Source: Fundidesulfovibrio putealis DSM 16056 (lineage in GTDB: Bacteria; Desulfobacterota; Desulfovibrionia; Desulfovibrionales; Desulfovibrionaceae). From it: a stretch of DNA of 64,000 bases. Every line of letters starts with the position of its first letter. The stretch's first letter is position 1. Positions 1 through 64,000 of the stretch are shown here, piece by piece. A program made the translations under genes and the position numbers. Where the stretch lies: NCBI RefSeq assembly GCF_000429325.1, contig NZ_AUBQ01000015.1, positions 1-64,000 on the forward strand, written 5' to 3'. Under the pieces are notes generated by a model. That model made no database searches, was not told the origin of the DNA, and saw only the letters and a program-made list of their open reading frames with translations.

Positions 1-22
1 GATGGTCGGGGTGAGGGGGAGA

Positions 23-1213
23 ATGGAACTCGAAATACGCACGATTCTGGTGATGGTCGCCATATTGGCGCTCATGCTGTCTGGGCTTCTTGCGCTTGCC
101 GGGCTGTATGTTGGCGGCATTCGCGGCATATGGCATTGGGCGGCAGCCAATCTGTGCATCAGCATCGGGATAGGAACCTCCTACTTTTTCGATGAGTTCA
201 CTCCTGGATACGTATGGGCCGTGGTGGTCGGGTCGACCTTGATGGCGGCCGGGATCAGTCTGCAATTCACGGGCATACGGCAATTCTCCGGAAAACCAAG
301 TCATTGGCGCGTTGCGCTGGCTCTCTGCGTTCTGGTGTGTTTGCTGAACGTCTGGTTCAGGGTCATTCACCCTGAACCGAGCGCACGGGCCATGGCCAAC
401 GCGGTCCTGTTCACAGTGGGGTACGTCGCCTGCGCCCGCGAGTTGTTGATTCGTATCGAATCCCCCCAGAGGACCGCATATTGGGTGACAGGTGCATCGT
501 TCGCGTTCATGGCGGTACTCATGATAACCAGATTGCTGGTGATCGGTTTCGATCACCAAGGCGACTATGCTTTGTTTGAAAACACGGCAATAAATCAAGC
601 GTCGTTCTTCCTGGGGATTTTGATTCAGCTCTGCGTGACATTCGGCTTCGTACTGATGATAAACTACAGGCTCATCGCGGATATTCAGAAAATTGCATCA
701 CGGGACGGGCTGACCGGGGTATTCAACCGGCGTCGCCTGGAAGAGGAGGCCGCCCGTCTGGTGGTGCGTTGCGGACGGACCGGGGACGCGTTGACCGTGA
801 TGATGCTGGATGTCGATCATTTCAAGGAGGTCAACGACCTGTACGGTCATCAGACAGGCGACGAAGTGCTGAAGCGGTTGGCAGCAGTCGCGCAGGCATC
901 AGTCCGCACGGATGATTATCTTGCCCGGTACGGCGGTGAGGAGTTCTGCATTCTGTTGCTCGCCACGACGGAAGAAGACGCGCTGTCTCTGGCCGAGCGG
1001 CTGCGCAGAAACTACGAGGACATGGAAATAGTGTATTCCGGCAAGACGATTCGCAGCACCATCAGCATCGGTGTCGCGGACTCATCTCATGTGGGACTTG
1101 ATTTCGAGGCGCTTGTGGCAGCTGCGGACTTGGCACTGTACCGCGCCAAGGAACAAGGCCGCAACCGCGTGGTGGCGCACTCCAGCCTTGCTCTCGCACC
1201 ATCTGCGAGCTGA
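23..1213 (+). CDS. Membrane-bound diguanylate cyclase (GGDEF)
   Basis: Predicted to make cyclic di-GMP from two GTP at the inner membrane. The first ~215 residues hold about seven hydrophobic segments, starting near residue 8, and form a membrane sensor I cannot assign to a named family. The GGDEF domain starts near residue 227 (DGLTGVFNRR) and has an intact GGEEF active-site loop near residue 304. An RTDD motif exactly five residues before GGEEF fits the RxxD inhibitory site, so product inhibition is likely. I chose the ATG at 23 because a GAGGGGGAG Shine-Dalgarno lies just before it; an ATG at 2 adds seven residues. The 396-residue protein runs almost to the window edge, so its operon context is unseen. 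BcsA in this window carries a PilZ c-di-GMP receptor. Confidence 0.9.
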   Translation: MELEIRTILVMVAILALMLSGLLALAGLYVGGIRGIWHWAAANLCISIGIGTSYFFDEFTPGYVWAVVVGSTLMAAGISLQFTGIRQFSGKPSHWRVALALCVLVCLLNVWFRVIHPEPSARAMANAVLFTVGYVACARELLIRIESPQRTAYWVTGASFAFMAVLMITRLLVIGFDHQGDYALFENTAINQASFFLGILIQLCVTFGFVLMINYRLIADIQKIASRDGLTGVFNRRRLEEEAARLVVRCGRTGDALTVMMLDVDHFKEVNDLYGHQTGDEVLKRLAAVAQASVRTDDYLARYGGEEFCILLLATTEEDALSLAERLRRNYEDMEIVYSGKTIRSTISIGVADSSHVGLDFEALVAAADLALYRAKEQGRNRVVAHSSLALAPSAS

Positions 1214-1223
1214 CCCGGCTCCC

Positions 1224-1308
1224 AGCGAAGCGAACTGAGGGTCCAGGGGGATCATCCCCCTGGCGGGAGAGTGCAGAGAGGGCGGAGCCCTCTTTGCCCG
1301 CCGGAGGC
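1224..1308 (-). repeat. GC-rich hairpin-array repeat, copy 1
   Basis: This belongs to a family with six copies in the window. It contains a 9-bp palindrome CCAGGGGGA-TCA-TCCCCCTGG, then AGAGGGC-GGA-GCCCTCT, and ends in gcccgccggaggc. It lies between the convergent ends of the cyclase gene and yraN. By sequence it is in the minus orientation, about 130 nt past the yraN stop, so here the link to a gene end is looser than in the other copies. Confidence 0.75.
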
Positions 1309-1438
1309 TCCTACTCTTCTCTTGTAGGCGTTCTCAAGGTACGTTCTTGCAGTTCATGAATCCAAGCCAAGAGAACCACTAATTTGATTATTGAAAAACA
1401 TATTCATGTTTTTCAAAAATACGACAGTCGCTCTTCTC

Positions 1439-1843
1439 TTACCAGGGCTGCCAGCCCCGGCCACCCCTGGCGGCATCGAAATCGGCCTGGAAGGCGTCGG
1501 GCAGATGCTCGGCCTTGAGCCTGCCGCCGGTCTTGACCACGCTCACCACATCGAAGCGGCAGGGATGCGCCCACAGATCGTTCACCGACAAATACTCGCT
1601 GGCGGCTTTCACGATGCGCTTTCGCTTGCGCAGGTTCACTGCGTCGGTGCCGACGCCCAGGCTCGAGTCCGCGCGGGTCTTGACCTCCACAAACACCAGC
1701 GTGTCTCCGTGGCGGCAGATGAGGTCCACCTCGCCAAGGCGCGTGCTGTAGTTGCGCGCAAGGATGCGCAGGCCAAGCGACGTGAGCAGGCGCGCCGCCT
1801 CGTCCTCGCCTTCGCGTCCAAGCGTCAGATGCCCGGCAGGCAT
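1439..1843 (-). CDS. yraN: YraN family protein (UPF0102, endonuclease-like fold)
   Basis: A 134-residue protein of the UPF0102/YraN family, whose fold resembles Holliday-junction and restriction nucleases; its cellular role is not settled. The pattern GEVDLI, then VFVEVKTR, matches the family's conserved nuclease-like D-ExK motif, and [12 protein letters not shown] is the usual N-terminal helix. The start at 1843 gives the family length. Translation could open further upstream (1909), but that adds a basic stretch lying inside rnhB. The gene overlaps the end of rnhB by 19 nt and is the last gene of the ffh-to-yraN cluster, a common arrangement. Confidence 0.87.
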
Positions 1844-2478
1844 CCCTGGACTCCAGCTGAGGGCTTCTCGGGCAACACGCCCCGGAAGGTGAGGCGGTGC
1901 TGCGGGCAAGGGCCGAGGGCGCGCAGCGCGGCCAGATGCACGGCCGTGCCGTAGCCCTTGTGCACGGCCAGGGCGTAGCCGGGATAGCGGCGGTCCAGGC
2001 GTTCGAGCAGCCGGTCTCGGAAGGTCTTGGCCAGGATGGAGGCCGCCGAGATGGCCGGTTCGAGTGAATCGCCTTCGATGATTGCGCGCTGGGGCAAAGG
2101 GGAGACCAGCAGATGGACGGGGATGGTCTTGTTGCCGTCGATGAGAAGGGAATGGGGCTTGAGCTTCATCACGGCCACGGCGCGGGCCATGGCGTGGAAG
2201 GTTGCCTGAAGGATGTTGATGCGGTCGATCTCGGCTGGCCAGATCACGCCCAGCCCCCAGGCCACGGCCTGGGCCTTGATGGCGGGCTCCAGGGCGGCGC
2301 GCCTGGCGGCGGTGAGCTTCTTGGAGTCGTTCAGGCCGGGCAGATGGAAGGCTTCGGGCAGGATGACCGCCCCGGCCACCACGGGGCCAGCCAGACAGCC
2401 GCGCCCGGCCTCGTCCACACCTGCGTGATTGGGGGCAGGTGAGGGATGGGGAAGGGGGGAGGCGGGGGAGTCGGGCAT
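1825..2478 (-). CDS. rnhB: Ribonuclease HII
   Basis: Removes RNA from RNA-DNA hybrids and single ribonucleotides from DNA. The 217-residue protein has the hallmark [14 protein letters not shown] near residue 20, which supplies the first two acidic catalytic residues and the GRG motif for ribonucleotide recognition. LLIDGNK supplies the next aspartate, and the block around [12 protein letters not shown] is also present. The proline-rich 15-residue N-terminus is atypical but the ATG has a good Shine-Dalgarno (CAGGAG). A strong intrinsic terminator sits between rplS and this gene, so rnhB-yraN may depend on read-through or its own promoter. Confidence 0.95.
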
Positions 2479-2503
2479 GCTGGCTCCTGAAAAGAAAACA
2501 GGG

Positions 2504-2526
2504 AAAAACCTTCCGTTGCCGGAAGG
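2504..2526 (-). terminator. Intrinsic terminator between rplS and rnhB
   Basis: On the minus strand a perfect 7-bp stem CCTTCCG/CGGAAGG closed by a GCAA tetraloop is followed at once by TTTTT. A second GC-rich stem (CCCCCGGCC/GGCCGGGGG) lies between it and the rplS stop. It sits inside the gene series and may attenuate rnhB-yraN. Confidence 0.8.
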
Positions 2527-2590
2527 CTTTCCCCCGGCCCCCTGATGTTGTCGCGAGGCCGGGGGCGGGCCGAAAATCGCGAAAGATCGC

Positions 2591-2944
2591 CTAGTTGTTC
2601 CAGGCGTTCTTGGACTTGATGCGGGAAGCCTTGCCCTTGAGGTTGCGCAGGTAGTACAGGCGCGAACGGCGGACCTTGCCCTCGATCATCACTTCAACGC
2701 GCTCGATGAAGGGAGAATGCATGGGGAAGATGCGCTCGACGCCGACGCCGTCGGAGACCTTGCGAACGGTGAAGGTGCTGTCGGTGGTGCCCTTGCGGAC
2801 CCTCAGGACGGCGCCCTGGAAGACCTGGATGCGTTCTTTCTCGCCTTCCAGAATGCGGAAATGCACCTTGACGGTGTCACCGGGCTTGAACTTGGGCATG
2901 TCCAGGCGCAGGTGCTCGGTTTCGATCTGACGGATGATGTTCAT
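2591..2944 (-). CDS. rplS: 50S ribosomal protein L19
   Basis: Large-subunit protein at the 30S-50S interface. The 117-residue length is normal for L19. Diagnostic stretches are the N-terminal [27 protein letters not shown] and the C-terminal [22 protein letters not shown] clear Shine-Dalgarno (AAGGAGACAGGCA) precedes the ATG. It lies 40 nt after trmD, matching the usual rpsP-rimM-trmD-rplS order. Confidence 0.98.
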
Positions 2945-2984
2945 TGCCTGTCTCCTTCCTTATGACTGGGCTTCACCGGGAAGC

Positions 2985-4262
2985 TCAAAAAATGTCTCCG
3001 AGTATGCGGTCCGTGAGGATCGCGGCGGCGGCCCGCACCGAAAGGTGGTTGTAGCCGCCGAATGGCCTTACCGGGCTTATCTGGCCGTGCGTCAGGGCCA
3101 GGGCTTCGGGCGCGAGTCCCGATCCCGTTCCCAGCACCAGAAGCACCGGGCGTTCCCCGAGGCTTTGTCGCACTCCCTGCGGGGTCACGGCTCCGTCGGG
3201 GCGGGCGCTGGTGGCCAGCACCAGGGGGTCCTGTCCGCTGCTGTCGCGGACCTGGGCGATGGCGTCCTGCAGGGTCGCCGTCACCCGGACCATCCCGAGG
3301 GCTTCGGCCCTGTCGGGGTTTCCCTTTCCGCCCGCTCCGGCGGTCCAATGTCCGAGGAGTGTGGCGGCCAGGGCCTGCTGGTCTTCCAGAGGGGTGACCG
3401 CAAAAAATCCCGCAAGTCCATATGTTCGGGAAATGCGGGCTATATCGTGCAGGTCGAGGTTGGTCAAGGACACAGTGACCGTATGCCCGAATTTATTCAG
3501 CACCGGCCCGTGAACCAGGGCGAGATGGAGGTTGCGCGCCAGATGCGTGCGCGGCTTTTCAGCCAGAAATGTGCGGTCCTGCGGGGTGAGGGGCGCGTCG
3601 GCCAGGATCTCGGGGCGCCTTGCGAGTGTTTGCAGGAGCGACTGCTCGCGCCGCCAGGAGCGGACCTTGGCGTGGTCGCCGCCAAGCAGGATGTCCGGCA
3701 CCGTGAGGCCCTCGTAGGTCTCCGGGCGGGTGTAGTGGGGATATTCCAGCAGGCCGTGGGAGAAGCTCTCCTCGTCGCCGGATTCCTCCTTGCCCATGAA
3801 GCCTGGGAGCAGGCGCGCCACGGACTCGATCAGGCACAAGGACGCAGCCTCGCCGCCTGAGAGCACGAAGTCGCCCGCCGAGACCAGCTCGATGGGGAAG
3901 AGCTGCAACAGGCGCTCGTCGATGCCCTCGTAGCGGCCGCACAGGATGGTCAGATTGGGCTCGGCGGACAGCTCGCGCGCGAAGGATTGCGTCAGCCTGC
4001 GCCCACGCGGCGAAAGCAGCAGCATCCGGCCGGGGGTCTCGATGGACTTAAGCGCCCGCGCCAGCGGGTCCAGGGCCATGACCATGCCCGGCCCGCCGCC
4101 GTAGGGGCGGTCGTCCACGGACTTGTGCTTGTTCAGGGCGAAGTCGCGCGGGTTCACCAGATTGAAGTCCACGATGCCTTGCTCGCGGGCCTTGCCCATG
4201 AGGGCGCAGGACAGCGGGGAATCGTAGAATTCCGGGAACAGGGAGAGGATGGTGAAGCGCAT
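2985..4262 (-). CDS. trmD: TrmD tRNA (guanine-37 N1) methyltransferase fused to a C-terminal RNA-methyltransferase-like domain
   Basis: Residues 1-240 are a complete TrmD, which methylates G37 of tRNA with SAM to prevent frameshifting. Signatures are YGGGPGMVM (near 54), LLLSPRGRRLTQ (81), LCGRYEGIDER (107), DFVLSGGE (131) and the loop GLLEYPHYTRP (170). Residues ~243-425 are an extra domain with GTGSGL and SPVRPFGGYNHLSVRAA, matching the predicted SAM-dependent RNA methyltransferase family Methyltrn_RNA_4 (PF09936). This fusion is known in Desulfovibrio relatives. The substrate of the second domain is unknown to me. At 425 residues the protein is far longer than ordinary TrmD (about 240). 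Confidence 0.95.
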   Translation of the reverse strand: MRFTILSLFPEFYDSPLSCALMGKAREQGIVDFNLVNPRDFALNKHKSVDDRPYGGGPGMVMALDPLARALKSIETPGRMLLLSPRGRRLTQSFARELSAEPNLTILCGRYEGIDERLLQLFPIELVSAGDFVLSGGEAASLCLIESVARLLPGFMGKEESGDEESFSHGLLEYPHYTRPETYEGLTVPDILLGGDHAKVRSWRREQSLLQTLARRPEILADAPLTPQDRTFLAEKPRTHLARNLHLALVHGPVLNKFGHTVTVSLTNLDLHDIARISRTYGLAGFFAVTPLEDQQALAATLLGHWTAGAGGKGNPDRAEALGMVRVTATLQDAIAQVRDSSGQDPLVLATSARPDGAVTPQGVRQSLGERPVLLVLGTGSGLAPEALALTHGQISPVRPFGGYNHLSVRAAAAILTDRILGDIF

Positions 4263-4364
4263 GCGTTGGTCCAGGGCGCCGGGCAGGCGCTAAGAGAATT
4301 GCCCCTGGGGAAATTCCCCGGAAGAAAAAGGCGGCGCGGGATACGTGCCGCCTGCACCTGGCTG

Positions 4365-4886
4365 CTACAAATCCAGAAGCCCCGGCGGCGGGTTGATGGT
4401 GATCCTGCGCGCGTTGGCGTCGATCTCCGGCACGGTTTCTTCATGGGCGGGCAGCAATATCTCCTTGCCGTCCGGACCACGGATCACCCACACGTCCTGG
4501 CCGGGGATGTCCATGAAGCTCTCCAGCACGCCGACCTTGGAGCCGTCCAGCAGTACCACGTCGTAGCCGACGATCTCGTGCAGGTAGACTTCCCCTTCGT
4601 CGAGCTCAGGCAGGTCTTCCGGCCGCACCACCACCTCCATGCCGCGCAGGGCATCGGCGGCGTCGCGGTCGGCCACGCCTTCGATGGTCAGCAGGAGCCG
4701 TCCCTGATGAGGGCGGCAGCTGAGAATGTTGACAGGGCGCTCCTGCTTGCCGGGCGCGCGAAACCACACGCGCGCGCCGGGCGCATAGAGCGAGGGGGAG
4801 TCCGCGTGGTTTGCCACGTGGAACTCCCCCCGGATACCGTGAGGTTTGATCACCTCGCCGATGACCACCAACTTGGCTTGAGTCAA
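4365..4886 (-). CDS. rimM: Ribosome maturation factor RimM
   Basis: Helps assemble the 30S head by binding S19. The N-terminal RimM domain is shown by VIGEVIKPHGIRGEFHV. A central linker with AADALRGMEV follows, and then the C-terminal PRC barrel (DEGEVYLHEIVGYDV, LLPAHEETVPEIDANARRITINPPPGLLDL). Length (173 residues) is typical. Translation starts at a TTG, supported by a strong AGGAGGG seven nt upstream, and no nearby ATG fits. It lies between khpA and trmD. Confidence 0.95.
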   Translation of the reverse strand: MTQAKLVVIGEVIKPHGIRGEFHVANHADSPSLYAPGARVWFRAPGKQERPVNILSCRPHQGRLLLTIEGVADRDAADALRGMEVVVRPEDLPELDEGEVYLHEIVGYDVVLLDGSKVGVLESFMDIPGQDVWVIRGPDGKEILLPAHEETVPEIDANARRITINPPPGLLDL

Positions 4887-4904
4887 TCCGTGGCCCTCCT
4901 GGGC

Positions 4905-5138
4905 TTATTCCAGGATCTCCAGCACCGAGCGCTTGCGCATCTTGGTGGACGCCGCGCCCAGAATGGTGCGCATGGCTCTGGCCGTGCGTCCCTGCTTGCC
5001 GATCACCTTGCCCAGGTCCTCTTTGGCGACCTTGAGTTCGATGACGGACGTCTGCTCGCCTTCGATTTCCTTCACCGAAACGGCATCAGGATTATCGACC
5101 AGCGATCTGGCGACGTACTCGATCAGATCTTTCAACAT
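4905..5138 (-). CDS. khpA: KhpA family KH-domain RNA-binding protein
   Basis: A 77-residue single KH domain protein with the canonical [18 protein letters not shown] loop that grips single-stranded RNA. Family members act as global RNA binders, often with KhpB, and are usually encoded between rpsP and rimM as here. An ATG further upstream (5162) is in frame, but the ATG at 5138 has the Shine-Dalgarno (GGGAGGCGTCAC) and gives the family length. Confidence 0.93.
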
Positions 5139-5195
5139 GTGACGCCTCCCGTGTGGTTGCACGCGACCCGGCGCCGCATCGTCAGAAGCGACGGA

Positions 5196-5441
5196 CTACG
5201 ACTTGATGCCGGCCTTGCGCAGCAGGGCTGCGACGGTGTCGGTGGGCTGCGCTCCGCAGGCGATCCACTTGGCGACCGCTTCGGCGTCGATCTTGATGTC
5301 TGCGGGCTCGACCATCGGGTTGTAGTGTCCGACGTACTCCAGGGCGCGGCCATCGCGGCGGGTAGCGCTGTCCATGGCGACGATGCGGTAGAAGGGACGT
5401 TTTTTGCAGCCCATTCTGGTCAGTCTGATTTTCATAGCCAT
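5196..5441 (-). CDS. rpsP: 30S ribosomal protein S16
   Basis: Small-subunit assembly protein of 81 residues. The opening [20 protein letters not shown] and the following [11 protein letters not shown] are diagnostic. It lies 88 nt after ffh and 57 nt before khpA and is co-directional with both. Confidence 0.98.
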
Positions 5442-5529
5442 ACTAATTCACCCCCGATGAGGATATGTAACGAGTTTTCAACTTCTGGCAAGTCCGCCTT
5501 CCCGTGATGAGGAGAGGCGCGTCCCGGCC

Positions 5530-6984
5530 CTAGCGCTTTTTGTTCTTCTTTTTGCGCTTGTCCCTTTCCTTCTTCTTCTTGGTGGGGCTGCCCTTGCCGG
5601 ACATGGCCGTGGCCATGCTGCCAAGGCCGGGCATGCCGCCCATGCCACCAGGCATGCGCCCGCCCGGCATGGCGGGCATCTTGCCGCCGCCACCCATCAT
5701 GCGCTGCATCATCATGCGCATCTGCTCGAAATTCTTGAGGAGCCCGGTCACGTCGCCCACCTGCACGCCGGAGCCCTTGGCGATGCGCTCCTTGCGGCTC
5801 TGGTTTATTATCTTGGGCTCGGTGCGCTCCTTCTTGGTCATGGAGCCGATGATGGCCTCCAGGCGGGCCATCTCCTTCTCGGGCATCTGGATCTCGCCCA
5901 GCTGCTTGGTCAGCTTGCCCATGCCCGGGATCATCTTGAGGATGGTGTCCAGGGAGCCGAGCTTCTTGACGCGGCGCATCTGGGTGCGGAAGTCGTCCAG
6001 GGTGAACTGCGCCTGGCGGAGCTTGCGCTCCATGTCGGCGGCTTCGCCCGCGTCGAACTCTTCCTGCGCCTTCTCGATGAGCGAGAGGATGTCGCCCATG
6101 CCCAGGATGCGCGAGGCCGCGCGGTCCGGGTGGAAGATCTCCAGGTCGGAGGCCTTTTCGCCCACGCCCACGAACTTGATGGGCTTGCCGGTGACTTCCT
6201 TGATGGAGAGGGCCGCGCCGCCTCGGGCGTCGCCGTCCATCTTGGTGAGCACCACGCCGGTGATGTCCAGGCGGGCGTTGAAGCTGTCGGCCACGGTCAC
6301 GGCGTCCTGGCCGGTCATGGCGTCGGCCACGAACAGGATCTCGTGGGGGCCCACGGCGTCCTTGATGGCCTTCAGCTCGTCCATCAGGACTTCGTCGATG
6401 TGCAGGCGGCCCGCAGTGTCCAGGATGATGGCATCCAGGCCCTGGCGCTCGGCCTCGGCCACGGCGTCGCGGCAGATGTCCACCGGGTTCATGCCCGGCT
6501 TGGACGGATACGCCGGGAGGTCCAGCTGCTGGGCCAGCTTGTGCAGCTGGTCGATGGCCGCAGGGCGGTACACGTCGGCGGGCACGAGATACGGCTTGCG
6601 CTTGTGGTTGCGACGCAGCCACAGGGCCAGCTTGGACGTGGTGGTGGTCTTGCCGGAGCCCTGCAAGCCCACCATCATGATGATGAGGGGCTTGTGGCGG
6701 AAGTCCACGGTCTGGGCTTCGCCGCCCAGCAGCTGGAGAATCTCGTCGTGGACGATCTTCACCACCATCTGGCCGGGCGTAAGGGACTTGACGACGTCCT
6801 GGCCCAGGGCGCGTTCGCGAACGCGCTCCGTGAAGGCCTTGACCACCTTGAAGTTTACGTCAGCTTCAAGCAGGGCAAGGCGAACCTCGCGCAACGCCTC
6901 CTGGATGTTGGTCTCATCCAGACGGGCGTGGCCGCGTATTTTCTTGAATACCGACTCTAAGCGGTCTTGCAGGCTTTCGAACAT
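5530..6984 (-). CDS. ffh: Signal recognition particle protein Ffh
   Basis: GTPase that binds signal sequences of nascent membrane proteins and, with 4.5S RNA and FtsY, delivers them to SecYEG. The N domain comes first. The G domain has GLQGSGKTTTTSKLA (P-loop, near residue 107), DTAGRLHIDE and TKMDGDARGG. The methionine-rich M domain has the RNA-binding helix-turn (RQAQFTLDDFRTQMRRVKKLGSL) and an unusually Gly/Met-rich segment with a very basic lysine tail. 484 residues is slightly long for Ffh. It is the first gene of its cluster; a perfect TTGACA lies upstream (minus strand, near 7050), but I see no good -10. Confidence 0.97.
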   Translation of the reverse strand: MFESLQDRLESVFKKIRGHARLDETNIQEALREVRLALLEADVNFKVVKAFTERVRERALGQDVVKSLTPGQMVVKIVHDEILQLLGGEAQTVDFRHKPLIIMMVGLQGSGKTTTTSKLALWLRRNHKRKPYLVPADVYRPAAIDQLHKLAQQLDLPAYPSKPGMNPVDICRDAVAEAERQGLDAIILDTAGRLHIDEVLMDELKAIKDAVGPHEILFVADAMTGQDAVTVADSFNARLDITGVVLTKMDGDARGGAALSIKEVTGKPIKFVGVGEKASDLEIFHPDRAASRILGMGDILSLIEKAQEEFDAGEAADMERKLRQAQFTLDDFRTQMRRVKKLGSLDTILKMIPGMGKLTKQLGEIQMPEKEMARLEAIIGSMTKKERTEPKIINQSRKERIAKGSGVQVGDVTGLLKNFEQMRMMMQRMMGGGGKMPAMPGGRMPGGMGGMPGLGSMATAMSGKGSPTKKKKERDKRKKKNKKR

Positions 6985-7003
6985 GGTCCCTTCTTACTTG
7001 GCG

Positions 7004-7042
7004 AAAAAATTAAGCCCTCCCGGCTAACGCAGCGGGGAGGGC
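7004..7042 (-). terminator. Intrinsic terminator after the 77-residue gene, before ffh
   Basis: Minus strand: perfect 8-bp stem GCCCTCCC/GGGAGGGC with a 13-nt loop, followed by TTAATTTTTT. It terminates the small gene ending at 7074 and separates it from ffh. Confidence 0.8.
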
Positions 7043-7073
7043 CTGTCAAGTTTTAAGTTGTCCAGGCGGGGTG

Positions 7074-7307
7074 CTAGCTGCCGAGCTTCTCTTTCATGCA
7101 CGCCAGGAATTTGTCCCTGGGCCTGTTTCCTTTGACGCTATCGCAGCAGGATTCAATGGCCCTGTCAATGGCGTCTGAGGAGAACTTCTTCCCAAACGCC
7201 TCCTGGATGGTTTTCTTGATGTATGCTTTCTCGTAGGACTCCGAACAAGACACAAATCCAGCATCAACACCTTTCTTCAACTTGTTGTCGACATCATCCC
7301 AGCTCAT
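7074..7307 (-). CDS. Small acidic/basic hypothetical protein (77 residues)
   Basis: Not recognised. The start at 7307 has an excellent Shine-Dalgarno (GGGAGGACCT) and a promoter just upstream, so it is probably a real, independently expressed gene. The protein is soluble and charged with no signal peptide or membrane segment. It has four cysteines, including a CC pair (IESCCDSVKG) and single cysteines in VSCSES and FLACMKE, a pattern that could bind a metal or form disulfides. Its lower GC content than its neighbours fits recent acquisition or relaxed codon choice. Confidence 0.7.
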   Translation of the reverse strand: MSWDDVDNKLKKGVDAGFVSCSESYEKAYIKKTIQEAFGKKFSSDAIDRAIESCCDSVKGNRPRDKFLACMKEKLGS

Positions 7308-7334
7308 AGGTCCTCCCGATAGGAATTTGAGCCT

Positions 7335-7362
7335 ATGATAGCATGTCGTATTGGATTTGCAA
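7335..7362 (-). promoter_or_regulatory. Sigma70-type promoter for the 77-residue gene
   Basis: On the minus strand TTGCAA (7362-7357) is followed after 16 nt by TATCAT (7340-7335), with an extended -10 TGC. The predicted transcript start near 7328 leaves a ~20-nt leader before the ATG at 7307. Confidence 0.55.
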
Positions 7363-7380
7363 GTGTGTTGTTGGCGATTT

Positions 7381-7397
7381 GCCGATACAATATCGGC
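7381..7397. promoter_or_regulatory. Perfect palindrome, operator or terminator stem
   Basis: GCCGATA-CAA-TATCGGC, 7-bp arms, lies 15 nt past the aminotransferase stop and ~20 nt upstream of the small gene's -35. There is no T-tract, so an operator for the small gene is as likely as a terminator. Confidence 0.4.
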
Positions 7398-7411
7398 TTG
7401 CGATATGGTGG

Positions 7412-8608
7412 TTACTTCATCTCCGCCGCAATGATCGCCCGTGCGAACCCTTCCGCCGCGTTTTCGATCACCTTCTGGTCCACGCAGAAGGTCAGGCGGA
7501 AGTATCCAGGCATGCCAAACCCCGTGCCCGGCACGGCCAGCACCCGCTGCTCGCACAGCTTGGCCACGAAGGCGATGTCGTCGCCGCCGGGGGCTTTGGG
7601 GAAGAAATAAAACGCTCCGGCGGGCATGGAGAACTCGTACCCGGCCTCGGTGAGCACCCTGGCCATGGCGTCGCGCCGCTCGGCGTAGATGCTGGCGTCC
7701 ACCTGATGGCCCAGCGATTTCAGCAGCAGGGTCTGGCCGATGGCTGGCGCGTTCACGTAGCCCAGGATGCGGTTGGCGAACACGATGCCGTTCATCAACT
7801 CTTCCTTGCCGGGCATGTTGGGTGCCAGGGCCACGTAGCCGATGCGCTCGCCCGCCAACGACAGGTTCTTGGAGAACGAGCTCACCACCACGGTGTACGG
7901 ATAAATCTTCGGCAGCGACGGCACCACGGCGTTGTCGTAGGCCAGGAACCGGTACGGTTCGTCGGCCAACAGCAGGATGGGCTTCTCGCGTTTTTCGTTC
8001 AGGACCCTCAACCCTCTGGCCAGCTCCCGCAGGGTCTCTTCTGAGTAGATGCAGCCCGTGGGGTTGTTGGGCGAGTTGAGCATCACCACGCGGGTCTTGT
8101 CCGTGATGGCGGCCAGCATGGCGGGCACGTCCAGGTCGAAATTCGGCGGGGCCGCAGCCACGGTCACCAGCTTGCCGCCGTGGTTGCCCACGTAGAAGCC
8201 GTATTCCACGAAGTAGGGGCGCGGGCAGAGCACTTCGTCGCCCTGGGTCAGCACCGCGCGGAAGAAGGCGTTGATGCCGCCCGCAGCGCCGCAGGTCAGC
8301 AGCAGGTCGGTTCCCTCGAACTTAACGCCCTGTTCCTGGCTGACCTGTTTGGCCAGCGCCTCGCGAACGTGGGGGTACCCGGCGTTTGGCATGTAGCCGA
8401 AGGCGAAGGGCTCGCCAGCGCGCGCGGCCAGGTCGGACAGGCACTCGCCCACCACGGGCGGGGCGGGCAGGTCCGGGTTGCCCAGGCTGAAGTCGTACAC
8501 GCGGTCGTTGCCGTGCAGCTTCTTCATCTCCGCGCCCTGCTCGAAAATCCGCCTGATCCAGGAACCCTTGGACAACGCCTCGCTTATCTCGGTCGACAAC
8601 ATGCTCAT
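7412..8608 (-). CDS. Class I/II PLP-dependent aminotransferase (aspartate aminotransferase-like)
   Basis: Transfers amino groups between an amino acid and a 2-oxo acid in the cytoplasm with pyridoxal phosphate. The 398-residue fold-type I protein shows NSPNNPTGCIYSEETL (cofactor and substrate contact), LLADEPYRFLAYD (aspartate that protonates the PLP ring nitrogen), SFSKNLSLAGERIGY (Schiff-base lysine) and FRLTFCVD (carboxylate-binding arginine). The substrate cannot be read from sequence; annotated relatives are usually called aspartate or aromatic aminotransferases. The start is supported by GGAGCAGG upstream. No operon partner is evident. Confidence 0.9.
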   Translation of the reverse strand: MSMLSTEISEALSKGSWIRRIFEQGAEMKKLHGNDRVYDFSLGNPDLPAPPVVGECLSDLAARAGEPFAFGYMPNAGYPHVREALAKQVSQEQGVKFEGTDLLLTCGAAGGINAFFRAVLTQGDEVLCPRPYFVEYGFYVGNHGGKLVTVAAAPPNFDLDVPAMLAAITDKTRVVMLNSPNNPTGCIYSEETLRELARGLRVLNEKREKPILLLADEPYRFLAYDNAVVPSLPKIYPYTVVVSSFSKNLSLAGERIGYVALAPNMPGKEELMNGIVFANRILGYVNAPAIGQTLLLKSLGHQVDASIYAERRDAMARVLTEAGYEFSMPAGAFYFFPKAPGGDDIAFVAKLCEQRVLAVPGTGFGMPGYFRLTFCVDQKVIENAAEGFARAIIAAEMK

Positions 8609-8811
8609 GGCCTGCTCCGTTTGTGCTTGAATGAAGCACGACCTCTATCCTGCCCCGGCGCATACTTCAAGCTTGCCAGAATCTCAGGAAGTGGCTATGT
8701 ACTCCCCGCCTCTTTGAAAACCGCGCCCTTGCGGGCGTTCATTATGCGTTGCCGGCTCCCGCCGCCCTGGCGGGTCTTTTTGAACCAGTTTCCATCCATT
8801 GCGTACGGACT

Positions 8812-10794
8812 ATGAACCACATTCCAGACATCCTCGCTCCAGCCGGTGACGCCAATTCCTTCCTGGCCGCCATATCCGCAGGCGCTGACGCCGTGTACTG
8901 CGGCCTCAAGCATTTTTCCGCCCGCATGCAGGCCGAGAACTTCTCCATACAGGAACTCGCAGGCCTGACCGCCCTGGCCCACGACAAGGGCCGCAAGGTC
9001 TACGTGGCCATGAACACCCTCACCAAGGCTGGCGAGGAGGGCAAGGCCGGTCGCCTGGCCGACCGTCTGGCCAAGGTCGTCAAGCCCGACGCGCTTATCA
9101 TCTCTGACCTGGGGCTGGCCGACGTGACCCGTCAGGCCGGATTCACCGGCGAGCTGCACCTCTCCACCCTGGCCAACGTCACCTCCCAGACCTGCCTGTC
9201 CGTGCTGCCGCAGCTCGACATCAGCCGCGTGGTGCTGCCGCGCGAGCTCGGCGTGGACGAGATGCGCCTCATGGCCGACGCCTGCCCCGAGGGCGTGGAC
9301 CTGGAAGTGTTCGTGCACGGCGCGCTGTGCCACAACGTGTCCGGGCGCTGCTGGTGGTCCAGCTTCCTGGGCGGCAAGTCCGGCCTGCGCGGACGCTGCG
9401 TGCAACCCTGCCGCCGCGTGTTTTCCCGCAAGGGCCAGCCGGGGCGCTACTTCTCCTGCCAGGACCTCTCTCTGGACGTGCTGGCCAAGGCCCTCTTGAC
9501 CATCCCCCAGATCAAGGCCTGGAAGATCGAGGGACGCAAGAAAGGCCCGCATTACGTGTTCTACACCACCACGGCCTACCGCATGCTGCGCGACTCCCCG
9601 GATGATCCGCAGGCCAAGAAGGCCGCGCTCTCCTACATCGAGCAGGCCCTGGGCCGCCCGACCACGCACTACGGGTTCCTGCCCCAGAAGCCCCGCAACC
9701 CCGTGGACGCCCAGTCCCCCACCGGCTCCGGCATGCTGGTGGGCCGCCTGACCATGAGCGAGGCCCGCCGCTACTTCGTCAACCCGCGCCAGCCCCTGCT
9801 CCCCGGCGACCTCCTTCGCCTGGGCTACGAGGACGAGGCCGGGCATCAGGTGGTGCGCGTCTCCCGCACCGTGCCCAAGGGAGGCCGCTACGACCTCACC
9901 CTTGCCGGAAAAGGCAAGGAGCGCCCCCGCGCTGGCATGAGCGTCTTCCTCATCGACCGCCGCGAGCCGGAGCTCGGCAGGCGCATCGCCGCCCTGGAGT
10001 CCGAGCTGCGCAAGTATCCCGAGGTCAGCTCCGTGGAGTCCTCCTTCCAGCCCGTTGTGCCCAAGCCCTACAAGGCCCCGCGCGGCGTTCGCGCCGAGTC
10101 CGTGCACATCTGGCGCCAGCCCCCCAAGGGCCCGGCCAAGGGCGCTGCCGGCGTGTGGGTCTCCGCCACCAAGACGCAGCATCTGCCGCTCGGGCGCGCC
10201 GCGTCCACCTGGTGGTGGGTTCCGCCCGTCATCTGGCCCAACGAGGAAAAGGACTTTCTGGACATCCTCGAAGTCATCCTCAAGCGCGGCGGTAAGCGCT
10301 TCGTGCTGAACGCGCCCTGGCAGACCGGACTCTTCGGCAACCGCAAGCGCCGCGAGATGGAGCTCTGGGCCGGGCCGTTCTGCAACCTGGCCAACCCCTT
10401 GGCGCTTGGCAAACTCAAGGAGATGGGTTTCGACGGCGCGATCATAAGCCCCGAACTCTCCGGCGCGGACATCCTGGACCTGCCCCGCAAGAGCCCGCTG
10501 CCGCTCGGCATCGTGGTCTCCGGACTGTGGCCGCTTGGCATCAGCCGCACCATGACCCAGGAAGTCAAAGCCTGCGAACCCATCGTCAGCCCCAAGGGCG
10601 AGACCTGCTTCGTCACCCGCTACGGCCAGAACCACTGGATTTACCCCAACTGGGAGCTGGACATGCGCGACAAGGAAGAAGCACTGGTCAAGGCTGGATT
10701 CCTGCAGCTGATCCATATGCGCGAGCCCATGCCCAAGAGCATCGAGCGCAAGGATCGCGGCTGCGTGTTCAACTGGGACATCGGCGTGATGTAA
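8812..10794 (+). CDS. Peptidase U32 family protein (RlhA/TrhP-like RNA hydroxylation)
   Basis: The 660-residue protein has the U32 core: ILAPAGDANSFLAAISAGADAVYCGLKHFSAR at the start, VFVHGALCHNVSGRCWWSSFLGG, and GLRGRCVQPCRR with clustered cysteines. Characterised family members (TrhP, RlhA) use prephenate-dependent chemistry to hydroxylate tRNA or 23S rRNA. The length and long C-terminal part resemble RlhA more than TrhP, but the substrate is not certain. I chose the ATG at 8812 because family members begin close to the LAPAG motif; an ATG at 8749 is possible. Its Shine-Dalgarno is weak. It diverges from the aminotransferase gene. Confidence 0.85.
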   Translation: MNHIPDILAPAGDANSFLAAISAGADAVYCGLKHFSARMQAENFSIQELAGLTALAHDKGRKVYVAMNTLTKAGEEGKAGRLADRLAKVVKPDALIISDLGLADVTRQAGFTGELHLSTLANVTSQTCLSVLPQLDISRVVLPRELGVDEMRLMADACPEGVDLEVFVHGALCHNVSGRCWWSSFLGGKSGLRGRCVQPCRRVFSRKGQPGRYFSCQDLSLDVLAKALLTIPQIKAWKIEGRKKGPHYVFYTTTAYRMLRDSPDDPQAKKAALSYIEQALGRPTTHYGFLPQKPRNPVDAQSPTGSGMLVGRLTMSEARRYFVNPRQPLLPGDLLRLGYEDEAGHQVVRVSRTVPKGGRYDLTLAGKGKERPRAGMSVFLIDRREPELGRRIAALESELRKYPEVSSVESSFQPVVPKPYKAPRGVRAESVHIWRQPPKGPAKGAAGVWVSATKTQHLPLGRAASTWWWVPPVIWPNEEKDFLDILEVILKRGGKRFVLNAPWQTGLFGNRKRREMELWAGPFCNLANPLALGKLKEMGFDGAIISPELSGADILDLPRKSPLPLGIVVSGLWPLGISRTMTQEVKACEPIVSPKGETCFVTRYGQNHWIYPNWELDMRDKEEALVKAGFLQLIHMREPMPKSIERKDRGCVFNWDIGVM

Positions 10795-10797
10795 GAG

Positions 10798-10912
10798 CGG
10801 GGCGCTGCCCCGGACCCCGCTGGGCTCCGCCCAGACCCGGCGGGCTCCGCCCTGCACCCGCCAGGGGAGAAGCCTCCCCTGGACCCGGCTTTTAGCTTCG
10901 CGTCGTGTGCGG
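10798..10912 (+). repeat. GC-rich hairpin-array repeat, copy 2
   Basis: Starts 3 nt after the U32 stop. Serial hairpins GGGGC-GCT-GCCCC, TGGGC-TCC-GCCCA, CGGGC-TCC-GCCCT and CAGGGGA-gaagcc-TCCCCTG are separated by ACCCG-type linkers. The element ends with a tail (cttcgcgtcgtgtgcggg) shared almost exactly with copy 5. Confidence 0.8.
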
Positions 10913-11022
10913 GTGACTGGTGTTGGACGGGGGGGAGGGCAGCGGGTGTGAACCGCCGGGAACGCCCAAAGCGGCTTATCCCGGCGGATCGCCATCGCCG
11001 AAGACGGCGATTTCAAGAGAAA

Positions 11023-11056
11023 AGCCCGTAAATGCGGCTTTGCGCATTTACGGGCT
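11023..11056 (-). terminator. Long-stem intrinsic terminator of the DUF2939 gene
   Basis: A 14-bp perfect stem (AGCCCGTAAATGCG with its complement) around a 6-nt loop. On the minus strand it is followed by TTTTCTCTT. Its loop and stem frame match the hairpin at 35824-35855 with compensated base changes. Confidence 0.75.
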
Positions 11057-11091
11057 CAAGAAGCATGACTCTGATGTGTAACTATTCGTTA

Positions 11092-11197
11092 CGCGAAGCC
11101 CACTGAGGGTCCAGGGGGATCATCCCCCTGGCGGGTGCAGGGCAGAGCCCTGCCGGGGTTTGGGGCAGCGCCCCAATTCTCTTTGCCCGCCGGAGGC
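11092..11197 (-). repeat. GC-rich hairpin-array repeat, copy 3
   Basis: Minus orientation, ending about 20 nt from the stop of the 11219 gene. Contains CCAGGGGGA-TCA-TCCCCCTGG, GCAGGGC-AGA-GCCCTGC and TTGGGGC-AGC-GCCCCAA. It is the reverse-complement equivalent of the plus-strand copies. Confidence 0.8.
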
Positions 11198-11218
11198 GTC
11201 TTCATCCTCCAGCTTCTC

Positions 11219-11773
11219 CTACGCATTGGGCGGCGCTATCGGCTTCACTTCGATGTCCGAGAGCAGCCATTTGGTGCCTTGGCGGGTGAAGACCAGCTGA
11301 AGAACGGCGTTGGGGCGAATCGGCGCGCTGACCACGTAGCGGTCGAAGCCGAGGAGTTCGGTGCTGGCCTGGGCGAAGAGTCGCTCCGAGGGCGTGCGCG
11401 GGTTTTTGTTCGGGGGCGTGTGCGCACCGGCTGCCGCGCCTCGCAGGAGCGCCAGCACGCCTTCGGGCGTGGCGAGGTTCTGGGTGATCGCGCCCAGCAC
11501 CGAGTCGGCCAGGGCCTGGCCGAGCATGCCGAACAGGCCGGAAAGTCCGGGCTGGGCGTCTGGTCCCAGCGGGGCAGGGAGCTTGGCGGCCTCGCGGTTT
11601 TTCAGGTTGGAGCGCAGGGCCTGCGCGTCCAGCCAGGGGGCCAGCAGTGCGGGGTCGTCGCGGTCCACGGCCAGTTGCACGGCCTGGAAGGCCTTGGACG
11701 GCTGGACGTAGAGCCAGGCTCCGCCCACGGCCATGGCGGCTATCAGGACGCAGAGTATGATTGTGTTGCGCAT
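11219..11773 (-). CDS. DUF2939-like membrane-anchored protein
   Basis: A 184-residue protein with one N-terminal hydrophobic segment (residues ~4-22, ILCVLIAAMAVGGAWLYV), so a signal anchor or signal peptide with the remainder in the periplasm. The following YVQPSKAFQAVQLAVDRDDPALLAPWLDAQALRSNLK resembles the DUF2939 family, whose function is unknown. The C-terminal half (LVFTRQGTKWLLSDIEV) is also typical. A Shine-Dalgarno (GCGGGAG) precedes the ATG. It is transcribed away from obgE and ends at repeat copy 3 and a strong terminator, so it appears monocistronic. Confidence 0.75.
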   Translation of the reverse strand: MRNTIILCVLIAAMAVGGAWLYVQPSKAFQAVQLAVDRDDPALLAPWLDAQALRSNLKNREAAKLPAPLGPDAQPGLSGLFGMLGQALADSVLGAITQNLATPEGVLALLRGAAAGAHTPPNKNPRTPSERLFAQASTELLGFDRYVVSAPIRPNAVLQLVFTRQGTKWLLSDIEVKPIAPPNA

Positions 11774-11970
11774 GTTTCTCCCGCTGTTTCGGCTCTTGCC
11801 GGAATAATGTGAATGTGCCGGGGCCGTTTTGTTTCTATGCTCTCAAGATGGAAAATCATCAAGGAGCAGGGCGGGGCTTTCCGGATGGGCAGCGGGCAGG
11901 CCGTTCGCTTGACTTCAGGCAGGCAAGGGCCGTATCGGGCCATCGATCAACAAGGACAGAGTGAACATCC

Positions 11971-13017
11971 ATGCGTTTTATCGACGAAGCAAAAATTTAC
12001 GTTTCTTCCGGCAAGGGCGGGCGAGGCTGCATCGCTTTCCGCCGTGAGAAGTTCATCCCATACGGCGGCCCCAACGGCGGCGACGGCGGCAAGGGCGGCG
12101 ATGTGATCTTTCGCGTGTCCCCGAACCTTCTGACTCTGTACGACCTGCGCGTAAAACGCCGCTACATGGCCAAGAACGGCCAGATGGGCCTGGGCAGCCA
12201 GTGCAACGGCAAGAACGCCGACGATCTGGTGGTGGAGGTGCCGCGCGGCACGCTAATTTATGAATTGAACGAGGATGGCACCGAGCATCTGGCCGCCGAC
12301 CTGACCGAGATCGGCCAGGAGTGGATCGCGGTGCACGGCGGGCGGGGCGGCAAGGGCAACATGCACTTCAAGACCTCCACCAACCGCGCCCCGCGTTTCG
12401 CCCAGCCGGGCGAGGAAGGCCAGGAGAAGAACCTGCGCATGGAGCTTCGCCTGCTGGCGGAGATAGGCATCATCGGCCTGCCCAACGCGGGCAAGTCCAC
12501 GCTCATCTCGGCTGTCTCTGCGGCCAAGCCCAAGATCGCGCCGTATCCCTTCACCACGCTGACCCCCAACCTGGGCGTTCTGCTCGGCGAGGACGGCATG
12601 CAGCTGGTGGCGGCGGACATCCCGGGGCTGATCGAGGGCGCGCACGAGGGCCAGGGCCTGGGGCATGATTTTCTGAAGCACGTCTCGCGCACCAGGGTGC
12701 TGGTGCACCTGCTGGCCGCCGAGGAGACAGAAGGGGACGACCCCTTCGCCGGGTTCTCCCTGGTGGACGACGAGCTGGTGCGCTACGACCCCGGCCTGGC
12801 CGAGCGTCCGCAGCTTCGCGCCGTGAACAAGATCGACACCCTCTCGCCCGAGCGGCTGGCCGAACTGAAGGCCCTCGCCAAGGAGAAGGGACTGAGCGTC
12901 AGGTTCATCTCTGCCAAAGAGGGCAACGGGCTTGAGAAGTTGGTTGAAGAAATGTGGGCCGTGACCGCAAAACTGAAGGAATCCGAATCGGAATCAGAAA
13001 AGGAGCAGCAAGCATGA
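11971..13017 (+). CDS. obgE: Obg family GTPase (ribosome assembly)
   Basis: Essential GTPase linked to 50S assembly and stress. The glycine-rich Obg fold covers residues 1-158 ([39 protein letters not shown]). The G domain starts with [14 protein letters not shown] (G1, near residue 167), followed by the TTLTPNLG switch, DIPGLIEGA (G3), NKID (G4) and ISAKEGNG (G5). The C-terminal OCT domain of some orthologues is missing; the 348-residue protein ends in a short acidic Ser/Glu tail. rplU and rpmA, its usual partners, are absent upstream. Its stop overlaps the next start (ATGA). Confidence 0.96.
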   Translation: [348 protein letters not shown]

Positions 13018-13631
13018 AACGCATCGCCACTCTTCTGACGGCGCTTGTTCTGGCCGGCCTGCTGGCGGCCTGTTCCGGGGTGCAGCCCCAGAGCGTGAGC
13101 CTCCACCCCGAGGTGAAGTCCCCCACGGGCAACGTGGGCAAGGGCAAGACCCTTGCCTTCAAGGTGATGGACGCCAGGGTGGACAAGGTGGTGGGCTACC
13201 GCAACGCCGACGGCGGGCGCAGCGCCCCCATCACGGTGGAAGGCGAGTTGTCCAGGACCGTGGGCGAGGCAGCCGAGCGCACGCTGGGGGGACTTGGCTT
13301 CAAGCCCGCTCCCTTCAAGGAGAACGCGCCCCTGTCCCTGGTGATCACCATCCGGGAACTGAACTACAGCGCCAAGGGCGAGACCGTGACCCGCAAGATC
13401 GGAGTCAAGGCCGTGCTGTCGGCCCGCGTGATCAACGGACCCGGACACTGGGAAGGCTCCTTCCCCGTGGCCCAGGAGAAGGAAGTGGTCACCGCCCCGG
13501 ACGAGACCGCCAACGCCCGCTTCATAAACGACGTGCTTTCCGAGTCGCTGACCATGCTGCTGTCCGATCCCGAGATGGTGCAGTACATGGCCAAGGACTT
13601 CCTCCAGAACAAGACCATCACCGGGGAGTAA
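13014..13631 (+). CDS. YajG-like lipoprotein
   Basis: A 205-residue lipoprotein. The signal peptide MKRIATLLTALVLAGLLAAC carries a lipobox (LAAC, Cys20), so the mature protein is lipid-anchored. The body (KVMDARVDKVVGYRNADGG... VEGELSRTVGEAAERTLGGLGFKP) resembles the YajG family of outer-membrane lipoproteins of unknown function. The start overlaps the obgE stop as ATGA, with AAGGAG upstream; translational coupling is likely, although a functional link to Obg is not known. Confidence 0.8.
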   Translation: MKRIATLLTALVLAGLLAACSGVQPQSVSLHPEVKSPTGNVGKGKTLAFKVMDARVDKVVGYRNADGGRSAPITVEGELSRTVGEAAERTLGGLGFKPAPFKENAPLSLVITIRELNYSAKGETVTRKIGVKAVLSARVINGPGHWEGSFPVAQEKEVVTAPDETANARFINDVLSESLTMLLSDPEMVQYMAKDFLQNKTITGE

Positions 13632-13777
13632 CCCCCCGGTATAGCTGGCGGGGATCGGGGCCATTTCCTCCGTTTCGGGGGAAGAGTCCCGGTCCTCCCG
13701 GCTTGGTCAGCCCTTTTTCCAGCCGCACGCCCTGCTTCGGGGCATTAAGGCGCGCCCGCCCGACATGCACTTCGCGT

Positions 13778-15439
13778 TCAGGTATATTCCTGCATCATGA
13801 CGGACAGGTCCGGTGTCTGCTCGGGGAGCAGCATGCGGATGGTCGTCCCCTGGCCCACGGCGCTCTCCACTGTTATGCTCCCTCCGTGTTCCTGCACGAT
13901 GCGGTTGGCCTTGGTGAGCCCCATGCCCACGCCTACGGGCTTGGTGCTGTAGAACGGGTCCAGGACGTACTGGAGCTCGTCCTCGGGGATGCCGCAGCCG
14001 TTGTCCGACACGGCGATCTCCACGTCCTGGCTCCCATCCGTGCCTGAGCGCACTCGGGCGGCCAGCCGGATGCGTCCTCCTTCGGCGGGCAGCGCCTCCA
14101 CCGAGTTGGTCACCGCCTCGCACAGGGCCTGGCGCAGAAGCTCCGGATCGGCGAACGCCTGCAACCCGCCGGGCAATACCTCCACCTCCCAGACCGCACT
14201 CTTCCCCATCTTGAGCGCCAGCTGTTCCCCGGACTGGGCCACGCCGGAAAGAACGTCCCCGATTGAGGCCTTCTCCAGCCGCCCCAGGCGGATGTTGCTG
14301 TATTCCTTCACGGCTGCGGTGATGTGCTCGATGCGCCGCGCCGCCTCGATGATTCCGTCCAGGTATTCCAGGTAGGATTGGCGCATGCTCGGCTTCTTGA
14401 CCAGAAGACCGGCCAGCCCGCCGATGATGGTGGTGGGGTTTCTCAGCTGGTGCGCCACGGCGGAGGAGATCTTCTGCAGGCTCTCGATGCGCAGCGCCAC
14501 CTGCGTTATGACCTCCTGCCCGGCCCGCTTGGCCTCCTTGAGGGCCTCTCCCGCCAGATGGGCCTTTTGCTCGGCCTCGTCGCGCCGGGCTTTTATCTCC
14601 TGAATGTTCTGGCGCAGCACCACGGTCATGCGGTTAAGCGAGGCCTGAAGCCTGGAGGCCTCGTCGCGCCCGGAATCGTCCAGGCGCACGGACAGGTCTC
14701 CGGCGGCGATGCGCTCGGCTGCTCCGGTGGCCTCGGCCAGGGGCCGGGCCACGCTGCGCGCGATAATCAGGCAGGCCAGGGAGAGCACCACCACCATGGC
14801 CGCGAACACCGCCGCCGACCCGGTGAAGGCCCGGTTGAAGAGGTCCGCCACCATGGCGGCCAGCACGGCCTCCTCCTTGGCCACTTTGTCGATGTACACT
14901 CCTGTGCCCACCCACATGTCCGTGCCGGGGATCATCTCCGAGTAGGACAGCTTGCGCTCCAGCTGGCCGGAGGGCTTGGGGAACGTGTAGAGGACGTATC
15001 CTCCGCCCGCATGGGCTTGGCGGGAGAGCTCGCGCACGTAGTACACGCCGCTCTGGTCCCTGAAGTCGTTCAGGTCCTGGCCGACGAGTTCGGGGCGGGG
15101 AGGCAGGGCGATGTTGGTGGTGCCGGTGTAGACGAAATAATAGCCGGAGGCGTCCTCCTCGAAGCGGACCTGCTCGACCAGGGTCCGGGCCAGTTCTTTT
15201 TGTTCCTCGGGGGTGCGGGCGTAGGTCATGGCCTTGGCCAGGGCCATTGCCATGGTGTGGGCTGCGGTCTTGATTCTGCTTTTTTCGCCCTGGAGCATCA
15301 CTGACTGGGTATGCTCCACCACCAGCACTTCCAGGCGCGAGGCGATGGCCGACACGAAGAACAGCGCGGCGGCGGCGAACAGGACCACGAGTCCCACCAG
15401 ACCCAGCAGTCTGGCGGCAATGGAGATACGCCTGAGCAT
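13778..15439 (-). CDS. Cache-domain sensor histidine kinase
   Basis: Membrane kinase of 553 residues. TM1 (~10-32) and TM2 (~200-222) flank a periplasmic single Cache-type sensor (GYYFVYTGTTNIALPPRPELVGQDLNDFRDQSGVYYVREL, then MIPGTDMWVGTGVYID). A HAMP linker, a coiled coil and HisKA with phospho-accepting His in SSAVAHQLRNPTTII follow, and then the HATPase boxes (CEAVTNSVEAL, VSDNGCGIPEDEL, GVGMGLTKANRIV). I chose the ATG at 15439 since it directly precedes TM1 and has GGGGGATGTC upstream. It lies 98 nt after the fumarase beta gene on the same strand, so it may be the last gene of the dicarboxylate operon and sense an organic acid (inference). No response regulator is adjacent. Confidence 0.9.
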   Translation of the reverse strand: MLRRISIAARLLGLVGLVVLFAAAALFFVSAIASRLEVLVVEHTQSVMLQGEKSRIKTAAHTMAMALAKAMTYARTPEEQKELARTLVEQVRFEEDASGYYFVYTGTTNIALPPRPELVGQDLNDFRDQSGVYYVRELSRQAHAGGGYVLYTFPKPSGQLERKLSYSEMIPGTDMWVGTGVYIDKVAKEEAVLAAMVADLFNRAFTGSAAVFAAMVVVLSLACLIIARSVARPLAEATGAAERIAAGDLSVRLDDSGRDEASRLQASLNRMTVVLRQNIQEIKARRDEAEQKAHLAGEALKEAKRAGQEVITQVALRIESLQKISSAVAHQLRNPTTIIGGLAGLLVKKPSMRQSYLEYLDGIIEAARRIEHITAAVKEYSNIRLGRLEKASIGDVLSGVAQSGEQLALKMGKSAVWEVEVLPGGLQAFADPELLRQALCEAVTNSVEALPAEGGRIRLAARVRSGTDGSQDVEIAVSDNGCGIPEDELQYVLDPFYSTKPVGVGMGLTKANRIVQEHGGSITVESAVGQGTTIRMLLPEQTPDLSVMMQEYT

Positions 15440-15537
15440 GACATCCCCCGATGGTTTCCGGTGACGGTCATGCATTCGATAGCACGAAACGCTCGGGAAA
15501 TCATCGGGTTCCTTACGAAGCGGGGGAAAAATCCGGC

Positions 15538-16098
15538 TCAGCCGGAGAGGGCGGCCTCCAGGTTTGGGGCCACGTGCATGTCCGCGCCGTGGCAGTCCTG
15601 GAGCACCACCAGGGGGAATTCGGCCACGTCCAGGGCGTAGACGGCCTCCGGCCCCAGCTCCGGATAGGCCGCGAGGCGCACCTGCCTGATGCATAAGGAC
15701 AAAAGCGCTCCGGCCCCGCCTGTGGCTCCCAGGTAGACGCCGCCGTGCTCCATAAGGGCCGCGCGCATCAGCGGCAAGCGCCTGCCCTTGCCGATGGAGG
15801 CCCGCACGCCGAGCTGGTGCAGGCGCGGGGCGTAGGGGTCCATGCGGCTGGCGGAGCTTGGCCCGGCAGCGCCGATGGGGCGGTGCTGGGTCATGGGGCT
15901 TGGCCCCACGTAGTAGATCACCGCGCCCTCCAGGGGGAAGGGCTCGGGCAGCCCGGCGTCCAGGTCGTCAAGCAGGCGCTGGTGGGCTTCCTCGCGCGCG
16001 GTGTAGAGCGTGCCGGTGAGATAGAGCACGTCTCCGGCGCGAAGCCCTGCCGCATCTTCTGCGGAGAGGGGCGTGGACAGCGCGCGGGTGCGGATCAC
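15538..16098 (-). CDS. Fumarase / L-tartrate dehydratase beta subunit
   Basis: Beta subunit (186 residues) of a two-subunit class I Fe-S hydro-lyase that interconverts fumarate and malate, or dehydrates tartrate. Family motifs are YYVGPSP, GAAGPSSASRMDPYAP and SIGKGRR, and the C-terminus has LDVAEFPLVVLQDCHGADMH. It starts at a GTG that overlaps the alpha-subunit stop (GTGA), so the subunits are translationally coupled. Fumarases and tartrate dehydratases cannot be told apart by eye; the neighbouring DASS transporter fits either. The subunit sizes match those of Desulfovibrio fumarase. Confidence 0.92.
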   Translation of the reverse strand: MIRTRALSTPLSAEDAAGLRAGDVLYLTGTLYTAREEAHQRLLDDLDAGLPEPFPLEGAVIYYVGPSPMTQHRPIGAAGPSSASRMDPYAPRLHQLGVRASIGKGRRLPLMRAALMEHGGVYLGATGGAGALLSLCIRQVRLAAYPELGPEAVYALDVAEFPLVVLQDCHGADMHVAPNLEAALSG

Positions 16099-16931
16099 AG
16101 GACGACCTCCACGCGCCGGGCGCAGTGGCACTGGATGTACACGGCCAGGGGCAGGGCGTCGCGGTGGCAGGGCGCGGCCAGCACCTTGACCCCCAGGCAG
16201 GTGGTATTTCCGCCAAGGCCCAGCGGGCCGGTGCCCAGGCGGTTCACGGCTTCGCACAGCGTCTCTTCCAGCTGGGCCATGGCCGGGTCGGGGTGGATGT
16301 TGTCGATGGGGCGCAGCAGGGCTTTCTTGGCGTTCAGCGCGGCCAGCTCGAAGCTGCCGCCAATGCCAAGCCCCAGGCTGACAGGCGCGCAGACCCCGTG
16401 GCAGACCTCGGCCACGCAGCGCACCGCGAAATCGCGTACGGCGTCCAGGTCGCTGTGCGGGGCAAGCATGGCCACGCGCGAGGCGTTGTCGGCGCTTGCA
16501 CCCTCGGCGGTCATGACGATGCGCAGCGTGTCGCCGGGGACGATGTCGAAGTGGATCACCGCCGGGGAGTTGTCGCCCCGGTTGATGCGCGTGAAGGGGT
16601 CGCAGGTGGATTTTCGCAGGAACCCTTCGCGGTAGCCTTTGACCATGCCTTCATTGATGGCCTGGCGAAGGCCCATGCCGTCCACGCGCACGTCCTCGCC
16701 CATCTCCACGAAGAACACGGCCATGCCGCAGTCCTGGCACAGGGGCAGGCCCAGCTCGGCGGACAGGGCGGCGTTGTCCAGCAGCTGGCGGAAGGCTTCG
16801 CGCCCCATGGGCGTCTCTTGCGCCTGGGCGCGCAGGAAGGCGCGATGGACGTCCGGGGGCAGGCGGCGGTTGGCGGCGACGCACATGGCTGCGACCTGGT
16901 CGACCACGGCCCGGGCGGGGATTTTCCGCAT
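16095..16931 (-). CDS. Fumarase / L-tartrate dehydratase alpha subunit (Fe-S)
   Basis: Catalytic iron-sulfur subunit (278 residues) of an oxygen-sensitive class I hydro-lyase. Likely cluster cysteines lie in LPLCQDCGMAVFF, HGVCAPVSLGLGIGG and NTTCLGVKV. In Desulfovibrio such enzymes usually serve as fumarase in the incomplete TCA branch or fumarate respiration. The order transporter-alpha-beta resembles, in content, the E. coli ttdA-ttdB-ttdT set, so L-tartrate is an alternative. Two strong hairpins lie between this gene and the transporter. Confidence 0.93.
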   Translation of the reverse strand: MRKIPARAVVDQVAAMCVAANRRLPPDVHRAFLRAQAQETPMGREAFRQLLDNAALSAELGLPLCQDCGMAVFFVEMGEDVRVDGMGLRQAINEGMVKGYREGFLRKSTCDPFTRINRGDNSPAVIHFDIVPGDTLRIVMTAEGASADNASRVAMLAPHSDLDAVRDFAVRCVAEVCHGVCAPVSLGLGIGGSFELAALNAKKALLRPIDNIHPDPAMAQLEETLCEAVNRLGTGPLGLGGNTTCLGVKVLAAPCHRDALPLAVYIQCHCARRVEVVL

Positions 16932-16953
16932 GAGTGCTCCTGCATGTATTGGC

Positions 16954-16975
16954 CTGGGCGGCCGGGGCCGCCCAG
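16954..16975 (-). other. Perfect 10-bp intercistronic hairpin before fumarase alpha
   Basis: CTGGGCGGCC-GG-GGCCGCCCAG just upstream of the alpha-subunit Shine-Dalgarno. There is no T-tract, so it is more likely an mRNA-processing or stability element than a terminator. Confidence 0.55.
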
Positions 16976-16982
16976 ACGTGCG

Positions 16983-17015
16983 GCCTTTGCTCCGGAGTCA
17001 CTCCGAAGCAAAGGC
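16983..17015 (-). other. 15-bp intercistronic hairpin after the DASS gene
   Basis: Arms at 16983-16997 and 17001-17015 pair over 15 bp with one G-T pair and a 3-nt loop. It follows the transporter stop by ~20 nt and has no T-tract. With the hairpin at 16954 it could set unequal amounts of transporter and enzyme. Confidence 0.55.
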
Positions 17016-17035
17016 TGGCGAAGCGAACGGGTCGG

Positions 17036-18466
17036 CTACACTCTGGCGAGGTTCCAGGGGAAGCCGACCAGGAGGAACACTCCGAGATACACGATGCCGA
17101 AGACCAGGCCCAGCAGCCAGAACTCTTTGCCCTTAACGTAGCCTGATCCGTAATAGATGGGCGAGGGGCCCGTGCCGTAGGGGGTGATGACCCCCATGAT
17201 GCCGAGCGTGGAGCACAGCAGCATGGACACCAGGGGCATGTTGATGCCCGGCACGGCCATGGCTGCGGCCAGCATCACCGGCAGCATGGCGGCCACGTGG
17301 GCGGTGACGCTTGCGAACATGTAATGGCTCGCGAAGAACACCACCACCAGCCCGATCATGGCCGCCGTGGGCGAGAGGCCCTGGAGCGAGCCGGAGATGG
17401 ACTTGGCGAACCAGTCCAGGAAGCCGGTCCTGGAGAGGCCGCCAGCCAGGGTGACCAGGGTGGCGAACCAGGCCAGCACGTTCCAGGCCTGTTTGTTGCT
17501 CACGATGTCGTCCCAGGTGACCACGTTGAACAGGCACATGAGGCAGATGGCCGCGATGGCCACGGTGGTGCCGTTGATCTCCTTGCCGAGGAGTATCCAG
17601 CAGGCCAGGGCTCCGGCGGCCAGGAGCCCCATGATGATCTCGCGCGCGGAGATGGAGCCCAGCTTGGCAAGCTCCCCGGCAGCCCAGATGGGCGCGTCGT
17701 CGGAGGATTTCTTCGTGGGCGGGTAGATCACGTAGGCCAGGAGCGGGGTGATCGCGAAGAGGATGATGCCCACGGGCAGGAAGCTCATGAACCAGTCGTT
17801 CCAGGAGAGGGTCACCTTGGCGGTCTTCTCCACCAGGGACTGGGCCAGCAGGTTGGGGGCGAGCGCGGTGAGGAACATGGAGGAGGTCACGCAGGTGGTG
17901 GCCAGGGCGGTCCACATCAGGTAGCCGCCCAGTCCGCGCGGGTTGTCCTCGGGGGTCGAGCCGTAGAGCGGCGGGATGTTCTTGATGATGGGGAAGATGG
18001 TGCCGCCGCTGCGGGCCGTGTTGGAGGGCATGAACGGAGCCAGGATCAGGTCGGCCAGGGCCACGGCGTACCCGAGGCCCAGGGCGCGCCTGCCCATGAG
18101 CTTGATGAGGGTCAGCGCGATGCGCTTGCCCAGGCCCGTTTTCTCATACCCCAGGGCGAACATGAAGGCCGCGAAGATGAGCCAGACCGTGCCGTCGGAG
18201 AAGCCGGACAAGGCCCACTTGATCGACTCTGCGGGGGTGCCCGCCTTGCCGGGTGCGGCGGGGATCAGGTTGAGCACGGCCACGAGGGAGACTCCCAGGA
18301 GCCCGGCCAGGGCGGGGGCGATGGGCTCGAGGACCAGGGCGGCGACAACGGCCACGAAGATCGCGAAATAGGTCCAGGCGCCGGAGGACAGCCCTGCCGG
18401 AGCGGGCAGAAGCCAAAGGGTCAATCCTGCGATCACCGGGATCAGGGCTTTCACGTTCAGTTTCAT
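17036..18466 (-). CDS. DASS family dicarboxylate/anion transporter (CitT/TtdT-like)
   Basis: Inner-membrane carrier of 476 residues with 11-13 hydrophobic segments, in the divalent anion:sodium symporter family (SLC13/CitT). Diagnostic motifs are the substrate-binding signature MPSNTARSGGTIFPI and its second-repeat counterpart ending in TPYGTGPSPIYYGSGY. Members of this subgroup move citrate, malate, tartrate, succinate or 2-oxoglutarate, sometimes by exchange. Placement upstream of the fumarase-type hydro-lyase suggests import of malate, fumarate or tartrate. The ATG at 18466 has GAGGAGCAACG upstream. A sigma54 promoter lies about 130 nt upstream of the start. Confidence 0.92.
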   Translation of the reverse strand: MKLNVKALIPVIAGLTLWLLPAPAGLSSGAWTYFAIFVAVVAALVLEPIAPALAGLLGVSLVAVLNLIPAAPGKAGTPAESIKWALSGFSDGTVWLIFAAFMFALGYEKTGLGKRIALTLIKLMGRRALGLGYAVALADLILAPFMPSNTARSGGTIFPIIKNIPPLYGSTPEDNPRGLGGYLMWTALATTCVTSSMFLTALAPNLLAQSLVEKTAKVTLSWNDWFMSFLPVGIILFAITPLLAYVIYPPTKKSSDDAPIWAAGELAKLGSISAREIIMGLLAAGALACWILLGKEINGTTVAIAAICLMCLFNVVTWDDIVSNKQAWNVLAWFATLVTLAGGLSRTGFLDWFAKSISGSLQGLSPTAAMIGLVVVFFASHYMFASVTAHVAAMLPVMLAAAMAVPGINMPLVSMLLCSTLGIMGVITPYGTGPSPIYYGSGYVKGKEFWLLGLVFGIVYLGVFLLVGFPWNLARV

Positions 18467-18606
18467 CGTTGCTCCTCTCATGGTGTTCTGGTCATGGTGT
18501 TCTGGCCGCCCGGCTATGCCGCGCATGTCTTGCCGCCGGGCGTGGGCAGGACACGATACGCCGATGTGCCGCCCTTCGTGGCGCGGCGGGACGCTCACGA
18601 TGAATA

Positions 18607-18622
18607 GGCAAGGTTGATGCCA
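18607..18622 (-). promoter_or_regulatory. Sigma54 (RpoN) promoter, -24/-12
   Basis: On the minus strand the sequence reads TGGCATCAACCTTGCC. It matches the sigma54 consensus TGGCAC-N5-TTGC with the required spacing between the GG and GC dinucleotides; only the C of GGCAC is changed. It points toward the DASS gene and predicts a start near 18595. Confidence 0.65.
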
Positions 18623-18750
18623 GCCCTGTTTGTCGAGAATATACAGTGAGATAGAGCGCTTGTGCGGCGGGGTGTCGGCAAAGGAGGATAACCTGGATTA
18701 TGGCAAATGTTGGCAGGGCAACATAATGCAGCATTTCCAGTGTATTACGT

Positions 18751-18770
18751 GCAATTCCTGAAGGAATGGC
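18751..18770. promoter_or_regulatory. Palindrome, candidate enhancer site for a sigma54 activator
   Basis: Arms GCAATTCCT and AGGAATGGC pair over nine positions with one mismatch and a 2-nt centre. It lies ~130 bp upstream of the sigma54 promoter, a normal distance for an upstream activating sequence. The protein that binds it is inferred, not shown. Confidence 0.4.
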
Positions 18771-18813
18771 CATAACCTGGGCTATGAGGGTTCGCCCTGG
18801 TCTGGGGGGCGGC

Positions 18814-20019
18814 TTATTGCGCCGTGTCGTCGATCATGAAGGCTGCGCAGCCGGTATTGTTGAATTTTTCGCAGTTCTCCAGGGCCTTTCGGGCGGCCTC
18901 CTCTGCGGTGCGCTTGCCCGAAGCCCAGCCGTAGCCGCCCTTGCTCCCCATGAAGAAGGACTTGTGGGGCGGGGACTCCAGGTAGTTTTCGAAGTCCGTC
19001 CTGCCTTTTTCGGACAGTTTGCGGGGAGCGGGGACCTTGGGCCGCTCCACAGCCATGGGCGCGGCGCGTTGCCTCAGGCCGCAGGTTGCCAGGAATGCGT
19101 CCACATAGGGCGTCCATTGGGGGATGCCCAGGCGGGAGAAGAGAGTATGCCCATCCTCTCCAAAGGCGGGTGCCATGACGAATTGGGCCTTGCCTCCGGC
19201 GGAGGTGTAGGCGGCGTACAGCTCGCGTGCGAGCCCAGGCCCGAAGAAGCGGTCGTTCTCGCTGTAGACGAAGAGCGCCGGGACGCGCGCGGTGCGGCCA
19301 TACTGGGCGAAGGCGCTCACCAGGTTGGATGGCTTGATCACCACGTCGGGCGCCTTGGAGCCTTTGCCCCCCGCGAAGTTGATGACGGCCACCACGCCCT
19401 GAGGCGGGTCCGAGGCCAGGGCCAGGGTGGCAAGGCCGCCTGCGGATTGCCCCACGCAGATGATCGTGTCCGGGTCCACGTAGGGCATGGTCTTCATGAA
19501 ACGGATGGCCTCGCGGATGTCCTCGGCGGCCTTGCGGCCTGATGCGGCGTAGTCCGGGTCGTCGCCGGGGCCGACGCCTTCCACGAAGCCCCCGGCGGAG
19601 GAGCCGTAGCCCCGGCGCATGAAAACCAGCACGACAAAACCCCTGCGGGCAAACTCCTCAGCCTCCCGCAGCCTGGAGATGGCGTTCATGCCCGGCCGGT
19701 CCTTGGGGTCCCGGGGGGTGCCGTGGCTTATCACCACCAGGGGATGGCGCGAGGCGTCGCCGGGGCGGACCACCACGGCCTCCAGGAGGGTGGGGGGGCC
19801 GCCCTGGCTGAACCTGGCCGGGAGGGACATCTCCTCCACCAGCAGCGCGGCCCAGGCGGAGCGTGCGCCGCCTGGGGCCAGGCCGCCCAGCAGAAGCAGG
19901 CAGGCCAACAAAGCGGCCAGCATGTTTGGGATCCCGGCTGCGCTGCGCGGTCCTGATCCTGGAGCCAGCCGATGCAAACCCGATGGGAGCGGAACGTGAC
20001 ATGGGAATCGTGCGGGCAT
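18814..20019 (-). CDS. Secreted alpha/beta hydrolase (dienelactone-hydrolase-like) with Cys-containing C-terminal extension
   Basis: A 401-residue protein with a hydrophobic stretch LAALLACLLLLGG near residue 34 that reads as an export signal after a long n-region. The hydrolase fold has VVISHGTPRDP (oxyanion region), the nucleophile elbow ICVGQSAGG, SENDRFF (acid) and DGHTLF (histidine). After residue ~335 comes an extra segment (FENYLESPPHKSFFMGSKGGYGWASGKRTAEEAARKALENCE) with two cysteines that could form a disulfide. I chose the ATG at 20019 for its AGGAG six nt upstream; an ATG at 19923 starts directly at the hydrophobic core. The substrate is unknown. Confidence 0.78.
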   Translation of the reverse strand: MPARFPCHVPLPSGLHRLAPGSGPRSAAGIPNMLAALLACLLLLGGLAPGGARSAWAALLVEEMSLPARFSQGGPPTLLEAVVVRPGDASRHPLVVISHGTPRDPKDRPGMNAISRLREAEEFARRGFVVLVFMRRGYGSSAGGFVEGVGPGDDPDYAASGRKAAEDIREAIRFMKTMPYVDPDTIICVGQSAGGLATLALASDPPQGVVAVINFAGGKGSKAPDVVIKPSNLVSAFAQYGRTARVPALFVYSENDRFFGPGLARELYAAYTSAGGKAQFVMAPAFGEDGHTLFSRLGIPQWTPYVDAFLATCGLRQRAAPMAVERPKVPAPRKLSEKGRTDFENYLESPPHKSFFMGSKGGYGWASGKRTAEEAARKALENCEKFNNTGCAAFMIDDTAQ

Positions 20020-20243
20020 CTCATACTCCTGGCCCATGTCCGGGGTGATTTGTGGGGGGACGCGGGGCATCGGCACAATACCTGTGAAAAACAAAGACAT
20101 GGAAGTCAAGACGCGCACAGTCGCGCCTGACCGGATCGTCGGCGGCGTGTTGCCGCAGGGGGGCTGTCCGGGCTGCGCCGCAGGACCAATCCGCCTGCCG
20201 CGCCCGGTCAGGCGGAGGGGGGAGCCACGACGCCCCTGGATGG

Positions 20244-21656
20244 TCAGTCGCCTGCTGGCTGGCGCATGAGCTTCAGGCGCTTGCTGAGGGCTGGCTGGGA
20301 GATGCCCAGCAGGCGGGCGGCCAGGGTCTGGTTGCCGCCCGAGCGGTTCATGGCTTCCTCCACCAGCGCCCGCGCCGCTTCGGAGAAGCTGGGGAGGCGT
20401 TCGAACGCGGTGAAGGGGTTCATGGCCGGGGCGGGCGGGGCTGTGGCAGACTGCCCGATGGCCTTGAGGAAGGTCTCCATGGAGAGCATCCTGCCGGGGT
20501 GGACGCTCACCGCGTCGTAGACCATGGCCTTGAGCTCGCGGATGTTGCCGGGAAAGGCGTAGGCCGCCAGCCTTTGCGCCAGTTCGGGCGGAGGTGTGGG
20601 CTTTTTCTTGCCCAGGGCCTGGGCCGCCTCCTCCAGGAAGTGGTGCAGCAGGGGCTCCATGTCCTCGGTGCGCTCCCGCAGGGGCGGGATGTGCACGTGA
20701 TGGGTGCGCAGGCGGTAATACAGGTCGCGCCTGAATTCCCCTTTGGCCTCCTTGGCGGCCAGGTCGCAGTGGGTGGCCACGATGACCCGCGCCTTGAGGC
20801 GCTTGGGCTGGTCGCTCCCAAGGGGGAAGTATTCGCCCTGCTGAAGCAGGCGCAACAGCTTCACCTGGGAGGCGATGGACAGGTCGCCGATTTCGTCCAG
20901 GAAAAGTGTCCCTCCGGCGGCCTCCTCCACCATGCCCTTCCTGGGCGCGTCCGCGCCGGTGAATGCGCCGCGCACGTGCCCGAACAGGGTGTCGGCGAAC
21001 ATGGAGTCGTCCAGGCCCGCCACGTTGACGCAGGCCATGGGGCCGGAGCGGCCCGAGAGGGCGTGCGCCGCCCTGACCACGTCCTCCTTGCCCACGCCGG
21101 ACTCGCCGGTGACCAGAAGCGGCTGGGGGCTCTGGGCCACGGCCTCCACGTAGGCGAAAACGGCCCGCATCAGGCGGCTGCGGGTGATGATGCCCGCGAA
21201 GGCGCCGGGTGTGAGCGGCCCGCCGGAGGCCAATCGGCTCAGGGCCTCGCGGTTTTCGTCGCGCAGCTCCAGCATGCGTACGGCGCGCAGCACGCCGCCC
21301 ACGATGCGGTCCTCCTCGTCGGTCTTCACGAAGTAGTCGTAGGCCCCGAGCTTCATGCAGCGCACAGCGCTCTCCAGCTGGTTGAGCCCGCTGACCACGA
21401 TGCGCACGATCTCGGGGTGGCGCTCCCCGATGACGGCCAGCAGCTCCTCGCCGGACATGCCGGGCATGGTGAGGTCCACGATGGCGAGCTCCACGTGGCC
21501 GCGCGCCAGAATCTCCAACGCCTCCGCGCCGCTCTGGCAGGCCACGATGTTGGTGAGCCCCGCCGCTGATTCCAGCGTGAGCGAGAGCGAACGCAGCCAG
21601 GCCGGTTCGTCGTCCACGAGCAGTATGGTGAAGGACGGGTAGAGGGACGCGCTCAT
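20244..21656 (-). CDS. Sigma54-dependent response regulator (NtrC/DctD family)
   Basis: A 470-residue activator. The receiver domain has acidic D15/D16, phospho-acceptor D61 (AIVDLTMPG) and K111. The AAA+ domain has Walker A GESGVGKE (184-191), the sigma54-contacting GAFTGA loop (230-235) and Walker B GGTLFLDEIGDL. The C-terminal Fis-type helix-turn-helix is GGNQTLAARLLGISQPALSKRL. The key residues are intact, so phosphorylation-dependent activation of RpoN promoters is expected. The start overlaps the kinase stop (ATGA). Together with the kinase it resembles DctB/DctD in logic, and a sigma54 promoter lies ~1.6 kb away upstream of the DASS operon (inferred target). Confidence 0.94.
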   Translation of the reverse strand: MSASLYPSFTILLVDDEPAWLRSLSLTLESAAGLTNIVACQSGAEALEILARGHVELAIVDLTMPGMSGEELLAVIGERHPEIVRIVVSGLNQLESAVRCMKLGAYDYFVKTDEEDRIVGGVLRAVRMLELRDENREALSRLASGGPLTPGAFAGIITRSRLMRAVFAYVEAVAQSPQPLLVTGESGVGKEDVVRAAHALSGRSGPMACVNVAGLDDSMFADTLFGHVRGAFTGADAPRKGMVEEAAGGTLFLDEIGDLSIASQVKLLRLLQQGEYFPLGSDQPKRLKARVIVATHCDLAAKEAKGEFRRDLYYRLRTHHVHIPPLRERTEDMEPLLHHFLEEAAQALGKKKPTPPPELAQRLAAYAFPGNIRELKAMVYDAVSVHPGRMLSMETFLKAIGQSATAPPAPAMNPFTAFERLPSFSEAARALVEEAMNRSGGNQTLAARLLGISQPALSKRLKLMRQPAGD

Positions 21657-23395
21657 GGGGTCGGCTCCTGGGGGGCGGCGGGCAGGCTTACGGTGACGAT
21701 GGTCCCGGCTCCGGGTTCGGACTGGAATTCCAGCGCGCCCCCCAGGTCCTTGACGATTCCGGCGGACACGGAAAGGCCCAGGCCGGTTCCGCCCATGCCG
21801 CGCTTGGTGGTGAAGAACGGGTCGGTGAGGCGGGGCAGGTTCTCCGCCGCGATGCCGGTGCCTTCGTCGGCCACGGTCAGGTACACGGAGTCCGAGGCGG
21901 AGTCGTAGCCGGTGGCCACTTCCACGGCCCGGTCCCTGCCGGGCAGGGCCTGGCAGGCGTTCAGCACCAGGTTGATCACCACCTGCTCTATGCGCTGGGA
22001 ACTGCCCAGCACCGGGGGCAGGTCGCGCTCCAGCCGGACGGTGAACCGGTCGGTGGCCTTTTTGATGTTGGGCTCCACCAAGCGCAGGGCCTTGGCCACG
22101 GCGTCGCTCAGGTCCACCGGGGCGCGGTCGCCGCCTTCGTCGATGCGCCCGAAGTCCTTCAGGTCGTTGACGATGCGCTTGATGCGCTGTGCGCCCTCCT
22201 GCATCTCCTCCAGCATGGCGGGCAGCTCCTGGCGCATGCGTTCGTAGGGCAGGCCGCCCAGGGTGAAGCTGCCCTGGAGCTTTGCGTACTCGTCCAGGAT
22301 GCGCATGGCGTCCGTCTGGGCTTTTTTCAGGAGCGGGATGTTCAGGAGGATGAGGCCGTTGGGGTTGTTTATTTCGTGGGCCACGCCCGTGACCAGCACG
22401 CCAAGCGCCGCCATCTTGTCGGCCTGCACCAGCTGCTGCTGGTGGCGGTGGAGCTGGTCCAGGGCCGTGGAGAGCGATCTGGTGCGTTCGGCCACCTTCA
22501 TGCGCAGCGTGTGGGTCCAGAAGACCGAGCCGCCAAGCAGCAGCAGCAGCGGGATGAAGATAAGCGAAAGCGACCTGAGGGTCTCGCGCCAGTGGATGCG
22601 CTGGCCTTCCAGCACCCCCAGCCACTTCAGGCGGATTTCTTCATATTTTCCGGTCTGGTCCAGGATGGCCAGCCCTTCGCTGAAGCGCCCCAACAGCACG
22701 TCGTTGCCCTTCTTCACCGCGTAGCCGTAGCGCACGGTGGCCACGCCCTTGGCCACGGCCTCCACGTTGTCCAGATGGTTTTCCCGGATGATGTACATGC
22801 CCGGCAGCATGGCGGTCACGGCGAAGTCGCAGCGTCCGGCTGCCAGCAGGCGCAGCGCGTCGGCCGGGGTGTCGCTGAAGACGAGGTCCTGCTCGAAACC
22901 CATCTGCCTGATGGTGTCGTGCATGATGCCGCCCTTGTGCAGCGCGATCACGGAGCCGCGAAGATCTTCCAGGGACGCTACGGCAGGGGTGCCCTTGCGG
23001 GCGAACACGGCGTGGTTGACCGTGGTGTGGGGCGGGGTGAAGTCCACCTCCTGCAAGCGCTCCTCGGAGAAGGACATGCCCTGCAGGATGTCCACGCGTC
23101 CCTCGGCCAGGGCGGTGCGCATCTCGTTCCAGGCCCCCAGGCGGAACTCCACCCGCATGCCCATGACCTCGGCGATGGCGCGGGTCAGGTCCACGTTGTA
23201 GCCTGCGGGCTGGCCGTTCTTGTCCAGAAACTCGTAGGGGGGGTAGTCGCGGTCGCCGCCCACGATGACCGGGCGGCCAATCCCCGGAATGCCTTGGGTT
23301 GGAGTGGACTGGACCTGCGCGCCACACACTTGCGCCCCGCCGGCGAGGAGGGCGGCGAGGGCGAAAAGGGCGGCGAGGATGATGTGTTTGTGCAT
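21653..23395 (-). CDS. Histidine kinase with periplasmic solute-binding (PBPb) sensor
   Basis: A 580-residue kinase. A signal peptide (1-25) leads into a bacterial solute-binding-protein type 3 domain (~42-262: RDYPPYEFLDKNGQPAGYNVDL, GRVDILQGMSFSEER, ALHKGGIMHDTI). A membrane segment (~276-294), a short coiled coil, HisKA with His340 in VAHEINNP, and an HATPase (VVINLVLNACQAL, VADEGTGI, GMGGTGLGLSVS) follow. The sensor fold binds amino acids or organic acids in relatives; the ligand here is unknown. It forms an operon with the sigma54 activator that follows with ATGA overlap. Confidence 0.93.
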   Translation of the reverse strand: MHKHIILAALFALAALLAGGAQVCGAQVQSTPTQGIPGIGRPVIVGGDRDYPPYEFLDKNGQPAGYNVDLTRAIAEVMGMRVEFRLGAWNEMRTALAEGRVDILQGMSFSEERLQEVDFTPPHTTVNHAVFARKGTPAVASLEDLRGSVIALHKGGIMHDTIRQMGFEQDLVFSDTPADALRLLAAGRCDFAVTAMLPGMYIIRENHLDNVEAVAKGVATVRYGYAVKKGNDVLLGRFSEGLAILDQTGKYEEIRLKWLGVLEGQRIHWRETLRSLSLIFIPLLLLLGGSVFWTHTLRMKVAERTRSLSTALDQLHRHQQQLVQADKMAALGVLVTGVAHEINNPNGLILLNIPLLKKAQTDAMRILDEYAKLQGSFTLGGLPYERMRQELPAMLEEMQEGAQRIKRIVNDLKDFGRIDEGGDRAPVDLSDAVAKALRLVEPNIKKATDRFTVRLERDLPPVLGSSQRIEQVVINLVLNACQALPGRDRAVEVATGYDSASDSVYLTVADEGTGIAAENLPRLTDPFFTTKRGMGGTGLGLSVSAGIVKDLGGALEFQSEPGAGTIVTVSLPAAPQEPTP

Positions 23396-23661
23396 GGCGT
23401 CCCGGCTGGCCGCGCGGGAATAACGCGGCGCCTCCCCAGGAGCTATAACGGAGGGGAGCTCGCAAGCCAAGGCCGCCGGGGGCATTGCGAGGGGCGGCCC
23501 TGGCGCATCGGCCGTGTGCGGCACGGATGAACGTGCCCGGAAATGCTTCGCATTACGAAGCAATCTGGTCCGCTGCGGATGTGAGTGAACAATATCCCAT
23601 GCTTTCGGCGTAGCAACCCCTGATGACAGGCTCGAGAGGCTATTTACTTTTTTCAATCATC

Positions 23662-23690
23662 TTGACTCAAACCTGTCAGGCGTCTACACG
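23662..23690 (+). promoter_or_regulatory. Sigma70-type promoter of the alpha/beta hydrolase
   Basis: TTGACT and TACACG separated by 17 nt, 55 nt upstream of the ATG. The -35 is good and the -10 is weak. Confidence 0.45.
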
Positions 23691-23716
23691 ATGGAGTGAT
23701 TCTCCGTCATTCATCC

Positions 23717-23729
23717 TGTATTCAATACA
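23717..23729. promoter_or_regulatory. Palindrome in the hydrolase leader, candidate operator
   Basis: TGTATT-C-AATACA, perfect 6-bp arms in an otherwise GC-rich region, just downstream of the predicted transcription start. Confidence 0.4.
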
Positions 23730-23744
23730 TTCCAGGGAGTTCAC

Positions 23745-24566
23745 ATGAGCACTTTCAAAACCAAAGACGGCGTCTCAATCTATTACAAGGACTGGGGCTC
23801 GGGCCAGCCCGTGGTGTTCTCGCACGGCTGGCCGCTCAGCGCCGACGCCTGGGACGCCCAGATGGTGTTTCTGGGCGAGCGCGGCTACCGGGTCATCGCC
23901 CACGACCGGCGCGGACATGGCCGCTCCGACCAGACCTGGGACGGCAACGACATGGACACATACGCGGACGATCTGGCCGCGCTGTTCGAGACGCTGGACC
24001 TGAAGAACGCGGTCATGGTGGGGCACTCAACCGGCGGGGGCGAGGTGGCCCGCTACATCGGCCGCCACGGTACGTCTCGCGTGGCCAAGGCGGTGCTCCT
24101 GGGAGCGGTGCCTCCGCTCATGCTGAAGACCCCGGCCAATCCGGGCGGGTTGCCCATGGAAGTCTTCGACGCAATCCGCGCCGGAGTGTTGAGCGACCGC
24201 TCACAGTTCTTCATGGACCTGACCATGCCGTTCTACGGCTACAACCGTACCGGGGCCGAAGTCTCGCAGGGCGTGCGCGATTCGTTCTGGCTCCAGGGCA
24301 TGCAGGCCGGTTTCAAACCCGTGCTTGACTGCATCAGGCAGTTCTCCGAGACCGACTTCACCGAGGATTTGAAGAAGTTCGACGTGCCCACCCTGTTCAT
24401 CCACGGCGACGACGACCAGATCGTCCCCATCGGCGCGTCGGCCATGCTCGCCGTGAAGCTGGTGAAGAGCGCGACCCTCAAGGTCTATCCTGGCGCGCCG
24501 CACGGCCTGGCTACCACGATGCAGGACGAGTTCAACGCCGACCTGCTGGCCTTCATCAAGTCCTAG
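23745..24566 (+). CDS. Alpha/beta hydrolase (arylesterase / non-haem chloroperoxidase type)
   Basis: A cytoplasmic hydrolase of 273 residues, the normal length for the cofactor-free haloperoxidase/arylesterase group. It has [13 protein letters not shown] (oxyanion hole), the nucleophile elbow VGHSTGGGE, the acid in [11 protein letters not shown] and the catalytic histidine in GAPHGLA. The oxygen-independent esterase activity is the more certain reading; haloperoxidase activity is often a side reaction in this group. Start: GGGAG six nt before the ATG. It is followed by a possible hairpin terminator and appears monocistronic. Confidence 0.9.
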
Positions 24567-24591
24567 CGTGACGGCGGCTTTCCCCCGCCGG

Positions 24592-24627
24592 AGTGGTGAG
24601 AAGCCGCTCCGGTGGGCGGGAGGCTTT
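24592..24627 (+). terminator. Probable terminator after the alpha/beta hydrolase
   Basis: CCGGAGTGG and CCGCTCCGG pair over 9 bp (one G-T) with a 7-nt loop. The TTTTT tract comes only ~10 nt later, so the terminator is imperfect. Confidence 0.4.
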
Positions 24628-24635
24628 TTCACAGG

Positions 24636-24664
24636 TTGACAGTACTTTTTGTGATGCTTATTTT
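24636..24664 (+). promoter_or_regulatory. Sigma70 promoter of the antitoxin gene
   Basis: A perfect -35 TTGACA, 17-nt spacer, and -10 TATTTT. Predicted start near 24671, giving a ~30-nt leader. Confidence 0.65.
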
Positions 24665-24673
24665 GATGTCAAA
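24662..24673. promoter_or_regulatory. Palindromic operator overlapping the antitoxin -10
   Basis: TTTGA-TG-TCAAA overlaps the last bases of the -10. Phd/YefM antitoxins repress their own promoter by binding such palindromes, so autoregulation is inferred. Confidence 0.45.
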
Positions 24674-24699
24674 TTCGCATCGTGAAAGGTGTTGCCGCC

Positions 24700-24945
24700 A
24701 TGCAGACCATCTACGCCGACAAGACAGTGAGCGTCACCGAACTCAAACGGAACTTCAGCGCCATCCTGAACGAAGCCGGGAACGACCCGGTGGCGGTGCT
24801 GAACCACAACAAGCCGGAAGCCTACCTGCTCTCTGCCGAGCACTACGCGCGGCTGCTGGAACGGCTGGAGGACCTGGAGGACGCCCGGTTGGTCCGGGAA
24901 CGCTCAGGTGGGCCTTTCGTGGAAGTGGACATTGATGAGCTTTAG
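24700..24945 (+). CDS. Orphan Phd/YefM (StbD-like) antitoxin
   Basis: An 81-residue protein starting MQTIYADKTVSVTELKRNFSAIL, the N-terminal DNA-binding domain of the Phd/YefM family. A helical segment with AVLNHNKPEAYLLS and an acidic C-terminus that normally wraps the toxin follow. The start at 24700 gives the family length; a GTG at 24682 is in frame. No RelE/ParE/Doc-type toxin follows: the next gene is ychF, and the 206-nt gap encodes only a 39-codon frame with no toxin features. It may be a solitary regulator or a remnant of a lost pair. Confidence 0.85.
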   Translation: MQTIYADKTVSVTELKRNFSAILNEAGNDPVAVLNHNKPEAYLLSAEHYARLLERLEDLEDARLVRERSGGPFVEVDIDEL

Positions 24946-25151
24946 GCTGCTCTCTCACGCCCCTCGCATTTGTCCTGCCCGCGTCACTACTCACTTCCAC
25001 CTCACCCACGGTCGACCGCGTTCATGGCTGGACTCCTGCGTCAAGCCAGGGTAAGAGCCATCGGCTTCACCCCGCTTCGCAGCCGCACAACGGCGGCACA
25101 GAGCACGGAACGCTTCCCCGCATCGCGGGAGATCAATCATAAGGTACTGAA

Positions 25152-26252
25152 ATGGCACTGAGCATCGGCATCGTCGGCCTCCCCAACGTCGGAAAATCCA
25201 CGCTGTTCAACGCCCTGACCAGGGCTCAGAACGCGCAGGCCGCCAACTATCCCTTCTGCACCATCGAGCCCAACAAGGCCATCGTGGCCGTGCCGGACGA
25301 GCGCATGAACGCCCTGGCCCGGCTGGCCAACCCGCAGAAGGTGATCGGGGCCACGGTGGAGTTCACCGACATTGCCGGGCTGGTCAAGGGCGCGAGCAAG
25401 GGCGAGGGCCTTGGCAACAAGTTCCTGGCCAACATCCGCGAGACCCAGGCCATCCTGCACGTGGTGCGCTGCTTCAAGGACGACGACGTGGTGCACGTGC
25501 ACGGCAACGTGGACCCCGTGGGCGACATCGAGGTCATCGAGACCGAGCTTATCCTGGCCGACGCCCAGGTGCTGGAGAACCGCATGGACCGTCTGCGCAA
25601 GCAGGCCAAGGCGGGCAAGGAGCACCAGGCCAAGCTGGCCGCAGCCGAGAAGCTCCTGGCCCACCTGATGGAAGGCCGCCCCGCCTCCGCCCTGGAGGGC
25701 GCGAAGGAGGGAGCCATGGCTGAGCTGTTCGACGAGCTCGGCCCCATCACCGCAAAGCCCATCATCTACTGCGCCAACGTGGACGAGGCGGGCCTTGGCG
25801 AGGACAGCCCCGAGGTGCAGGCCGTGCGCGCCCACGCCGCCAGGACCGGCGCGCCCGTGGTCAAGGTGTCGGCCAAGATGGAAGAGGAGATGGCCACGCT
25901 CTCCGACGAGGAACGCGCCGAATTCCTTGAATCTTACGGCGTCGAGAGCTCCGGGCTTGACCAGGTGATACGCACGGGATACGCCGTTTTGGGGCTCATC
26001 AGCTATTTCACCGTCGGACCCAAGGAAGTGCGGGCTTGGACGATAGAGCAGGGTTGGAAAGCGCCCAAAGCGGCTTCCGTCATCCATACCGATTTCGAGC
26101 GGGGCTTCATCCGCGCCGAGGTCATATCCTTTCAGGATTACACCGCCCACTCCACCGAGGCTGCCTGCCGCGCGGCTGGCGTGCTGCGCCAGGAAGGCAA
26201 GGAGTACGTGGTCAAGGACGGCGACGTGGTCCACTTCCTGTTCAACGTCTAG
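25152..26252 (+). CDS. ychF: Redox-regulated ATPase YchF
   Basis: Obg-related P-loop NTPase that prefers ATP and associates with ribosomes. The 366-residue protein has GIVGLPNVGKSTLFNALT (P-loop), PNKAIVAVPD, DIAGLVKGASKGEGLGNKFL, a coiled-coil insert (~130-200) and the C-terminal TGS domain (LISYFTVGPKEVRAWTI... GFIRAEVISFQDY... KDGDVVHFLFNV). The noncanonical G4 (cf. NxxE in YchF) reads CANVDEAGLG. It is monocistronic in this view. Confidence 0.97.
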   Translation: MALSIGIVGLPNVGKSTLFNALTRAQNAQAANYPFCTIEPNKAIVAVPDERMNALARLANPQKVIGATVEFTDIAGLVKGASKGEGLGNKFLANIRETQAILHVVRCFKDDDVVHVHGNVDPVGDIEVIETELILADAQVLENRMDRLRKQAKAGKEHQAKLAAAEKLLAHLMEGRPASALEGAKEGAMAELFDELGPITAKPIIYCANVDEAGLGEDSPEVQAVRAHAARTGAPVVKVSAKMEEEMATLSDEERAEFLESYGVESSGLDQVIRTGYAVLGLISYFTVGPKEVRAWTIEQGWKAPKAASVIHTDFERGFIRAEVISFQDYTAHSTEAACRAAGVLRQEGKEYVVKDGDVVHFLFNV

Positions 26253-26306
26253 TGCGGCGCTACGCACACGGCGGCTTCCGGTCCGGGACGGATTCCGGGC
26301 TTGCTT

Positions 26307-29300
26307 ATGAATAAATCCCTTGGGAAACCGGCCTGTACGGCGGCGTCCTGGCCCTGGGAGGAAGCCTGCTGCGGCGTGATGGCTTCGGCCCTGGGCGACG
26401 GTCTGGCCGTTCTGGACCATTCCTTCGGGCTCATCACCTGCAACGAGGCCTTCAAGGCGTTGATGGGGCGCGAGAGCGTCGCATCCGGCGACCACGTCCC
26501 GGACATGTTTCCGGCCTCCTGCCGCGACGAGCTCAGGCGGGTTCTGGCGGCCGCGCGCGACGGCGAACCCTGCCGGGCCGAGCTTGGCCTGGACGAGGGC
26601 CTGCTCCAGGCGGACGAGCCCCAGGGGTTGCGCGCCCTGGCCTCGGTCACGCCGCTGCCCTGCAACCCCGGACGGCCCGCCGCCATCGGGCTTCTGCTGG
26701 TTGACGTTTCCGCCCTCATCGAGGCCCGCGAGGCCCGCAACCGCGAGACCCTGCGCGCCCTGCGCGAGTCCGAGCGCACCGGCTGGACGCTCCTGAACGC
26801 CACCCTCGATTCCGCCTTCCTGTTCGACCGCGACGGGGTCATTCACGCCGCCAACGAGCACGCGGCCCGCAAGCTCGGCGTTTCCGAGGCCAAGGCCATG
26901 GTCGGCCGACGCATGAGCGAGTACTTCCCGCCCCACGTGTTCGAGAGACGCCTGGCCAACCTGCGCCGGGTGTTCGACACGGGCAAGCCGCTGCGCGTGG
27001 AGGACGAACGCGCGGACATCATCTTCGACAACAACCTGTTCCCGGTGTTCGACGAGCACGGGAACGTCTCCAAGGTGGCGGTTTTCGGCCACGACATCAC
27101 CAAACGCCGCCAGAGCGAGGTGCAGCTGCGCAAACGCGCCTTCCAGCAGGGCGTGGTGGCGGAGCTGGGCATCTTCGCGCTCTCCAACCTCAGCCTGCGC
27201 GACATCCTGGACAAAACCTGCCGTCTGGCGGCCATGCTCTTCGAGGCAGATTTCTGCGAGGTGCTGGAAGTCGTCCCAGGACAGGATGACCTGCTGCTGA
27301 CCGCCGGAGTGGGCTGGAACGCCTCCCAGCTGGGCACGCTCCGCGTCTCCCTGAGCGGCACCCTGGCCGGGCTCGCCCTGTCATCCAACGCCCCGGCGGT
27401 GGTGGAGGACGTCTGCACCGACACCCGCCTGAGCGAGATCCAGACTTTTCTCGACCACAGGATCGCCAGCGGCATGAGCGTGGTCATCCACGGGACCAGC
27501 TCGGCGTTCGGCGTGCTCGGCGTCCACTCCGTCAGGAAGCGCCGCTTCTCCGGGGACGAGGTCAACACCTTGCAGTCCGTGGCCAACGTGCTCTCCGAAG
27601 CCGTGGCGCGCTTTCAGGCCGAGAAGACGCTCCAGGCGCTCAGCGAGCGCAACACCGCCATACTGGGATCGGTGGCGCAGGGCATCTTCGGGGTGGACGA
27701 AGCGGGGCTCATCACCTTCGCCAACCCGGCGGTGGAGAAGCTCACGGGGTTTTCCGGCACGGAGCTTTCCGGGGCCAACGCGCACTGGCTGCTGCACCAC
27801 ACCCGTCCCGACGGGAGCGTCTACACCGAGGAGGCCTGCCCCATCACGCACACCCTGGCGGACGGGCAGCTGCGCCACGTGGAGGAGGACGTCTACTGGC
27901 GAAAGGACGGCACGAGCTTCCCCGTGGACTACTCCTGCACGCCGCTTTTCTCCCAGGACCGGCTGGAGGGAGCGGTGGTGGTGTTCGAGGACGTCACCGA
28001 GCGCAAGCGCGCCCAGGAACGCCTGCGCCGCCTGGCCTTCTTCGACGAGCTGACCGGGCTTCCCAACCGCAGCCAGTTCAAGCTGCGCCTGGAGTCGGCG
28101 CTGGACAGGTCCCGGCCCGGCGCCGGGTTCGCGGTGCTGTTTCTGGACCTGGACGACTTCAAGGTTGTCAACGACGGGCTGGGGCATTCCCTGGGCGACC
28201 GGCTGCTGCGCTCCATCAGCCAGCGGCTGCGCTCCGCCATCGGGCCGCGCGGGCTGCTGGCGCGCCTTGGCGGAGACGAATTCGCCGTGCTCCTGGAAGA
28301 CATGCAGGACCCCAAAGAGGCCATGGCCATGGCCGGGCGCATCCACAAGGAGCTGGCCAGCCCCGAACGCCTGGAGGACTACGAGATCTTCATCTCCGCC
28401 AGCGTGGGGCTGGTGCTGAACGAGGGGCATTACCAGAACATCGAGGACATCCTGCGCGACGCGGACACGGCCATGTTCCAGGCCAAGACCCTGGGCAAGG
28501 GCGAGAACATGGTGTTCGACAAGGCCATGCACGACGAGGTCCGCTCCCGGCTGATGCTGGAGAACGACCTGCGCCGCGCCCTGGAGCGCGACGAGCTGTT
28601 CCTGGTGTACCAGCCCATCGTGAACCTCTCCGACCTGCGCCCCTCCGGGTTCGAGGCCCTGCTGCGCTGGCAGCATCCCGAGCGCGGGCTGGTGAGCCCC
28701 ATGGAGTTCATCCCCGTGGCCGAGGCCACCGGGCTCATCCTGCGCATCGGGGAGTGGGTGCTGGCCCAGGCTTGTGCCCGGCTGGCGTCCTGGCGCAGGT
28801 CGATCCCCGGCATGGACGGCCTGTCCATGAGCGTCAACCTTTCAGGCCGCCAGTTCATGCAGCGCGACCTGCTGGGCCGCATCAGCCGCATCCTGGAGGA
28901 TACGGGCCTGCCCCCCAGCGTGGTGAAGCTGGAAATCACAGAGAGCGTGCTCATGGAAAACGCCGAGCGCGCAGCGGAAATGCTCGGGGAGATCAAGAAC
29001 CTGGGCCTCTCGGTGATGATCGACGATTTCGGCACAGGGTATTCCTCCCTGGCCTACCTGCGCCGCTTCCCGGTGGACGCCCTGAAGGTGGACCGGGCCT
29101 TCGTGCGCAACCTGGACACCGACCGCGACAACCTGCACATCGTCAAGGCCGTGGTCCAGCTGGCCCACAGCCTGGAGATGGCGGTGGTGGCCGAAGGCAT
29201 CGAGACCGTGAAGGAACTGGCGGTCTTAAGGAGCCTGCGTTGCGGCATGGGGCAGGGCTATCATTTCGCCCGGCCCCTGTCGGCAGGGGCCGCCCAGGAG

Positions 29301-29324
29301 TACCTGCGCCAGGCCCTGGCCTGA
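26307..29324 (+). CDS. PAS-GAF-PAS-GGDEF-EAL protein (c-di-GMP turnover)
   Basis: A soluble 1005-residue protein with no membrane segments. Domains in order: PAS-like (~20-150), PAS (~150-265), GAF (~285-440), PAS (~445-570, with PIRHTL-like VEEDVYWRKDGTSFPVDYS), GGDEF (GGDEF loop at 655-659) and EAL (EAL at 783-785, DDFGTGYSSLAYLRRFPVDALKVD present). Both catalytic signatures look intact, so it may make and degrade c-di-GMP, although in such hybrids one activity often dominates. The RxxD inhibitory site before GGDEF is absent (GPRG instead). The start is an ATG with a weak Shine-Dalgarno. Confidence 0.92.
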   Translation: MNKSLGKPACTAASWPWEEACCGVMASALGDGLAVLDHSFGLITCNEAFKALMGRESVASGDHVPDMFPASCRDELRRVLAAARDGEPCRAELGLDEGLLQADEPQGLRALASVTPLPCNPGRPAAIGLLLVDVSALIEAREARNRETLRALRESERTGWTLLNATLDSAFLFDRDGVIHAANEHAARKLGVSEAKAMVGRRMSEYFPPHVFERRLANLRRVFDTGKPLRVEDERADIIFDNNLFPVFDEHGNVSKVAVFGHDITKRRQSEVQLRKRAFQQGVVAELGIFALSNLSLRDILDKTCRLAAMLFEADFCEVLEVVPGQDDLLLTAGVGWNASQLGTLRVSLSGTLAGLALSSNAPAVVEDVCTDTRLSEIQTFLDHRIASGMSVVIHGTSSAFGVLGVHSVRKRRFSGDEVNTLQSVANVLSEAVARFQAEKTLQALSERNTAILGSVAQGIFGVDEAGLITFANPAVEKLTGFSGTELSGANAHWLLHHTRPDGSVYTEEACPITHTLADGQLRHVEEDVYWRKDGTSFPVDYSCTPLFSQDRLEGAVVVFEDVTERKRAQERLRRLAFFDELTGLPNRSQFKLRLESALDRSRPGAGFAVLFLDLDDFKVVNDGLGHSLGDRLLRSISQRLRSAIGPRGLLARLGGDEFAVLLEDMQDPKEAMAMAGRIHKELASPERLEDYEIFISASVGLVLNEGHYQNIEDILRDADTAMFQAKTLGKGENMVFDKAMHDEVRSRLMLENDLRRALERDELFLVYQPIVNLSDLRPSGFEALLRWQHPERGLVSPMEFIPVAEATGLILRIGEWVLAQACARLASWRRSIPGMDGLSMSVNLSGRQFMQRDLLGRISRILEDTGLPPSVVKLEITESVLMENAERAAEMLGEIKNLGLSVMIDDFGTGYSSLAYLRRFPVDALKVDRAFVRNLDTDRDNLHIVKAVVQLAHSLEMAVVAEGIETVKELAVLRSLRCGMGQGYHFARPLSAGAAQEYLRQALA

Positions 29325-29381
29325 TTTTCGCGCTCTTGTTGTCGCGCGACCCCTAACAGCCCGTTGTAAAAGTCGATTCTT

Positions 29382-29506
29382 GCAGCCTGTTCAAAAAACT
29401 CGCTGGGAAGGCGCAAGAAAAAGTCAAGGCCGAAGCGTATTTGGCATACGCGAGGGTTTGACTTATTCGCAGCAACGCAGCCAGCGAGGATTTTTCAACA
29501 GGCTGC
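29382..29506. repeat. 125-bp MITE-like imperfect palindrome
   Basis: Terminal inverted repeats of about 25 bp (gCAGCCTGTTcAAAAA..CTCGCTGG with its complement at the right end) enclose a nested palindrome (AAGTCAA / TTTGACTT and a central GCGTA-N7-TACGC). It has no coding capacity, and its right end touches the cbiC stop codon. The architecture is that of a miniature inverted-repeat transposable element or a REP-type element. A degenerate copy of the terminus (cagcccgttgtaaaag) lies just left of it. Confidence 0.7.
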
Positions 29507-30195
29507 TAGGCCGTTCCCCTAAGAGCAAGCTCGGCCAGGGCGTTCAGGCAGGCCGCCGCCAGGGGAGAGCCCCCCTTCCTGCCGCTGATGCCGATGAAGG
29601 CCGCGTCCGTGCGCGTAAACAAGAGCGCCTTGGATTCCGCCGCGTTCACGAATCCCACCGGCATGCCCACCACCAGTTCCGGGGCCACGACGCCCTGGTC
29701 CATGAGCTCCATCAGGCGCAAGAGCGCTGTGGGGGCGTTGCCCACGGCGTAGATCACCGGGCCGGAGATGCTCGCGGCCTTTTCCACGGCCACCCTGGCC
29801 CGCGTGGTGCCCAGCTTCTTGGCCTCGGAGATCACGTCGGGATCGTTCATGTGGCAGACCGTGGTGCAGCCAAGCGGGGTCAGACGGCGCATGGGGATGC
29901 CCATCTGGCACATGCGCGTGTCCGTGACGATCACCGCGCCCGAGCGCAGCGCGGCCACGCCCGCCTGCACGGCCCCGGGCGAGAAGCGCAGCAGGTTCAA
30001 GAGCTCGAAGTCCGCGCTGGTGTGCACCAGCCTGCGCGCCACTTCCCACTCCTCGCCCAGGAAGGGGCGCGGTTCGGGAACCTCGGAGTCTATTATCGCG
30101 AAGCTTTTGCGTTCTATGCCCACCGGGTCGGCGGGGCCGGAAATGGTCACTGAGCTGCCGGGCTGGCCGGGTTTGCTCTGATTGTTTTCATGCAT
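29506..30195 (-). CDS. cbiC: Precorrin-8X / cobalt-precorrin-8 methylmutase
   Basis: Moves a methyl group from C11 to C12 in corrin-ring (vitamin B12) synthesis. The 229-residue protein has IERKSFAIIDSE, the catalytic-histidine motif RLVHTSADFELLNLLRFSPGAVQAG, VTDTRMCQMGI and AVGNAPTALLRLMEL, followed by MPVGFVNAAESK. All are hallmark CbiC/CobH segments. Anaerobic sulfate reducers use the early-cobalt (Cbi) route, so cbiC is the likely symbol. The first ~25 residues are low in similarity and lack a Shine-Dalgarno, so the start may be a little downstream. No other cobalamin gene is in the window. Confidence 0.93.
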   Translation of the reverse strand: MHENNQSKPGQPGSSVTISGPADPVGIERKSFAIIDSEVPEPRPFLGEEWEVARRLVHTSADFELLNLLRFSPGAVQAGVAALRSGAVIVTDTRMCQMGIPMRRLTPLGCTTVCHMNDPDVISEAKKLGTTRARVAVEKAASISGPVIYAVGNAPTALLRLMELMDQGVVAPELVVGMPVGFVNAAESKALLFTRTDAAFIGISGRKGGSPLAAACLNALAELALRGTA

Positions 30196-30243
30196 GGACG
30201 TGCTTGTACCACCGGTCCCCTTTCGCGCCAAGCTCCGGTGCGC

Positions 30244-30271
30244 TTGACAAAGCGAGGTGAATGATTTTGAT
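30244..30271 (+). promoter_or_regulatory. Sigma70-type promoter of the HDOD-kinase pair
   Basis: A perfect TTGACA followed after 16 nt by TTTGAT, about 60 nt upstream of the HDOD ATG. Confidence 0.45.
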
Positions 30272-30334
30272 GGGCGGCGGTGTTCATCTCGCCTTTGGCG
30301 GGCTGAATTGTTCAAGAAGTACCGGGAGACGTGG

Positions 30335-31561
30335 ATGAAAGTTGGCGAACTCAGGCCCGGGATGCTGCTGGCCCAGGCGGTGCGCGACGTGAACGGTCGG
30401 CTGCTCATGGGCGAAGGCACCTGCCTGACCGAGCGGTTCCTGGGGGTCCTCAAGGCCTGGGGCATCGCCGAAGTGGCCGTGCAGGGCGAGAAGACGTGCT
30501 CCCTGGCCGACGCCGGGGACGGCCTGCCCGAGAGCCTTGCGGCCAGGGCGCAGGAAATCTGCGCGGTCAGGCTGTCGCGATGCGACCTCGCCAACCCCGT
30601 GGTGCAAGACGTCTTCCATCTCGCCGTCGCCAGGGTCGGCCACCTGCTGGAAAAGGGCGCGCCCCTGGTTCCCCCCACGCTCGCAAAGCCCGGCGACGAG
30701 GGCTCGGACCTAGCCCCCCTGGACATGGAGCAACTGGCCACCGAAGACCTCCCCATGGACGCCATGCCCGAGGTGTTGGCCCGGCTGGCCCAGATAATGG
30801 AAAACCCTTCGGCCTCCCCGGCGGAGGCGGCGGACATCATCCAGTGCGATCCGGGGCTTGCCGCCAAGCTCCTCAAGATGGTCAACAGCCCTCTCTACGG
30901 CTTTCCCCAACGCATCGACACCATCTCGCGCGCCGTGACCATCATCGGCGTGCAGCAGCTTTCCGCGCTGGCCCTGGGCGTCACGGTGATGGGCGTGTTC
31001 AGGAGCATCCCCAAAAACCTGTTGGACACCCGGCAGTTCTGGCTGCACAGCCTGGCCTGCGCCTGCGGCGCGCGCGCCCTGGCCTCGGCTCTGGGGCTGC
31101 CCAACACCGAGCGCTACTTCGTGGGCGGCCTGCTGCACGACGTGGGGCAGTTGTTCTTCTTTCTGCATGTGCCCGAACGGGCGCGGCTGGTGCTCGCGCA
31201 GGTGCGCGCGACCGGTGAGAGCCTCCAGTCCGCCGAGCGTCGCTGCCTGGGTGCGGACCACGGCCAGGCGGGCGGCACGCTCCTGGCCGCATGGCAGCTC
31301 CCCGCGAGCCTGGTGCAGGCCGCCGCCTGCCATCACGATCCGCTCGCGGCTCCCGCGCCCCAGGACGCGACCATCGTGCATGTGGCGGATTTCATCGCCG
31401 AAGCGCTCCATTTCGGCTCCAACGGCCAGTCCGTGCTTGCCCCCCTGAACACGGCGGCCCTGGGCATGCTGCATGTCCCGCCCGGAGTTGCGGCACAGGT
31501 TGCGGCGCGCATCGAGGAACAGCTGGGGCAGCTCGAATCCATCTTCCTGGGCGGAAGCTGA
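30335..31561 (+). CDS. HDOD domain protein
   Basis: Signalling protein of 408 residues. The N-terminal ~130 residues (MKVGELRPGMLLAQAVRDVNGRLLMGEG..) resemble the linker domain seen before HD-type domains. The HDOD domain (~145-340) has the marker LKMVNSPLYGFPQRIDTISRAVTIIGVQQLSALALG and GGLLHDVGQLFFF. The true HD-GYP metal motif is not complete, which is the norm for HDOD proteins; these are regulatory and not phosphodiesterases. ATG at 30335 has GGGAG seven nt upstream. Its stop is 3 nt from the next kinase gene, indicating an operon. Confidence 0.9.
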   Translation: MKVGELRPGMLLAQAVRDVNGRLLMGEGTCLTERFLGVLKAWGIAEVAVQGEKTCSLADAGDGLPESLAARAQEICAVRLSRCDLANPVVQDVFHLAVARVGHLLEKGAPLVPPTLAKPGDEGSDLAPLDMEQLATEDLPMDAMPEVLARLAQIMENPSASPAEAADIIQCDPGLAAKLLKMVNSPLYGFPQRIDTISRAVTIIGVQQLSALALGVTVMGVFRSIPKNLLDTRQFWLHSLACACGARALASALGLPNTERYFVGGLLHDVGQLFFFLHVPERARLVLAQVRATGESLQSAERRCLGADHGQAGGTLLAAWQLPASLVQAAACHHDPLAAPAPQDATIVHVADFIAEALHFGSNGQSVLAPLNTAALGMLHVPPGVAAQVAARIEEQLGQLESIFLGGS

Positions 31562-31564
31562 ACC

Positions 31565-33169
31565 ATGAGCGCACACGACAGCCTCTTCACCGAGCAGGGC
31601 GATCCCACCCCGGCCTCCAGGCTGAACCACCTGGAAGAGACCACCCGGCTGGCCCTGGCCGCGCTGGATCAGGCTGCCGCGCTCTCTGACTTCTCCCTGA
31701 GCCTCGCCCGCCTGGAAGGGCCGGACCCGCTCCTGGACCTCTGCCTGGAGCGTCTGGCCGGCTTGCTGCCGTTCACCACCCTGGGGGTCATGCTGGTGGA
31801 CGAGGCCGATTCATCCTTCTTCATGGCCCGCTGCTCGCCGCCGTCCGCCCTGCCCGGTTTGCAGGCCTTCGTGGACCAGAGTATCGAGGACGGGCTGTTC
31901 GCCTTCGCCCTGCGCGAGAAGCGCGCCGTGCTCGCCCCTGTCGCGCCCCCGGCAGCGGGAGGCCTCCCGCGTTCCCGGCATCTGCTGCACGTGGTCACCA
32001 CCGCCTCACGCACGCGCGGCATGTTCGTGGCCGAAATGGACGCCGACGCCCCGAATCTCAGCGAGGTGACCCTCTCCATCCTCTCCATCATCCTGAACAA
32101 CACCGCACAGGCCCTGGAAAGCCTGTTCCTGCACCAGCGCATCCAGGCCATGAACAGCTCCCTGAAAAGCGAGGTCGCCTGTCTGACCAGCTCCGCCTCC
32201 GAACTCAAGGCCGACCGCGACAGCCAGGTCCGGCTCATCAGCGAAAAGAGCTCCGAACTGCACGAGGCCATGGGACGCCTGGAGGAGGAGGTCAAGGAAC
32301 GCAAAAAGGCCGAGGCGCTCCTGGCCGCGCTCAACCAGCGCCTGGAGGCCAAGGTGGAGCTGCGCACCAGCGCGCTCTTCCGCAAGATCGCCGAGATGGA
32401 GGCCGCCAACAAACAGCTCAAGCAGCTGGAGCGCCTCAAGTCCTCGTTCCTGTCCTCCGTGTCGCACGAGTTGCGCACGCCGCTCACGTCCATCCTGGGC
32501 TTCGCCAAGCTCATCGCCAAGGATTTCGAGCGCTTCTTCCAGCCCGGCTCCGGCTCGCCCCTGGCGTCCAAGGCCGAGCGGCTGCTGCGAAACCTGGACA
32601 TCGTGGAGAAGGAATCCGAACGCCTTACCCGCCTCATAAATGACGTTTTGGATCTCACCCGCATCGAGTCCGGCAAGATGCCCTGGCGCAACGAGCCCCT
32701 GAGCGTCTTTGACGTGGTGGCCGACGCGCTGATGGCCGTGGGCGGGCGGCGCGAGAACCGCCCCAACGTGGACGTGCGCCTGGAACTGCCCGCCTCGCTC
32801 CCCACGGCGCAGGGCGACCGCGACCGCGTGCTGCAAGTGCTCATCAATCTGCTGGACAACGCCCTCAAGTTCACCATGGAAGGCTCCGTGACCGTACGCG
32901 CCAGCGTTGACCCCGACGCCATGATGCTCATCTGCGTGGAAGACACCGGCCCCGGCATCTCGCCCGAGGAAACCGAGAAGATCTTCGACAAGTTCCATCA
33001 GCACGACCGCAGGGACACCCTCAAGGACAAGCCCGAAGGCACCGGTCTGGGCCTGGCCATCTGCAAGCACATCATCGACCATCACGGCGGGCGCATCTGG
33101 ATGGAACACGCCCCACGCGGCGGCAGCGTCTTCTGCCTGACCCTGCCGCTGGCGACCGGCGAGGAGTAG
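31565..33169 (+). CDS. Cytosolic histidine kinase with GAF-like and coiled-coil sensor region
   Basis: A 534-residue soluble kinase. A GAF-like domain (~45-185: LPFTTLGVMLVDEADSSFFMARC) is followed by a long coiled coil (~190-285, with RLEEEVKERKKAEALLAALNQRLEAKVE), HisKA with SVSHELRTPLTSILGF and HATPase (VLINLLDNALKF, EDTGPGIS, GTGLGLAICKHII). There are no membrane segments. It starts 3 nt after the HDOD gene, so the two are made together and probably act in one pathway. No receiver domain is fused or adjacent. Repeat copy 4 follows its stop. Confidence 0.9.
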   Translation: MSAHDSLFTEQGDPTPASRLNHLEETTRLALAALDQAAALSDFSLSLARLEGPDPLLDLCLERLAGLLPFTTLGVMLVDEADSSFFMARCSPPSALPGLQAFVDQSIEDGLFAFALREKRAVLAPVAPPAAGGLPRSRHLLHVVTTASRTRGMFVAEMDADAPNLSEVTLSILSIILNNTAQALESLFLHQRIQAMNSSLKSEVACLTSSASELKADRDSQVRLISEKSSELHEAMGRLEEEVKERKKAEALLAALNQRLEAKVELRTSALFRKIAEMEAANKQLKQLERLKSSFLSSVSHELRTPLTSILGFAKLIAKDFERFFQPGSGSPLASKAERLLRNLDIVEKESERLTRLINDVLDLTRIESGKMPWRNEPLSVFDVVADALMAVGGRRENRPNVDVRLELPASLPTAQGDRDRVLQVLINLLDNALKFTMEGSVTVRASVDPDAMMLICVEDTGPGISPEETEKIFDKFHQHDRRDTLKDKPEGTGLGLAICKHIIDHHGGRIWMEHAPRGGSVFCLTLPLATGEE

Positions 33170-33176
33170 GGGAGAG

Positions 33177-33299
33177 GCAGGGGCGCTGCCCCTGCACCCC
33201 GGCGGGCTCCGCCCTGCACCCGCAAGGGCTCTGCCCTTGACCCGGCAGGGGAGAAGCCTCCCCTGCACCCGGCTATTCGCTTCGCGGGATATGCCGGGA
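33177..33299 (+). repeat. GC-rich hairpin-array repeat, copy 4
   Basis: Begins 7 nt after the kinase stop. Contains GCAGGGGC-GCT-GCCCCTGC, CGGGC-TCC-GCCCT, AAGGGC-TCT-GCCCTT and GCAGGGGA-gaagcc-TCCCCTGC, joined by ACCCG-type linkers, in the same orientation as the preceding gene. Confidence 0.8.
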
Positions 33300-33370
33300 G
33301 CTGCGCCGGTATGCGAGAAGGGCAGGGCTCTTTTGCTGTAACTGCTTAAAAATGCTTTTAATTTGGTAGC

Positions 33371-33387
33371 GGAACAGATAGTGTTCC
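33371..33387. promoter_or_regulatory. Palindrome upstream of the GDSL autotransporter
   Basis: GGAACA-gatag-TGTTCC, perfect 6-bp arms, follows an AT-rich stretch with a weak TTGCTG/TTTAAT pair (33333-33362). A repressor or activator site is plausible. Confidence 0.4.
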
Positions 33388-33461
33388 TCCGCGTCTCGCC
33401 TCCTGGAATCCTCGAGGGCTTTTTGACGTAGCGTGATCTCCACCCTATCCGGAAGGCCACC

Positions 33462-35372
33462 ATGAAACGTCTCGCCCTTGTCGCAACGCTGTTCTCCCTC
33501 GTCATCAGCATGGCCGGTCCTGCCAGCGCAGCCAGGTTCACCCAGTACGTCGGATTCGGCGACAGCACCCAGGACAGCGGCTATTTCCGCTACAACACCA
33601 CGGGGCTCCCGGCGTTCGACAGGATCATCGCCGACGCGGTGTCTCGCGGGGCCAGTGGCGCTTTCGTCGGGCCAGGCATCATGAATTCGACCATGCTGGC
33701 CGGAAAGTTCGGCCTGAACGGCGCGGCCATCGGCGGCGGAGGGACAAACTACGCCAACGGCGGCGCGTTCTCGGCCCCGCTGCGCGTCTCCGAAAATTCT
33801 CCCGCCCTCTCCGGTGTTTCGGCCCCCACCAACGTCTCCACGAACCAGCAGATCCAGAACTATCTGCTGTCCACAGGCGGCGCGGCCAACCCCAACGCCG
33901 TCTACATGATCAAGACAAGCGACAACGACCTCCAGTTCCTCCGGGCCATGACCCCGGCCTGGGTCGCCGCCAACCCCAACTTCCTGGCAAATCTGGCCGC
34001 CGGGGAGGCGGTCAGCGCCGCCGCCCTGCAGGCTGCGGGCGCGCGCACCATCCTGGTGCCAAACTCCTACAACTACGCCGTGTTTGCCGGACTCGGCGGC
34101 GCCATCGCTCCCGGAAACGAAGGCCTGTACGCGACCTCCCTGGCCTACGGGCGCAACCGCTGGGCGGACCTGACCGCGGCGGGCGTGCGCTTCATCCCTG
34201 CCGACATCGACTCCCTGATGCGCTTTGTGGTGCAGCATCCCACTCTGTTCGGGTTCACCCCCACCTCGGTGCTGTCGGCCAACACCCTGTCTCCTCAGCT
34301 CAGCCCTCTGCTGATCAGCTGGGCCGAGGTCACGCCCGATCAGTTGCAGACCAACCTGTTCATCGGCGCGAACGGCGTGCACTTCACCACGGCGGGCCAG
34401 CAGATCGAGGCGGATTACGAGCACAGCCTCCTCGTCGCGCCGGTCCAGATGTCGCTTTTGGCGGAAGCCCCGGTGCAGGGCGGTCTGGCCCGCGCGGCCA
34501 CCATCCAGGGTCAGATCGATCTCTCTTCCAAAAATCGAGGCCCGAATGGCGTGAACGTCTGGGCCAGCGGCGGAGTCGGCTCCCTGAACCTCAAGACCAC
34601 CACGGGCTTCCCTGATTCATCCGGCGCCCCTTTCACCGGCTCGGCGGGCGTGGACTACCAGACGCATTTCGGGCTTATCCTGGGTGCGGCCTTCACCGCC
34701 GGAACCCAGACCCAGAACTTCTCCCAGGACGGCGGCCACTTCGACCAGAACGACCAGGCCTTCAGCCTCTACACCGCCTACAAGGCCGGTCCGGTCTGGG
34801 GCAACGCGGTGGCGTCCTACGGCCTGTACCAGGACAAGATCACCCGCCCGGTCACCCTGGGCCTCTTCCCCGACCAGAACAGCGCCGACACCTCCGGGCA
34901 CTCCCTGGCCCTGGCCCTGCGCCTTGGCGGCGACATCACGCTGGGACCCGTGACCACCGGCCCCGTGGTGGGGCTGGTGTTGCAGCAGGTCACCATCAAG
35001 AGCTTCACGGAATCCGGCACCAGCGGCGTCACCGCGCTGTCCTTCGGCGGCCAGACGCGCGATTCCGTGGTCAGTCAGCTGGGCTGGCGCGTCCTGGTGG
35101 ACGTGGCCCGCTGGCAGCCGTTCGCGGAGGCGAAATGGAACCACGAGTTCGCGGGTAGGGACCGCAGGGTCAAGGCCGCCATCACCACGGCCTCCGCCGC
35201 GCCTTATTCCATGGACGCCGCCCCCGTGACCACCGACTGGGGCACCGCCTCCATCGGCACGATCTTCAAGATAAACGACACGGTGTCGCTGCGCGGCTCG
35301 GTATCGACCATGTTCTCCAACCCGCAGGTGGTGACCTACGGCGGTGAACTGGGCGTGAACGTCAGCTTCTAG
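33462..35372 (+). CDS. GDSL-type autotransporter esterase
   Basis: An outer-membrane protein of 636 residues. The signal peptide (1-23, ending ASA) is followed by a GDSL-lipase passenger (~24-330) and a C-terminal autotransporter beta-barrel (~350-636) ending in Phe. The nucleophile block is YVGFGDSTQDSG (Ser35), the glycine block GGGGTNYANGGA, the Asn block SDNDLQF and the histidine block ANGVHFT (His307). The residue three before His is Asn304, where GDSL esterases usually have the catalytic Asp, so a Ser-His dyad or altered activity is possible. The family resembles EstA of Pseudomonas, which is surface exposed. ATG at 33462; Shine-Dalgarno GGAAGG. Confidence 0.88.
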   Translation: MKRLALVATLFSLVISMAGPASAARFTQYVGFGDSTQDSGYFRYNTTGLPAFDRIIADAVSRGASGAFVGPGIMNSTMLAGKFGLNGAAIGGGGTNYANGGAFSAPLRVSENSPALSGVSAPTNVSTNQQIQNYLLSTGGAANPNAVYMIKTSDNDLQFLRAMTPAWVAANPNFLANLAAGEAVSAAALQAAGARTILVPNSYNYAVFAGLGGAIAPGNEGLYATSLAYGRNRWADLTAAGVRFIPADIDSLMRFVVQHPTLFGFTPTSVLSANTLSPQLSPLLISWAEVTPDQLQTNLFIGANGVHFTTAGQQIEADYEHSLLVAPVQMSLLAEAPVQGGLARAATIQGQIDLSSKNRGPNGVNVWASGGVGSLNLKTTTGFPDSSGAPFTGSAGVDYQTHFGLILGAAFTAGTQTQNFSQDGGHFDQNDQAFSLYTAYKAGPVWGNAVASYGLYQDKITRPVTLGLFPDQNSADTSGHSLALALRLGGDITLGPVTTGPVVGLVLQQVTIKSFTESGTSGVTALSFGGQTRDSVVSQLGWRVLVDVARWQPFAEAKWNHEFAGRDRRVKAAITTASAAPYSMDAAPVTTDWGTASIGTIFKINDTVSLRGSVSTMFSNPQVVTYGGELGVNVSF

Positions 35373-35385
35373 TTGGGATTGCTCA

Positions 35386-35480
35386 CTGGGCTCCGCCCAG
35401 ACCCGCCAGGGCTCTGCCCTGGACCCGGCAGGGGAGAAGCCTCCCCTGCACCCGGCTTTCCGCTTCGCGTCGTGTGCGGG
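35386..35480 (+). repeat. GC-rich hairpin-array repeat, copy 5
   Basis: Starts 13 nt after the autotransporter stop, with CTGGGC-TCC-GCCCAG, CAGGGC-TCT-GCCCTG and GCAGGGGA-gaagcc-TCCCCTGC. Its tail matches copy 2 at all but two of ~30 positions. Confidence 0.8.
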
Positions 35481-35529
35481 AGGCTTGAGTTATGTGGGGA
35501 CGGGTGCTGGGGGCTGTCCCGTTCGTGTC

Positions 35530-35581
35530 CTGGCGGGCGGGCTAGAACCGATTTGAAGACGATTCGTCGCCCGCCCGCCAG
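35530..35581. repeat. Perfect 13-bp inverted repeat with 26-nt spacer
   Basis: CTGGCGGGCGGGC (35530-35542) and GCCCGCCCGCCAG (35569-35581). No T-tract follows on either strand. It can form a very stable hairpin or cruciform; its function is unknown. Confidence 0.6.
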
Positions 35582-35823
35582 AACCCGAGCGTGACAGCAC
35601 CCTGCACCCAGTGTTCCCGCCCCGAAGGTCCCGGTCTCTAACCTCCCGGCTCGCAGCCTTCCCGCCCAAAGCCCTCAGGCTACATGTCTCAACCTTCGGC
35701 CTCTCTCACTGACCTCTCAGGGTAAATGACCAGACCTTGGGAATTCGACCAGCGACATAGGATTTCAGGAGTCAGGTTCAGAAAACAGGCATCGTAGAGG
35801 ACAGCAAAATCAAGAATAAGAAC

Positions 35824-35855
35824 GCCCTGAAGCGCGGCTTTGCGCGCTTCAGGGC
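35824..35855 (-). terminator. Long-stem terminator of the cellulose operon
   Basis: 13-bp perfect stem (GCCCTGAAGCGCG with its complement), 6-nt loop identical to that at 11023-11056, and a T-rich minus-strand tail (GTTCTTATTCTTGATTTTG). Confidence 0.65.
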
Positions 35856-35891
35856 TATTTGCGAGCTCTCTGAGCAGTAACGGTGCTGCCC

Positions 35892-35975
35892 GCGAAGCGG
35901 CTGCAGGGTCCAGGGGGATCATCCCCCTGGCGGGAGAGTGCAGAGAGGGCGGAGCCTTCTTTGCCCGCCGGAGGC
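35892..35975 (-). repeat. GC-rich hairpin-array repeat, copy 6
   Basis: Nearly identical to copy 1 (CCAGGGGGA-TCA-TCCCCCTGG, AGAGGGC..GCCTTCT with one G-T pair). It ends 12 nt from the stop of the TPR gene and precedes the terminator at 35824 on the minus strand. Confidence 0.8.
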
Positions 35976-35987
35976 ATCCTCCTCCGG

Positions 35988-36587
35988 CTACCTGCGCCAG
36001 GCGGCGCGTTCGTTCTCGGGCAGATACTTGAGGTACGGCTCGGCGGCTTTGGGGCCGCCGCGTTTGTAGAGCAGATACAGCAGATTGGGCAGCACTTCCG
36101 GAATGCGGAACCCCTGTTCGATCAACGCCTTGAACTTGGCCTCTGCCTGGGCTTCGCGGCCTTGCCGCCAGTAGGCGTACCCGATGCCAAGCGTCGCCTC
36201 CTGGGAGATGAGCTTGTCCGTGGAGGCTTCGGCCTGTCCGAATGAGGCGAGAGCCGCTGGCGTGTCGCCGGCGTTCAACCGCTCCCAGCCAATGCCGAGC
36301 GCCTCAAGGTCCCGCGCGGGCTGGCGCTGGGCGGGCTTGCCTCGCGCCAGCTTGGGCGGTGTCTTGACGGGCGGGCTGATGTCCGTGCCCACGGATTCGC
36401 GTTGCACGGACGGAGCCACCGCGTCGGGAGCCTGGTCCGCCGTGCCTTCCAGCGCCTGGTGCCGGGCCGGATCGGGCATGGGCTCGCGCGTGACGGTCGC
36501 CGCCAGGGATGGCGAGGCCAGCGCCGCCAGAAGCGTCAGTTGGCAGGCCTTGCGGAGCAAGGCCTGTATGGCGTGGCGCGGACGCAT
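35988..36587 (-). CDS. Exported TPR-repeat protein of the cellulose operon
   Basis: A 199-residue protein with an N-terminal signal sequence (ACQLTLLAALASPSLAA). A proline/charge-rich linker and then tetratricopeptide-like helices (WERLNAGDTPAALASFGQAEA, GIGYAYWRQGREAQAEAKFKALIEQ, YLLYKRGGPKAAEPYLKYL) follow. It lies 7 nt after bcsB on the same strand, so it belongs to the cellulose operon. It could replace the periplasmic TPR half of BcsC, but it lacks any outer-membrane barrel. I do not recognise it as a named Bcs protein. Confidence 0.8.
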   Translation of the reverse strand: MRPRHAIQALLRKACQLTLLAALASPSLAATVTREPMPDPARHQALEGTADQAPDAVAPSVQRESVGTDISPPVKTPPKLARGKPAQRQPARDLEALGIGWERLNAGDTPAALASFGQAEASTDKLISQEATLGIGYAYWRQGREAQAEAKFKALIEQGFRIPEVLPNLLYLLYKRGGPKAAEPYLKYLPENERAAWRR

Positions 36588-36594
36588 TCCCTGG

Positions 36595-38916
36595 TTATTT
36601 CCTGGAGGCCCTTACGGCCTTGAGCGCGCGCAGGGAGCCCCAGGCGAAGAGCAGCAGCAGGAACAGCACCGTACCCAGCGAATACCAGGGGTAGGTGTTC
36701 ACCAGGATGGTCAGCTTGGGCAGCACGCCGATCTTGCCGATGTAGTAGCTGTCCCCGGCTTCCAGGGAGGCGACCTTGGGGTTGGCGGCGTTCAGATCCA
36801 CCATGGCCACGTTCCCGGTGATCTGGGATCGCACGGCGGGCTCCCAGAGTCGTGCGGCCAGCATGGCCACGTCCTTGGGTGTGGCTCCGGTGAACAGGGT
36901 GACGGTGTCGGCGGCGGTGCCGGGCGACTTGAACTGGGACACGAAGCCCTTGCCGGGCGAGAGGGTCGCTCCGGAGCGCACGTCGGCCCAGATGTAGCGG
37001 GTAACTTCGGAGTGCTTGCGCTCGCGTTCCCAGAGGAAGGGCAGGAACTTGGACCATAGGGGGGCCTTGTGCGAGGCGGACTCGTCATCTTGGGGCTTGG
37101 GGCGCGGCATCTGGGGATAGGGGCGCTTGCCCTGGGGCAAGAGGGAGAAGGGCGCGGCGGACACCAGTTCTCTGGGCAGGGTGTCCACGCCGCCCACGGC
37201 GATGACGTTGCCGGACACGGCCGGGCCGAAGCTGACCGCGAGCTTGAGGGGCGCCAGACCCACGCGCTGGCTGGCCTGCGCTGCGAGGTTTACGGCGGCG
37301 TTGACGGTGTCGGCCTCCTTGTCGCCCAGGAGCAGGGTGGAGTCACGAAGGTCGGGCCACTGGGCGTAGGGGAACACGTCCTGGTAGAAGAGGCTGAGGT
37401 CAGGCAGCTTCACCCACAGGGGGATGTCCGGGAAGGTGAGCGTGGAGTCGTCGTAGAGGGTCATGGCCAGGTTTTCGGACTGGTAGAACTCGCACAGGTT
37501 GGTCTTGAGCGGGTTCAGCACGGGTGTCAGGGTGATGGTGTTCGTGCCCTTCTTCATGGCGTACAGGGGGAGGTTGATGCGGTAGTCCAGGAAGGTGCCG
37601 CCCTTGACGTTCTCGAAGTGGACGCCGCCCACGTAGATGCCGTTGATGTGCACCAGGAGCACCGAGTCTTCGCGCATGCCGGGTGCGTAGGCCACGTGCA
37701 GCGAGAGCGCCACGCTGCTGTTGGGGTTCAGGTCCAGGCCCGAGGGGAAGGTGTAGGAGAGGTCGATGGGCTGGGCGCGGGCGGTCTCGGCGCGCACGGT
37801 CCGGGTGACGTAGCCCATGGAGCGCAGGGTGTATTCCTTATCGCGGCTGATGTTCCTGGCCGCTTCCAGCATGTCGGTTTCGGGGTCGTCTACCTGCGAG
37901 AGGTCGGTCTCGGCGGCGTCGGGGAAGGGGAAGGACAGGTAGCTGAAGGCCCGCACGGCCTTGTCGGTTCCTTCCGGCGTGCCGGAGAGCACGATGATGG
38001 CGTTGTCGGGGGAAGAGTTGCCGGACGAGGCTTCCGGGATAAGCGCCATGGTGGATTCGCCGATTTTCGGGGCGCGTGCACCGAGCAGCTTCTGCACCCA
38101 GGAGGCGTCGCCGATGACGATGTTGTCCATGCCGGGCTTCAAGCCGCTGGACACAGTGGCCCGCGCGGCCTGGTAGTCCATGCGCAGCGCCACGCCGGAC
38201 GCGGCCAGGGCGGCCAGCTTCACGGACTTTTCGGAGATGTCCGGCAGCACGATGTTCACGTCGGAACCCAGGAAGCCGCGCGGATCGAACAGGAAGTCCG
38301 AGATGGCCGAGAGCCTGCGGGGCACGGGTTTCACGGCGTAGTTCAACTCCACCGTGGCCGTTTCCAGCTCCAGGTTGGTCCACAGGGACTGGTGCTGGGG
38401 ATATTCGCAGAACTCCTCGGTGTAGCTCTGCACCACGCTGAAGGTGCACTCGTTGTAGCCGGGGGGCAGGAGATTGCCGGGAATGGGGATCTCCACCTTG
38501 CCCTTGGGCGATTCGGGCCGCAACTCGATCTGGCCCAGGACGCGGCCGCCAACCAGGAAGCTCAGGCGCGACAGCCGGGCGATAAGCGACGACGAGTTGA
38601 CGTAGCCGAAGCTTACGGCCGCGCTCTTGACCTCCCAGCGCTCGGGCACCGGCAGGCTGAAAGTGAAGGCCGCGCTGGCGCCCTTCAGGGGAACGTTCCT
38701 GACCGGAGACAGGCTGCTGAGCGGCAGCTTGATGGAGTAGGTCCCGTCCGGCCTGCGCTCGGGCTTGGGCTGGGCGGCGACCTCCCTGGACGTGGCCGGG
38801 GCCTGTGCGGCCTCGGGCTTCACGGGCGCGGCCTTGGTCGTCTGGGCGTACAGGTCGCCCCAGGGGATGCTCAGGCTGAGGATCAGGGCCAAGGCCAACA
38901 GGATGGGGCGCTTCAT
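36595..38916 (-). CDS. bcsB: Cellulose synthase periplasmic subunit BcsB
   Basis: A 773-residue periplasmic partner of BcsA with a cleavable signal peptide (1-25, ending AYA/LYA) and one C-terminal transmembrane anchor (~735-755, WYSLGTVLFLLLLFAWGSLRAL). In between are the BcsB carbohydrate-binding and flavodoxin-like repeats (ASAAFTFSLPVPERWEVKSAAVSFGYVNSS; GDASWVQKLLGA; YAPGMREDSVLLVHINGIYVG). BcsB guides the nascent glucan across the periplasm and is required for synthase activity. Its start overlaps the bcsA stop (ATGA), with AAGGAGATATCG upstream. Confidence 0.93.
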   Translation of the reverse strand: MKRPILLALALILSLSIPWGDLYAQTTKAAPVKPEAAQAPATSREVAAQPKPERRPDGTYSIKLPLSSLSPVRNVPLKGASAAFTFSLPVPERWEVKSAAVSFGYVNSSSLIARLSRLSFLVGGRVLGQIELRPESPKGKVEIPIPGNLLPPGYNECTFSVVQSYTEEFCEYPQHQSLWTNLELETATVELNYAVKPVPRRLSAISDFLFDPRGFLGSDVNIVLPDISEKSVKLAALAASGVALRMDYQAARATVSSGLKPGMDNIVIGDASWVQKLLGARAPKIGESTMALIPEASSGNSSPDNAIIVLSGTPEGTDKAVRAFSYLSFPFPDAAETDLSQVDDPETDMLEAARNISRDKEYTLRSMGYVTRTVRAETARAQPIDLSYTFPSGLDLNPNSSVALSLHVAYAPGMREDSVLLVHINGIYVGGVHFENVKGGTFLDYRINLPLYAMKKGTNTITLTPVLNPLKTNLCEFYQSENLAMTLYDDSTLTFPDIPLWVKLPDLSLFYQDVFPYAQWPDLRDSTLLLGDKEADTVNAAVNLAAQASQRVGLAPLKLAVSFGPAVSGNVIAVGGVDTLPRELVSAAPFSLLPQGKRPYPQMPRPKPQDDESASHKAPLWSKFLPFLWERERKHSEVTRYIWADVRSGATLSPGKGFVSQFKSPGTAADTVTLFTGATPKDVAMLAARLWEPAVRSQITGNVAMVDLNAANPKVASLEAGDSYYIGKIGVLPKLTILVNTYPWYSLGTVLFLLLLFAWGSLRALKAVRASRK

Positions 38917-41234
38917 CGATATCTCCTTGCCGGGGCGAGGTGTGCCCTGCGCAGAAGACGCAGGAAAAGGGCCTCGCCCATGTCTCTCATGACGGACCAG
39001 ATGCCCTGGATGTTGTGGACAGTGCCGGTCATGCTCTTGGCTACCAGATAGTAGAGTCCGGTGACCAGCCCGATACGTTTGTTGAAGAGGCTGCGGGCGA
39101 AAGACTGGAATCGGGCCGAGTCGCCGTGGACGAACCCTACGACGTCGGCCATGGCCTTGTCGTCCGGTATGATGAACTGGGTGCCGATGTAGTGCATGCC
39201 CCCATGGGGGAATATGCGCTCCACGCGCAGGCGGAAGGTGTAGGAATTGCCGTAGGAATCCTTGGCCTGGGCCGCGATCTTCTGACCAATGGCGTAGGGC
39301 GCGGGCGAGGGGATGAGCACCCCCATGCCCAGAAGTGACAGGTCGAAAAGCGCGGTGGGCATGAAGTCCAGCGAGTCCGGGTCGCCGAGCATGACCAGCC
39401 CCTGGGCCTTGAAGCGGTGGAAGCGCCTGATCTGGCGCTTCTCCCACACCACGCCCAGGCAGAGCATGAGCATCATGAGGTTGAAGACGTTCCACAGGCC
39501 GGTGACGATGATGGCGTCACGCTCCATTGGGTAGGCTGTCCATCGGTACACGGCGAAAAGGAAGGAGAAAAAGCAGATGATGAGCATGAAATAAAACGGC
39601 GCGGACAGGTGGCTCAGGAAGTCGCGCTCCAGGGCCACGCCCTTGGGGGTGACTTTGAAGCTGGGCTTTCGCGGATTGAGGGCCACGGCGATGATGGCCG
39701 GGAGCAGGTAGAAGCTCTGGATTGTCTCGAAAAGCTCCGAGAAGAACGGGTGGCGCACCTGTCCGAACAGGTTGTTGGAGATGATGTAGCTGGCCAGCAG
39801 GTGGGGCAGGGCATAGGCCACGATCTGGCTCATGGACGCGTTGTAGAGCCGGATGCCCAGGCACAGGTACAGAAACGGCGAGATGAAGAAGATGAACCGG
39901 GCCACCCCGAAGAACCAGAAGAAGCAGGAGTTGAAGTAGCAGAGCTTCTGCTTGAGGCTCAAACCCTTTTGCAGCAGCGGGTTCTTCAGCAGGAAAATCT
40001 GGGTCATGCCCTGTGCCCAGCGGGAGCGCTGAAGGATGAAGTCCGCGAAGGTCTCCGGGGACAGCCCGGAGATCATGGGCTTGTTGAGGTAGACGGAGTT
40101 GTAGCCCTTGGCGTGCAGGCCCAGGGCGGTTTCGGCGTCCTCGGTGATGGTCTCGCCCTCGATGCCGCCCTGGGAAACCAGGCACTCGCGGCGAAGGACA
40201 GCAGCCGAGCCGCAGAAGAAGGACGAGTTCCAGAAGTCGAGCCCCAGCTGGACCGCGCCGTAGAACATCTCGTTCTCGCCGGGGGAGTCCTGGGCGGTGT
40301 GGAGGTTCTTTTCCACGGGCGTGGGGTTCAGGAAGTAGTGCGGGGTCTGCACCAGGAAGAGCTTTGGGTCCTTGAGGAAAAAGCCCACGGTGTTCTTCAG
40401 GATGTCGCGCGTGGGAACGTGGTCGCAGTCCAGGATGAGCACCAGCTCCCCGGAGGTGGACACCGTCCCGTCCGGTCCGGTCACGGCCCTGTCCGCGTCG
40501 TCTACGACGACGTCCTCGAAGGACTGCCCCATGAAGGCCGAGTTGATGTTTCCGGCCTTGGCCTTGCGGTTGTAGTTGCGGGTCAGGTAGCGGATGCCGA
40601 GATCCTGGCACATGCTTTTGAGCCGCAGCGACCGGTCGCGGGCCTCCCAGGCCAGTTCGGGGTCGGGGTTGTTCTGCTTGGCCAGCGTGCCGCCGTCGTC
40701 GATGACGTACACGGTGAGTTTGTCTTTGGGGTAGTCGATGATGGAACAGGCCGTGGCGGTCAGGAACACCACGTCGTCGGGTTCGTTGTAGGTGGGGATG
40801 AAGATGTCCACCGTGGGCCACAGGGCGGTGTCATCCGGGAGCGGCGCGGGCGTCCTGTTCAGCCGGTAGACGTTCACGAACATGCCGAGGAAGTGGACAG
40901 TGATCCCGTAGAGTTCGGAGAGGAACAGGAGCATCATGAACACGAAGTCCACGGGCCCTGTGAAGAAGACGGTCTCGGTTGTGCGGAACACCACGTAGCG
41001 CAGGGAGATGAACGCGCCCAGGGCCAGGAAGAACACGCGGAAGGCTAGGCCCATGCGGTTTTCCATCAGGCTCATGATGTAGAGCGCAGCGACCAGCATC
41101 CAGCCGAGCATCTGCTGATGTTCCAGCGTGAGGTGCAGGCCGGAGGCGAACGCTGTCAGGGACGCCGTCAGGATGAGCGTGGCGTACGTCGCCGGTGCAA
41201 TCCGGCTGTCCTGAATCGTTGCGGCGGCGTCCAT
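38913..41234 (-). CDS. bcsA: Cellulose synthase catalytic subunit BcsA with PilZ domain
   Basis: A processive family 2 glycosyltransferase that polymerises UDP-glucose and extrudes cellulose. The 773-residue protein has N-terminal membrane helices and the catalytic blocks VYVIDDGG (first Asp), ILDCDHVPTRD (DxD), TITEDAETALGLH (TED, general base) and QRSRWAQGM (QxxRW). Further membrane helices follow, and then a C-terminal PilZ domain with an RxxxR (RRFHR) and DLSLLG (DxSxxG). The intact PilZ motifs predict activation by c-di-GMP. bcsC, bcsZ and other accessory genes are not adjacent, so the cluster is minimal. Confidence 0.95.
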   Translation of the reverse strand: MDAAATIQDSRIAPATYATLILTASLTAFASGLHLTLEHQQMLGWMLVAALYIMSLMENRMGLAFRVFFLALGAFISLRYVVFRTTETVFFTGPVDFVFMMLLFLSELYGITVHFLGMFVNVYRLNRTPAPLPDDTALWPTVDIFIPTYNEPDDVVFLTATACSIIDYPKDKLTVYVIDDGGTLAKQNNPDPELAWEARDRSLRLKSMCQDLGIRYLTRNYNRKAKAGNINSAFMGQSFEDVVVDDADRAVTGPDGTVSTSGELVLILDCDHVPTRDILKNTVGFFLKDPKLFLVQTPHYFLNPTPVEKNLHTAQDSPGENEMFYGAVQLGLDFWNSSFFCGSAAVLRRECLVSQGGIEGETITEDAETALGLHAKGYNSVYLNKPMISGLSPETFADFILQRSRWAQGMTQIFLLKNPLLQKGLSLKQKLCYFNSCFFWFFGVARFIFFISPFLYLCLGIRLYNASMSQIVAYALPHLLASYIISNNLFGQVRHPFFSELFETIQSFYLLPAIIAVALNPRKPSFKVTPKGVALERDFLSHLSAPFYFMLIICFFSFLFAVYRWTAYPMERDAIIVTGLWNVFNLMMLMLCLGVVWEKRQIRRFHRFKAQGLVMLGDPDSLDFMPTALFDLSLLGMGVLIPSPAPYAIGQKIAAQAKDSYGNSYTFRLRVERIFPHGGMHYIGTQFIIPDDKAMADVVGFVHGDSARFQSFARSLFNKRIGLVTGLYYLVAKSMTGTVHNIQGIWSVMRDMGEALFLRLLRRAHLAPARRYR

Positions 41235-41339
41235 GGCTGGGAATCCTTGAGACGGATAGACTACTTTGAGTCAGTGGAAACTCTTACATGAATTTTATCT
41301 CAAGTGAAGAGGGGTTTTGTTGCAATCGTGAAACGTTGG

Positions 41340-42848
41340 TCAGTCGTGCAGGTCTGTGGCGTCTTCGTTGAGGGGGATGGCGATGTAGAAGATGCTGCCC
41401 TTGCCCGGTTCGCTTTCCACGCTGAGAACGCCGCCGTGCAGTTCGACGATACGGCGGACTATGGTCAGTCCGAGGCCTGTTCCCTGCGCCGTGCGGGTGC
41501 TTGAAGTGTCGGCCTGGTGGAAGGCGTCGAAGATTCGCCCGGTTTCCACTTCCGGGATGCCCGGCCCGGTGTCGCGCACCTCGAACAGGGCGCTCTCGCC
41601 TGCGCGGCTGACTCCCACGGTGATGGTGCCGGACTGGGTGAACTTCACGGCGTTGTCCACAAGGTTGATGAGCGCCTGCTTGAGCCGCAGGGGATCAGCC
41701 ATGAGCGCCAGCGGCTCGGTATAGAACTCCACCTCCAGGCCTTTGGGCGCTGCCATGACGTCGGCGGCCTGGGCCACCTCCAGCACCAGCTCCTCGGCCT
41801 GCATGGGCGCCAGGCGAAGCCGCGCCTCGCCGGCCTCCATGTCGGAGATGTCCAGCAGGTCGTTAATCAGGGCCAGCAGGCGGTTGGCGCTGTCCTCGAT
41901 GTCCTGGGCGATGCCTGCTGCTTCGGCGGGGTCGGGCATGTGCTCGTGGTCGGTCAGGAGAGAAATGTTGCCCAGTATGATGGTGAGCGGCGTGCGCAGC
42001 TCGTGGGAGACGATGCTCAAAAAATCTGTCTTGACCCGGTTGGATTCCTCGGCGGCGCGGCGCGCGTCGGCCTGGGCGCGCTCGGCGGTCCGACGTGCGG
42101 TTATGTCGCGGGCGATGGCAGAGGCCCCGGTCACGTTGCCGTCGGCGTCCAGGATGGGCGAGATGGTCAGGGATACGATGAGGCGTCTGCCGGATTTGTC
42201 GTGGCGTTCGGTCTCCACGCGGGCCACGTTCTCGCCGTGGCGGATGCGCGCCGCGATGGAGTCGAGCTCCTCCAGCTTTTCCAGGGGGACGATCAGCTCG
42301 GACACGTGGCGACCGATGGCTTCCTCGGCTGAGTAGCCGTAGAGTTCCTCGGCGCCCCTGTTCCAGTAGGTCACCACGCCGTCCAGGGTCTTGCCCAGCA
42401 CCGCGTCTCCGGTGGAATCGACGATGGCGGCCAGCTGCTGAACCCGGCGGAAGGCGGCCTTTTCCCGGGTCAGGTCGTGCAGGATGCCCACGAAGAAACC
42501 GCCCTCGGCGGACTTGCCTTCGCCCACGGACAGATAGACCGGGAACACGCTGCCGTCTTTTCGCCGGGCGGTCACTTCTCGGCCCGTGCCGATGATGCGC
42601 CTTTCGCCGGTGGCGAGGTGGCGGGCGACCCAGGCGTCGTGACTGGAGCGGAAGGGCTCGGGCATGAGCATGCTGACGTTCTGGCCGAGGACTTCCTGTC
42701 TGGAATAGCCGAACAGCTTCTGGGCAGCGTCGGAAAACGCCTGGATGCGGCAGGAATGGTCGATGATGACGATGGCTTCGACAGCGGCCGCCAGGATGGC
42801 CTGGAAGTGCGCGTCGCAGTCGGCGGACTGCTTGTGGTGGGCGTTCAC
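41340..42848 (-). CDS. PAS-PAS histidine kinase, FixL-like haem oxygen-sensor candidate
   Basis: A 502-residue cytoplasmic kinase. PAS1 (~8-130) aligns with the FixL haem domain: the residues equivalent to BjFixL His200 (haem ligand), Arg206 and Arg220 are all present at the right spacing (His70, Arg76, Arg90), within SSHDAWVARHLATGERRIIG and GREVTARRKDGSVFPVYLSVGE. PAS2 (~140-255) follows, then HisKA (SHELRTP, His282) and HATPase (LINLVDNAVKF, DTGPGIP, GTGLGLTIVRRIV). The start is uncertain: I chose the GTG at 42848, but a TTG at 42890 is possible; neither has a Shine-Dalgarno. It diverges from aprBA. No response regulator is adjacent. Confidence 0.88.
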   Translation of the reverse strand: MNAHHKQSADCDAHFQAILAAAVEAIVIIDHSCRIQAFSDAAQKLFGYSRQEVLGQNVSMLMPEPFRSSHDAWVARHLATGERRIIGTGREVTARRKDGSVFPVYLSVGEGKSAEGGFFVGILHDLTREKAAFRRVQQLAAIVDSTGDAVLGKTLDGVVTYWNRGAEELYGYSAEEAIGRHVSELIVPLEKLEELDSIAARIRHGENVARVETERHDKSGRRLIVSLTISPILDADGNVTGASAIARDITARRTAERAQADARRAAEESNRVKTDFLSIVSHELRTPLTIILGNISLLTDHEHMPDPAEAAGIAQDIEDSANRLLALINDLLDISDMEAGEARLRLAPMQAEELVLEVAQAADVMAAPKGLEVEFYTEPLALMADPLRLKQALINLVDNAVKFTQSGTITVGVSRAGESALFEVRDTGPGIPEVETGRIFDAFHQADTSSTRTAQGTGLGLTIVRRIVELHGGVLSVESEPGKGSIFYIAIPLNEDATDLHD

Positions 42849-43019
42849 AAGGGAACTATGGCGGCAATCGGTGAGGAAGGCAAGAAGCAAAGGCGAACGG
42901 GGAGTAATCCCTTGCCACTACGCCAAGAGCATGGTAGACGATCCGGGCGGATACCCTTGTCTGATTATATGCGGCTGGCGGCCCATATTTATTCTATATA
43001 TTTCAGTCGCTTAGTTTCT

Positions 43020-43037
43020 TTGTAATAAATTTCACTT
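43020..43037. promoter_or_regulatory. Candidate Rex-type operator upstream of the aprBA -35
   Basis: TTGTAATAAATTTCACTT matches the Rex consensus TTGTGAAATATTTCACAA at 13 of 18 positions, with a full TTCAC right half. Rex senses NADH/NAD and controls energy genes in Desulfovibrio. Low-confidence motif call. Confidence 0.3.
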
Positions 43038-43042
43038 TCGGC

Positions 43043-43071
43043 TTGACGGAGCCGGGTCGTCTCGTTACATT
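43043..43071 (+). promoter_or_regulatory. Sigma70 promoter of aprBA
   Basis: TTGACG, 17-nt spacer, TACATT; the predicted start is near 43078, leaving a ~270-nt leader before aprB. Confidence 0.65.
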
Positions 43072-43213
43072 CATCACAAGCCGTCGGAATGGCGGCTGAC
43101 TTCTGGAGGTTAACGGTGGATTGCAGGGGAATCGTAGTGGGATGTGAATTTCTTCCCGAGTGCGTTCCTCCCATGTTCGCCGTGTCCGCGCCTAGCCCGG
43201 AATGATCTGCCTT

Positions 43214-43243
43214 CCCGGCCCTCGTCGAGAGTCGATGGCCGGG
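43214..43243 (+). other. Leader hairpin upstream of aprB
   Basis: CCCGGCC and GGCCGGG pair perfectly with a 16-nt loop; the tract after it (TGTCTTGTT) is T-rich but interrupted. It may be an attenuator or a stabilising leader stem. Confidence 0.4.
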
Positions 43244-43351
43244 TGTCTTGTTCCCTCTCGGGGTATAGGCTGCGTGTTTTTGGGCTGCGTGTTTTGTTTG
43301 TGGAGTGGGTGAAAAGAAGTCAACCATCAAAACTAGCGTGGAGGACGTGGT

Positions 43352-43846
43352 ATGCCTACCTTTGTCGATCCCAGCAAATGTGACGGATGCAAGGGCGGCG
43401 AGAAGACCGCCTGCATGTACATTTGCCCCAACGACCTGATGATCCTCGACCCGGCCGAAATGAAGGCCTACAACCAGGAGCCCGAGGCTTGCTGGGAGTG
43501 CTACTCCTGCGTCAAGATCTGCCCTCAGGGCGCCATCGAGGCCAGGCCCTACGCCGACTTCGCTCCCATGGGCGGCACCTCCATCCCCATGCGCTCGGCC
43601 GACTCCATCATGTGGACCGTGAAGTTCCGCAACGGCAACGTCAAGCGCTTCAAGTTCCCCATCCGGACCACCCCCGAAGGCTCCATCAAGCCCTTCGAAG
43701 GCAAGCCCGAGCCCGGCAGCTTGGATGACGAGTTGCTCTTCACGGAGACCGGTTCCCTTATGGTTCCTCAGGCTACTTCCATGAAGAAGTCCGAAGTCAC
43801 CGAGGGCGACACCGTGCAGTGCTGGCTGGATGGTTTCTGCAAGTAA
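43352..43846 (+). CDS. aprB: Adenylylsulfate reductase beta subunit (two 4Fe-4S)
   Basis: Electron-transfer subunit of APS reductase, which reduces APS to sulfite and AMP in dissimilatory sulfate reduction. The 164-residue protein starts MPTFVDPSKCDGCKGG. The first cluster motif is CDGCKGGEKTACMYICP and the second is CWECYSCVKICP. The C-terminal part (~70-164) is the segment that wraps around AprA. Cytoplasmic. It is the first gene of the aprBA pair, 51 nt before aprA. Confidence 0.98.
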   Translation: MPTFVDPSKCDGCKGGEKTACMYICPNDLMILDPAEMKAYNQEPEACWECYSCVKICPQGAIEARPYADFAPMGGTSIPMRSADSIMWTVKFRNGNVKRFKFPIRTTPEGSIKPFEGKPEPGSLDDELLFTETGSLMVPQATSMKKSEVTEGDTVQCWLDGFCK

Positions 43847-43897
43847 GCAGAAGCGTTTGCGTGAACTCACGACACAGAAGATAAAAGGAGCACACAA

Positions 43898-45895
43898 ATG
43901 CCCCGTATTCCCATGAAAGAGGACGCGAAGGGCGTCGCTCTGGCTGAACCCGAAGTCATTCAGCAGCATGTCGACATCCTGATGGTCGGCGGTGGTATGG
44001 GTAACTGCGGCGTGGCCTTCGAGGCCGTCCGTTGGGCCGACAAGTACGCCCCCGACCTGAAGCTGCTTCTCGTCGACAAGGCCTCCCTCGAGCGTTCCGG
44101 CGCCGTCGCCCAGGGCCTCTCGGCCATCAACACCTACCTGGGCAAGAACAACGCCGACGACTACGTCCGCATGGTTCGCACCGACCTGATGGGCCTCGTC
44201 CGCGAAGACCTGATCTTCGACCTGGGCCGTCACGTTGACGACTCCGTCCACCTGTTCGAAGAGTGGGGCCTGCCCTGCTGGATCAAGGACGAGCACGGCC
44301 ACAACCTGGACGGCGCTCAGGCCAAGGCCGCCGGCAAGTCCCTGCGCACCGGCGCCGACCCGGTCCGCTCCGGCCGCTGGCAGATCATGATCAACGGCGA
44401 GTCCTACAAGTGCATCGTGGCCGAAGCCGCCAAGAATGCCCTGGGCCAGGATCGCTACATCGAGCGCGTGTTCATCGTGAAGATGATCATGGACGCCAAG
44501 ATCCCCAACCGCGTCGCTGGCGCCGTTGGCTTCTCCACCCGCGAGAACAAGGTCTACATCTTCTCCTGCAACGCCATGGTCGTAGCCTGCGGCGGCGCGG
44601 TGAACGTGTACAAGCCCCGCTCCACCGGTGAAGGCCTCGGCCGCGCCTGGTACCCCGTTTGGAACGCCGGTTCCACCTACACCATGTGCGCTCAGGCCGG
44701 TGCTGAGATGACCATGATGGAAAACCGCTTCGTCCCCGCCCGCTTCAAGGACGGTTACGGACCGGTCGGCGCCTGGTTCCTGCTCTTCAAGGCCAAGGCC
44801 ACCAACTCCAAGGGCGAAGACTATTGCACCACCAACCGTGCAATGCTGAAGCCCTACGAAGATCGCGGTTACGCCAAGGGCCACGTCATCCCGACCTGCC
44901 TGCGCAACCACATGATGCTGGCTGAAATGCGCGCCGGTCGCGGTCCCATCTACATGGACACCGCTGGCGCCCTGCAGGCTACCTTCGCCACCATGACTCC
45001 CGAGCAGCAGAAGCACCTGGAGTCCGAGGCTTGGGAAGACTTCCTCGACATGTGCGTCGGCCAGGCCAACCTGTGGGCCTGCATGAACATCGAGCCTGAG
45101 AAGTCCGGCTCCGAGATCATGCCCACCGAGCCTTACCTGCTCGGCTCGCACTCCGGCTGCTGCGGCATCTGGGCTTCCGGTCCCGACGAAGCTTGGGTTC
45201 CCGAAGAGTACAAGGTCCGCGCCGACAACGGCAAGGTCTACAACCGCATGACCACCGTCATGGGTCTCTGGACCTGCGCTGACGGCGTCGGCGCTTCCGG
45301 TCACAAGTTCTCCTCCGGCTCCCACGCTGAAGGCCGCATCGTCGGCAAGCAGATGGTCCGCTGGTGCGTCGATCACAAGGACTACGTCCCCACGATCGCC
45401 GAGAAGGCTGACGACCTGAAGAAAGAGATCTACCAGCCCTGGTACACCTTCGAGCAGTTCAAGGGCGTCTCCACCGACCCCGTTGTGAACCCCAACTTCA
45501 TCTCGCCCAAGAACTTCATGATGCGCCTCATCAAGTGCACCGATGAATACGGCGGAGGCGTTGGCACCCTGTACACCACCTCCAAATCCCTCCTGGACAC
45601 CGGCTTCAAGCTGCTGGCCATGATGGAAGAGGACTCCAAGAAGCTGGCCGCCCGCGACCTGCACGAACTGATGCGCTGCTGGGAGCAGTTCCACCGTCTG
45701 TGGACCGTGCGCCTGCACATGCAGCACATCGCCTTCCGTGAAGAGTCCCGTTACCCCGGCTTCTACTACCGTGGCGACTTCCCGGGCCTGGACGACTCCA
45801 AGTGGCACTGCTTCGTGAACTCGAAGTACGATCCGGTCACCAAGGAGACCAAGGTCTTCAAGCGCCCCTACGTTCAGATCATCCCGACCGAGTAA
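43898..45895 (+). CDS. aprA: Adenylylsulfate reductase alpha subunit (FAD)
   Basis: Catalytic flavoprotein of 665 residues. The FAD fold has ILMVGGGMGNCGVAFEAVRWA near residue 28, and further AprA hallmarks are DKASLERSGAVAQGLSAIN and LRNHMMLAEMRAGRGPIYMD. LGSHSGCCGIWASGPDE and ADGVGASGHKFSSGSHAEGRI are further marker segments. It forms the 1:1 AprAB heterodimer and receives electrons through QmoABC. Codon use is strongly biased to C-ending codons, fitting a highly expressed gene. Shine-Dalgarno AAAGGAG precedes the ATG. Confidence 0.99.
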   Translation: MPRIPMKEDAKGVALAEPEVIQQHVDILMVGGGMGNCGVAFEAVRWADKYAPDLKLLLVDKASLERSGAVAQGLSAINTYLGKNNADDYVRMVRTDLMGLVREDLIFDLGRHVDDSVHLFEEWGLPCWIKDEHGHNLDGAQAKAAGKSLRTGADPVRSGRWQIMINGESYKCIVAEAAKNALGQDRYIERVFIVKMIMDAKIPNRVAGAVGFSTRENKVYIFSCNAMVVACGGAVNVYKPRSTGEGLGRAWYPVWNAGSTYTMCAQAGAEMTMMENRFVPARFKDGYGPVGAWFLLFKAKATNSKGEDYCTTNRAMLKPYEDRGYAKGHVIPTCLRNHMMLAEMRAGRGPIYMDTAGALQATFATMTPEQQKHLESEAWEDFLDMCVGQANLWACMNIEPEKSGSEIMPTEPYLLGSHSGCCGIWASGPDEAWVPEEYKVRADNGKVYNRMTTVMGLWTCADGVGASGHKFSSGSHAEGRIVGKQMVRWCVDHKDYVPTIAEKADDLKKEIYQPWYTFEQFKGVSTDPVVNPNFISPKNFMMRLIKCTDEYGGGVGTLYTTSKSLLDTGFKLLAMMEEDSKKLAARDLHELMRCWEQFHRLWTVRLHMQHIAFREESRYPGFYYRGDFPGLDDSKWHCFVNSKYDPVTKETKVFKRPYVQIIPTE

Positions 45896-45908
45896 GTCGG
45901 ACCAAGCG

Positions 45909-45940
45909 CGGCCGCGGGCATCTGCCCGCGGCCGTTTTTT
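45909..45940 (+). terminator. Intrinsic terminator of aprBA
   Basis: 12-bp perfect stem CGGCCGCGGGCA / TGCCCGCGGCCG, 2-nt loop and TTTTTT, 13 nt after the aprA stop. It separates aprBA from qmo, at least partly. Confidence 0.9.
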
Positions 45941-45953
45941 CAAGCCGGAAACC

Positions 45954-46034
45954 GGCCGTTTGTCCCAAACGGTCTGATCCGGGGCGCACCGGGCTAGGCG
46001 TCCCGGATCAGGCCGTTTGACCGTGAAAGGTCAA
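45954..46034 (+). promoter_or_regulatory. qmoA leader with mutually exclusive hairpins (candidate switch)
   Basis: Segment A CCGTTTG (45956-45962) can pair with B CAAACGG (45966-45972). B also lies in a 17-nt arm (45967-45983) that pairs over its full length, with one G-T, to 46002-46018, which repeats the ggccgtttg of segment A. A third palindrome TTGACC-N6-GGTCAA (46017-46034) overlaps the last arm and ends 8-10 nt before the qmoA Shine-Dalgarno (GGGAGGT). The three stems cannot all form at once. Confidence 0.6.
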
Positions 46035-46054
46035 ATCCGAGCAGGGAGGTGTCA

Positions 46055-47302
46055 ATGTCTGGCAACGCGATACTGGTGGTCGGCGGGGGATTCAGCGGTA
46101 TCACCGCTGCCCTGGAGGCCGCCGAAATGGGCTACGAGGTTATCCTCGTGGAGAAAAATCCCTATCTTGGGGGGCGGGTGGCGCAGCTCAACCAATATTT
46201 CCCCAAGCTCTGCCCCCCCTCGTGCGGGCTGGAGATTCAGTTCCAGCGCATCCGCAGCAATCCTAACGTCAAGGTGATCACCATGGCGCAGGTCACCAAG
46301 GTTTCCGGCCAGGCCGGGAATTTCGACGTGACCCTGTCCATCAAGCCCCGCTTCGTCAACGAGAAGTGCACGGGATGCAACGCCTGCGCCGAAGCCGCAG
46401 AGACCAAGGTCCCCTGCGAGTTCGACCTGGGCATGGGACAGCGCAAGGTGGCCTTCAGGCCGAACCTGTTCGCATTCCCCATGCGCTACGTGTTCGAGAA
46501 GAACCGCTGCTCCGAAGCCGAGGCCAAGAAGATCGAGGCGTCCTGCAAGTACGGCGCGATCGATCTCGCCGACCAGGAGCGCACCCAGACCTTCAAGGTC
46601 GGCGCGGTGGTCGAGGCGACCGGCTGGAAGCCCTACGACATGTCCAAGCTCGAGAACCTGGGCGCGGGCAAGCTGAAGAACGTGATCTCCAACATGCAGA
46701 TGGAACGCCTGTGCGCCCCCAACGGGCCCACCGGCGGCCTGCTGCTCCGGCCTTCCGACAAGGCCGCTCCCAAGCGCATCGCCTTCGTGCAGTGCGCCGG
46801 TTCGCGCGACGAGAACCACCTGAACTACTGCTCGTACATCTGCTGCATGGCCAGCCTCAAGCAGGCCACCTATGTGCGCGAGCGCGTGCCCGAGGCGCTG
46901 GTCACCATCTACTACATCGACCTGCGCACCCCCGGCCGCTACCAGAAGTTCCTGGAAAAGGTCTCCGCCGACGACAAGCTTACGCTGGTCAAGGGCAAGG
47001 TCGCCGAGCTGACCGAATCCGCTTCCGGCAAGGTGCTGGCCACGGTCGAGAACGTGGATACCGGCATCAAGAACGTGGAAGAGTTCGATCTGGTGGTTCT
47101 GGCTACCGGCATGCAGCCTTCCACGGCTGGCGAGGCTGTGGCCGTCAACACGCCCAGGGATGAGGAAGGCTTTTTCATCGGCTCGCCCGACTCCGGCGTG
47201 ATCGCCACGGGCTGCGCCAAGTTGCCCTTGGACGTGATGCGCTCGGCCCAGGCGGCCACGGGCGCGGCGCTCAAGGCCATACAAACGGTTGCGGGGAGGT
47301 AA
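46055..47302 (+). CDS. qmoA: QmoA, HdrA-like flavoprotein of the quinone-interacting oxidoreductase
   Basis: A soluble FAD/Fe-S subunit (415 residues) of QmoABC, which carries electrons from menaquinol to AprBA. The HdrA-like FAD motif is ILVVGGGFSGITAALEAAEMGYEVILVEK. Cysteines fitting Fe-S binding appear in ALCPPSCGLEIQ, KCTGCNACAEA and QCAGSRDENHLNYCSYICCMASLKQA. The ATG at 46055 has GGGAGGTGTCA upstream; a GTG at 46049 is in frame but lies in the Shine-Dalgarno region. It is the first gene of qmoABCD. Confidence 0.96.
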   Translation: MSGNAILVVGGGFSGITAALEAAEMGYEVILVEKNPYLGGRVAQLNQYFPKLCPPSCGLEIQFQRIRSNPNVKVITMAQVTKVSGQAGNFDVTLSIKPRFVNEKCTGCNACAEAAETKVPCEFDLGMGQRKVAFRPNLFAFPMRYVFEKNRCSEAEAKKIEASCKYGAIDLADQERTQTFKVGAVVEATGWKPYDMSKLENLGAGKLKNVISNMQMERLCAPNGPTGGLLLRPSDKAAPKRIAFVQCAGSRDENHLNYCSYICCMASLKQATYVRERVPEALVTIYYIDLRTPGRYQKFLEKVSADDKLTLVKGKVAELTESASGKVLATVENVDTGIKNVEEFDLVVLATGMQPSTAGEAVAVNTPRDEEGFFIGSPDSGVIATGCAKLPLDVMRSAQAATGAALKAIQTVAGR

Positions 47303-47308
47303 GGATTC

Positions 47309-49609
47309 ATGGCCGAGAAAATAGGCGTGTACGTCTGCGGCGGCTGCGGCCTGGCCGAAGCCGTCGATCTGGACGCAGTGTGCACCGCGGTAAAGAACAA
47401 GTACCAGCCGCAGTGCCCGGTCATCAAAACCCACCCCGTGCTCTGCTCCCCTGAAGGCAAGGCGGCCATTGAGGCCGACATCGCCGAGGCGGGGCTGGAC
47501 GGCGTGTGTCTGTGCGCATGTTCCCCGCGCTCCAAGTGGGATGTGTTCGCCTTCGGCGACACCGTCCAGGTGGAACGCGTGAACCTGCGCGAGCAGGGCG
47601 TCTGGTCCTTCGACAAGGAAACCGGCGTCATCGAGATGGCCAAGGGCATCAACGACCTGCAGATCATCTGCAACGAATACTCGCTCATGGGCGTGGTGAA
47701 GCTCACCAAGTCCAACATCCCCAACCCCGAAGTCGCCGAGACCTTCAAGACCATTCTGGTCCTGGGCGGCGGCTGGACCGGACTGAACGCCGCCAACGCG
47801 GCCGCGTCCCTGGGATATGAGGTTGTCCTGGTCGAAAAGAGCGACACCCTGGGCGGCAAGGTGGTGAACTTCTACAAGACGTTCCCCCTGAGCCACCCCT
47901 ACACCGAAGCCCATGAGACCGGGCTGGACAAGCTCATCTCCCAGGTGAACGCCAGCAAGAAGGTGACCATCTTCACCGGCACCAGCCTGGAGAAGTTCTC
48001 CGGCGCACCGGGCCAGTACAAGGCCCAGCTGTCCAACGGGCAGACCCTGGACATCGGTTCCATGGTCCTGGCCACCGGCTGGGACGCGGGCGACACCAAG
48101 TACCTGGCGCCCCTGGGCTACGGCGAGATCAAGAACGTGATCACCACCGCCGAGCTCGAGAAGATGGCCAAGGGCGGCTGCATCACCCGTCCCTCGGACG
48201 GCAAGGCTCCCCGCAGCGTGGCCTTCCTGCTGAACACCGCCGCCTGCTCCACCGTGTCCTGTCCCTCGGACGTGGTCATGGAGTGCGACGCGGCTGCCGA
48301 CGCTCCGCAGAACCCGCCCGCCGCCCCTGCCGAAGGTGAAGAGGCCGGACCGGCTCCCTTCTGCGATCTGGAGTCCCAGCGCCATCTGGCCCTGTCCTCC
48401 GAGATCAGCACCCTGGTGGCCCTCAAGCAGGCCAACTACGTGGTGGAGAAGGACCCCGAGGCCGTGGCCTTCATCTTCTACGACCACATGATGGTCCCCG
48501 GCATCAACGAGCGCTACTACAAGGCCGCCCAGGATAAGCCGGGCATCATGCTCAGCAAGGCAGACATCAAGTCCGTCAAGTCCGGTTCCGGCGGTTCGGT
48601 CATCATCTCCATGGAGAACACCCTGCTGGGCGAGTCCATCGAGATCGAGGCCGACCTGGTGGTGCTGCCCACGGCGCTGGTCCCCACCACGGCCCACAGC
48701 CCGGTGGTCAACCTGGAATACCGCCAGGGCCTGGCCTTCCCGGACCTGAACCTCTTCGAGGGCTACGCCGACTCCAACTACATCTGCTTCCCCTACGAGA
48801 CCCGCCGCACCGGCATCTATGCCGCAGGCGCGGTGCGCCAGCCCATGGGCCTGGCCCTCTCTGCCGACGACGCCATGGGCGCGGCCCTCAAGGCCATCCA
48901 GTGCGTCTCCAGCGCCAACAAGGGCGTGGCAGTGCATCCCCGCTCGGGCGACCGCAGCTATCCGGTGTTCAACTTCGTGCGCTGCACCCAGTGCAAACGC
49001 TGCACCGAGGAATGCCCCTTCGGAGCCCTGGACGACGATCCCAAGGGCACCCCGATGCCCAACCCCACGCGCTGCCGCCGCTGCGGCACCTGCATGGGCG
49101 CCTGTCCTGAGCGCGTCATCAGCTTCGACAACTACAACATCGACATGATCGGCACCATGATCCGCGAGATGCAGGTTCCCCCCAAGATGGACGTGGGCGG
49201 CCCCCGCGTGCTGATCCTGGCCTGCGAGAACGACGCCTATCCGGCCCTGGACATGGCTGCGCTTCGCGGCAAGTCCTGGAGCTCCTACGTGCGTGTCATC
49301 CCGGTGCGCTGCCTGGGTTCGGTCAACGCCATCTGGGTGGCCGACGCCATGTCCAAGGGCATCGACGGCGTGATGCTGCTCGGCTGCAAATACGGCGACG
49401 ACTACCAGTGCCACTTCGTCAAGGGTTCCGAGCTGTGCAACCGCCGCAAGGAGAACATCTCCGAGTCGCTCAAGCGCCTTGGCGTCGAGCCCGAGCGCGT
49501 GGATCAGCTCCAGGTCGCCATTGACGAGTATGATGTCGTGCCCGGTATGATCGATCAGTTCATGAACATGATCGTGAAAATGGGTCCCAACCCGTTCAAA
49601 GGATACTAG
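47309..49609 (+). CDS. qmoB: QmoB, HdrA-like subunit with ferredoxin and MvhD domains
   Basis: A 766-residue subunit. An HdrA-like FAD domain (~145-580, TILVLGGGWTGLNAANAAASLGYEVVLVEK) is followed by a two-cluster ferredoxin module (~560-620: CTQCKRCTEECP and CRRCGTCMGACP). The C-terminal MvhD-like domain (~635-766: RVLILACENDAYPALDMAALRG, VRCLGSVNAIWVADAMSKGIDGVMLLGCKYGDDYQC) normally links Hdr to hydrogenase. A Pro/Ala/Glu-rich insert (near residue 330, DAAADAPQNPPAAPAEGEE) interrupts the flavin domain. It starts 6 nt after qmoA. Confidence 0.97.
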   Translation: MAEKIGVYVCGGCGLAEAVDLDAVCTAVKNKYQPQCPVIKTHPVLCSPEGKAAIEADIAEAGLDGVCLCACSPRSKWDVFAFGDTVQVERVNLREQGVWSFDKETGVIEMAKGINDLQIICNEYSLMGVVKLTKSNIPNPEVAETFKTILVLGGGWTGLNAANAAASLGYEVVLVEKSDTLGGKVVNFYKTFPLSHPYTEAHETGLDKLISQVNASKKVTIFTGTSLEKFSGAPGQYKAQLSNGQTLDIGSMVLATGWDAGDTKYLAPLGYGEIKNVITTAELEKMAKGGCITRPSDGKAPRSVAFLLNTAACSTVSCPSDVVMECDAAADAPQNPPAAPAEGEEAGPAPFCDLESQRHLALSSEISTLVALKQANYVVEKDPEAVAFIFYDHMMVPGINERYYKAAQDKPGIMLSKADIKSVKSGSGGSVIISMENTLLGESIEIEADLVVLPTALVPTTAHSPVVNLEYRQGLAFPDLNLFEGYADSNYICFPYETRRTGIYAAGAVRQPMGLALSADDAMGAALKAIQCVSSANKGVAVHPRSGDRSYPVFNFVRCTQCKRCTEECPFGALDDDPKGTPMPNPTRCRRCGTCMGACPERVISFDNYNIDMIGTMIREMQVPPKMDVGGPRVLILACENDAYPALDMAALRGKSWSSYVRVIPVRCLGSVNAIWVADAMSKGIDGVMLLGCKYGDDYQCHFVKGSELCNRRKENISESLKRLGVEPERVDQLQVAIDEYDVVPGMIDQFMNMIVKMGPNPFKGY

Positions 49610-49621
49610 GAGGCCCTGCTT

Positions 49622-50827
49622 ATGTCTTCTCCGGTCCGGATCCAACCCGATCCGAGCTTCGTCAGGGAGCTTCAGGCCGCCGGTGGCGAGTCGGTCAAGA
49701 AGTGCTACCAGTGTGCGACCTGTTCCGTGGCCTGCCCCCTGTCCCCGCCCGAGAACCCCTATCCCCGTAAGGAGATGGTCTGGGCGCAGTGGGGCCTCAA
49801 AGACAAGCTCATGAACGACATCGACGTGTGGCTGTGCCACAACTGCGGCACCTGCTCGGACCTCTGCCCCCGTGGCGCGAGGCCCGGCGATACCCTGGCC
49901 GCCATCCGCAACATGACCTACCGCAAGCTGGTAGGCCCGGAATGCATCGGCGAGTGGATGAGCTCCTCCAAGCATCTTCCCAAGCTGATCGCCATCCCGG
50001 CTATCCTCTTTGCCGTGATCTGGCTGATCACCCAGGGCGGATTCAGCATTCCTGAAGGCGATATCAGGTTCGGCAAGCTCTACCCCGGCGACTACACCAT
50101 CGACCCCCTGTTCATCCTGGTCTTCATCTTCATGGGATGGAGCTTCTACAAGGGCGTCATGAACATGTGGAAGTCCTTCAAGAGCCTGCCCGAGACCTGG
50201 CAGCTGGGCCAGGAAGTTGAGAAGCCCACGATCATCCAGGCCATCATCGACGTGGTGCGCGACGAGATAATCACCCACCGCAAGTGGAACGACTGCGGCA
50301 AGGACAACACCGAGCGCTTCAAGGGCCACTGGACCCTGGTGTTCGCCTTCGTTGCCCTGGCCATCGTCACCGGTGTGGTCGCCGTGTCGCACTGGGGTTC
50401 CAAGGTCCCCGGGTTCAACTGGCTGCACGTGCTGGGCGACACGCCCATGCCGCTGTACAGCCCCGTGAAGCTGCTGGCCGTGGCCGGCATGGTGCTCGGC
50501 CTCTACGGCCTGACCATGCTGACCCGTCGCCGCCTGAACCAGGACTCCCAGAAGTCCGGCTCCAGCTTCTACGACTGGTATCTGCTTGGCGTGGTCTGGG
50601 CTGTGTTCGTCACCGGCACCGGCTGCTTCCTGCTGCGCCTCGCTGGCGTGGCCGGGCTTGCCTACCCGATGTACTACCTGCACCTGATCACCGTGTTCAT
50701 GTTGTTTGCGTACCTGCCCTGGTCCAAGCTTGGGCACCTTGTGTACCGCACTACGGCCCTGGTGTATGCGCGAGTGAGCGGACGTCTGCCGCTGTCCCGC
50801 GTTGAAGACAAAGTTTTCGAGATCTAA
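49622..50827 (+). CDS. qmoC: QmoC, membrane haem/Fe-S subunit (HdrC-HdrE fusion)
   Basis: Membrane anchor of 401 residues that oxidises menaquinol. The N-terminal HdrC-like domain holds two 4Fe-4S motifs, CYQCATCSVACP and CHNCGTCSDLCP. From ~125 on there are about six hydrophobic helices (IAIPAILFAVIWLITQGG, DPLFILVFIFMGWSFYKG, and others) with histidines suited to b-type haem (HWTLVFAFVALAIVTGVVAVSHWG; MYYLHLITVFMLFAYLPWSKLGH). It starts 12 nt after qmoB, with GGAGGCCCTGCTT upstream. Confidence 0.97.
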   Translation: MSSPVRIQPDPSFVRELQAAGGESVKKCYQCATCSVACPLSPPENPYPRKEMVWAQWGLKDKLMNDIDVWLCHNCGTCSDLCPRGARPGDTLAAIRNMTYRKLVGPECIGEWMSSSKHLPKLIAIPAILFAVIWLITQGGFSIPEGDIRFGKLYPGDYTIDPLFILVFIFMGWSFYKGVMNMWKSFKSLPETWQLGQEVEKPTIIQAIIDVVRDEIITHRKWNDCGKDNTERFKGHWTLVFAFVALAIVTGVVAVSHWGSKVPGFNWLHVLGDTPMPLYSPVKLLAVAGMVLGLYGLTMLTRRRLNQDSQKSGSSFYDWYLLGVVWAVFVTGTGCFLLRLAGVAGLAYPMYYLHLITVFMLFAYLPWSKLGHLVYRTTALVYARVSGRLPLSRVEDKVFEI

Positions 50828-50841
50828 GAGGAGGAACTCCG

Positions 50842-51504
50842 ATGGCTGAGACGAAAGTTTTCCCGATGAACACCTTCATGTCGTATCTGAAGGGCGTGGA
50901 CAAGGAAGGCCAGAAGAAGGGCGTAGTTGAGCTGGTCAGCTACATGGCCGACACCGTCGTCGACGAGGAGTTGGCTCCTTTCGCCGGCGCCCTCGCCAAG
51001 GCGTGGATCTACGAGCAGCATCCTGAAGTGATCGCCATGAGCCCGGCTCAGCTGGCCTCCACCGCCAAGAATGTCTCCGTGCCCAAGCTGCCCGCCGAGA
51101 CCGTCGGCGAGATCAGCGCTCTGTTCGCCCAGCTGGCTCAGTACAAGACCGCCGCTGTGACCCAGGCCGAAGAGCTGGCCAAGGTCAAGGCCGAACTGGC
51201 CGCCAAGACCGCGACCCTGATCGACGTGGAAGCCAAGCTGAAGGCCGCTGAAGCCTCGGTGAAGCGTTTCGAGGATTCCTCCCAGAAGGACAGCGAGAAG
51301 ATCCTCGTGGCTCCCTTGGCCAAGGTCAACGAGTACATCGGCAAGGTCGATGAGCTGCTCAAGATGATCGAAGACGTGAAGAAGCACGGCGTGGTGACCG
51401 TTGCCGGTGGTGGCGCCCCCGCCGCTGGCGGCGCTCCTGCCGCCGCTGCCGAGCCCGTCGTCGACTTCGGTGTGGAAGACACCTTCACCAAGTCCGACTG
51501 GTAG
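50842..51504 (+). CDS. qmoD: QmoD, conserved protein of the apr-qmo cluster
   Basis: A 220-residue soluble protein found downstream of qmoC in Desulfovibrio. The N-terminal region (FPMNTFMSYLKGVDKEGQKKGVVELVSYMADTVVDEELAPFAGALAKAW) is followed by a helical segment, probably coiled coil (~95-155), an Ala/Pro/Gly-rich linker and the tail VVDFGVEDTFTKSDW. No cofactor motif is seen. The biochemical role is not settled; its cotranscription suggests a function with Qmo. It is followed by a strong terminator. Confidence 0.9.
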   Translation: MAETKVFPMNTFMSYLKGVDKEGQKKGVVELVSYMADTVVDEELAPFAGALAKAWIYEQHPEVIAMSPAQLASTAKNVSVPKLPAETVGEISALFAQLAQYKTAAVTQAEELAKVKAELAAKTATLIDVEAKLKAAEASVKRFEDSSQKDSEKILVAPLAKVNEYIGKVDELLKMIEDVKKHGVVTVAGGGAPAAGGAPAAAAEPVVDFGVEDTFTKSDW

Positions 51505-51534
51505 AATATTCAGACGAAAGTCTGTGACGGTAAA

Positions 51535-51562
51535 GGCCGCCCGGCAACGGGCGGCCTTTTTT
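51535..51562 (+). terminator. Intrinsic terminator of qmoABCD
   Basis: 9-bp perfect stem GGCCGCCCG / CGGGCGGCC with a GCAA tetraloop, followed by TTTTTT. Confidence 0.92.
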
Positions 51563-51680
51563 ATGGCCGTGGAGTGGAATGGGTTGGGATAGCGAATTGG
51601 ATGATCTGGAAGTGCAACGCTGTTTGCACAGGCAATCAGGTGCAGAAATCGCAGGATGAGCAGAAACTGGCCGGAAAAAT

Positions 51681-51708
51681 GAAAAGGGCCGGAAACATGT
51701 TCCGGCCC
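51681..51708 (-). terminator. Intrinsic terminator of the RRM gene
   Basis: On the minus strand the 9-bp stem GGGCCGGAA / TTCCGGCCC with a 5-nt loop is followed by TTTTCATTTTT, 38 nt after the RRM stop. Confidence 0.75.
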
Positions 51709-51746
51709 TGGGATCTCTCAGAAGCTAATCAGAGAGGCTGGTCAGA

Positions 51747-52055
51747 CTACCAGCGACCGCCGCCGCCACCGTAGCCGCCACGGCCGCCGCCGCCACCGCC
51801 GCCGGAGCGGGGCTTGTCCTGGGCCTCGTTGACCTTCAGGGTACGACCGCCGAGCTCCTTGCCGTCCATGCCGGCGATGGCGGCCTTGGCGCCTTCGTCG
51901 TCCATTTCCACGAAGCCGAAGCCACGCAGGCGGCCGGTCTCGCGGTCGGTGATCAGAGCGACGCTGTGGACTTCGCCGAAGGCGGAGAACACGTTGCGGA
52001 TTTCATCTTCGGAGGTGCTGAAGGAAAGGTTTCCAACATAGAGTTTCTTAGACAT
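51747..52055 (-). CDS. RRM-type RNA-binding protein with Gly-rich tail
   Basis: A 102-residue protein with a single RNA recognition motif: RNP2 LYVGNLSF near residue 5 and RNP1 RGFGFVEM near 44. A glycine/arginine-rich tail (RSGGGGGGGRGGYGGGGGRW) follows. This is the cyanobacterial/proteobacterial Rbp-type architecture, often cold inducible and used for RNA chaperoning. It is monocistronic, with a ~240-nt AT-richer leader upstream and its own terminator downstream. Confidence 0.93.
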   Translation of the reverse strand: MSKKLYVGNLSFSTSEDEIRNVFSAFGEVHSVALITDRETGRLRGFGFVEMDDEGAKAAIAGMDGKELGGRTLKVNEAQDKPRSGGGGGGGRGGYGGGGGRW

Positions 52056-52452
52056 GGGCTGTTGCTCCCGTTTTTGGCATGTTTTGTTTCATCACTAGGA
52101 TCTGAGCAAACCAGATAGCCCATGATTCAAAGAAGCCATGCTCGGTTAAAGTTTTATGTACTCTTGTACGCATTCCGGTTGAAAGGCAACAACAATATTG
52201 CGATCCGGCCGGTATTTGACGTGATTTTTATGAGGCCCCTCACGGAAACCAAGGAAAAACAGTTGTTTTCATGCGCAAAAGTTTTTCGGGGTTTGTGAGG
52301 TCACTGGTTTGGCTCTCATCACGGCGAAAACCGTGAAACCACGTGCTTCAAGTCGTCAAGAGTCGATCATCTCCTCGGCATTTCGAACGTTCGGGTTAAA
52401 AAGTAAAGGGAAAATGGGGGAATACCAGCTCCCCCACCCCTCGTTGCACGCG
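52056..52452. other. Gene-free region between divergent RRM gene and the end of the nuo operon
   Basis: The half next to the RRM gene is AT-richer and probably carries its promoter and leader, but I cannot pick a firm -35/-10. Palindromes TCACGG-N6-CCGTGA (52320-52337) and CGAACGTTCG (52384-52393) are present. The nuo terminator is at 52411-52436. Confidence 0.5.
52411..52436 (-). terminator. Intrinsic terminator of the complex I operon
   Basis: Minus strand: TGGGGGA / TCCCCCA stem (7 bp, 8-nt loop) followed by TTTTCCC, 17 nt after the nuoN stop. Confidence 0.65.
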
Positions 52453-53874
52453 CTACAGAATGCTCTTCACGGCGTCGGTGGCCAGCCGCATCAGCATGTC
52501 CGGCGCCAAGCCCAGTGCCAGAATCAAGAGCACCAGCCCCACGGACAGGGCCTTGGCCGATGCGCTGGCGTTGATGGTCTCGGTCTTGTCGCCGCCAGCC
52601 GCGTAGGTCACGCGGACTACTGAGAGATAGTAATAGATGGAAATTGCGGTGTTTACAGCCGCGATGATCACCAAGGGCAGGTACCCGGCTTTGTAAGCTC
52701 CTGTGAGCAGCATGAACTTGCCCATGAACCCGGCGAAAGGCGGCAGGCCAGCCAGGGCGAACATGCTCACGGCCAGGGTGAAGGCCATGAGCGGCGAGCG
52801 CTTGTGCAGCCCGCTCAGGTCGCTGATCTGAAGGTTCTCGCCGTTCTGGGACACGGTGCAGATCACCAGGAAACCGGCCACGTTCATGGCCAGATAACCT
52901 GTGATGTAATAGAGCGAGGTGGCGTAGCCGACCTCCTGCAAGGTCACGATGCCCAGGAGCACGTAGCCTGCGTGAGCGATGCCCGAGAAACCCAGCATGC
53001 GCTTGATGTCGGTCTGCACCAAGGCCACCAGGTTGCCGTAGAACATGGAGAGGACCGCGAAGATGGCCAGCATGCTGGTGAGGTGGTGGCCTTCGGAGGT
53101 GGCCATGGCCGCGATGCGGATCAGCATGGCCACGGCAGCCACCTTGGGCACGGAGGAGATGAAGGCCGTGGTCTCGTTGGACGCGCCCTGGTAGACGTCG
53201 GGAACCCAGAAGTGGAAGGGGAACACGGCCAGCTTGAAGAAGAAGCCGCCCATGACCATGGCGATGCCGGCCAAAGCCGCCGGGGAGTCCATCATGGTGC
53301 GAAGCGCGGGGATCAGGCCTGCGAAGTAGGTGGTTCCGGTGAGGCCGTACAGGTAGCTCATGCCGAAAAGCATCACCGCAGTGGCCACCACGCCGAACAG
53401 GATGTACTTGATGGCCGATTCCATCTGCATGCGAAGGCCCGGCCTCTCTTCCCGCATGGGAACCAGCAGGTACAGCGAGTAGGAGGACAGCTCCAGCGCG
53501 ATGAACAGCGTGACCAGTTCCACGCTGCTGACCAGCATGACCAGCCCAAGCGTGCTCAGGCAGAGGAACATGTAGTATTCAGGGCGAATCTCCTCGGCGA
53601 TGTCCTTAAGCTCCTTTCCAAAGAGCAGCACGCAGGCCAGGCCGCCGGAGAGGATCAGCTTCAGCACCTGGGAAAAGAGGTCGATCTTGTAGGAGTCGAA
53701 GAACAGAAACCCCTCCGCCCGCAGGCTGAACAGGCTGGCCCCGAAAGTTGCCAGGGCCACGGCCAGTGCCAGGGGGCGGGCCAAACGGGCCGTATTCTTC
53801 CCGATGGACAGGAGGAAGAGCGCGAGACCACCCAGCAGGAGCGTCATCTCGGGAGCGAACAACATGATCTTCAT
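52453..53874 (-). CDS. nuoN: Complex I subunit NuoN
   Basis: Antiporter-like proton channel subunit (473 residues, ~14 membrane helices). Family segments include PEMTLLLGGLALFLLS, LVTLFIALELSSYSLYLLV (key glutamate in helix 5), FFFKLAVFPFHFWVPDVYQGA, NLVALVQTDIKRMLGFSGIAHAGYVLLGI and AGLPPFAGFMGKF. It is the last gene of the operon, 40 nt after nuoM. Confidence 0.95.
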   Translation of the reverse strand: MKIMLFAPEMTLLLGGLALFLLSIGKNTARLARPLALAVALATFGASLFSLRAEGFLFFDSYKIDLFSQVLKLILSGGLACVLLFGKELKDIAEEIRPEYYMFLCLSTLGLVMLVSSVELVTLFIALELSSYSLYLLVPMREERPGLRMQMESAIKYILFGVVATAVMLFGMSYLYGLTGTTYFAGLIPALRTMMDSPAALAGIAMVMGGFFFKLAVFPFHFWVPDVYQGASNETTAFISSVPKVAAVAMLIRIAAMATSEGHHLTSMLAIFAVLSMFYGNLVALVQTDIKRMLGFSGIAHAGYVLLGIVTLQEVGYATSLYYITGYLAMNVAGFLVICTVSQNGENLQISDLSGLHKRSPLMAFTLAVSMFALAGLPPFAGFMGKFMLLTGAYKAGYLPLVIIAAVNTAISIYYYLSVVRVTYAAGGDKTETINASASAKALSVGLVLLILALGLAPDMLMRLATDAVKSIL

Positions 53875-53914
53875 AGTGCGGCCTTTTCTGAGGTCCTGAA
53901 GCGTTCGGTTTCCA

Positions 53915-55435
53915 TTAGGGCATCAGGCTGGTCACGGCGACCACGCCGCCGGACGCGGTTCCCACCTGCTTGAGCACGTTGGCCACGCTGGCCTGCATCA
54001 CGTTCATGACCGGCTCCGGAGCCAGCCCCAGCCAGAACACGCCCACCAGGAGCGGGGCCAGGGTCAGAATCTCGCGGAGGTTGAGGTCCATCAGGCCCTT
54101 GTGTTCGGGGTTGTCCGTACCGCCCCAGATAACGCGCTGCACCATGCGGAACATGTAGGCGGCGGCCAGGATGGCTCCCGGGATGGCGAAGGCGGTGAGG
54201 ATCTTGTTTTCGGCGAAGCTGCCCGCCAGGATGAGGAACTCGCCCACGAAGCTGTTGGTGCCGGGGAAGGCAAGGGACGAGAGCGAAAAGAATGCCAGGA
54301 AGGTGACGTAGATGGGCATGAACTTGCCCACGCCCGCCGCCGTGGCCAACTCCCGGCTGTGGGTGCGCTCGTACATCATGCCCACGCAGAAGAAGAGTGC
54401 GCCGGTGGTGATGCCGTGGTTGATCATCTGAAGAATCGCGCCTTCGATGCCGCGCTGGTTCAGCACGAAGATGCCCAGCGTCACGAACCCCATGTGGCCC
54501 ACGCTGGAGTAGGCGATCAGCTTCTTCATGTCCTGCTGGGCCAGGGCCGTGAACCCTCCGTAGAGGATGCCCGCCACTGAGAGCCACTGCACGTAGGGCA
54601 GCACCACATGGGTGGCCTCGGGCGTGATGGGCAGGCAGAAGCGCAGGAAGCCGTAGGTTCCCATCTTCAGGAGCACCGAGGCCAGGATGACGCTGCCCGC
54701 GGTGGGCGCTTCCACGTGGGCTGCCGGGAGCCAGGTGTGGAAGGGGAACATGGGCACCTTGATGGCAAAGGCCAGGAAGAAGGCCAGGAAGACAAGCAGC
54801 TGGAAGGTGGCCGAGTAGCTCTGGCCCATGAGCGCCGGGATGCTGAAGGTGCCCTGGCTCATGTACAGGGCGATGATGGCCACCAGCAGGAGCACCGAGC
54901 CAGCCAGGGTGTACAGGAAGAACTTGATGGACGCGTACACCTTGCGCGGCCCGCCCCATACTGCGATCAGCAGATACATGGGGATGAGCATGGCCTCCCA
55001 GAGGATGTAGAACAGCACGAAGTCCAGGGCCATGAACACGCCCAGCATGGAGGTCTCCATGAGCAGCAGGCAGATCATGAATTCCCGCACGCGCGTTTCG
55101 ATGTACTTCCAGGAACCCAGCACGCAAAGCGGCATGAACAGCGTGGTCAGGAGCACCAGGAGCAGCGAGATGCCGTCGATTCCCAGGGTGTAGTTGATGT
55201 CCAGGGAGGATATCCAGGGGATGTGCTCGCCGAACTGGTACTTGGCCGTGCTCGCGTCGAACCCGGAGTAGAGCGGCAGGGAAATGGCCGCCGTGACGCC
55301 GGTCACCAGGAGGGTCCAATACCGCTGGGCATTGGCTCCCGGTATGGCCAGCAGCGCGAGCGCCCCGGCCAGCGGCAGGAATATCAAGGTGCTCAGGATG
55401 GGGAACCCGGAGCTGTTCAGCATCAGAAAGTCCAT
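53915..55435 (-). CDS. nuoM: Complex I subunit NuoM
   Basis: Proton-pumping antiporter-like subunit (506 residues). Signatures are DFVLFYILWEAMLIPMYLLIAVWGG (essential helix-5 glutamate), AFAIKVPMFPFHTWLPAAHVEAPTAGSVILASVLLKMG and QQDMKKLIAYSSVGHMGFVTLGI. The ATG at 55435 was chosen for its GAGGATTGAGGGC ribosome site; longer open frames upstream lie inside nuoL. Confidence 0.95.
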   Translation of the reverse strand: MDFLMLNSSGFPILSTLIFLPLAGALALLAIPGANAQRYWTLLVTGVTAAISLPLYSGFDASTAKYQFGEHIPWISSLDINYTLGIDGISLLLVLLTTLFMPLCVLGSWKYIETRVREFMICLLLMETSMLGVFMALDFVLFYILWEAMLIPMYLLIAVWGGPRKVYASIKFFLYTLAGSVLLLVAIIALYMSQGTFSIPALMGQSYSATFQLLVFLAFFLAFAIKVPMFPFHTWLPAAHVEAPTAGSVILASVLLKMGTYGFLRFCLPITPEATHVVLPYVQWLSVAGILYGGFTALAQQDMKKLIAYSSVGHMGFVTLGIFVLNQRGIEGAILQMINHGITTGALFFCVGMMYERTHSRELATAAGVGKFMPIYVTFLAFFSLSSLAFPGTNSFVGEFLILAGSFAENKILTAFAIPGAILAAAYMFRMVQRVIWGGTDNPEHKGLMDLNLREILTLAPLLVGVFWLGLAPEPVMNVMQASVANVLKQVGTASGGVVAVTSLMP

Positions 55436-55458
55436 GCCCTCAATCCTCCATGTTGAAA

Positions 55459-57255
55459 TCAGACGAAGACGAAGATCACGAGCACGATGGCCACCAGGGA
55501 CATCGCATAGAGGATGTTGAACTGAAGCTGGCCGTTCTGCAGGCCGCGAAGCTGCCCGCCGATGCCTTGAACGGTGCGCGCCAGGCCGTCGACCACGCCG
55601 TCGATGCCGTGCCAGTCGAACCAGGACCAGAACCGGGCCGTGGCCATGAGCGGTATCAGGCCGATGAGGCGGTAGGCCTCGCTCACCCAGTTGTCGGCGG
55701 CCTGTATGGGCTTCTTGGCCAGCCACAGGAACCCGCGTCCGCCCATGCGGTAGAACCAGTCCAGGTCCAGGCTGATCTTGGGTTCGGGGGCCAGCTTCTT
55801 GATCAGCAGGAAGAACCCAAGGGCCGTGAACAGCAGGATCTGCAGGGTCTCGGACAGGTGGTACTGGGTGTACGGGTGATAATTGGCCGCCACGTCCGGG
55901 TAGGGCAGCATGTCGTACAGGTAGGGCGTGTAGCAGCCGATGAAGATGCACAGGAAAGAGGCGATGATCATGGCCGCCTGCATGTTCATGGGCGGGTCAG
56001 CGGCCTTCTGCATAGTCTCCTGGCTGCAGTTGTTCTTGCCGAACCAAATGAAGTACGGAACCTTGAGGCCGGTGTGCAGGAATGTTCCGGCTGAGGCCAG
56101 CGTCAGCAGGAATGCGGCCCAGTAGTTGTGCTCCTCGAAGCCTGCGGCCACGATCATGGCCTTGCTGACGAAGCCGCTGAACAGCGGGAAGGCCGAGATG
56201 GACAGGCCGCCTATCAGCGTGAAGATGAAGGTCCGGGGCATCTTGGCGTAGAGGCCGCCAAGATCGGAGAATTTGCTCTTGCCGGTCATGTGCAGCACCG
56301 AGCCGCAGCCCATGAACAGAAGGCCCTTGTACAGGATGTGGGCGAAGGCGTGGGCGCAGGCGCCGTTTATGGCCAGCTGCGTGCCGATGCCCACACCCGC
56401 CACCATGTACCCCACCTGGCTTATGATGTGATAGGCCAGCAGTCGCCGTGAGTCGTTCTCCAGCACCGCGTAGACCACGCCGTAGAGGGCCATGCACACG
56501 CCAAGCGGCACCAGGATTTCCATGCCCGCGAAGCCGCGAGCCAGGGCGTAGACCGCCGTCTTGGTGGTGAAGGCGCACATGAACACCGCGCCGCTGACTG
56601 TGGCTTCGCCGTAGGCGTCGGGCAGCCAGGCGTGCAGCGGCGGCACGGCTGCGTTCAGGATGAAGCCCGCCATGATGAGGTAGGTGTACAATTGGGGGTT
56701 GTCCACGCCGATCGGCCCGAAGGACAGATCGCCCCCGGTGGCCTTGAAACGAAGGATCATGCCTGCCAGCAGCAGAAGCCCGCCTGCGGTGTGCACCAGC
56801 AGGTAGCGGTAGCCCACGGCCAGCGATTCCTTGCGCCTGCGGAACCACACCAGGAACACCGAGGAGAAGGCCATCACTTCCCAGAACAGGAAGAGCACCA
56901 GGTAGTCGCCGCAGAAGATGACCCCCAGCGACCCGGCAACGTAGAGCCAGGCGGCCACGTGCTGGAAGTCCTCCTCAACGTGCAGCCCGTAGATGGTGCC
57001 GATGATGCACATGAGCGTCATGATGTAGGCGAACACCATGGACAGCGCGTCCACGCGTCCAAAGGTCAGGGACCAGTCCAGGAACTGGACCACCCCGAAG
57101 GTGCCGTTGTTGCCCTGCATGGACAGGACGTCCAGGAAGGCCAGCACGGGCACCGCCACCAGGAACGCCTTTTTCAGCGCCTTTGGCACCAGCGGCAGCA
57201 GCACGGCTCCGATGATGAGTATCAGCGACGGGTGGAACCAGAACTCAGTCGTCAT
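55459..57255 (-). CDS. nuoL: Complex I antiporter subunit NuoL-type (MrpA/MrpD-related)
   Basis: A 598-residue subunit with antiporter signature helices (LVLFLFWEVMAFSSVFLVW; VPPLHAWLPDAYGEATVSGAVFMCAFTTKTAVYAL; SRRLLAYHIISQVGYMVAG). The C-terminus carries a long extension (DGVVDGLARTVQGIGGQLRGLQNGQLQFNILYAM) typical of the NuoL lateral helix and final anchor. Automatic pipelines often label such genes Na+/H+ antiporter subunit D. Given the extension and position I infer that it fills the NuoL slot. It overlaps the 83-residue gene by 11 nt. Confidence 0.85.
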   Translation of the reverse strand: MTTEFWFHPSLILIIGAVLLPLVPKALKKAFLVAVPVLAFLDVLSMQGNNGTFGVVQFLDWSLTFGRVDALSMVFAYIMTLMCIIGTIYGLHVEEDFQHVAAWLYVAGSLGVIFCGDYLVLFLFWEVMAFSSVFLVWFRRRKESLAVGYRYLLVHTAGGLLLLAGMILRFKATGGDLSFGPIGVDNPQLYTYLIMAGFILNAAVPPLHAWLPDAYGEATVSGAVFMCAFTTKTAVYALARGFAGMEILVPLGVCMALYGVVYAVLENDSRRLLAYHIISQVGYMVAGVGIGTQLAINGACAHAFAHILYKGLLFMGCGSVLHMTGKSKFSDLGGLYAKMPRTFIFTLIGGLSISAFPLFSGFVSKAMIVAAGFEEHNYWAAFLLTLASAGTFLHTGLKVPYFIWFGKNNCSQETMQKAADPPMNMQAAMIIASFLCIFIGCYTPYLYDMLPYPDVAANYHPYTQYHLSETLQILLFTALGFFLLIKKLAPEPKISLDLDWFYRMGGRGFLWLAKKPIQAADNWVSEAYRLIGLIPLMATARFWSWFDWHGIDGVVDGLARTVQGIGGQLRGLQNGQLQFNILYAMSLVAIVLVIFVFV

Positions 57256-57496
57256 AGTAGTCCTCGCGGGTCATGATGCCCTGATGGCCGAACCATTTGG
57301 ACACCACGATGATGAGCACGCAGGCCACGAACCCGAAGATCGCCCAGAAGCCGGGGAGCTTTTCCATGGCGGTGTGGGCGTGGCTCTTGTCCACGAAGGC
57401 GATGTCCCACGCCACCAGCGCCGCGAGTCCCACGTAGCACCAGCGGATGACTGATGGCAGCCTGTCCCTGAGGAAGTTGATCACTTGAACGATCAT
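57245..57496 (-). CDS. Small two-helix membrane protein of the nuo operon
   Basis: 83 residues with two hydrophobic segments (~15-30, VIRWCYVGLAALVAWDIAF; ~49-67, FWAIFGFVACVLIIVVSKWF) and a charged C-terminus ending DYYDD. I do not recognise it as a standard Nuo subunit. It overlaps both neighbours (4 nt with the MrpD-like gene, 11 nt with nuoL), so it is translated as part of the operon and is likely a complex-associated accessory subunit. Confidence 0.75.
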   Translation of the reverse strand: MIVQVINFLRDRLPSVIRWCYVGLAALVAWDIAFVDKSHAHTAMEKLPGFWAIFGFVACVLIIVVSKWFGHQGIMTREDYYDD

Positions 57497-58989
57497 CCTG
57501 TCACCGCCTTGACGAAGACCATGAAGAAGTCCGGGTAGATGCCTATTGCCAACGATATGAATGCCGCGATCATGATGGGCACCACCATGGCCAGCGGCGC
57601 TTCCTTGATGCCCGTGTAGACCTCGCCCGCCGGGGGCTTGCCGAAGAAGGCCTTGTAGGTGACCGGCGCGAAGTAGGCCACGTTCAGGAGCGTGGAGGCC
57701 AGAAGCACCAGCAGGATGCCCGTGGAGTGGTCAGGCATGGCCATGGTCCCCACCAGGAGCTTCCACTTGGTCACGAAGCCCGCCACCGGGGGCGCGCCGA
57801 TCATGCTGAGCGAGGCGATGGCGAAGGCCGCGAAGGTGAAGGGCATGGCCTTGCCCAGGCCCCCCATCTCCGAGATGGATTTCTTGTGCGTGGCCACGTA
57901 GATCGCGCCGGCGCAGAAGAAGAGCGTGATCTTGGAGAAGGCGTGGTTGGCGATGTGGACGATGCCGCCCTGGATGCCGTCGATGGTCAGAAGCGACACG
58001 CCAAGCACCACGTAGGAGAGCTGGCTCACGGTGGAGTAGGCCAGCCGGGCCTTCAGGTTGTCTTTCGAGAGGGCGATGATGGACGCCGTGAGGATGGTGA
58101 AGGACACGAAGTAGGCCGTGGGCACGCCCAGGTTGAGCTCCTTCATGAGGTCCGTGCCGAACACGTAGAGCATGACCCGCACCGTGCAGAACACGCCCAC
58201 CTTCACGACCGCCACCGCGTGCAGCAGCGCGGAGACCGGCGTAGGGGCCACCATGGCTCCGGGCAGCCAGTTGTGGAAGGGCATGATGCCGTTCTTGGCG
58301 AACCCCAGGATGCAGCAGGCGTAGAGGATGGTCACCAGGGTGGGGTTGGTCCCCAGGGCGAAGATGCCCTTGTGGATGTCCTGGGCGAAGTCCAGCGTGC
58401 CGGTCAGCACGTAGATGAGCACCATGGCCGGGAGCACCAGCCCCTTGGCCGTGGCCGCCAAATAGACCAGGTACTTCTTCGCGCCCTCGTAGCTCTCCTT
58501 GTCCTGGTGGTGGGCGACCAGCGGGTAGGTGCAGACGCTCACGATCTCGTAGAACAGGTACAGGGTGAAGAGGTTGTCCGAGAAGGCCACGCCCATGGCC
58601 CCGAACAGCGCCAGCGCGAAGCAGGCGTTGAAGCGGGTCTGCGCGTGCTCATGCAGCCCTCGCATGTATCCGGCTGAGTAGGACACCGCGATGATCCACA
58701 GGAAGGACGCCGCCACAGCGAACACCATGGAGAGGGCGTCCGCCCGGAAAGAGACGCTCAGGCCCGGGAGAATCTTGAACAGGTGGAACACCAGGGTCTG
58801 CCCCTGGCCCCAAGGCGCGGGGGCCACGGCCGGAATCATCGAGACGATGATCCCGAACATGACCACCGCCGCGATGAACGACCACGACTCGCGCACGTCT
58901 GGCTTGCGCCCGGACAGCATGACCAGAAAGGACCCGGCCAAGGCGGTCGATATGGCAAGCAGCGGCTTGATGGAAACGATGCTGTCCAT
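57493..58989 (-). CDS. Additional MrpD-like antiporter subunit in the complex I operon
   Basis: A 498-residue membrane protein of the Mrp/NuoLMN family with ~14 helices: NLFTLYLFYEIVSVCTYPLV (helix-5 glutamate), AKNGIMPFHNWLPGAMVAPTPVSALLHAVAVVKVGVF (proton-channel lysine and histidine) and NLKARLAYSTVSQLSYVVLGVSLL. It lacks the long C-terminal lateral helix of NuoL. With NuoL, NuoM and NuoN it makes four antiporter-like subunits, one more than standard complex I. Confidence 0.9.
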   Translation of the reverse strand: MDSIVSIKPLLAISTALAGSFLVMLSGRKPDVRESWSFIAAVVMFGIIVSMIPAVAPAPWGQGQTLVFHLFKILPGLSVSFRADALSMVFAVAASFLWIIAVSYSAGYMRGLHEHAQTRFNACFALALFGAMGVAFSDNLFTLYLFYEIVSVCTYPLVAHHQDKESYEGAKKYLVYLAATAKGLVLPAMVLIYVLTGTLDFAQDIHKGIFALGTNPTLVTILYACCILGFAKNGIMPFHNWLPGAMVAPTPVSALLHAVAVVKVGVFCTVRVMLYVFGTDLMKELNLGVPTAYFVSFTILTASIIALSKDNLKARLAYSTVSQLSYVVLGVSLLTIDGIQGGIVHIANHAFSKITLFFCAGAIYVATHKKSISEMGGLGKAMPFTFAAFAIASLSMIGAPPVAGFVTKWKLLVGTMAMPDHSTGILLVLLASTLLNVAYFAPVTYKAFFGKPPAGEVYTGIKEAPLAMVVPIMIAAFISLAIGIYPDFFMVFVKAVTG

Positions 58990-59001
58990 GCCCAGTCCTT
59001 T

Positions 59002-59328
59002 TTACCCTTTCAGGTCCACGACGTCGTTGGTCTCGATCGACCTGTAGTTCCGGTACACCGCGATGATGATGCTGAGCACGATGGCCGCTTCCGCAGCGGC
59101 GATGGCCATGATGAACAGCGTGAACACCTGCCCCGTCACCGGGGTGGGGGCCAGGAAGCGGTTGAAGGCCATGAAGTTCACCGACGCCCCCGAGAGCATG
59201 AGCTCCGCCGAGATGAGCATGCCGATGAAGGTGCGGCGCTTCACGATGCCGTACAGCCCGATGCCGAAAAGCACCGCCCCGATCACCAGGTAAGTGTCCA
59301 GGCTGTTGCCGAGAGTCAGGATGTTCAT
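59002..59328 (-). CDS. nuoK: Complex I subunit NuoK
   Basis: 108 residues with three membrane helices. GAVLFGIGLYGIVKRRTFIGMLISAELMLSGASVNFMAF contains the conserved glutamate of the membrane proton axis, and FTLFIMAIAAAEAAIVLSIII the second. The start overlaps the nuoJ stop (ATGA). Confidence 0.96.
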   Translation of the reverse strand: MNILTLGNSLDTYLVIGAVLFGIGLYGIVKRRTFIGMLISAELMLSGASVNFMAFNRFLAPTPVTGQVFTLFIMAIAAAEAAIVLSIIIAVYRNYRSIETNDVVDLKG

Positions 59329-59855
59329 TGCTTGCTCCTTCCCAGGCGCGCCAGCACCAGCGAACCGATGATGGCCACCAGCAGCACTACGGAGATCAGC
59401 TCGAAGCTCATGGAGTAGCTGGTCAAAAGCGAGACGCCCAGCTGGTCCACGCTGCCCTGTCCGCTGGCTCCGGGCAGCTCCTTCCAGGGGGTGCGCAGGC
59501 CGAGGCTCGCCAGCGCCCAGATGATGCCCCCGCTGGCGATGATGGCCAGCGCCCCGAAGAACACGGCGGTTTTGGCGGGCCTTGGGCTTTCCACCGGGTC
59601 GGCCAGCATGACCGCGAAGATGATGGTGACGCACACCGCGCCCACGTAGATGAGCACCTGCATGAGCGCCACGAAGGGGCTGCCCAGCGAGTAGTACAGC
59701 CCGGCCACGCCGATGAAGCACAGGCCGAGCCCGGCAACGGCGCGGATGAGCTGCCTCGTGTGGACCGCGATCAAGGCCCCGGCCACGGTGACCAGGACGA
59801 ACACCAGGAACAGAAGGCCCAGGAGGCCCTCGGCGGATGCCAGGGAAGGCGTCAT
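59325..59855 (-). CDS. nuoJ: Complex I subunit NuoJ
   Basis: 176 residues, five membrane helices. Markers are LIRAVAGLGLCFIGVAGLYYSLGSPFVALMQVLIYVGAVCVTIIFAVML, including the tyrosine-bearing third helix near the quinone site. It overlaps nuoI and nuoK by 4 nt each. Confidence 0.95.
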   Translation of the reverse strand: MTPSLASAEGLLGLLFLVFVLVTVAGALIAVHTRQLIRAVAGLGLCFIGVAGLYYSLGSPFVALMQVLIYVGAVCVTIIFAVMLADPVESPRPAKTAVFFGALAIIASGGIIWALASLGLRTPWKELPGASGQGSVDQLGVSLLTSYSMSFELISVVLLVAIIGSLVLARLGRSKQ

Positions 59856-60295
59856 GAGTGCTTTGCCTCCAGCCGTTTCAGCAGGTCGAACACGTAGTCT
59901 TTCTCATCGAACCCGGCCAGGTTGTACTCTTTCGAGAATTCCAGTGCCTCGGTGGGGCAGACCTCCACGCACAGGCCGCACAGGCTGCATTTGGTGAAGT
60001 CCAGGGTGTACTGCGTGAGCACCTTGCCCTTGCCGCCCTCGGCCTTTTCTCCGGCCAGGGTGATGCAGTTGGATGGGCAGGCCTTCATGCAGCCGTTGCA
60101 CACGATGCACTTGTTGGTGCCGCGCACCTCGTCCCACACCAGGTCGATGTGGCCCCGGTAGCGCGGGGTCATGGGTACGGTCTCGTGGGGGTATTGCAGC
60201 GTGACCACCGGCTTGAAGAAGTACACGATGGTGATGCCGAGCCCCACGAACAGGCTCCATGTGCCGCTTATGATCTCTTTGAAGTAGGCAGTCAT
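59852..60295 (-). CDS. nuoI: Complex I subunit NuoI (two 4Fe-4S)
   Basis: 147-residue connecting subunit with CIVCNGCMKACP and CSLCGLCVEVCP, each binding one 4Fe-4S cluster and carrying electrons to NuoB. The N-terminal segment (ISGTWSLFVGLGITIVYFFKPVVTLQYPHE) is membrane-associated. It starts 2 nt after the nuoH stop. Confidence 0.96.
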   Translation of the reverse strand: MTAYFKEIISGTWSLFVGLGITIVYFFKPVVTLQYPHETVPMTPRYRGHIDLVWDEVRGTNKCIVCNGCMKACPSNCITLAGEKAEGGKGKVLTQYTLDFTKCSLCGLCVEVCPTEALEFSKEYNLAGFDEKDYVFDLLKRLEAKHS

Positions 60296-60297
60296 GG

Positions 60298-61290
60298 CTA
60301 GAACACCTTCAACATGGCGCTGGTCAGGATCAGGTTGAAGAACGCAACGGGGATCAGGATCTTCCAGGAGAGGTTCAGGAGTCCGTAAAAGGTCGTTCGC
60401 GGATAGGTCCAGCGTATCCAGATCACCACGAAGATGAGCGCGTACATCTTGATGAGGAACCAGTGCACGCCGGGGAAGAGGCCCAGGGGGCAGTCCCAGC
60501 CGCCCAGAAACAGGATGGTGGCAAGGCTCGTTCCCACCACGATGTTGGCGTACTCGCCCATGAAGAACACGCCGAAACCCATGCCCGGGTATTCCGTGAA
60601 CGCGCCCGCCACCAGCTCGCTCTCGGCCTCGGCCATGTCGAAGGGGGCGCGGTTGGTCTCGGCCAGCATGCAGATGAAGAAGATCAGGAAGGCCACCGGC
60701 ATGAGCGGGCTGGCCGTGAACTTGAGGACGTTCCAGTGCCAGAACCCGCCGGTCTGCAAGGTGACGATCTCGTGCAGGTTCAGGGTGCCGGTGATCATCA
60801 CCAGGGTGACGATGATGATCAGCATGGGGATTTCGTAGGCCACGTTCTGCGACACCACGCGCGCCGCCGAGATGACGGCGTACTTGTTGCGCGAGCCCCA
60901 CGCGCCCAGCAGAAGCCCCAGCACGTTGATGGAGGCGAAGGCGAACACGGCCAGAAGGCCCACGTCCAGGTTTCGCGCCACCAGGGTCTCGCTGAAGGGC
61001 AGCGTCACGAAGCTCATGATGGCCGGGACCATCACCAGGATGGGGGCGACCTTGAAGAGGATCGGGTCCACTCCGTCCGGTGTGATGAGCTGCTTGGTCA
61101 TCAGCTTCAGGCCGTCGGCCATGGGCTGGAGCAGGCCGTAGGGGCCGACTTCCTTGGGGCCGATGCGCCGCTGGATGTGGCCCGCTTCCTTGCGCTCCAG
61201 CCACACGAGGTAGGCCGCGTTCATGGCCACGAAGCCGACGACCCCCAGCACGAAAGCCAAGAGCCGGATCAGTTCAGAGTCAAGAAACAT
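60298..61290 (-). CDS. nuoH: Complex I subunit NuoH
   Basis: 330-residue quinone-site membrane subunit. Key segments are YLVWLERKEAGHIQRRIGPKEVGPYGLLQPMADGLKLMTKQ, IMSFVTLPFS, and AETNRAPFDMAEAESELVAGAFTEYPGMGFGVFFMGEYAN, which include the loop acids that link quinone reduction to pumping. Confidence 0.97.
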   Translation of the reverse strand: MFLDSELIRLLAFVLGVVGFVAMNAAYLVWLERKEAGHIQRRIGPKEVGPYGLLQPMADGLKLMTKQLITPDGVDPILFKVAPILVMVPAIMSFVTLPFSETLVARNLDVGLLAVFAFASINVLGLLLGAWGSRNKYAVISAARVVSQNVAYEIPMLIIIVTLVMITGTLNLHEIVTLQTGGFWHWNVLKFTASPLMPVAFLIFFICMLAETNRAPFDMAEAESELVAGAFTEYPGMGFGVFFMGEYANIVVGTSLATILFLGGWDCPLGLFPGVHWFLIKMYALIFVVIWIRWTYPRTTFYGLLNLSWKILIPVAFFNLILTSAMLKVF

Positions 61291-61299
61291 CGCGCCTCC

Positions 61300-62418
61300 T
61301 CACCTGTCGATCTCAGGAATGACCAGGTCCAGGCTCCCAAGCAGAGCCAGCGCGTCCGGGAGCAGCATCCCCCGGGCGGCCTCGCCGAACACGATCAGGT
61401 TGGAAAAGCTCGGCGTGCGCAGCTTGAGCCGCCATGGGGTGTTGGTCCCGTCGCTGACCGCCCGGATGCCGAAGGAGCCGCGCGCCGTCTCCACCGCGTG
61501 GTAATAGTCGCCCTTGGGGGGCTTGAGGGTCTTGGGGACTTTCTCAGCCATCACCGGACCTTCCGGCATGGACCCCAGGGCCTGCTCGATGATGCGCAGG
61601 CTCTGCTCGATCTCGTCCATGCGCACCATGTAGCGGGCCATGGAGTCGGCCTCGTGGTACACGGGGATGTCGAAGTCGAAGCGCGGATAGATGGAGAAGG
61701 GCTCGTGCTTGCGCACGTCGAAGTCGATGCCTGCGCCCCTGGCCACCGGGCCGGTGGCGCCGTACTTGCGGCACATTTCGGCAGGCACGTGGCCGATGTC
61801 CTTGAGCCGCTTCATCAGGATGATGTTCTTGGTGACCAGGGCGTGGTACATGGGCATGCGCTCGCGCATGCGGGTGATGAAGGCCCTGGCTCCGGCCTCG
61901 AAGTTTTCGTCGATGTCGTTGTAGACGCCGCCGAAGCGGAAGTAGCAGTAGGTGAGGCGCGAGCCGGTCACGGTCTCCAGGAGGTCCAGGATCTGTTCGC
62001 GGTCGTCGAAGGCGTAGAGCAGCGGGGAGAAGCCGCCCAGGTCCAGGATGAAGGCCCCGAACCAGAGCAGGTGGCTGGAGATGCGGTTCAGCTCGCTGGT
62101 GATGACGCGGATGAATTCGGCCCGCTCCGGCACCTCGATGCCAGCCGCGCGCTCCACGATGCATGCGAAGTTGTGGTTGTAGGCAAGGGCGTGCAGGTAG
62201 TCCATGCGGCCCGTGTTGGGCATGAACTGCGCCCAGGTGCGGTTCTCGCCCATCTTTTCGTGCATGCGGTGGATGTAGCCGAGCACGGGCTCCGCCTCGA
62301 CGATGTACTCGCCGTCCATCACCAGTTTTATGCGCAGCACGCCGTGAGTGGCGGGGTGCTGCGGGCCCAGGTTCAGGACGAAGGTCTCGTTGGCCGGGTT
62401 TGGGGCGAAAGAGTTCAT
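61300..62418 (-). CDS. nuoD: Complex I subunit NuoD (49-kDa)
   Basis: 372 residues. NuoD signatures are LNLGPQHPATHGVLR (quinone-site histidine), GYIHRMHEKMGENRTWAQFMPNTGRMDYL and LLPDALALLGSLDLVIPEIDR at the C-terminus. nuoD is directly followed by nuoH, so the nuoE-nuoF-nuoG NADH module is absent from this operon. The start overlaps the nuoC stop (ATGA). Confidence 0.97.
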   Translation of the reverse strand: MNSFAPNPANETFVLNLGPQHPATHGVLRIKLVMDGEYIVEAEPVLGYIHRMHEKMGENRTWAQFMPNTGRMDYLHALAYNHNFACIVERAAGIEVPERAEFIRVITSELNRISSHLLWFGAFILDLGGFSPLLYAFDDREQILDLLETVTGSRLTYCYFRFGGVYNDIDENFEAGARAFITRMRERMPMYHALVTKNIILMKRLKDIGHVPAEMCRKYGATGPVARGAGIDFDVRKHEPFSIYPRFDFDIPVYHEADSMARYMVRMDEIEQSLRIIEQALGSMPEGPVMAEKVPKTLKPPKGDYYHAVETARGSFGIRAVSDGTNTPWRLKLRTPSFSNLIVFGEAARGMLLPDALALLGSLDLVIPEIDR

Positions 62419-63050
62419 GCGGTGAAATCCTTCCGAAGGGGATGGAAGTCGGCGTCCTCGGGCAAGAGCAGCGGCACCATGTAGGGGTGGCCCGCGAAGG
62501 TGAAGCCGAAGAAGTCGCGGGCTTCACGCTCGTGCCAGTGGGCGGCGGGGTAGATTTCCGAGATCGTGGGAATTTCCGGCGCGTCGCGGGGCACGCGCAC
62601 CCGCACGGCCACCCGGAAGAGCGTGTCGTAGCGGTTGAAGTCGTAGACGGCTTCCAGGTCGTCCGTCTGGGGGGCTTCGGGCTGTTTGGGCGCTTCTGGC
62701 GCGGCGGCGGGTGCGGGGGCCTTTTCGGCTTTGGGAGCGGGGATTTCATCCGTGGAGACTTCGGCAGCGGCTTCTTCGGCGGCCTTGGCAGCCTTGGCGG
62801 CGGCAGCCTTGGCCTTGGCCGCAGCCGCAGCTTCGGCCTCCTTGCGCAGGGCGGCTTTTTCCCCCAGCCAGTCCACGCCGGTGATGGTCTCGATGAAGAA
62901 GCCCGTGCGGTCGAGCACCGTGACCACATCGCGCAGGTGTTGCGGGGAGACGCTCACATCCAGGTGGAATCCCCTGGCCTTGTAGTCCACCGTTTTCACG
63001 GCTGCGGTGGGGACAGCTTCCAGGGGCCGGGTTATGGCATCGGTGTCCAT
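62415..63050 (-). CDS. nuoC: Complex I subunit NuoC (30-kDa) with low-complexity insert
   Basis: 211 residues. The N-terminal fold (DVVTVLDRTGFFIETITGVDW) and the C-terminal marker HWHEREARDFFGFTFAGHP..LLLPEDADFHPLRKDF are normal for NuoC. Between GVDW and AVYDFNRYDTLF lies an Ala/Lys/Glu/Pro-rich insert of about 67 residues (64-130) with no folded-domain signature; this is where a short turn is normally found. The ATG at 63050 lies 2 nt after the nuoB stop. The gene has a real upstream in-frame extension that I reject because it lies inside nuoB. Confidence 0.93.
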   Translation of the reverse strand: MDTDAITRPLEAVPTAAVKTVDYKARGFHLDVSVSPQHLRDVVTVLDRTGFFIETITGVDWLGEKAALRKEAEAAAAAKAKAAAAKAAKAAEEAAAEVSTDEIPAPKAEKAPAPAAAPEAPKQPEAPQTDDLEAVYDFNRYDTLFRVAVRVRVPRDAPEIPTISEIYPAAHWHEREARDFFGFTFAGHPYMVPLLLPEDADFHPLRKDFTA

Positions 63051-63052
63051 GA

Positions 63053-63550
<498 letters not shown>

Positions 63551-63969
63551 TCGAAGACTCCCTTTTTCCAAGCGTACACTATAATGAGCGAAAGGATTCC
63601 GACAAAAAGAAGGATTTCCAGGAATGCTCGAGAGCCATCAACAAGCCCAGGTTTGTTGTAGACCAGGGCTGCCGGGAACAGGAACAGTATGTCCACGGCA
63701 AAAGCCACGAACATCAGGGCGTAAAGATAGTAGACGACGCTGAATTTGACCCAGGCATCGCCGATCGGATCAACGCCGCATTCGATGAGCTGTTTTGTTT
63801 TCTGGCGAACGCTTCGTGTGGAGCGGGGGGAGAGAAGAGCGACGATTATGAAAGGACCGACCGCAAAGCCAAGGCCGGCCAGGAAGAACGCTGCAATATA
63901 GAGAAGGTCATTTTCCGAGCCGTTTCCCACTACAATCCTCCTTCCGTAAGACGTGTCGCCATATGAAAT

Positions 63970-63990
63970 GCTTCCCAACAAGGGGGAAGC
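63970..63990. other. Hairpin upstream of nuoA
   Basis: GCTTCCC / GGGAAGC, 7-bp stem with a 7-nt loop, 40 nt upstream of the nuoA start near the window edge. It could be a leader stem or the end of an upstream terminator. Confidence 0.3.
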
Positions 63991-64000
63991 CCATGAAGGC

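Follow-up and report, generated by a model that had tools for sequence, protein, structure and literature searches.

A long RNA hairpin between aprA and qmoA conserved in much of the Desulfovibrionales

Within sulfate respiration, AprBA and QmoABC take part in one and the same step, the reduction of APS, and the apr message is generally expected to be more abundant than the qmo message. What, then, is the role of the palindromes that lie between aprA and qmoA in Fundidesulfovibrio putealis DSM 16056? The window analysed here, a stretch of 64,000 nucleotides from this organism, carries on its + strand three open reading frames, which we take from protein family and gene order to be aprB (adenylylsulfate reductase beta subunit, 43352-43846), aprA (alpha subunit, 43898-45895) and qmoA (46055-47302, with an ATG start at 46055; the ORF list begins at GTG 46049). 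Along this strand, an intrinsic terminator with a 12-bp GC-rich stem and a T tract (45908-45940) comes after aprB and aprA; it is the sole terminator-like site found by the terminator scan in 45850-46150. Next come the palindromes, AGGGAGG (46043-46049), read from the sequence as the qmoA ribosome-binding site, and qmoA itself. The QmoA protein of the window is 91% identical in Fundidesulfovibrio agrisoli, which NCBI places in the Desulfovibrionaceae, Desulfovibrionales, Thermodesulfobacteriota, and 99% identical in a Desulfovibrionaceae MAG. Behind the qmo genes, a small glycine-rich RRM-type RNA-binding protein is encoded on the - strand (51747-52055). The original prediction had read the interval as a leader with competing hairpins, which would act as a translation or transcription switch for qmoA.

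The three palindromes are present in the sequence as claimed, and since they overlap, they cannot all form together. The segment GGCCGTTTG occurs twice, at 45954 and 46011, and CAAACGG is found at 45966. The small upstream palindrome, GGCCGTTTG-TCC-CAAACGGTC (hairpin 1, 45954-45974, -10.4 kcal/mol), overlaps arm A of the central hairpin, and the third, TTTGACC-GTGAAA-GGTCAAA with its 6-nt spacer (hairpin 3, 46016-46035, -8.8 kcal/mol), overlaps the end of arm B. The 17-nt arm described previously is part of hairpin 2 (45966-46019, -42.9 kcal/mol), in which an uninterrupted run of 22 pairs, including two wobbles (U-G and G-U), joins the 5' arm A (45966-45987) to the 3' arm B (45998-46019), which reads (T/C)AGGCC(A/G)TTT in many relatives, around a loop of 10 nt (45988-45997) whose length varies among relatives. 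When the 64 kb were scanned for hairpins with loops of up to 40 nt, hairpin 2 ranked second by score and was the longest unbroken stem listed. The top-scoring hairpin of that scan, at 35503-35608, has a stem of 40 positions with mismatches and a loop of 26 and lies in a GC-rich stretch. The 171-nt region that includes the aprA terminator folds with -95.2 kcal/mol (z = -5.95, 0 of 200 shuffles equally stable), and this, together with the covariation in relatives described below, bears out the claim that a structured RNA element lies past the terminator of aprA and ahead of the qmoA ribosome site. Hairpins 1 and 3, in the form seen in the window, are limited to the window's genus among the compared leaders, and a third-like hairpin was found in L104. 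Two further candidates at the site were discarded. A minimal ORF, ATG-GTC-TGA, was noticed in arm A, but the window and several genera have ACG as its first codon. An operator for HcpR, a regulator of the CRP/FNR type, at the third palindrome is a misfit in spacing, as the spacer is 6 nt there versus 2 nt in ATTTGACC-N2-GGTCAAAT, which the excerpts of PMC545781 give as HcpR consensus next to TTGTGA-N6-TCACAA.

For a regulated switch, arm B would pair with either arm A or the downstream segment A' (GGTCAAATCC, 46029-46038), which repeats arm A in degenerate form, while the upstream palindrome would compete for arm A, and a signal would select among these forms to control qmoA translation or transcription. 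The overlap of the palindromes would suit such a mechanism, as would the similarity of A' to A in several genera and the observation that, over 42 leaders, arm B on average pairs with its own downstream stretch better than with dinucleotide shuffles (mean z -1.27). However, in 27 leaders the pairing of B with its own A' was no better than with the downstream segment of another genus (p = 0.61), whereas the main A:B stem passes the cross-genus comparison with z = -10, so that only one of the two mutually exclusive pairings, which should both coevolve in an attenuator or riboswitch, does so. In the window, arm B and its own downstream segment reach -11.1 kcal/mol, and hairpin 2 exceeds each alternative by more than 30 kcal/mol. 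In addition, A' is transcribed last, later than any termination decision at B, and the upstream palindrome has the restricted distribution mentioned above. All three of the competing hairpins are real but unequal, hairpins 1 and 3 being far weaker than hairpin 2, and the switch proposed for them did not hold up; we regard it as improbable.

To look at the evolution of hairpin 2, 33 representatives were chosen from 65 distinct cores after near-duplicates and nine cores with loops outside 9-17 had been dropped. In this alignment, 92.3% of 818 cells are paired and 16 of the 25 pairs have changed on both sides. The covariation score is 0.449, compared to 0.252 ± 0.012 after shuffling and 0.06-0.14 with slid partners, and RNAalifold predicted 24 of the 25 pairs unaided. 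Covariation in relatives had been put forward beforehand as a check of the original prediction, and the compensatory changes indeed exceed a tree-based null with independent columns on the protein tree (0.454 versus 0.212 ± 0.023, with 0 of 400 simulations as high); by parsimony, 26 branch events are compensatory on both sides, 70 keep the pair through a single change and 46 break it. G-U pairs occupy 135 cells and A-C pairs 11, whereas the make-up of the columns alone predicts 173 and 47, and the scarcity of A-C indicates that the RNA is read on the + strand. Judged by these comparisons, the hairpin is under selection as a structure of the sense-strand RNA. Much of the order shares the sequence of the lower stem (GGUCU facing AGGCC), whose U-G pair is kept in 29 of the 33 representatives, with C-G in the other four.

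A further alternative is an element acting at the DNA level, with operators or a qmoA promoter within the palindrome. Single leaders do contain promoter-like sequences, namely TTGACC-17-TATCGT in the loop of L068 (shuffle p = 0.01) and TGGACA-17-TTTAAT overlapping arm A in L184 and L175 (p = 0.05 and 0.07), but searches with the sigma-70 consensus found no promoter in the window and no enrichment over 39 representatives (mean p 0.56). Moreover, mispairs are G-U rather than A-C, the spacing of the arms is variable, and the covariance model R1 scores the sense strand at 62.6 bits and the antisense strand of the same place at 36.9 bits, a difference to be read in the light of its training on the sense strand. 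We thus consider a DNA-level role highly improbable. In L175, L179 and L184, which belong to one family of the order, TGGACA-N17-TTTAAT is a good match to sigma-70 promoters with the -10 box in arm A.

How widely is the hairpin distributed? Using the window aprA as tblastn query, we located the aprA-qmoA gaps of relatives, whose counts are throughout counts of non-independent events. The family set comprised 103 intervals with both genes (L132, without an aprA match, was omitted), and by a strict pairing score the hairpin is present in 80 of them. Nine loci fall under the strict cut, of which one (L055) has the same gap as L007 and the other eight (L075, L077, L079-L084) belong to one genus and have broken stems. 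In L120 both arms are kept with a large insert between them, as read by eye in an interval of 700 nt, and L118 has a long hairpin of different sequence. In G310, from the same genus as L120, there is a 56-bit match upstream of qmoA. The remaining 12 of the 103 intervals (L119, L122, L124-L131, L133, L134) contain none of these hairpin forms; aprA still precedes qmoA in them, with gaps of 208-478 nt. With R1 at an E value of 0.001, 80 of the 100 loci L032-L131 gave a match, each just upstream of qmoA, and the 20 negative loci are the eight with broken stems, L118, L120 and ten of the hairpin-less 12.

In five other families of the order, the hairpin was found in 28 of 30 intervals, in some with much altered sequence, and the other two, L190 and L195, have long hairpins of diverged sequence; a long hairpin thus persists despite altered sequence in L174, L184, L118, L190 and L195. 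On a tree of AprA and QmoA, 106 of 122 distinct leaders of the order are positive, the labels being set by hand from pairing data and including seven leaders under the strict score. The 12 negatives form one clade of 13 with L118 (support 0.975), which is most simply explained if an ancestral element was lost once, and the hairpin looks ancestral to the Desulfovibrionales. Expression studies could use the hairpin-less clade as a natural comparison. The length of the helix and its spacing were determined for 113 distinct leaders chosen by pairing score, with weaker stems omitted (67 + 14 from the family, 5 named and 27 from other families). In this selected set, the helix has at least 20 bp in all 113 leaders and at least 22 bp in 111, with a median stem of 26 bp and a median paired fraction of 0.96, and the hairpin ends 35-65 nt before the qmoA start in 97 of them. 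The helix of the element makes about 2 to 2.5 turns, and its place is downstream of the aprA terminator and upstream of the ribosome site of qmoA.

In its own genome, the window's element is the only site found by R1 at E values of up to 10. At an E value of 0.05, which includes weak matches, 90 of 149 family genomes gave a match, as did 151 of 297 genomes of the order at 0.01, with genomes lacking apr-qmo still counted in both totals. For 25 genomes of the order outside the family that gave a match, the best one lies at most about 170 nt upstream of qmoA in 23, and the two exceptions, G165 and G182, have altered-sequence hairpins upstream of qmoA (L175 and L174, respectively). A dispersed family of hairpins was considered and rejected: of six weaker off-site matches inspected, four resemble bidirectional terminators with A and T runs, one (L260) lies inside a long ORF and one (L261) is a short hairpin, and, judged from the ORFs, no apr or qmo gene was found at any of the six. 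The hairpin stays in the aprA-qmoA gap. The original prediction knew of no described element here, which agrees with our searches: in Rfam release 15, all 13 matches listed for window positions 45850-46150 are below gathering level, 20 related loci gave no match, and no element in the aprA-qmoA gap is described among the literature matches listed, which comprised titles and abstract starts from sources with few subscription journals. This is a well-defined RNA family that has no counterpart at gathering level in the Rfam copy searched and would be missed by pipelines built on Rfam.

Outside the order, whole-stretch folding gave z < -2 in 6 of 20 intervals, the cut having removed part of some hairpins, and a stem scan took its place. 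Among named records, a second long hairpin of unrelated sequence lies past the terminator in 12 of 16 intervals, each with p = 0.016, the minimum with 60 shuffles; it is absent in L010, L026, L027 and L030, and L012, L016, L018 and L022 lie outside these 16. For the phylum set, up to 16 kb around qmoA were taken from 39 genomes of 37 other families, in 32 of which (31 families) aprA is within 900 nt of qmoA, genes being called by a simple ORF rule. A stem of at least 20 bp, beginning 55 nt or more beyond the stop of aprA, was found in 15 of these 32 intervals versus 1 of 71 co-directional control gaps (Fisher p = 1.8e-8), and in 18 of 32 versus 8 of 71 when the 55-nt rule was dropped. The stems counted may include dispersed repeats of those genomes, such as hairpins of the AATTGCAAATTG kind. 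Where qmoA does not lie behind aprA, 0 of 9 loci reach the stem score, L223 having a weaker stem (12.5); a stem is present in a tenth locus, L233, where a contig border leaves the upstream gene outside the sequence. The comparison of 15 of 32 with 0 of 9 suggests that the hairpin goes with the adjacency of aprA and qmoA, albeit on small numbers and simple ORF calls.

As hairpin 2 lies directly behind the aprA terminator, it might serve as a second, tandem intrinsic terminator or as a pause site with partial readthrough into qmoABC. It resembles tandem terminators in this position and in the T run of at least 4 that lies within 8 nt of the stem in 78 of the 113 leaders. Unlike in tandem terminators, the T run is shorter than 4 in 35 of the 113 leaders, two of which (L067 and L176) are mis-anchored rows, and the stems are intact and the helices still long there, so that the conserved role is unlikely to be that of a second terminator. 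The window is among the 35, with GTTTGACC and its three T directly after the stem in place of a T-rich tail; its outer A-U pair has been replaced by C-G with the pairing kept. Moreover, conservation of sequence and a length above 20 bp are not requirements of a terminator stem. Hairpin 2 is absent from the output of the terminator scan, which says little, as the scan covers loops of 3-8 only and the loop here is 10. We regard termination as quite unlikely.

The constancy of the lower-stem sequence in both arms, together with the U-G pair kept in most representatives, speaks most strongly for a specific binding partner, that is for a cis-regulatory RNA bound by a protein or ligand, in which a dedicated factor would recognise the wobble-containing lower stem and control qmoABC. 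Against this stand the single R1 site in the window's own genome, the unrelated stems that occupy the gap in other families of the phylum, and a near-continuous helix with no obvious ligand pocket, and we hold such a role to be unlikely. The RRM-type protein encoded beside the window's qmo genes, the one protein class searched for, was rejected as a partner, since a motif search found no counterpart within 8 kb of qmoA in 20 regions from other genomes, one of them of the same genus.

The reading that we prefer is a cis-acting intercistronic hairpin with a processing or protective role, which may decouple qmoABC from the aprBA mRNA; we rate this as a serious possibility, just short of probable. 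According to this model, some transcripts would read through the aprA terminator and would then be cleaved, the site lying either in the unpaired, U-rich linker that precedes the hairpin, for an endonuclease of the RNase E type, as in papBA, or within the long stem, for one of the RNase III type. The hairpin would subsequently shield the qmoABC message at its 5' end, block exonucleases or do both, and the outcome would be aprBA and qmoABC messages with separate stability and stoichiometry. RNase E/G and RNase III are both encoded in the genome. This reading fits the length of the hairpin, its place, its free sequence in other families and its tie to the adjacency of aprA and qmoA. As processing hairpins require no fixed sequence, the conservation of the lower stem suggests an extra constraint. 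What counts against a processing role is that 17 of the 32 phylum intervals have no stem of at least 20 bp under the 55-nt rule, that whole-stretch folding outside the order was mostly unremarkable, with the limit given above, that the hairpin-less clade of 12 leaders keeps aprA beside qmoA, and that the hairpin lies 124-189 nt from qmoA in 15 of the 113 leaders. In addition, protective structures are generally found inside coding regions in the E. coli operon survey excerpted from PMC5927463.

Known systems share parts of this architecture. RNase III cuts near-perfect stems of about 20 bp or more, and REP hairpins lie between malE and malF. The stem described here, with 22 pairs in the window and at least 20 bp in every scored leader, is similar to RNase III processing stems in being near-perfect and in spanning two or more helical turns, with cleavage being putative here. 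It differs in that its lower part keeps its sequence, and RNase III is not known to demand a stem sequence. Differential decay of the malEFG type, named in the excerpts of PMC5927463, is comparable in that cistrons of one operon are needed in unequal amounts and would here, too, putatively be separated at the RNA level; unlike in malEFG, the hairpin is no dispersed repeat, R1 finding its sole site in its own genome. The layout also resembles that of papBA, for which intercistronic processing and a protective 5' stem-loop have been reported (Bricker and Belasco, 1999, as cited in the excerpts of PMC5927463): a stable hairpin stands between two co-directional cistrons, upstream and downstream, with an unpaired stretch upstream of it where an endonuclease could cut. 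In contrast to papBA, the stem is long, its sequence is partly conserved in the order, an intrinsic terminator precedes it, and cleavage is putative.

On the basis of these sequence comparisons, the hairpin is most likely an mRNA spacer that lets aprBA and qmoABC be made in different amounts. From the original prediction we keep the suggestion that the element may tune the ratio of Qmo to AprBA, through processing or stability and not through a switch. No description of how the amounts of AprBA and QmoABC are matched was found in the literature searched, including excerpts of PMC3409199 and PMC11124144. An element that much of an order has retained, and whose place is taken in other families by unrelated long hairpins, is a concrete and easily edited target for work on the apr and qmo messages. 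We speculate further, as a conjecture that is rather unlikely as a whole, that an aprBA/qmoABC insulator made of two hairpins, a terminator and a long double-stranded RNA stem with free sequence and selected place, is general in the sulfate reducers of the phylum, that a dedicated factor has locked the lower-stem sequence in the Desulfovibrionales, and that the insulator sets the Apr:Qmo ratio. If this were true, the ratio would amount to how APS reduction is coupled to the supply of electrons from the membrane. In L216, the aprA-qmoA gap contains at positions 338-430 a stem of 45 bp, as long as the scan allows, that is nearly perfect; it stops 8 nt short of the last letter of the qmoA start codon and is possibly an inserted palindrome.
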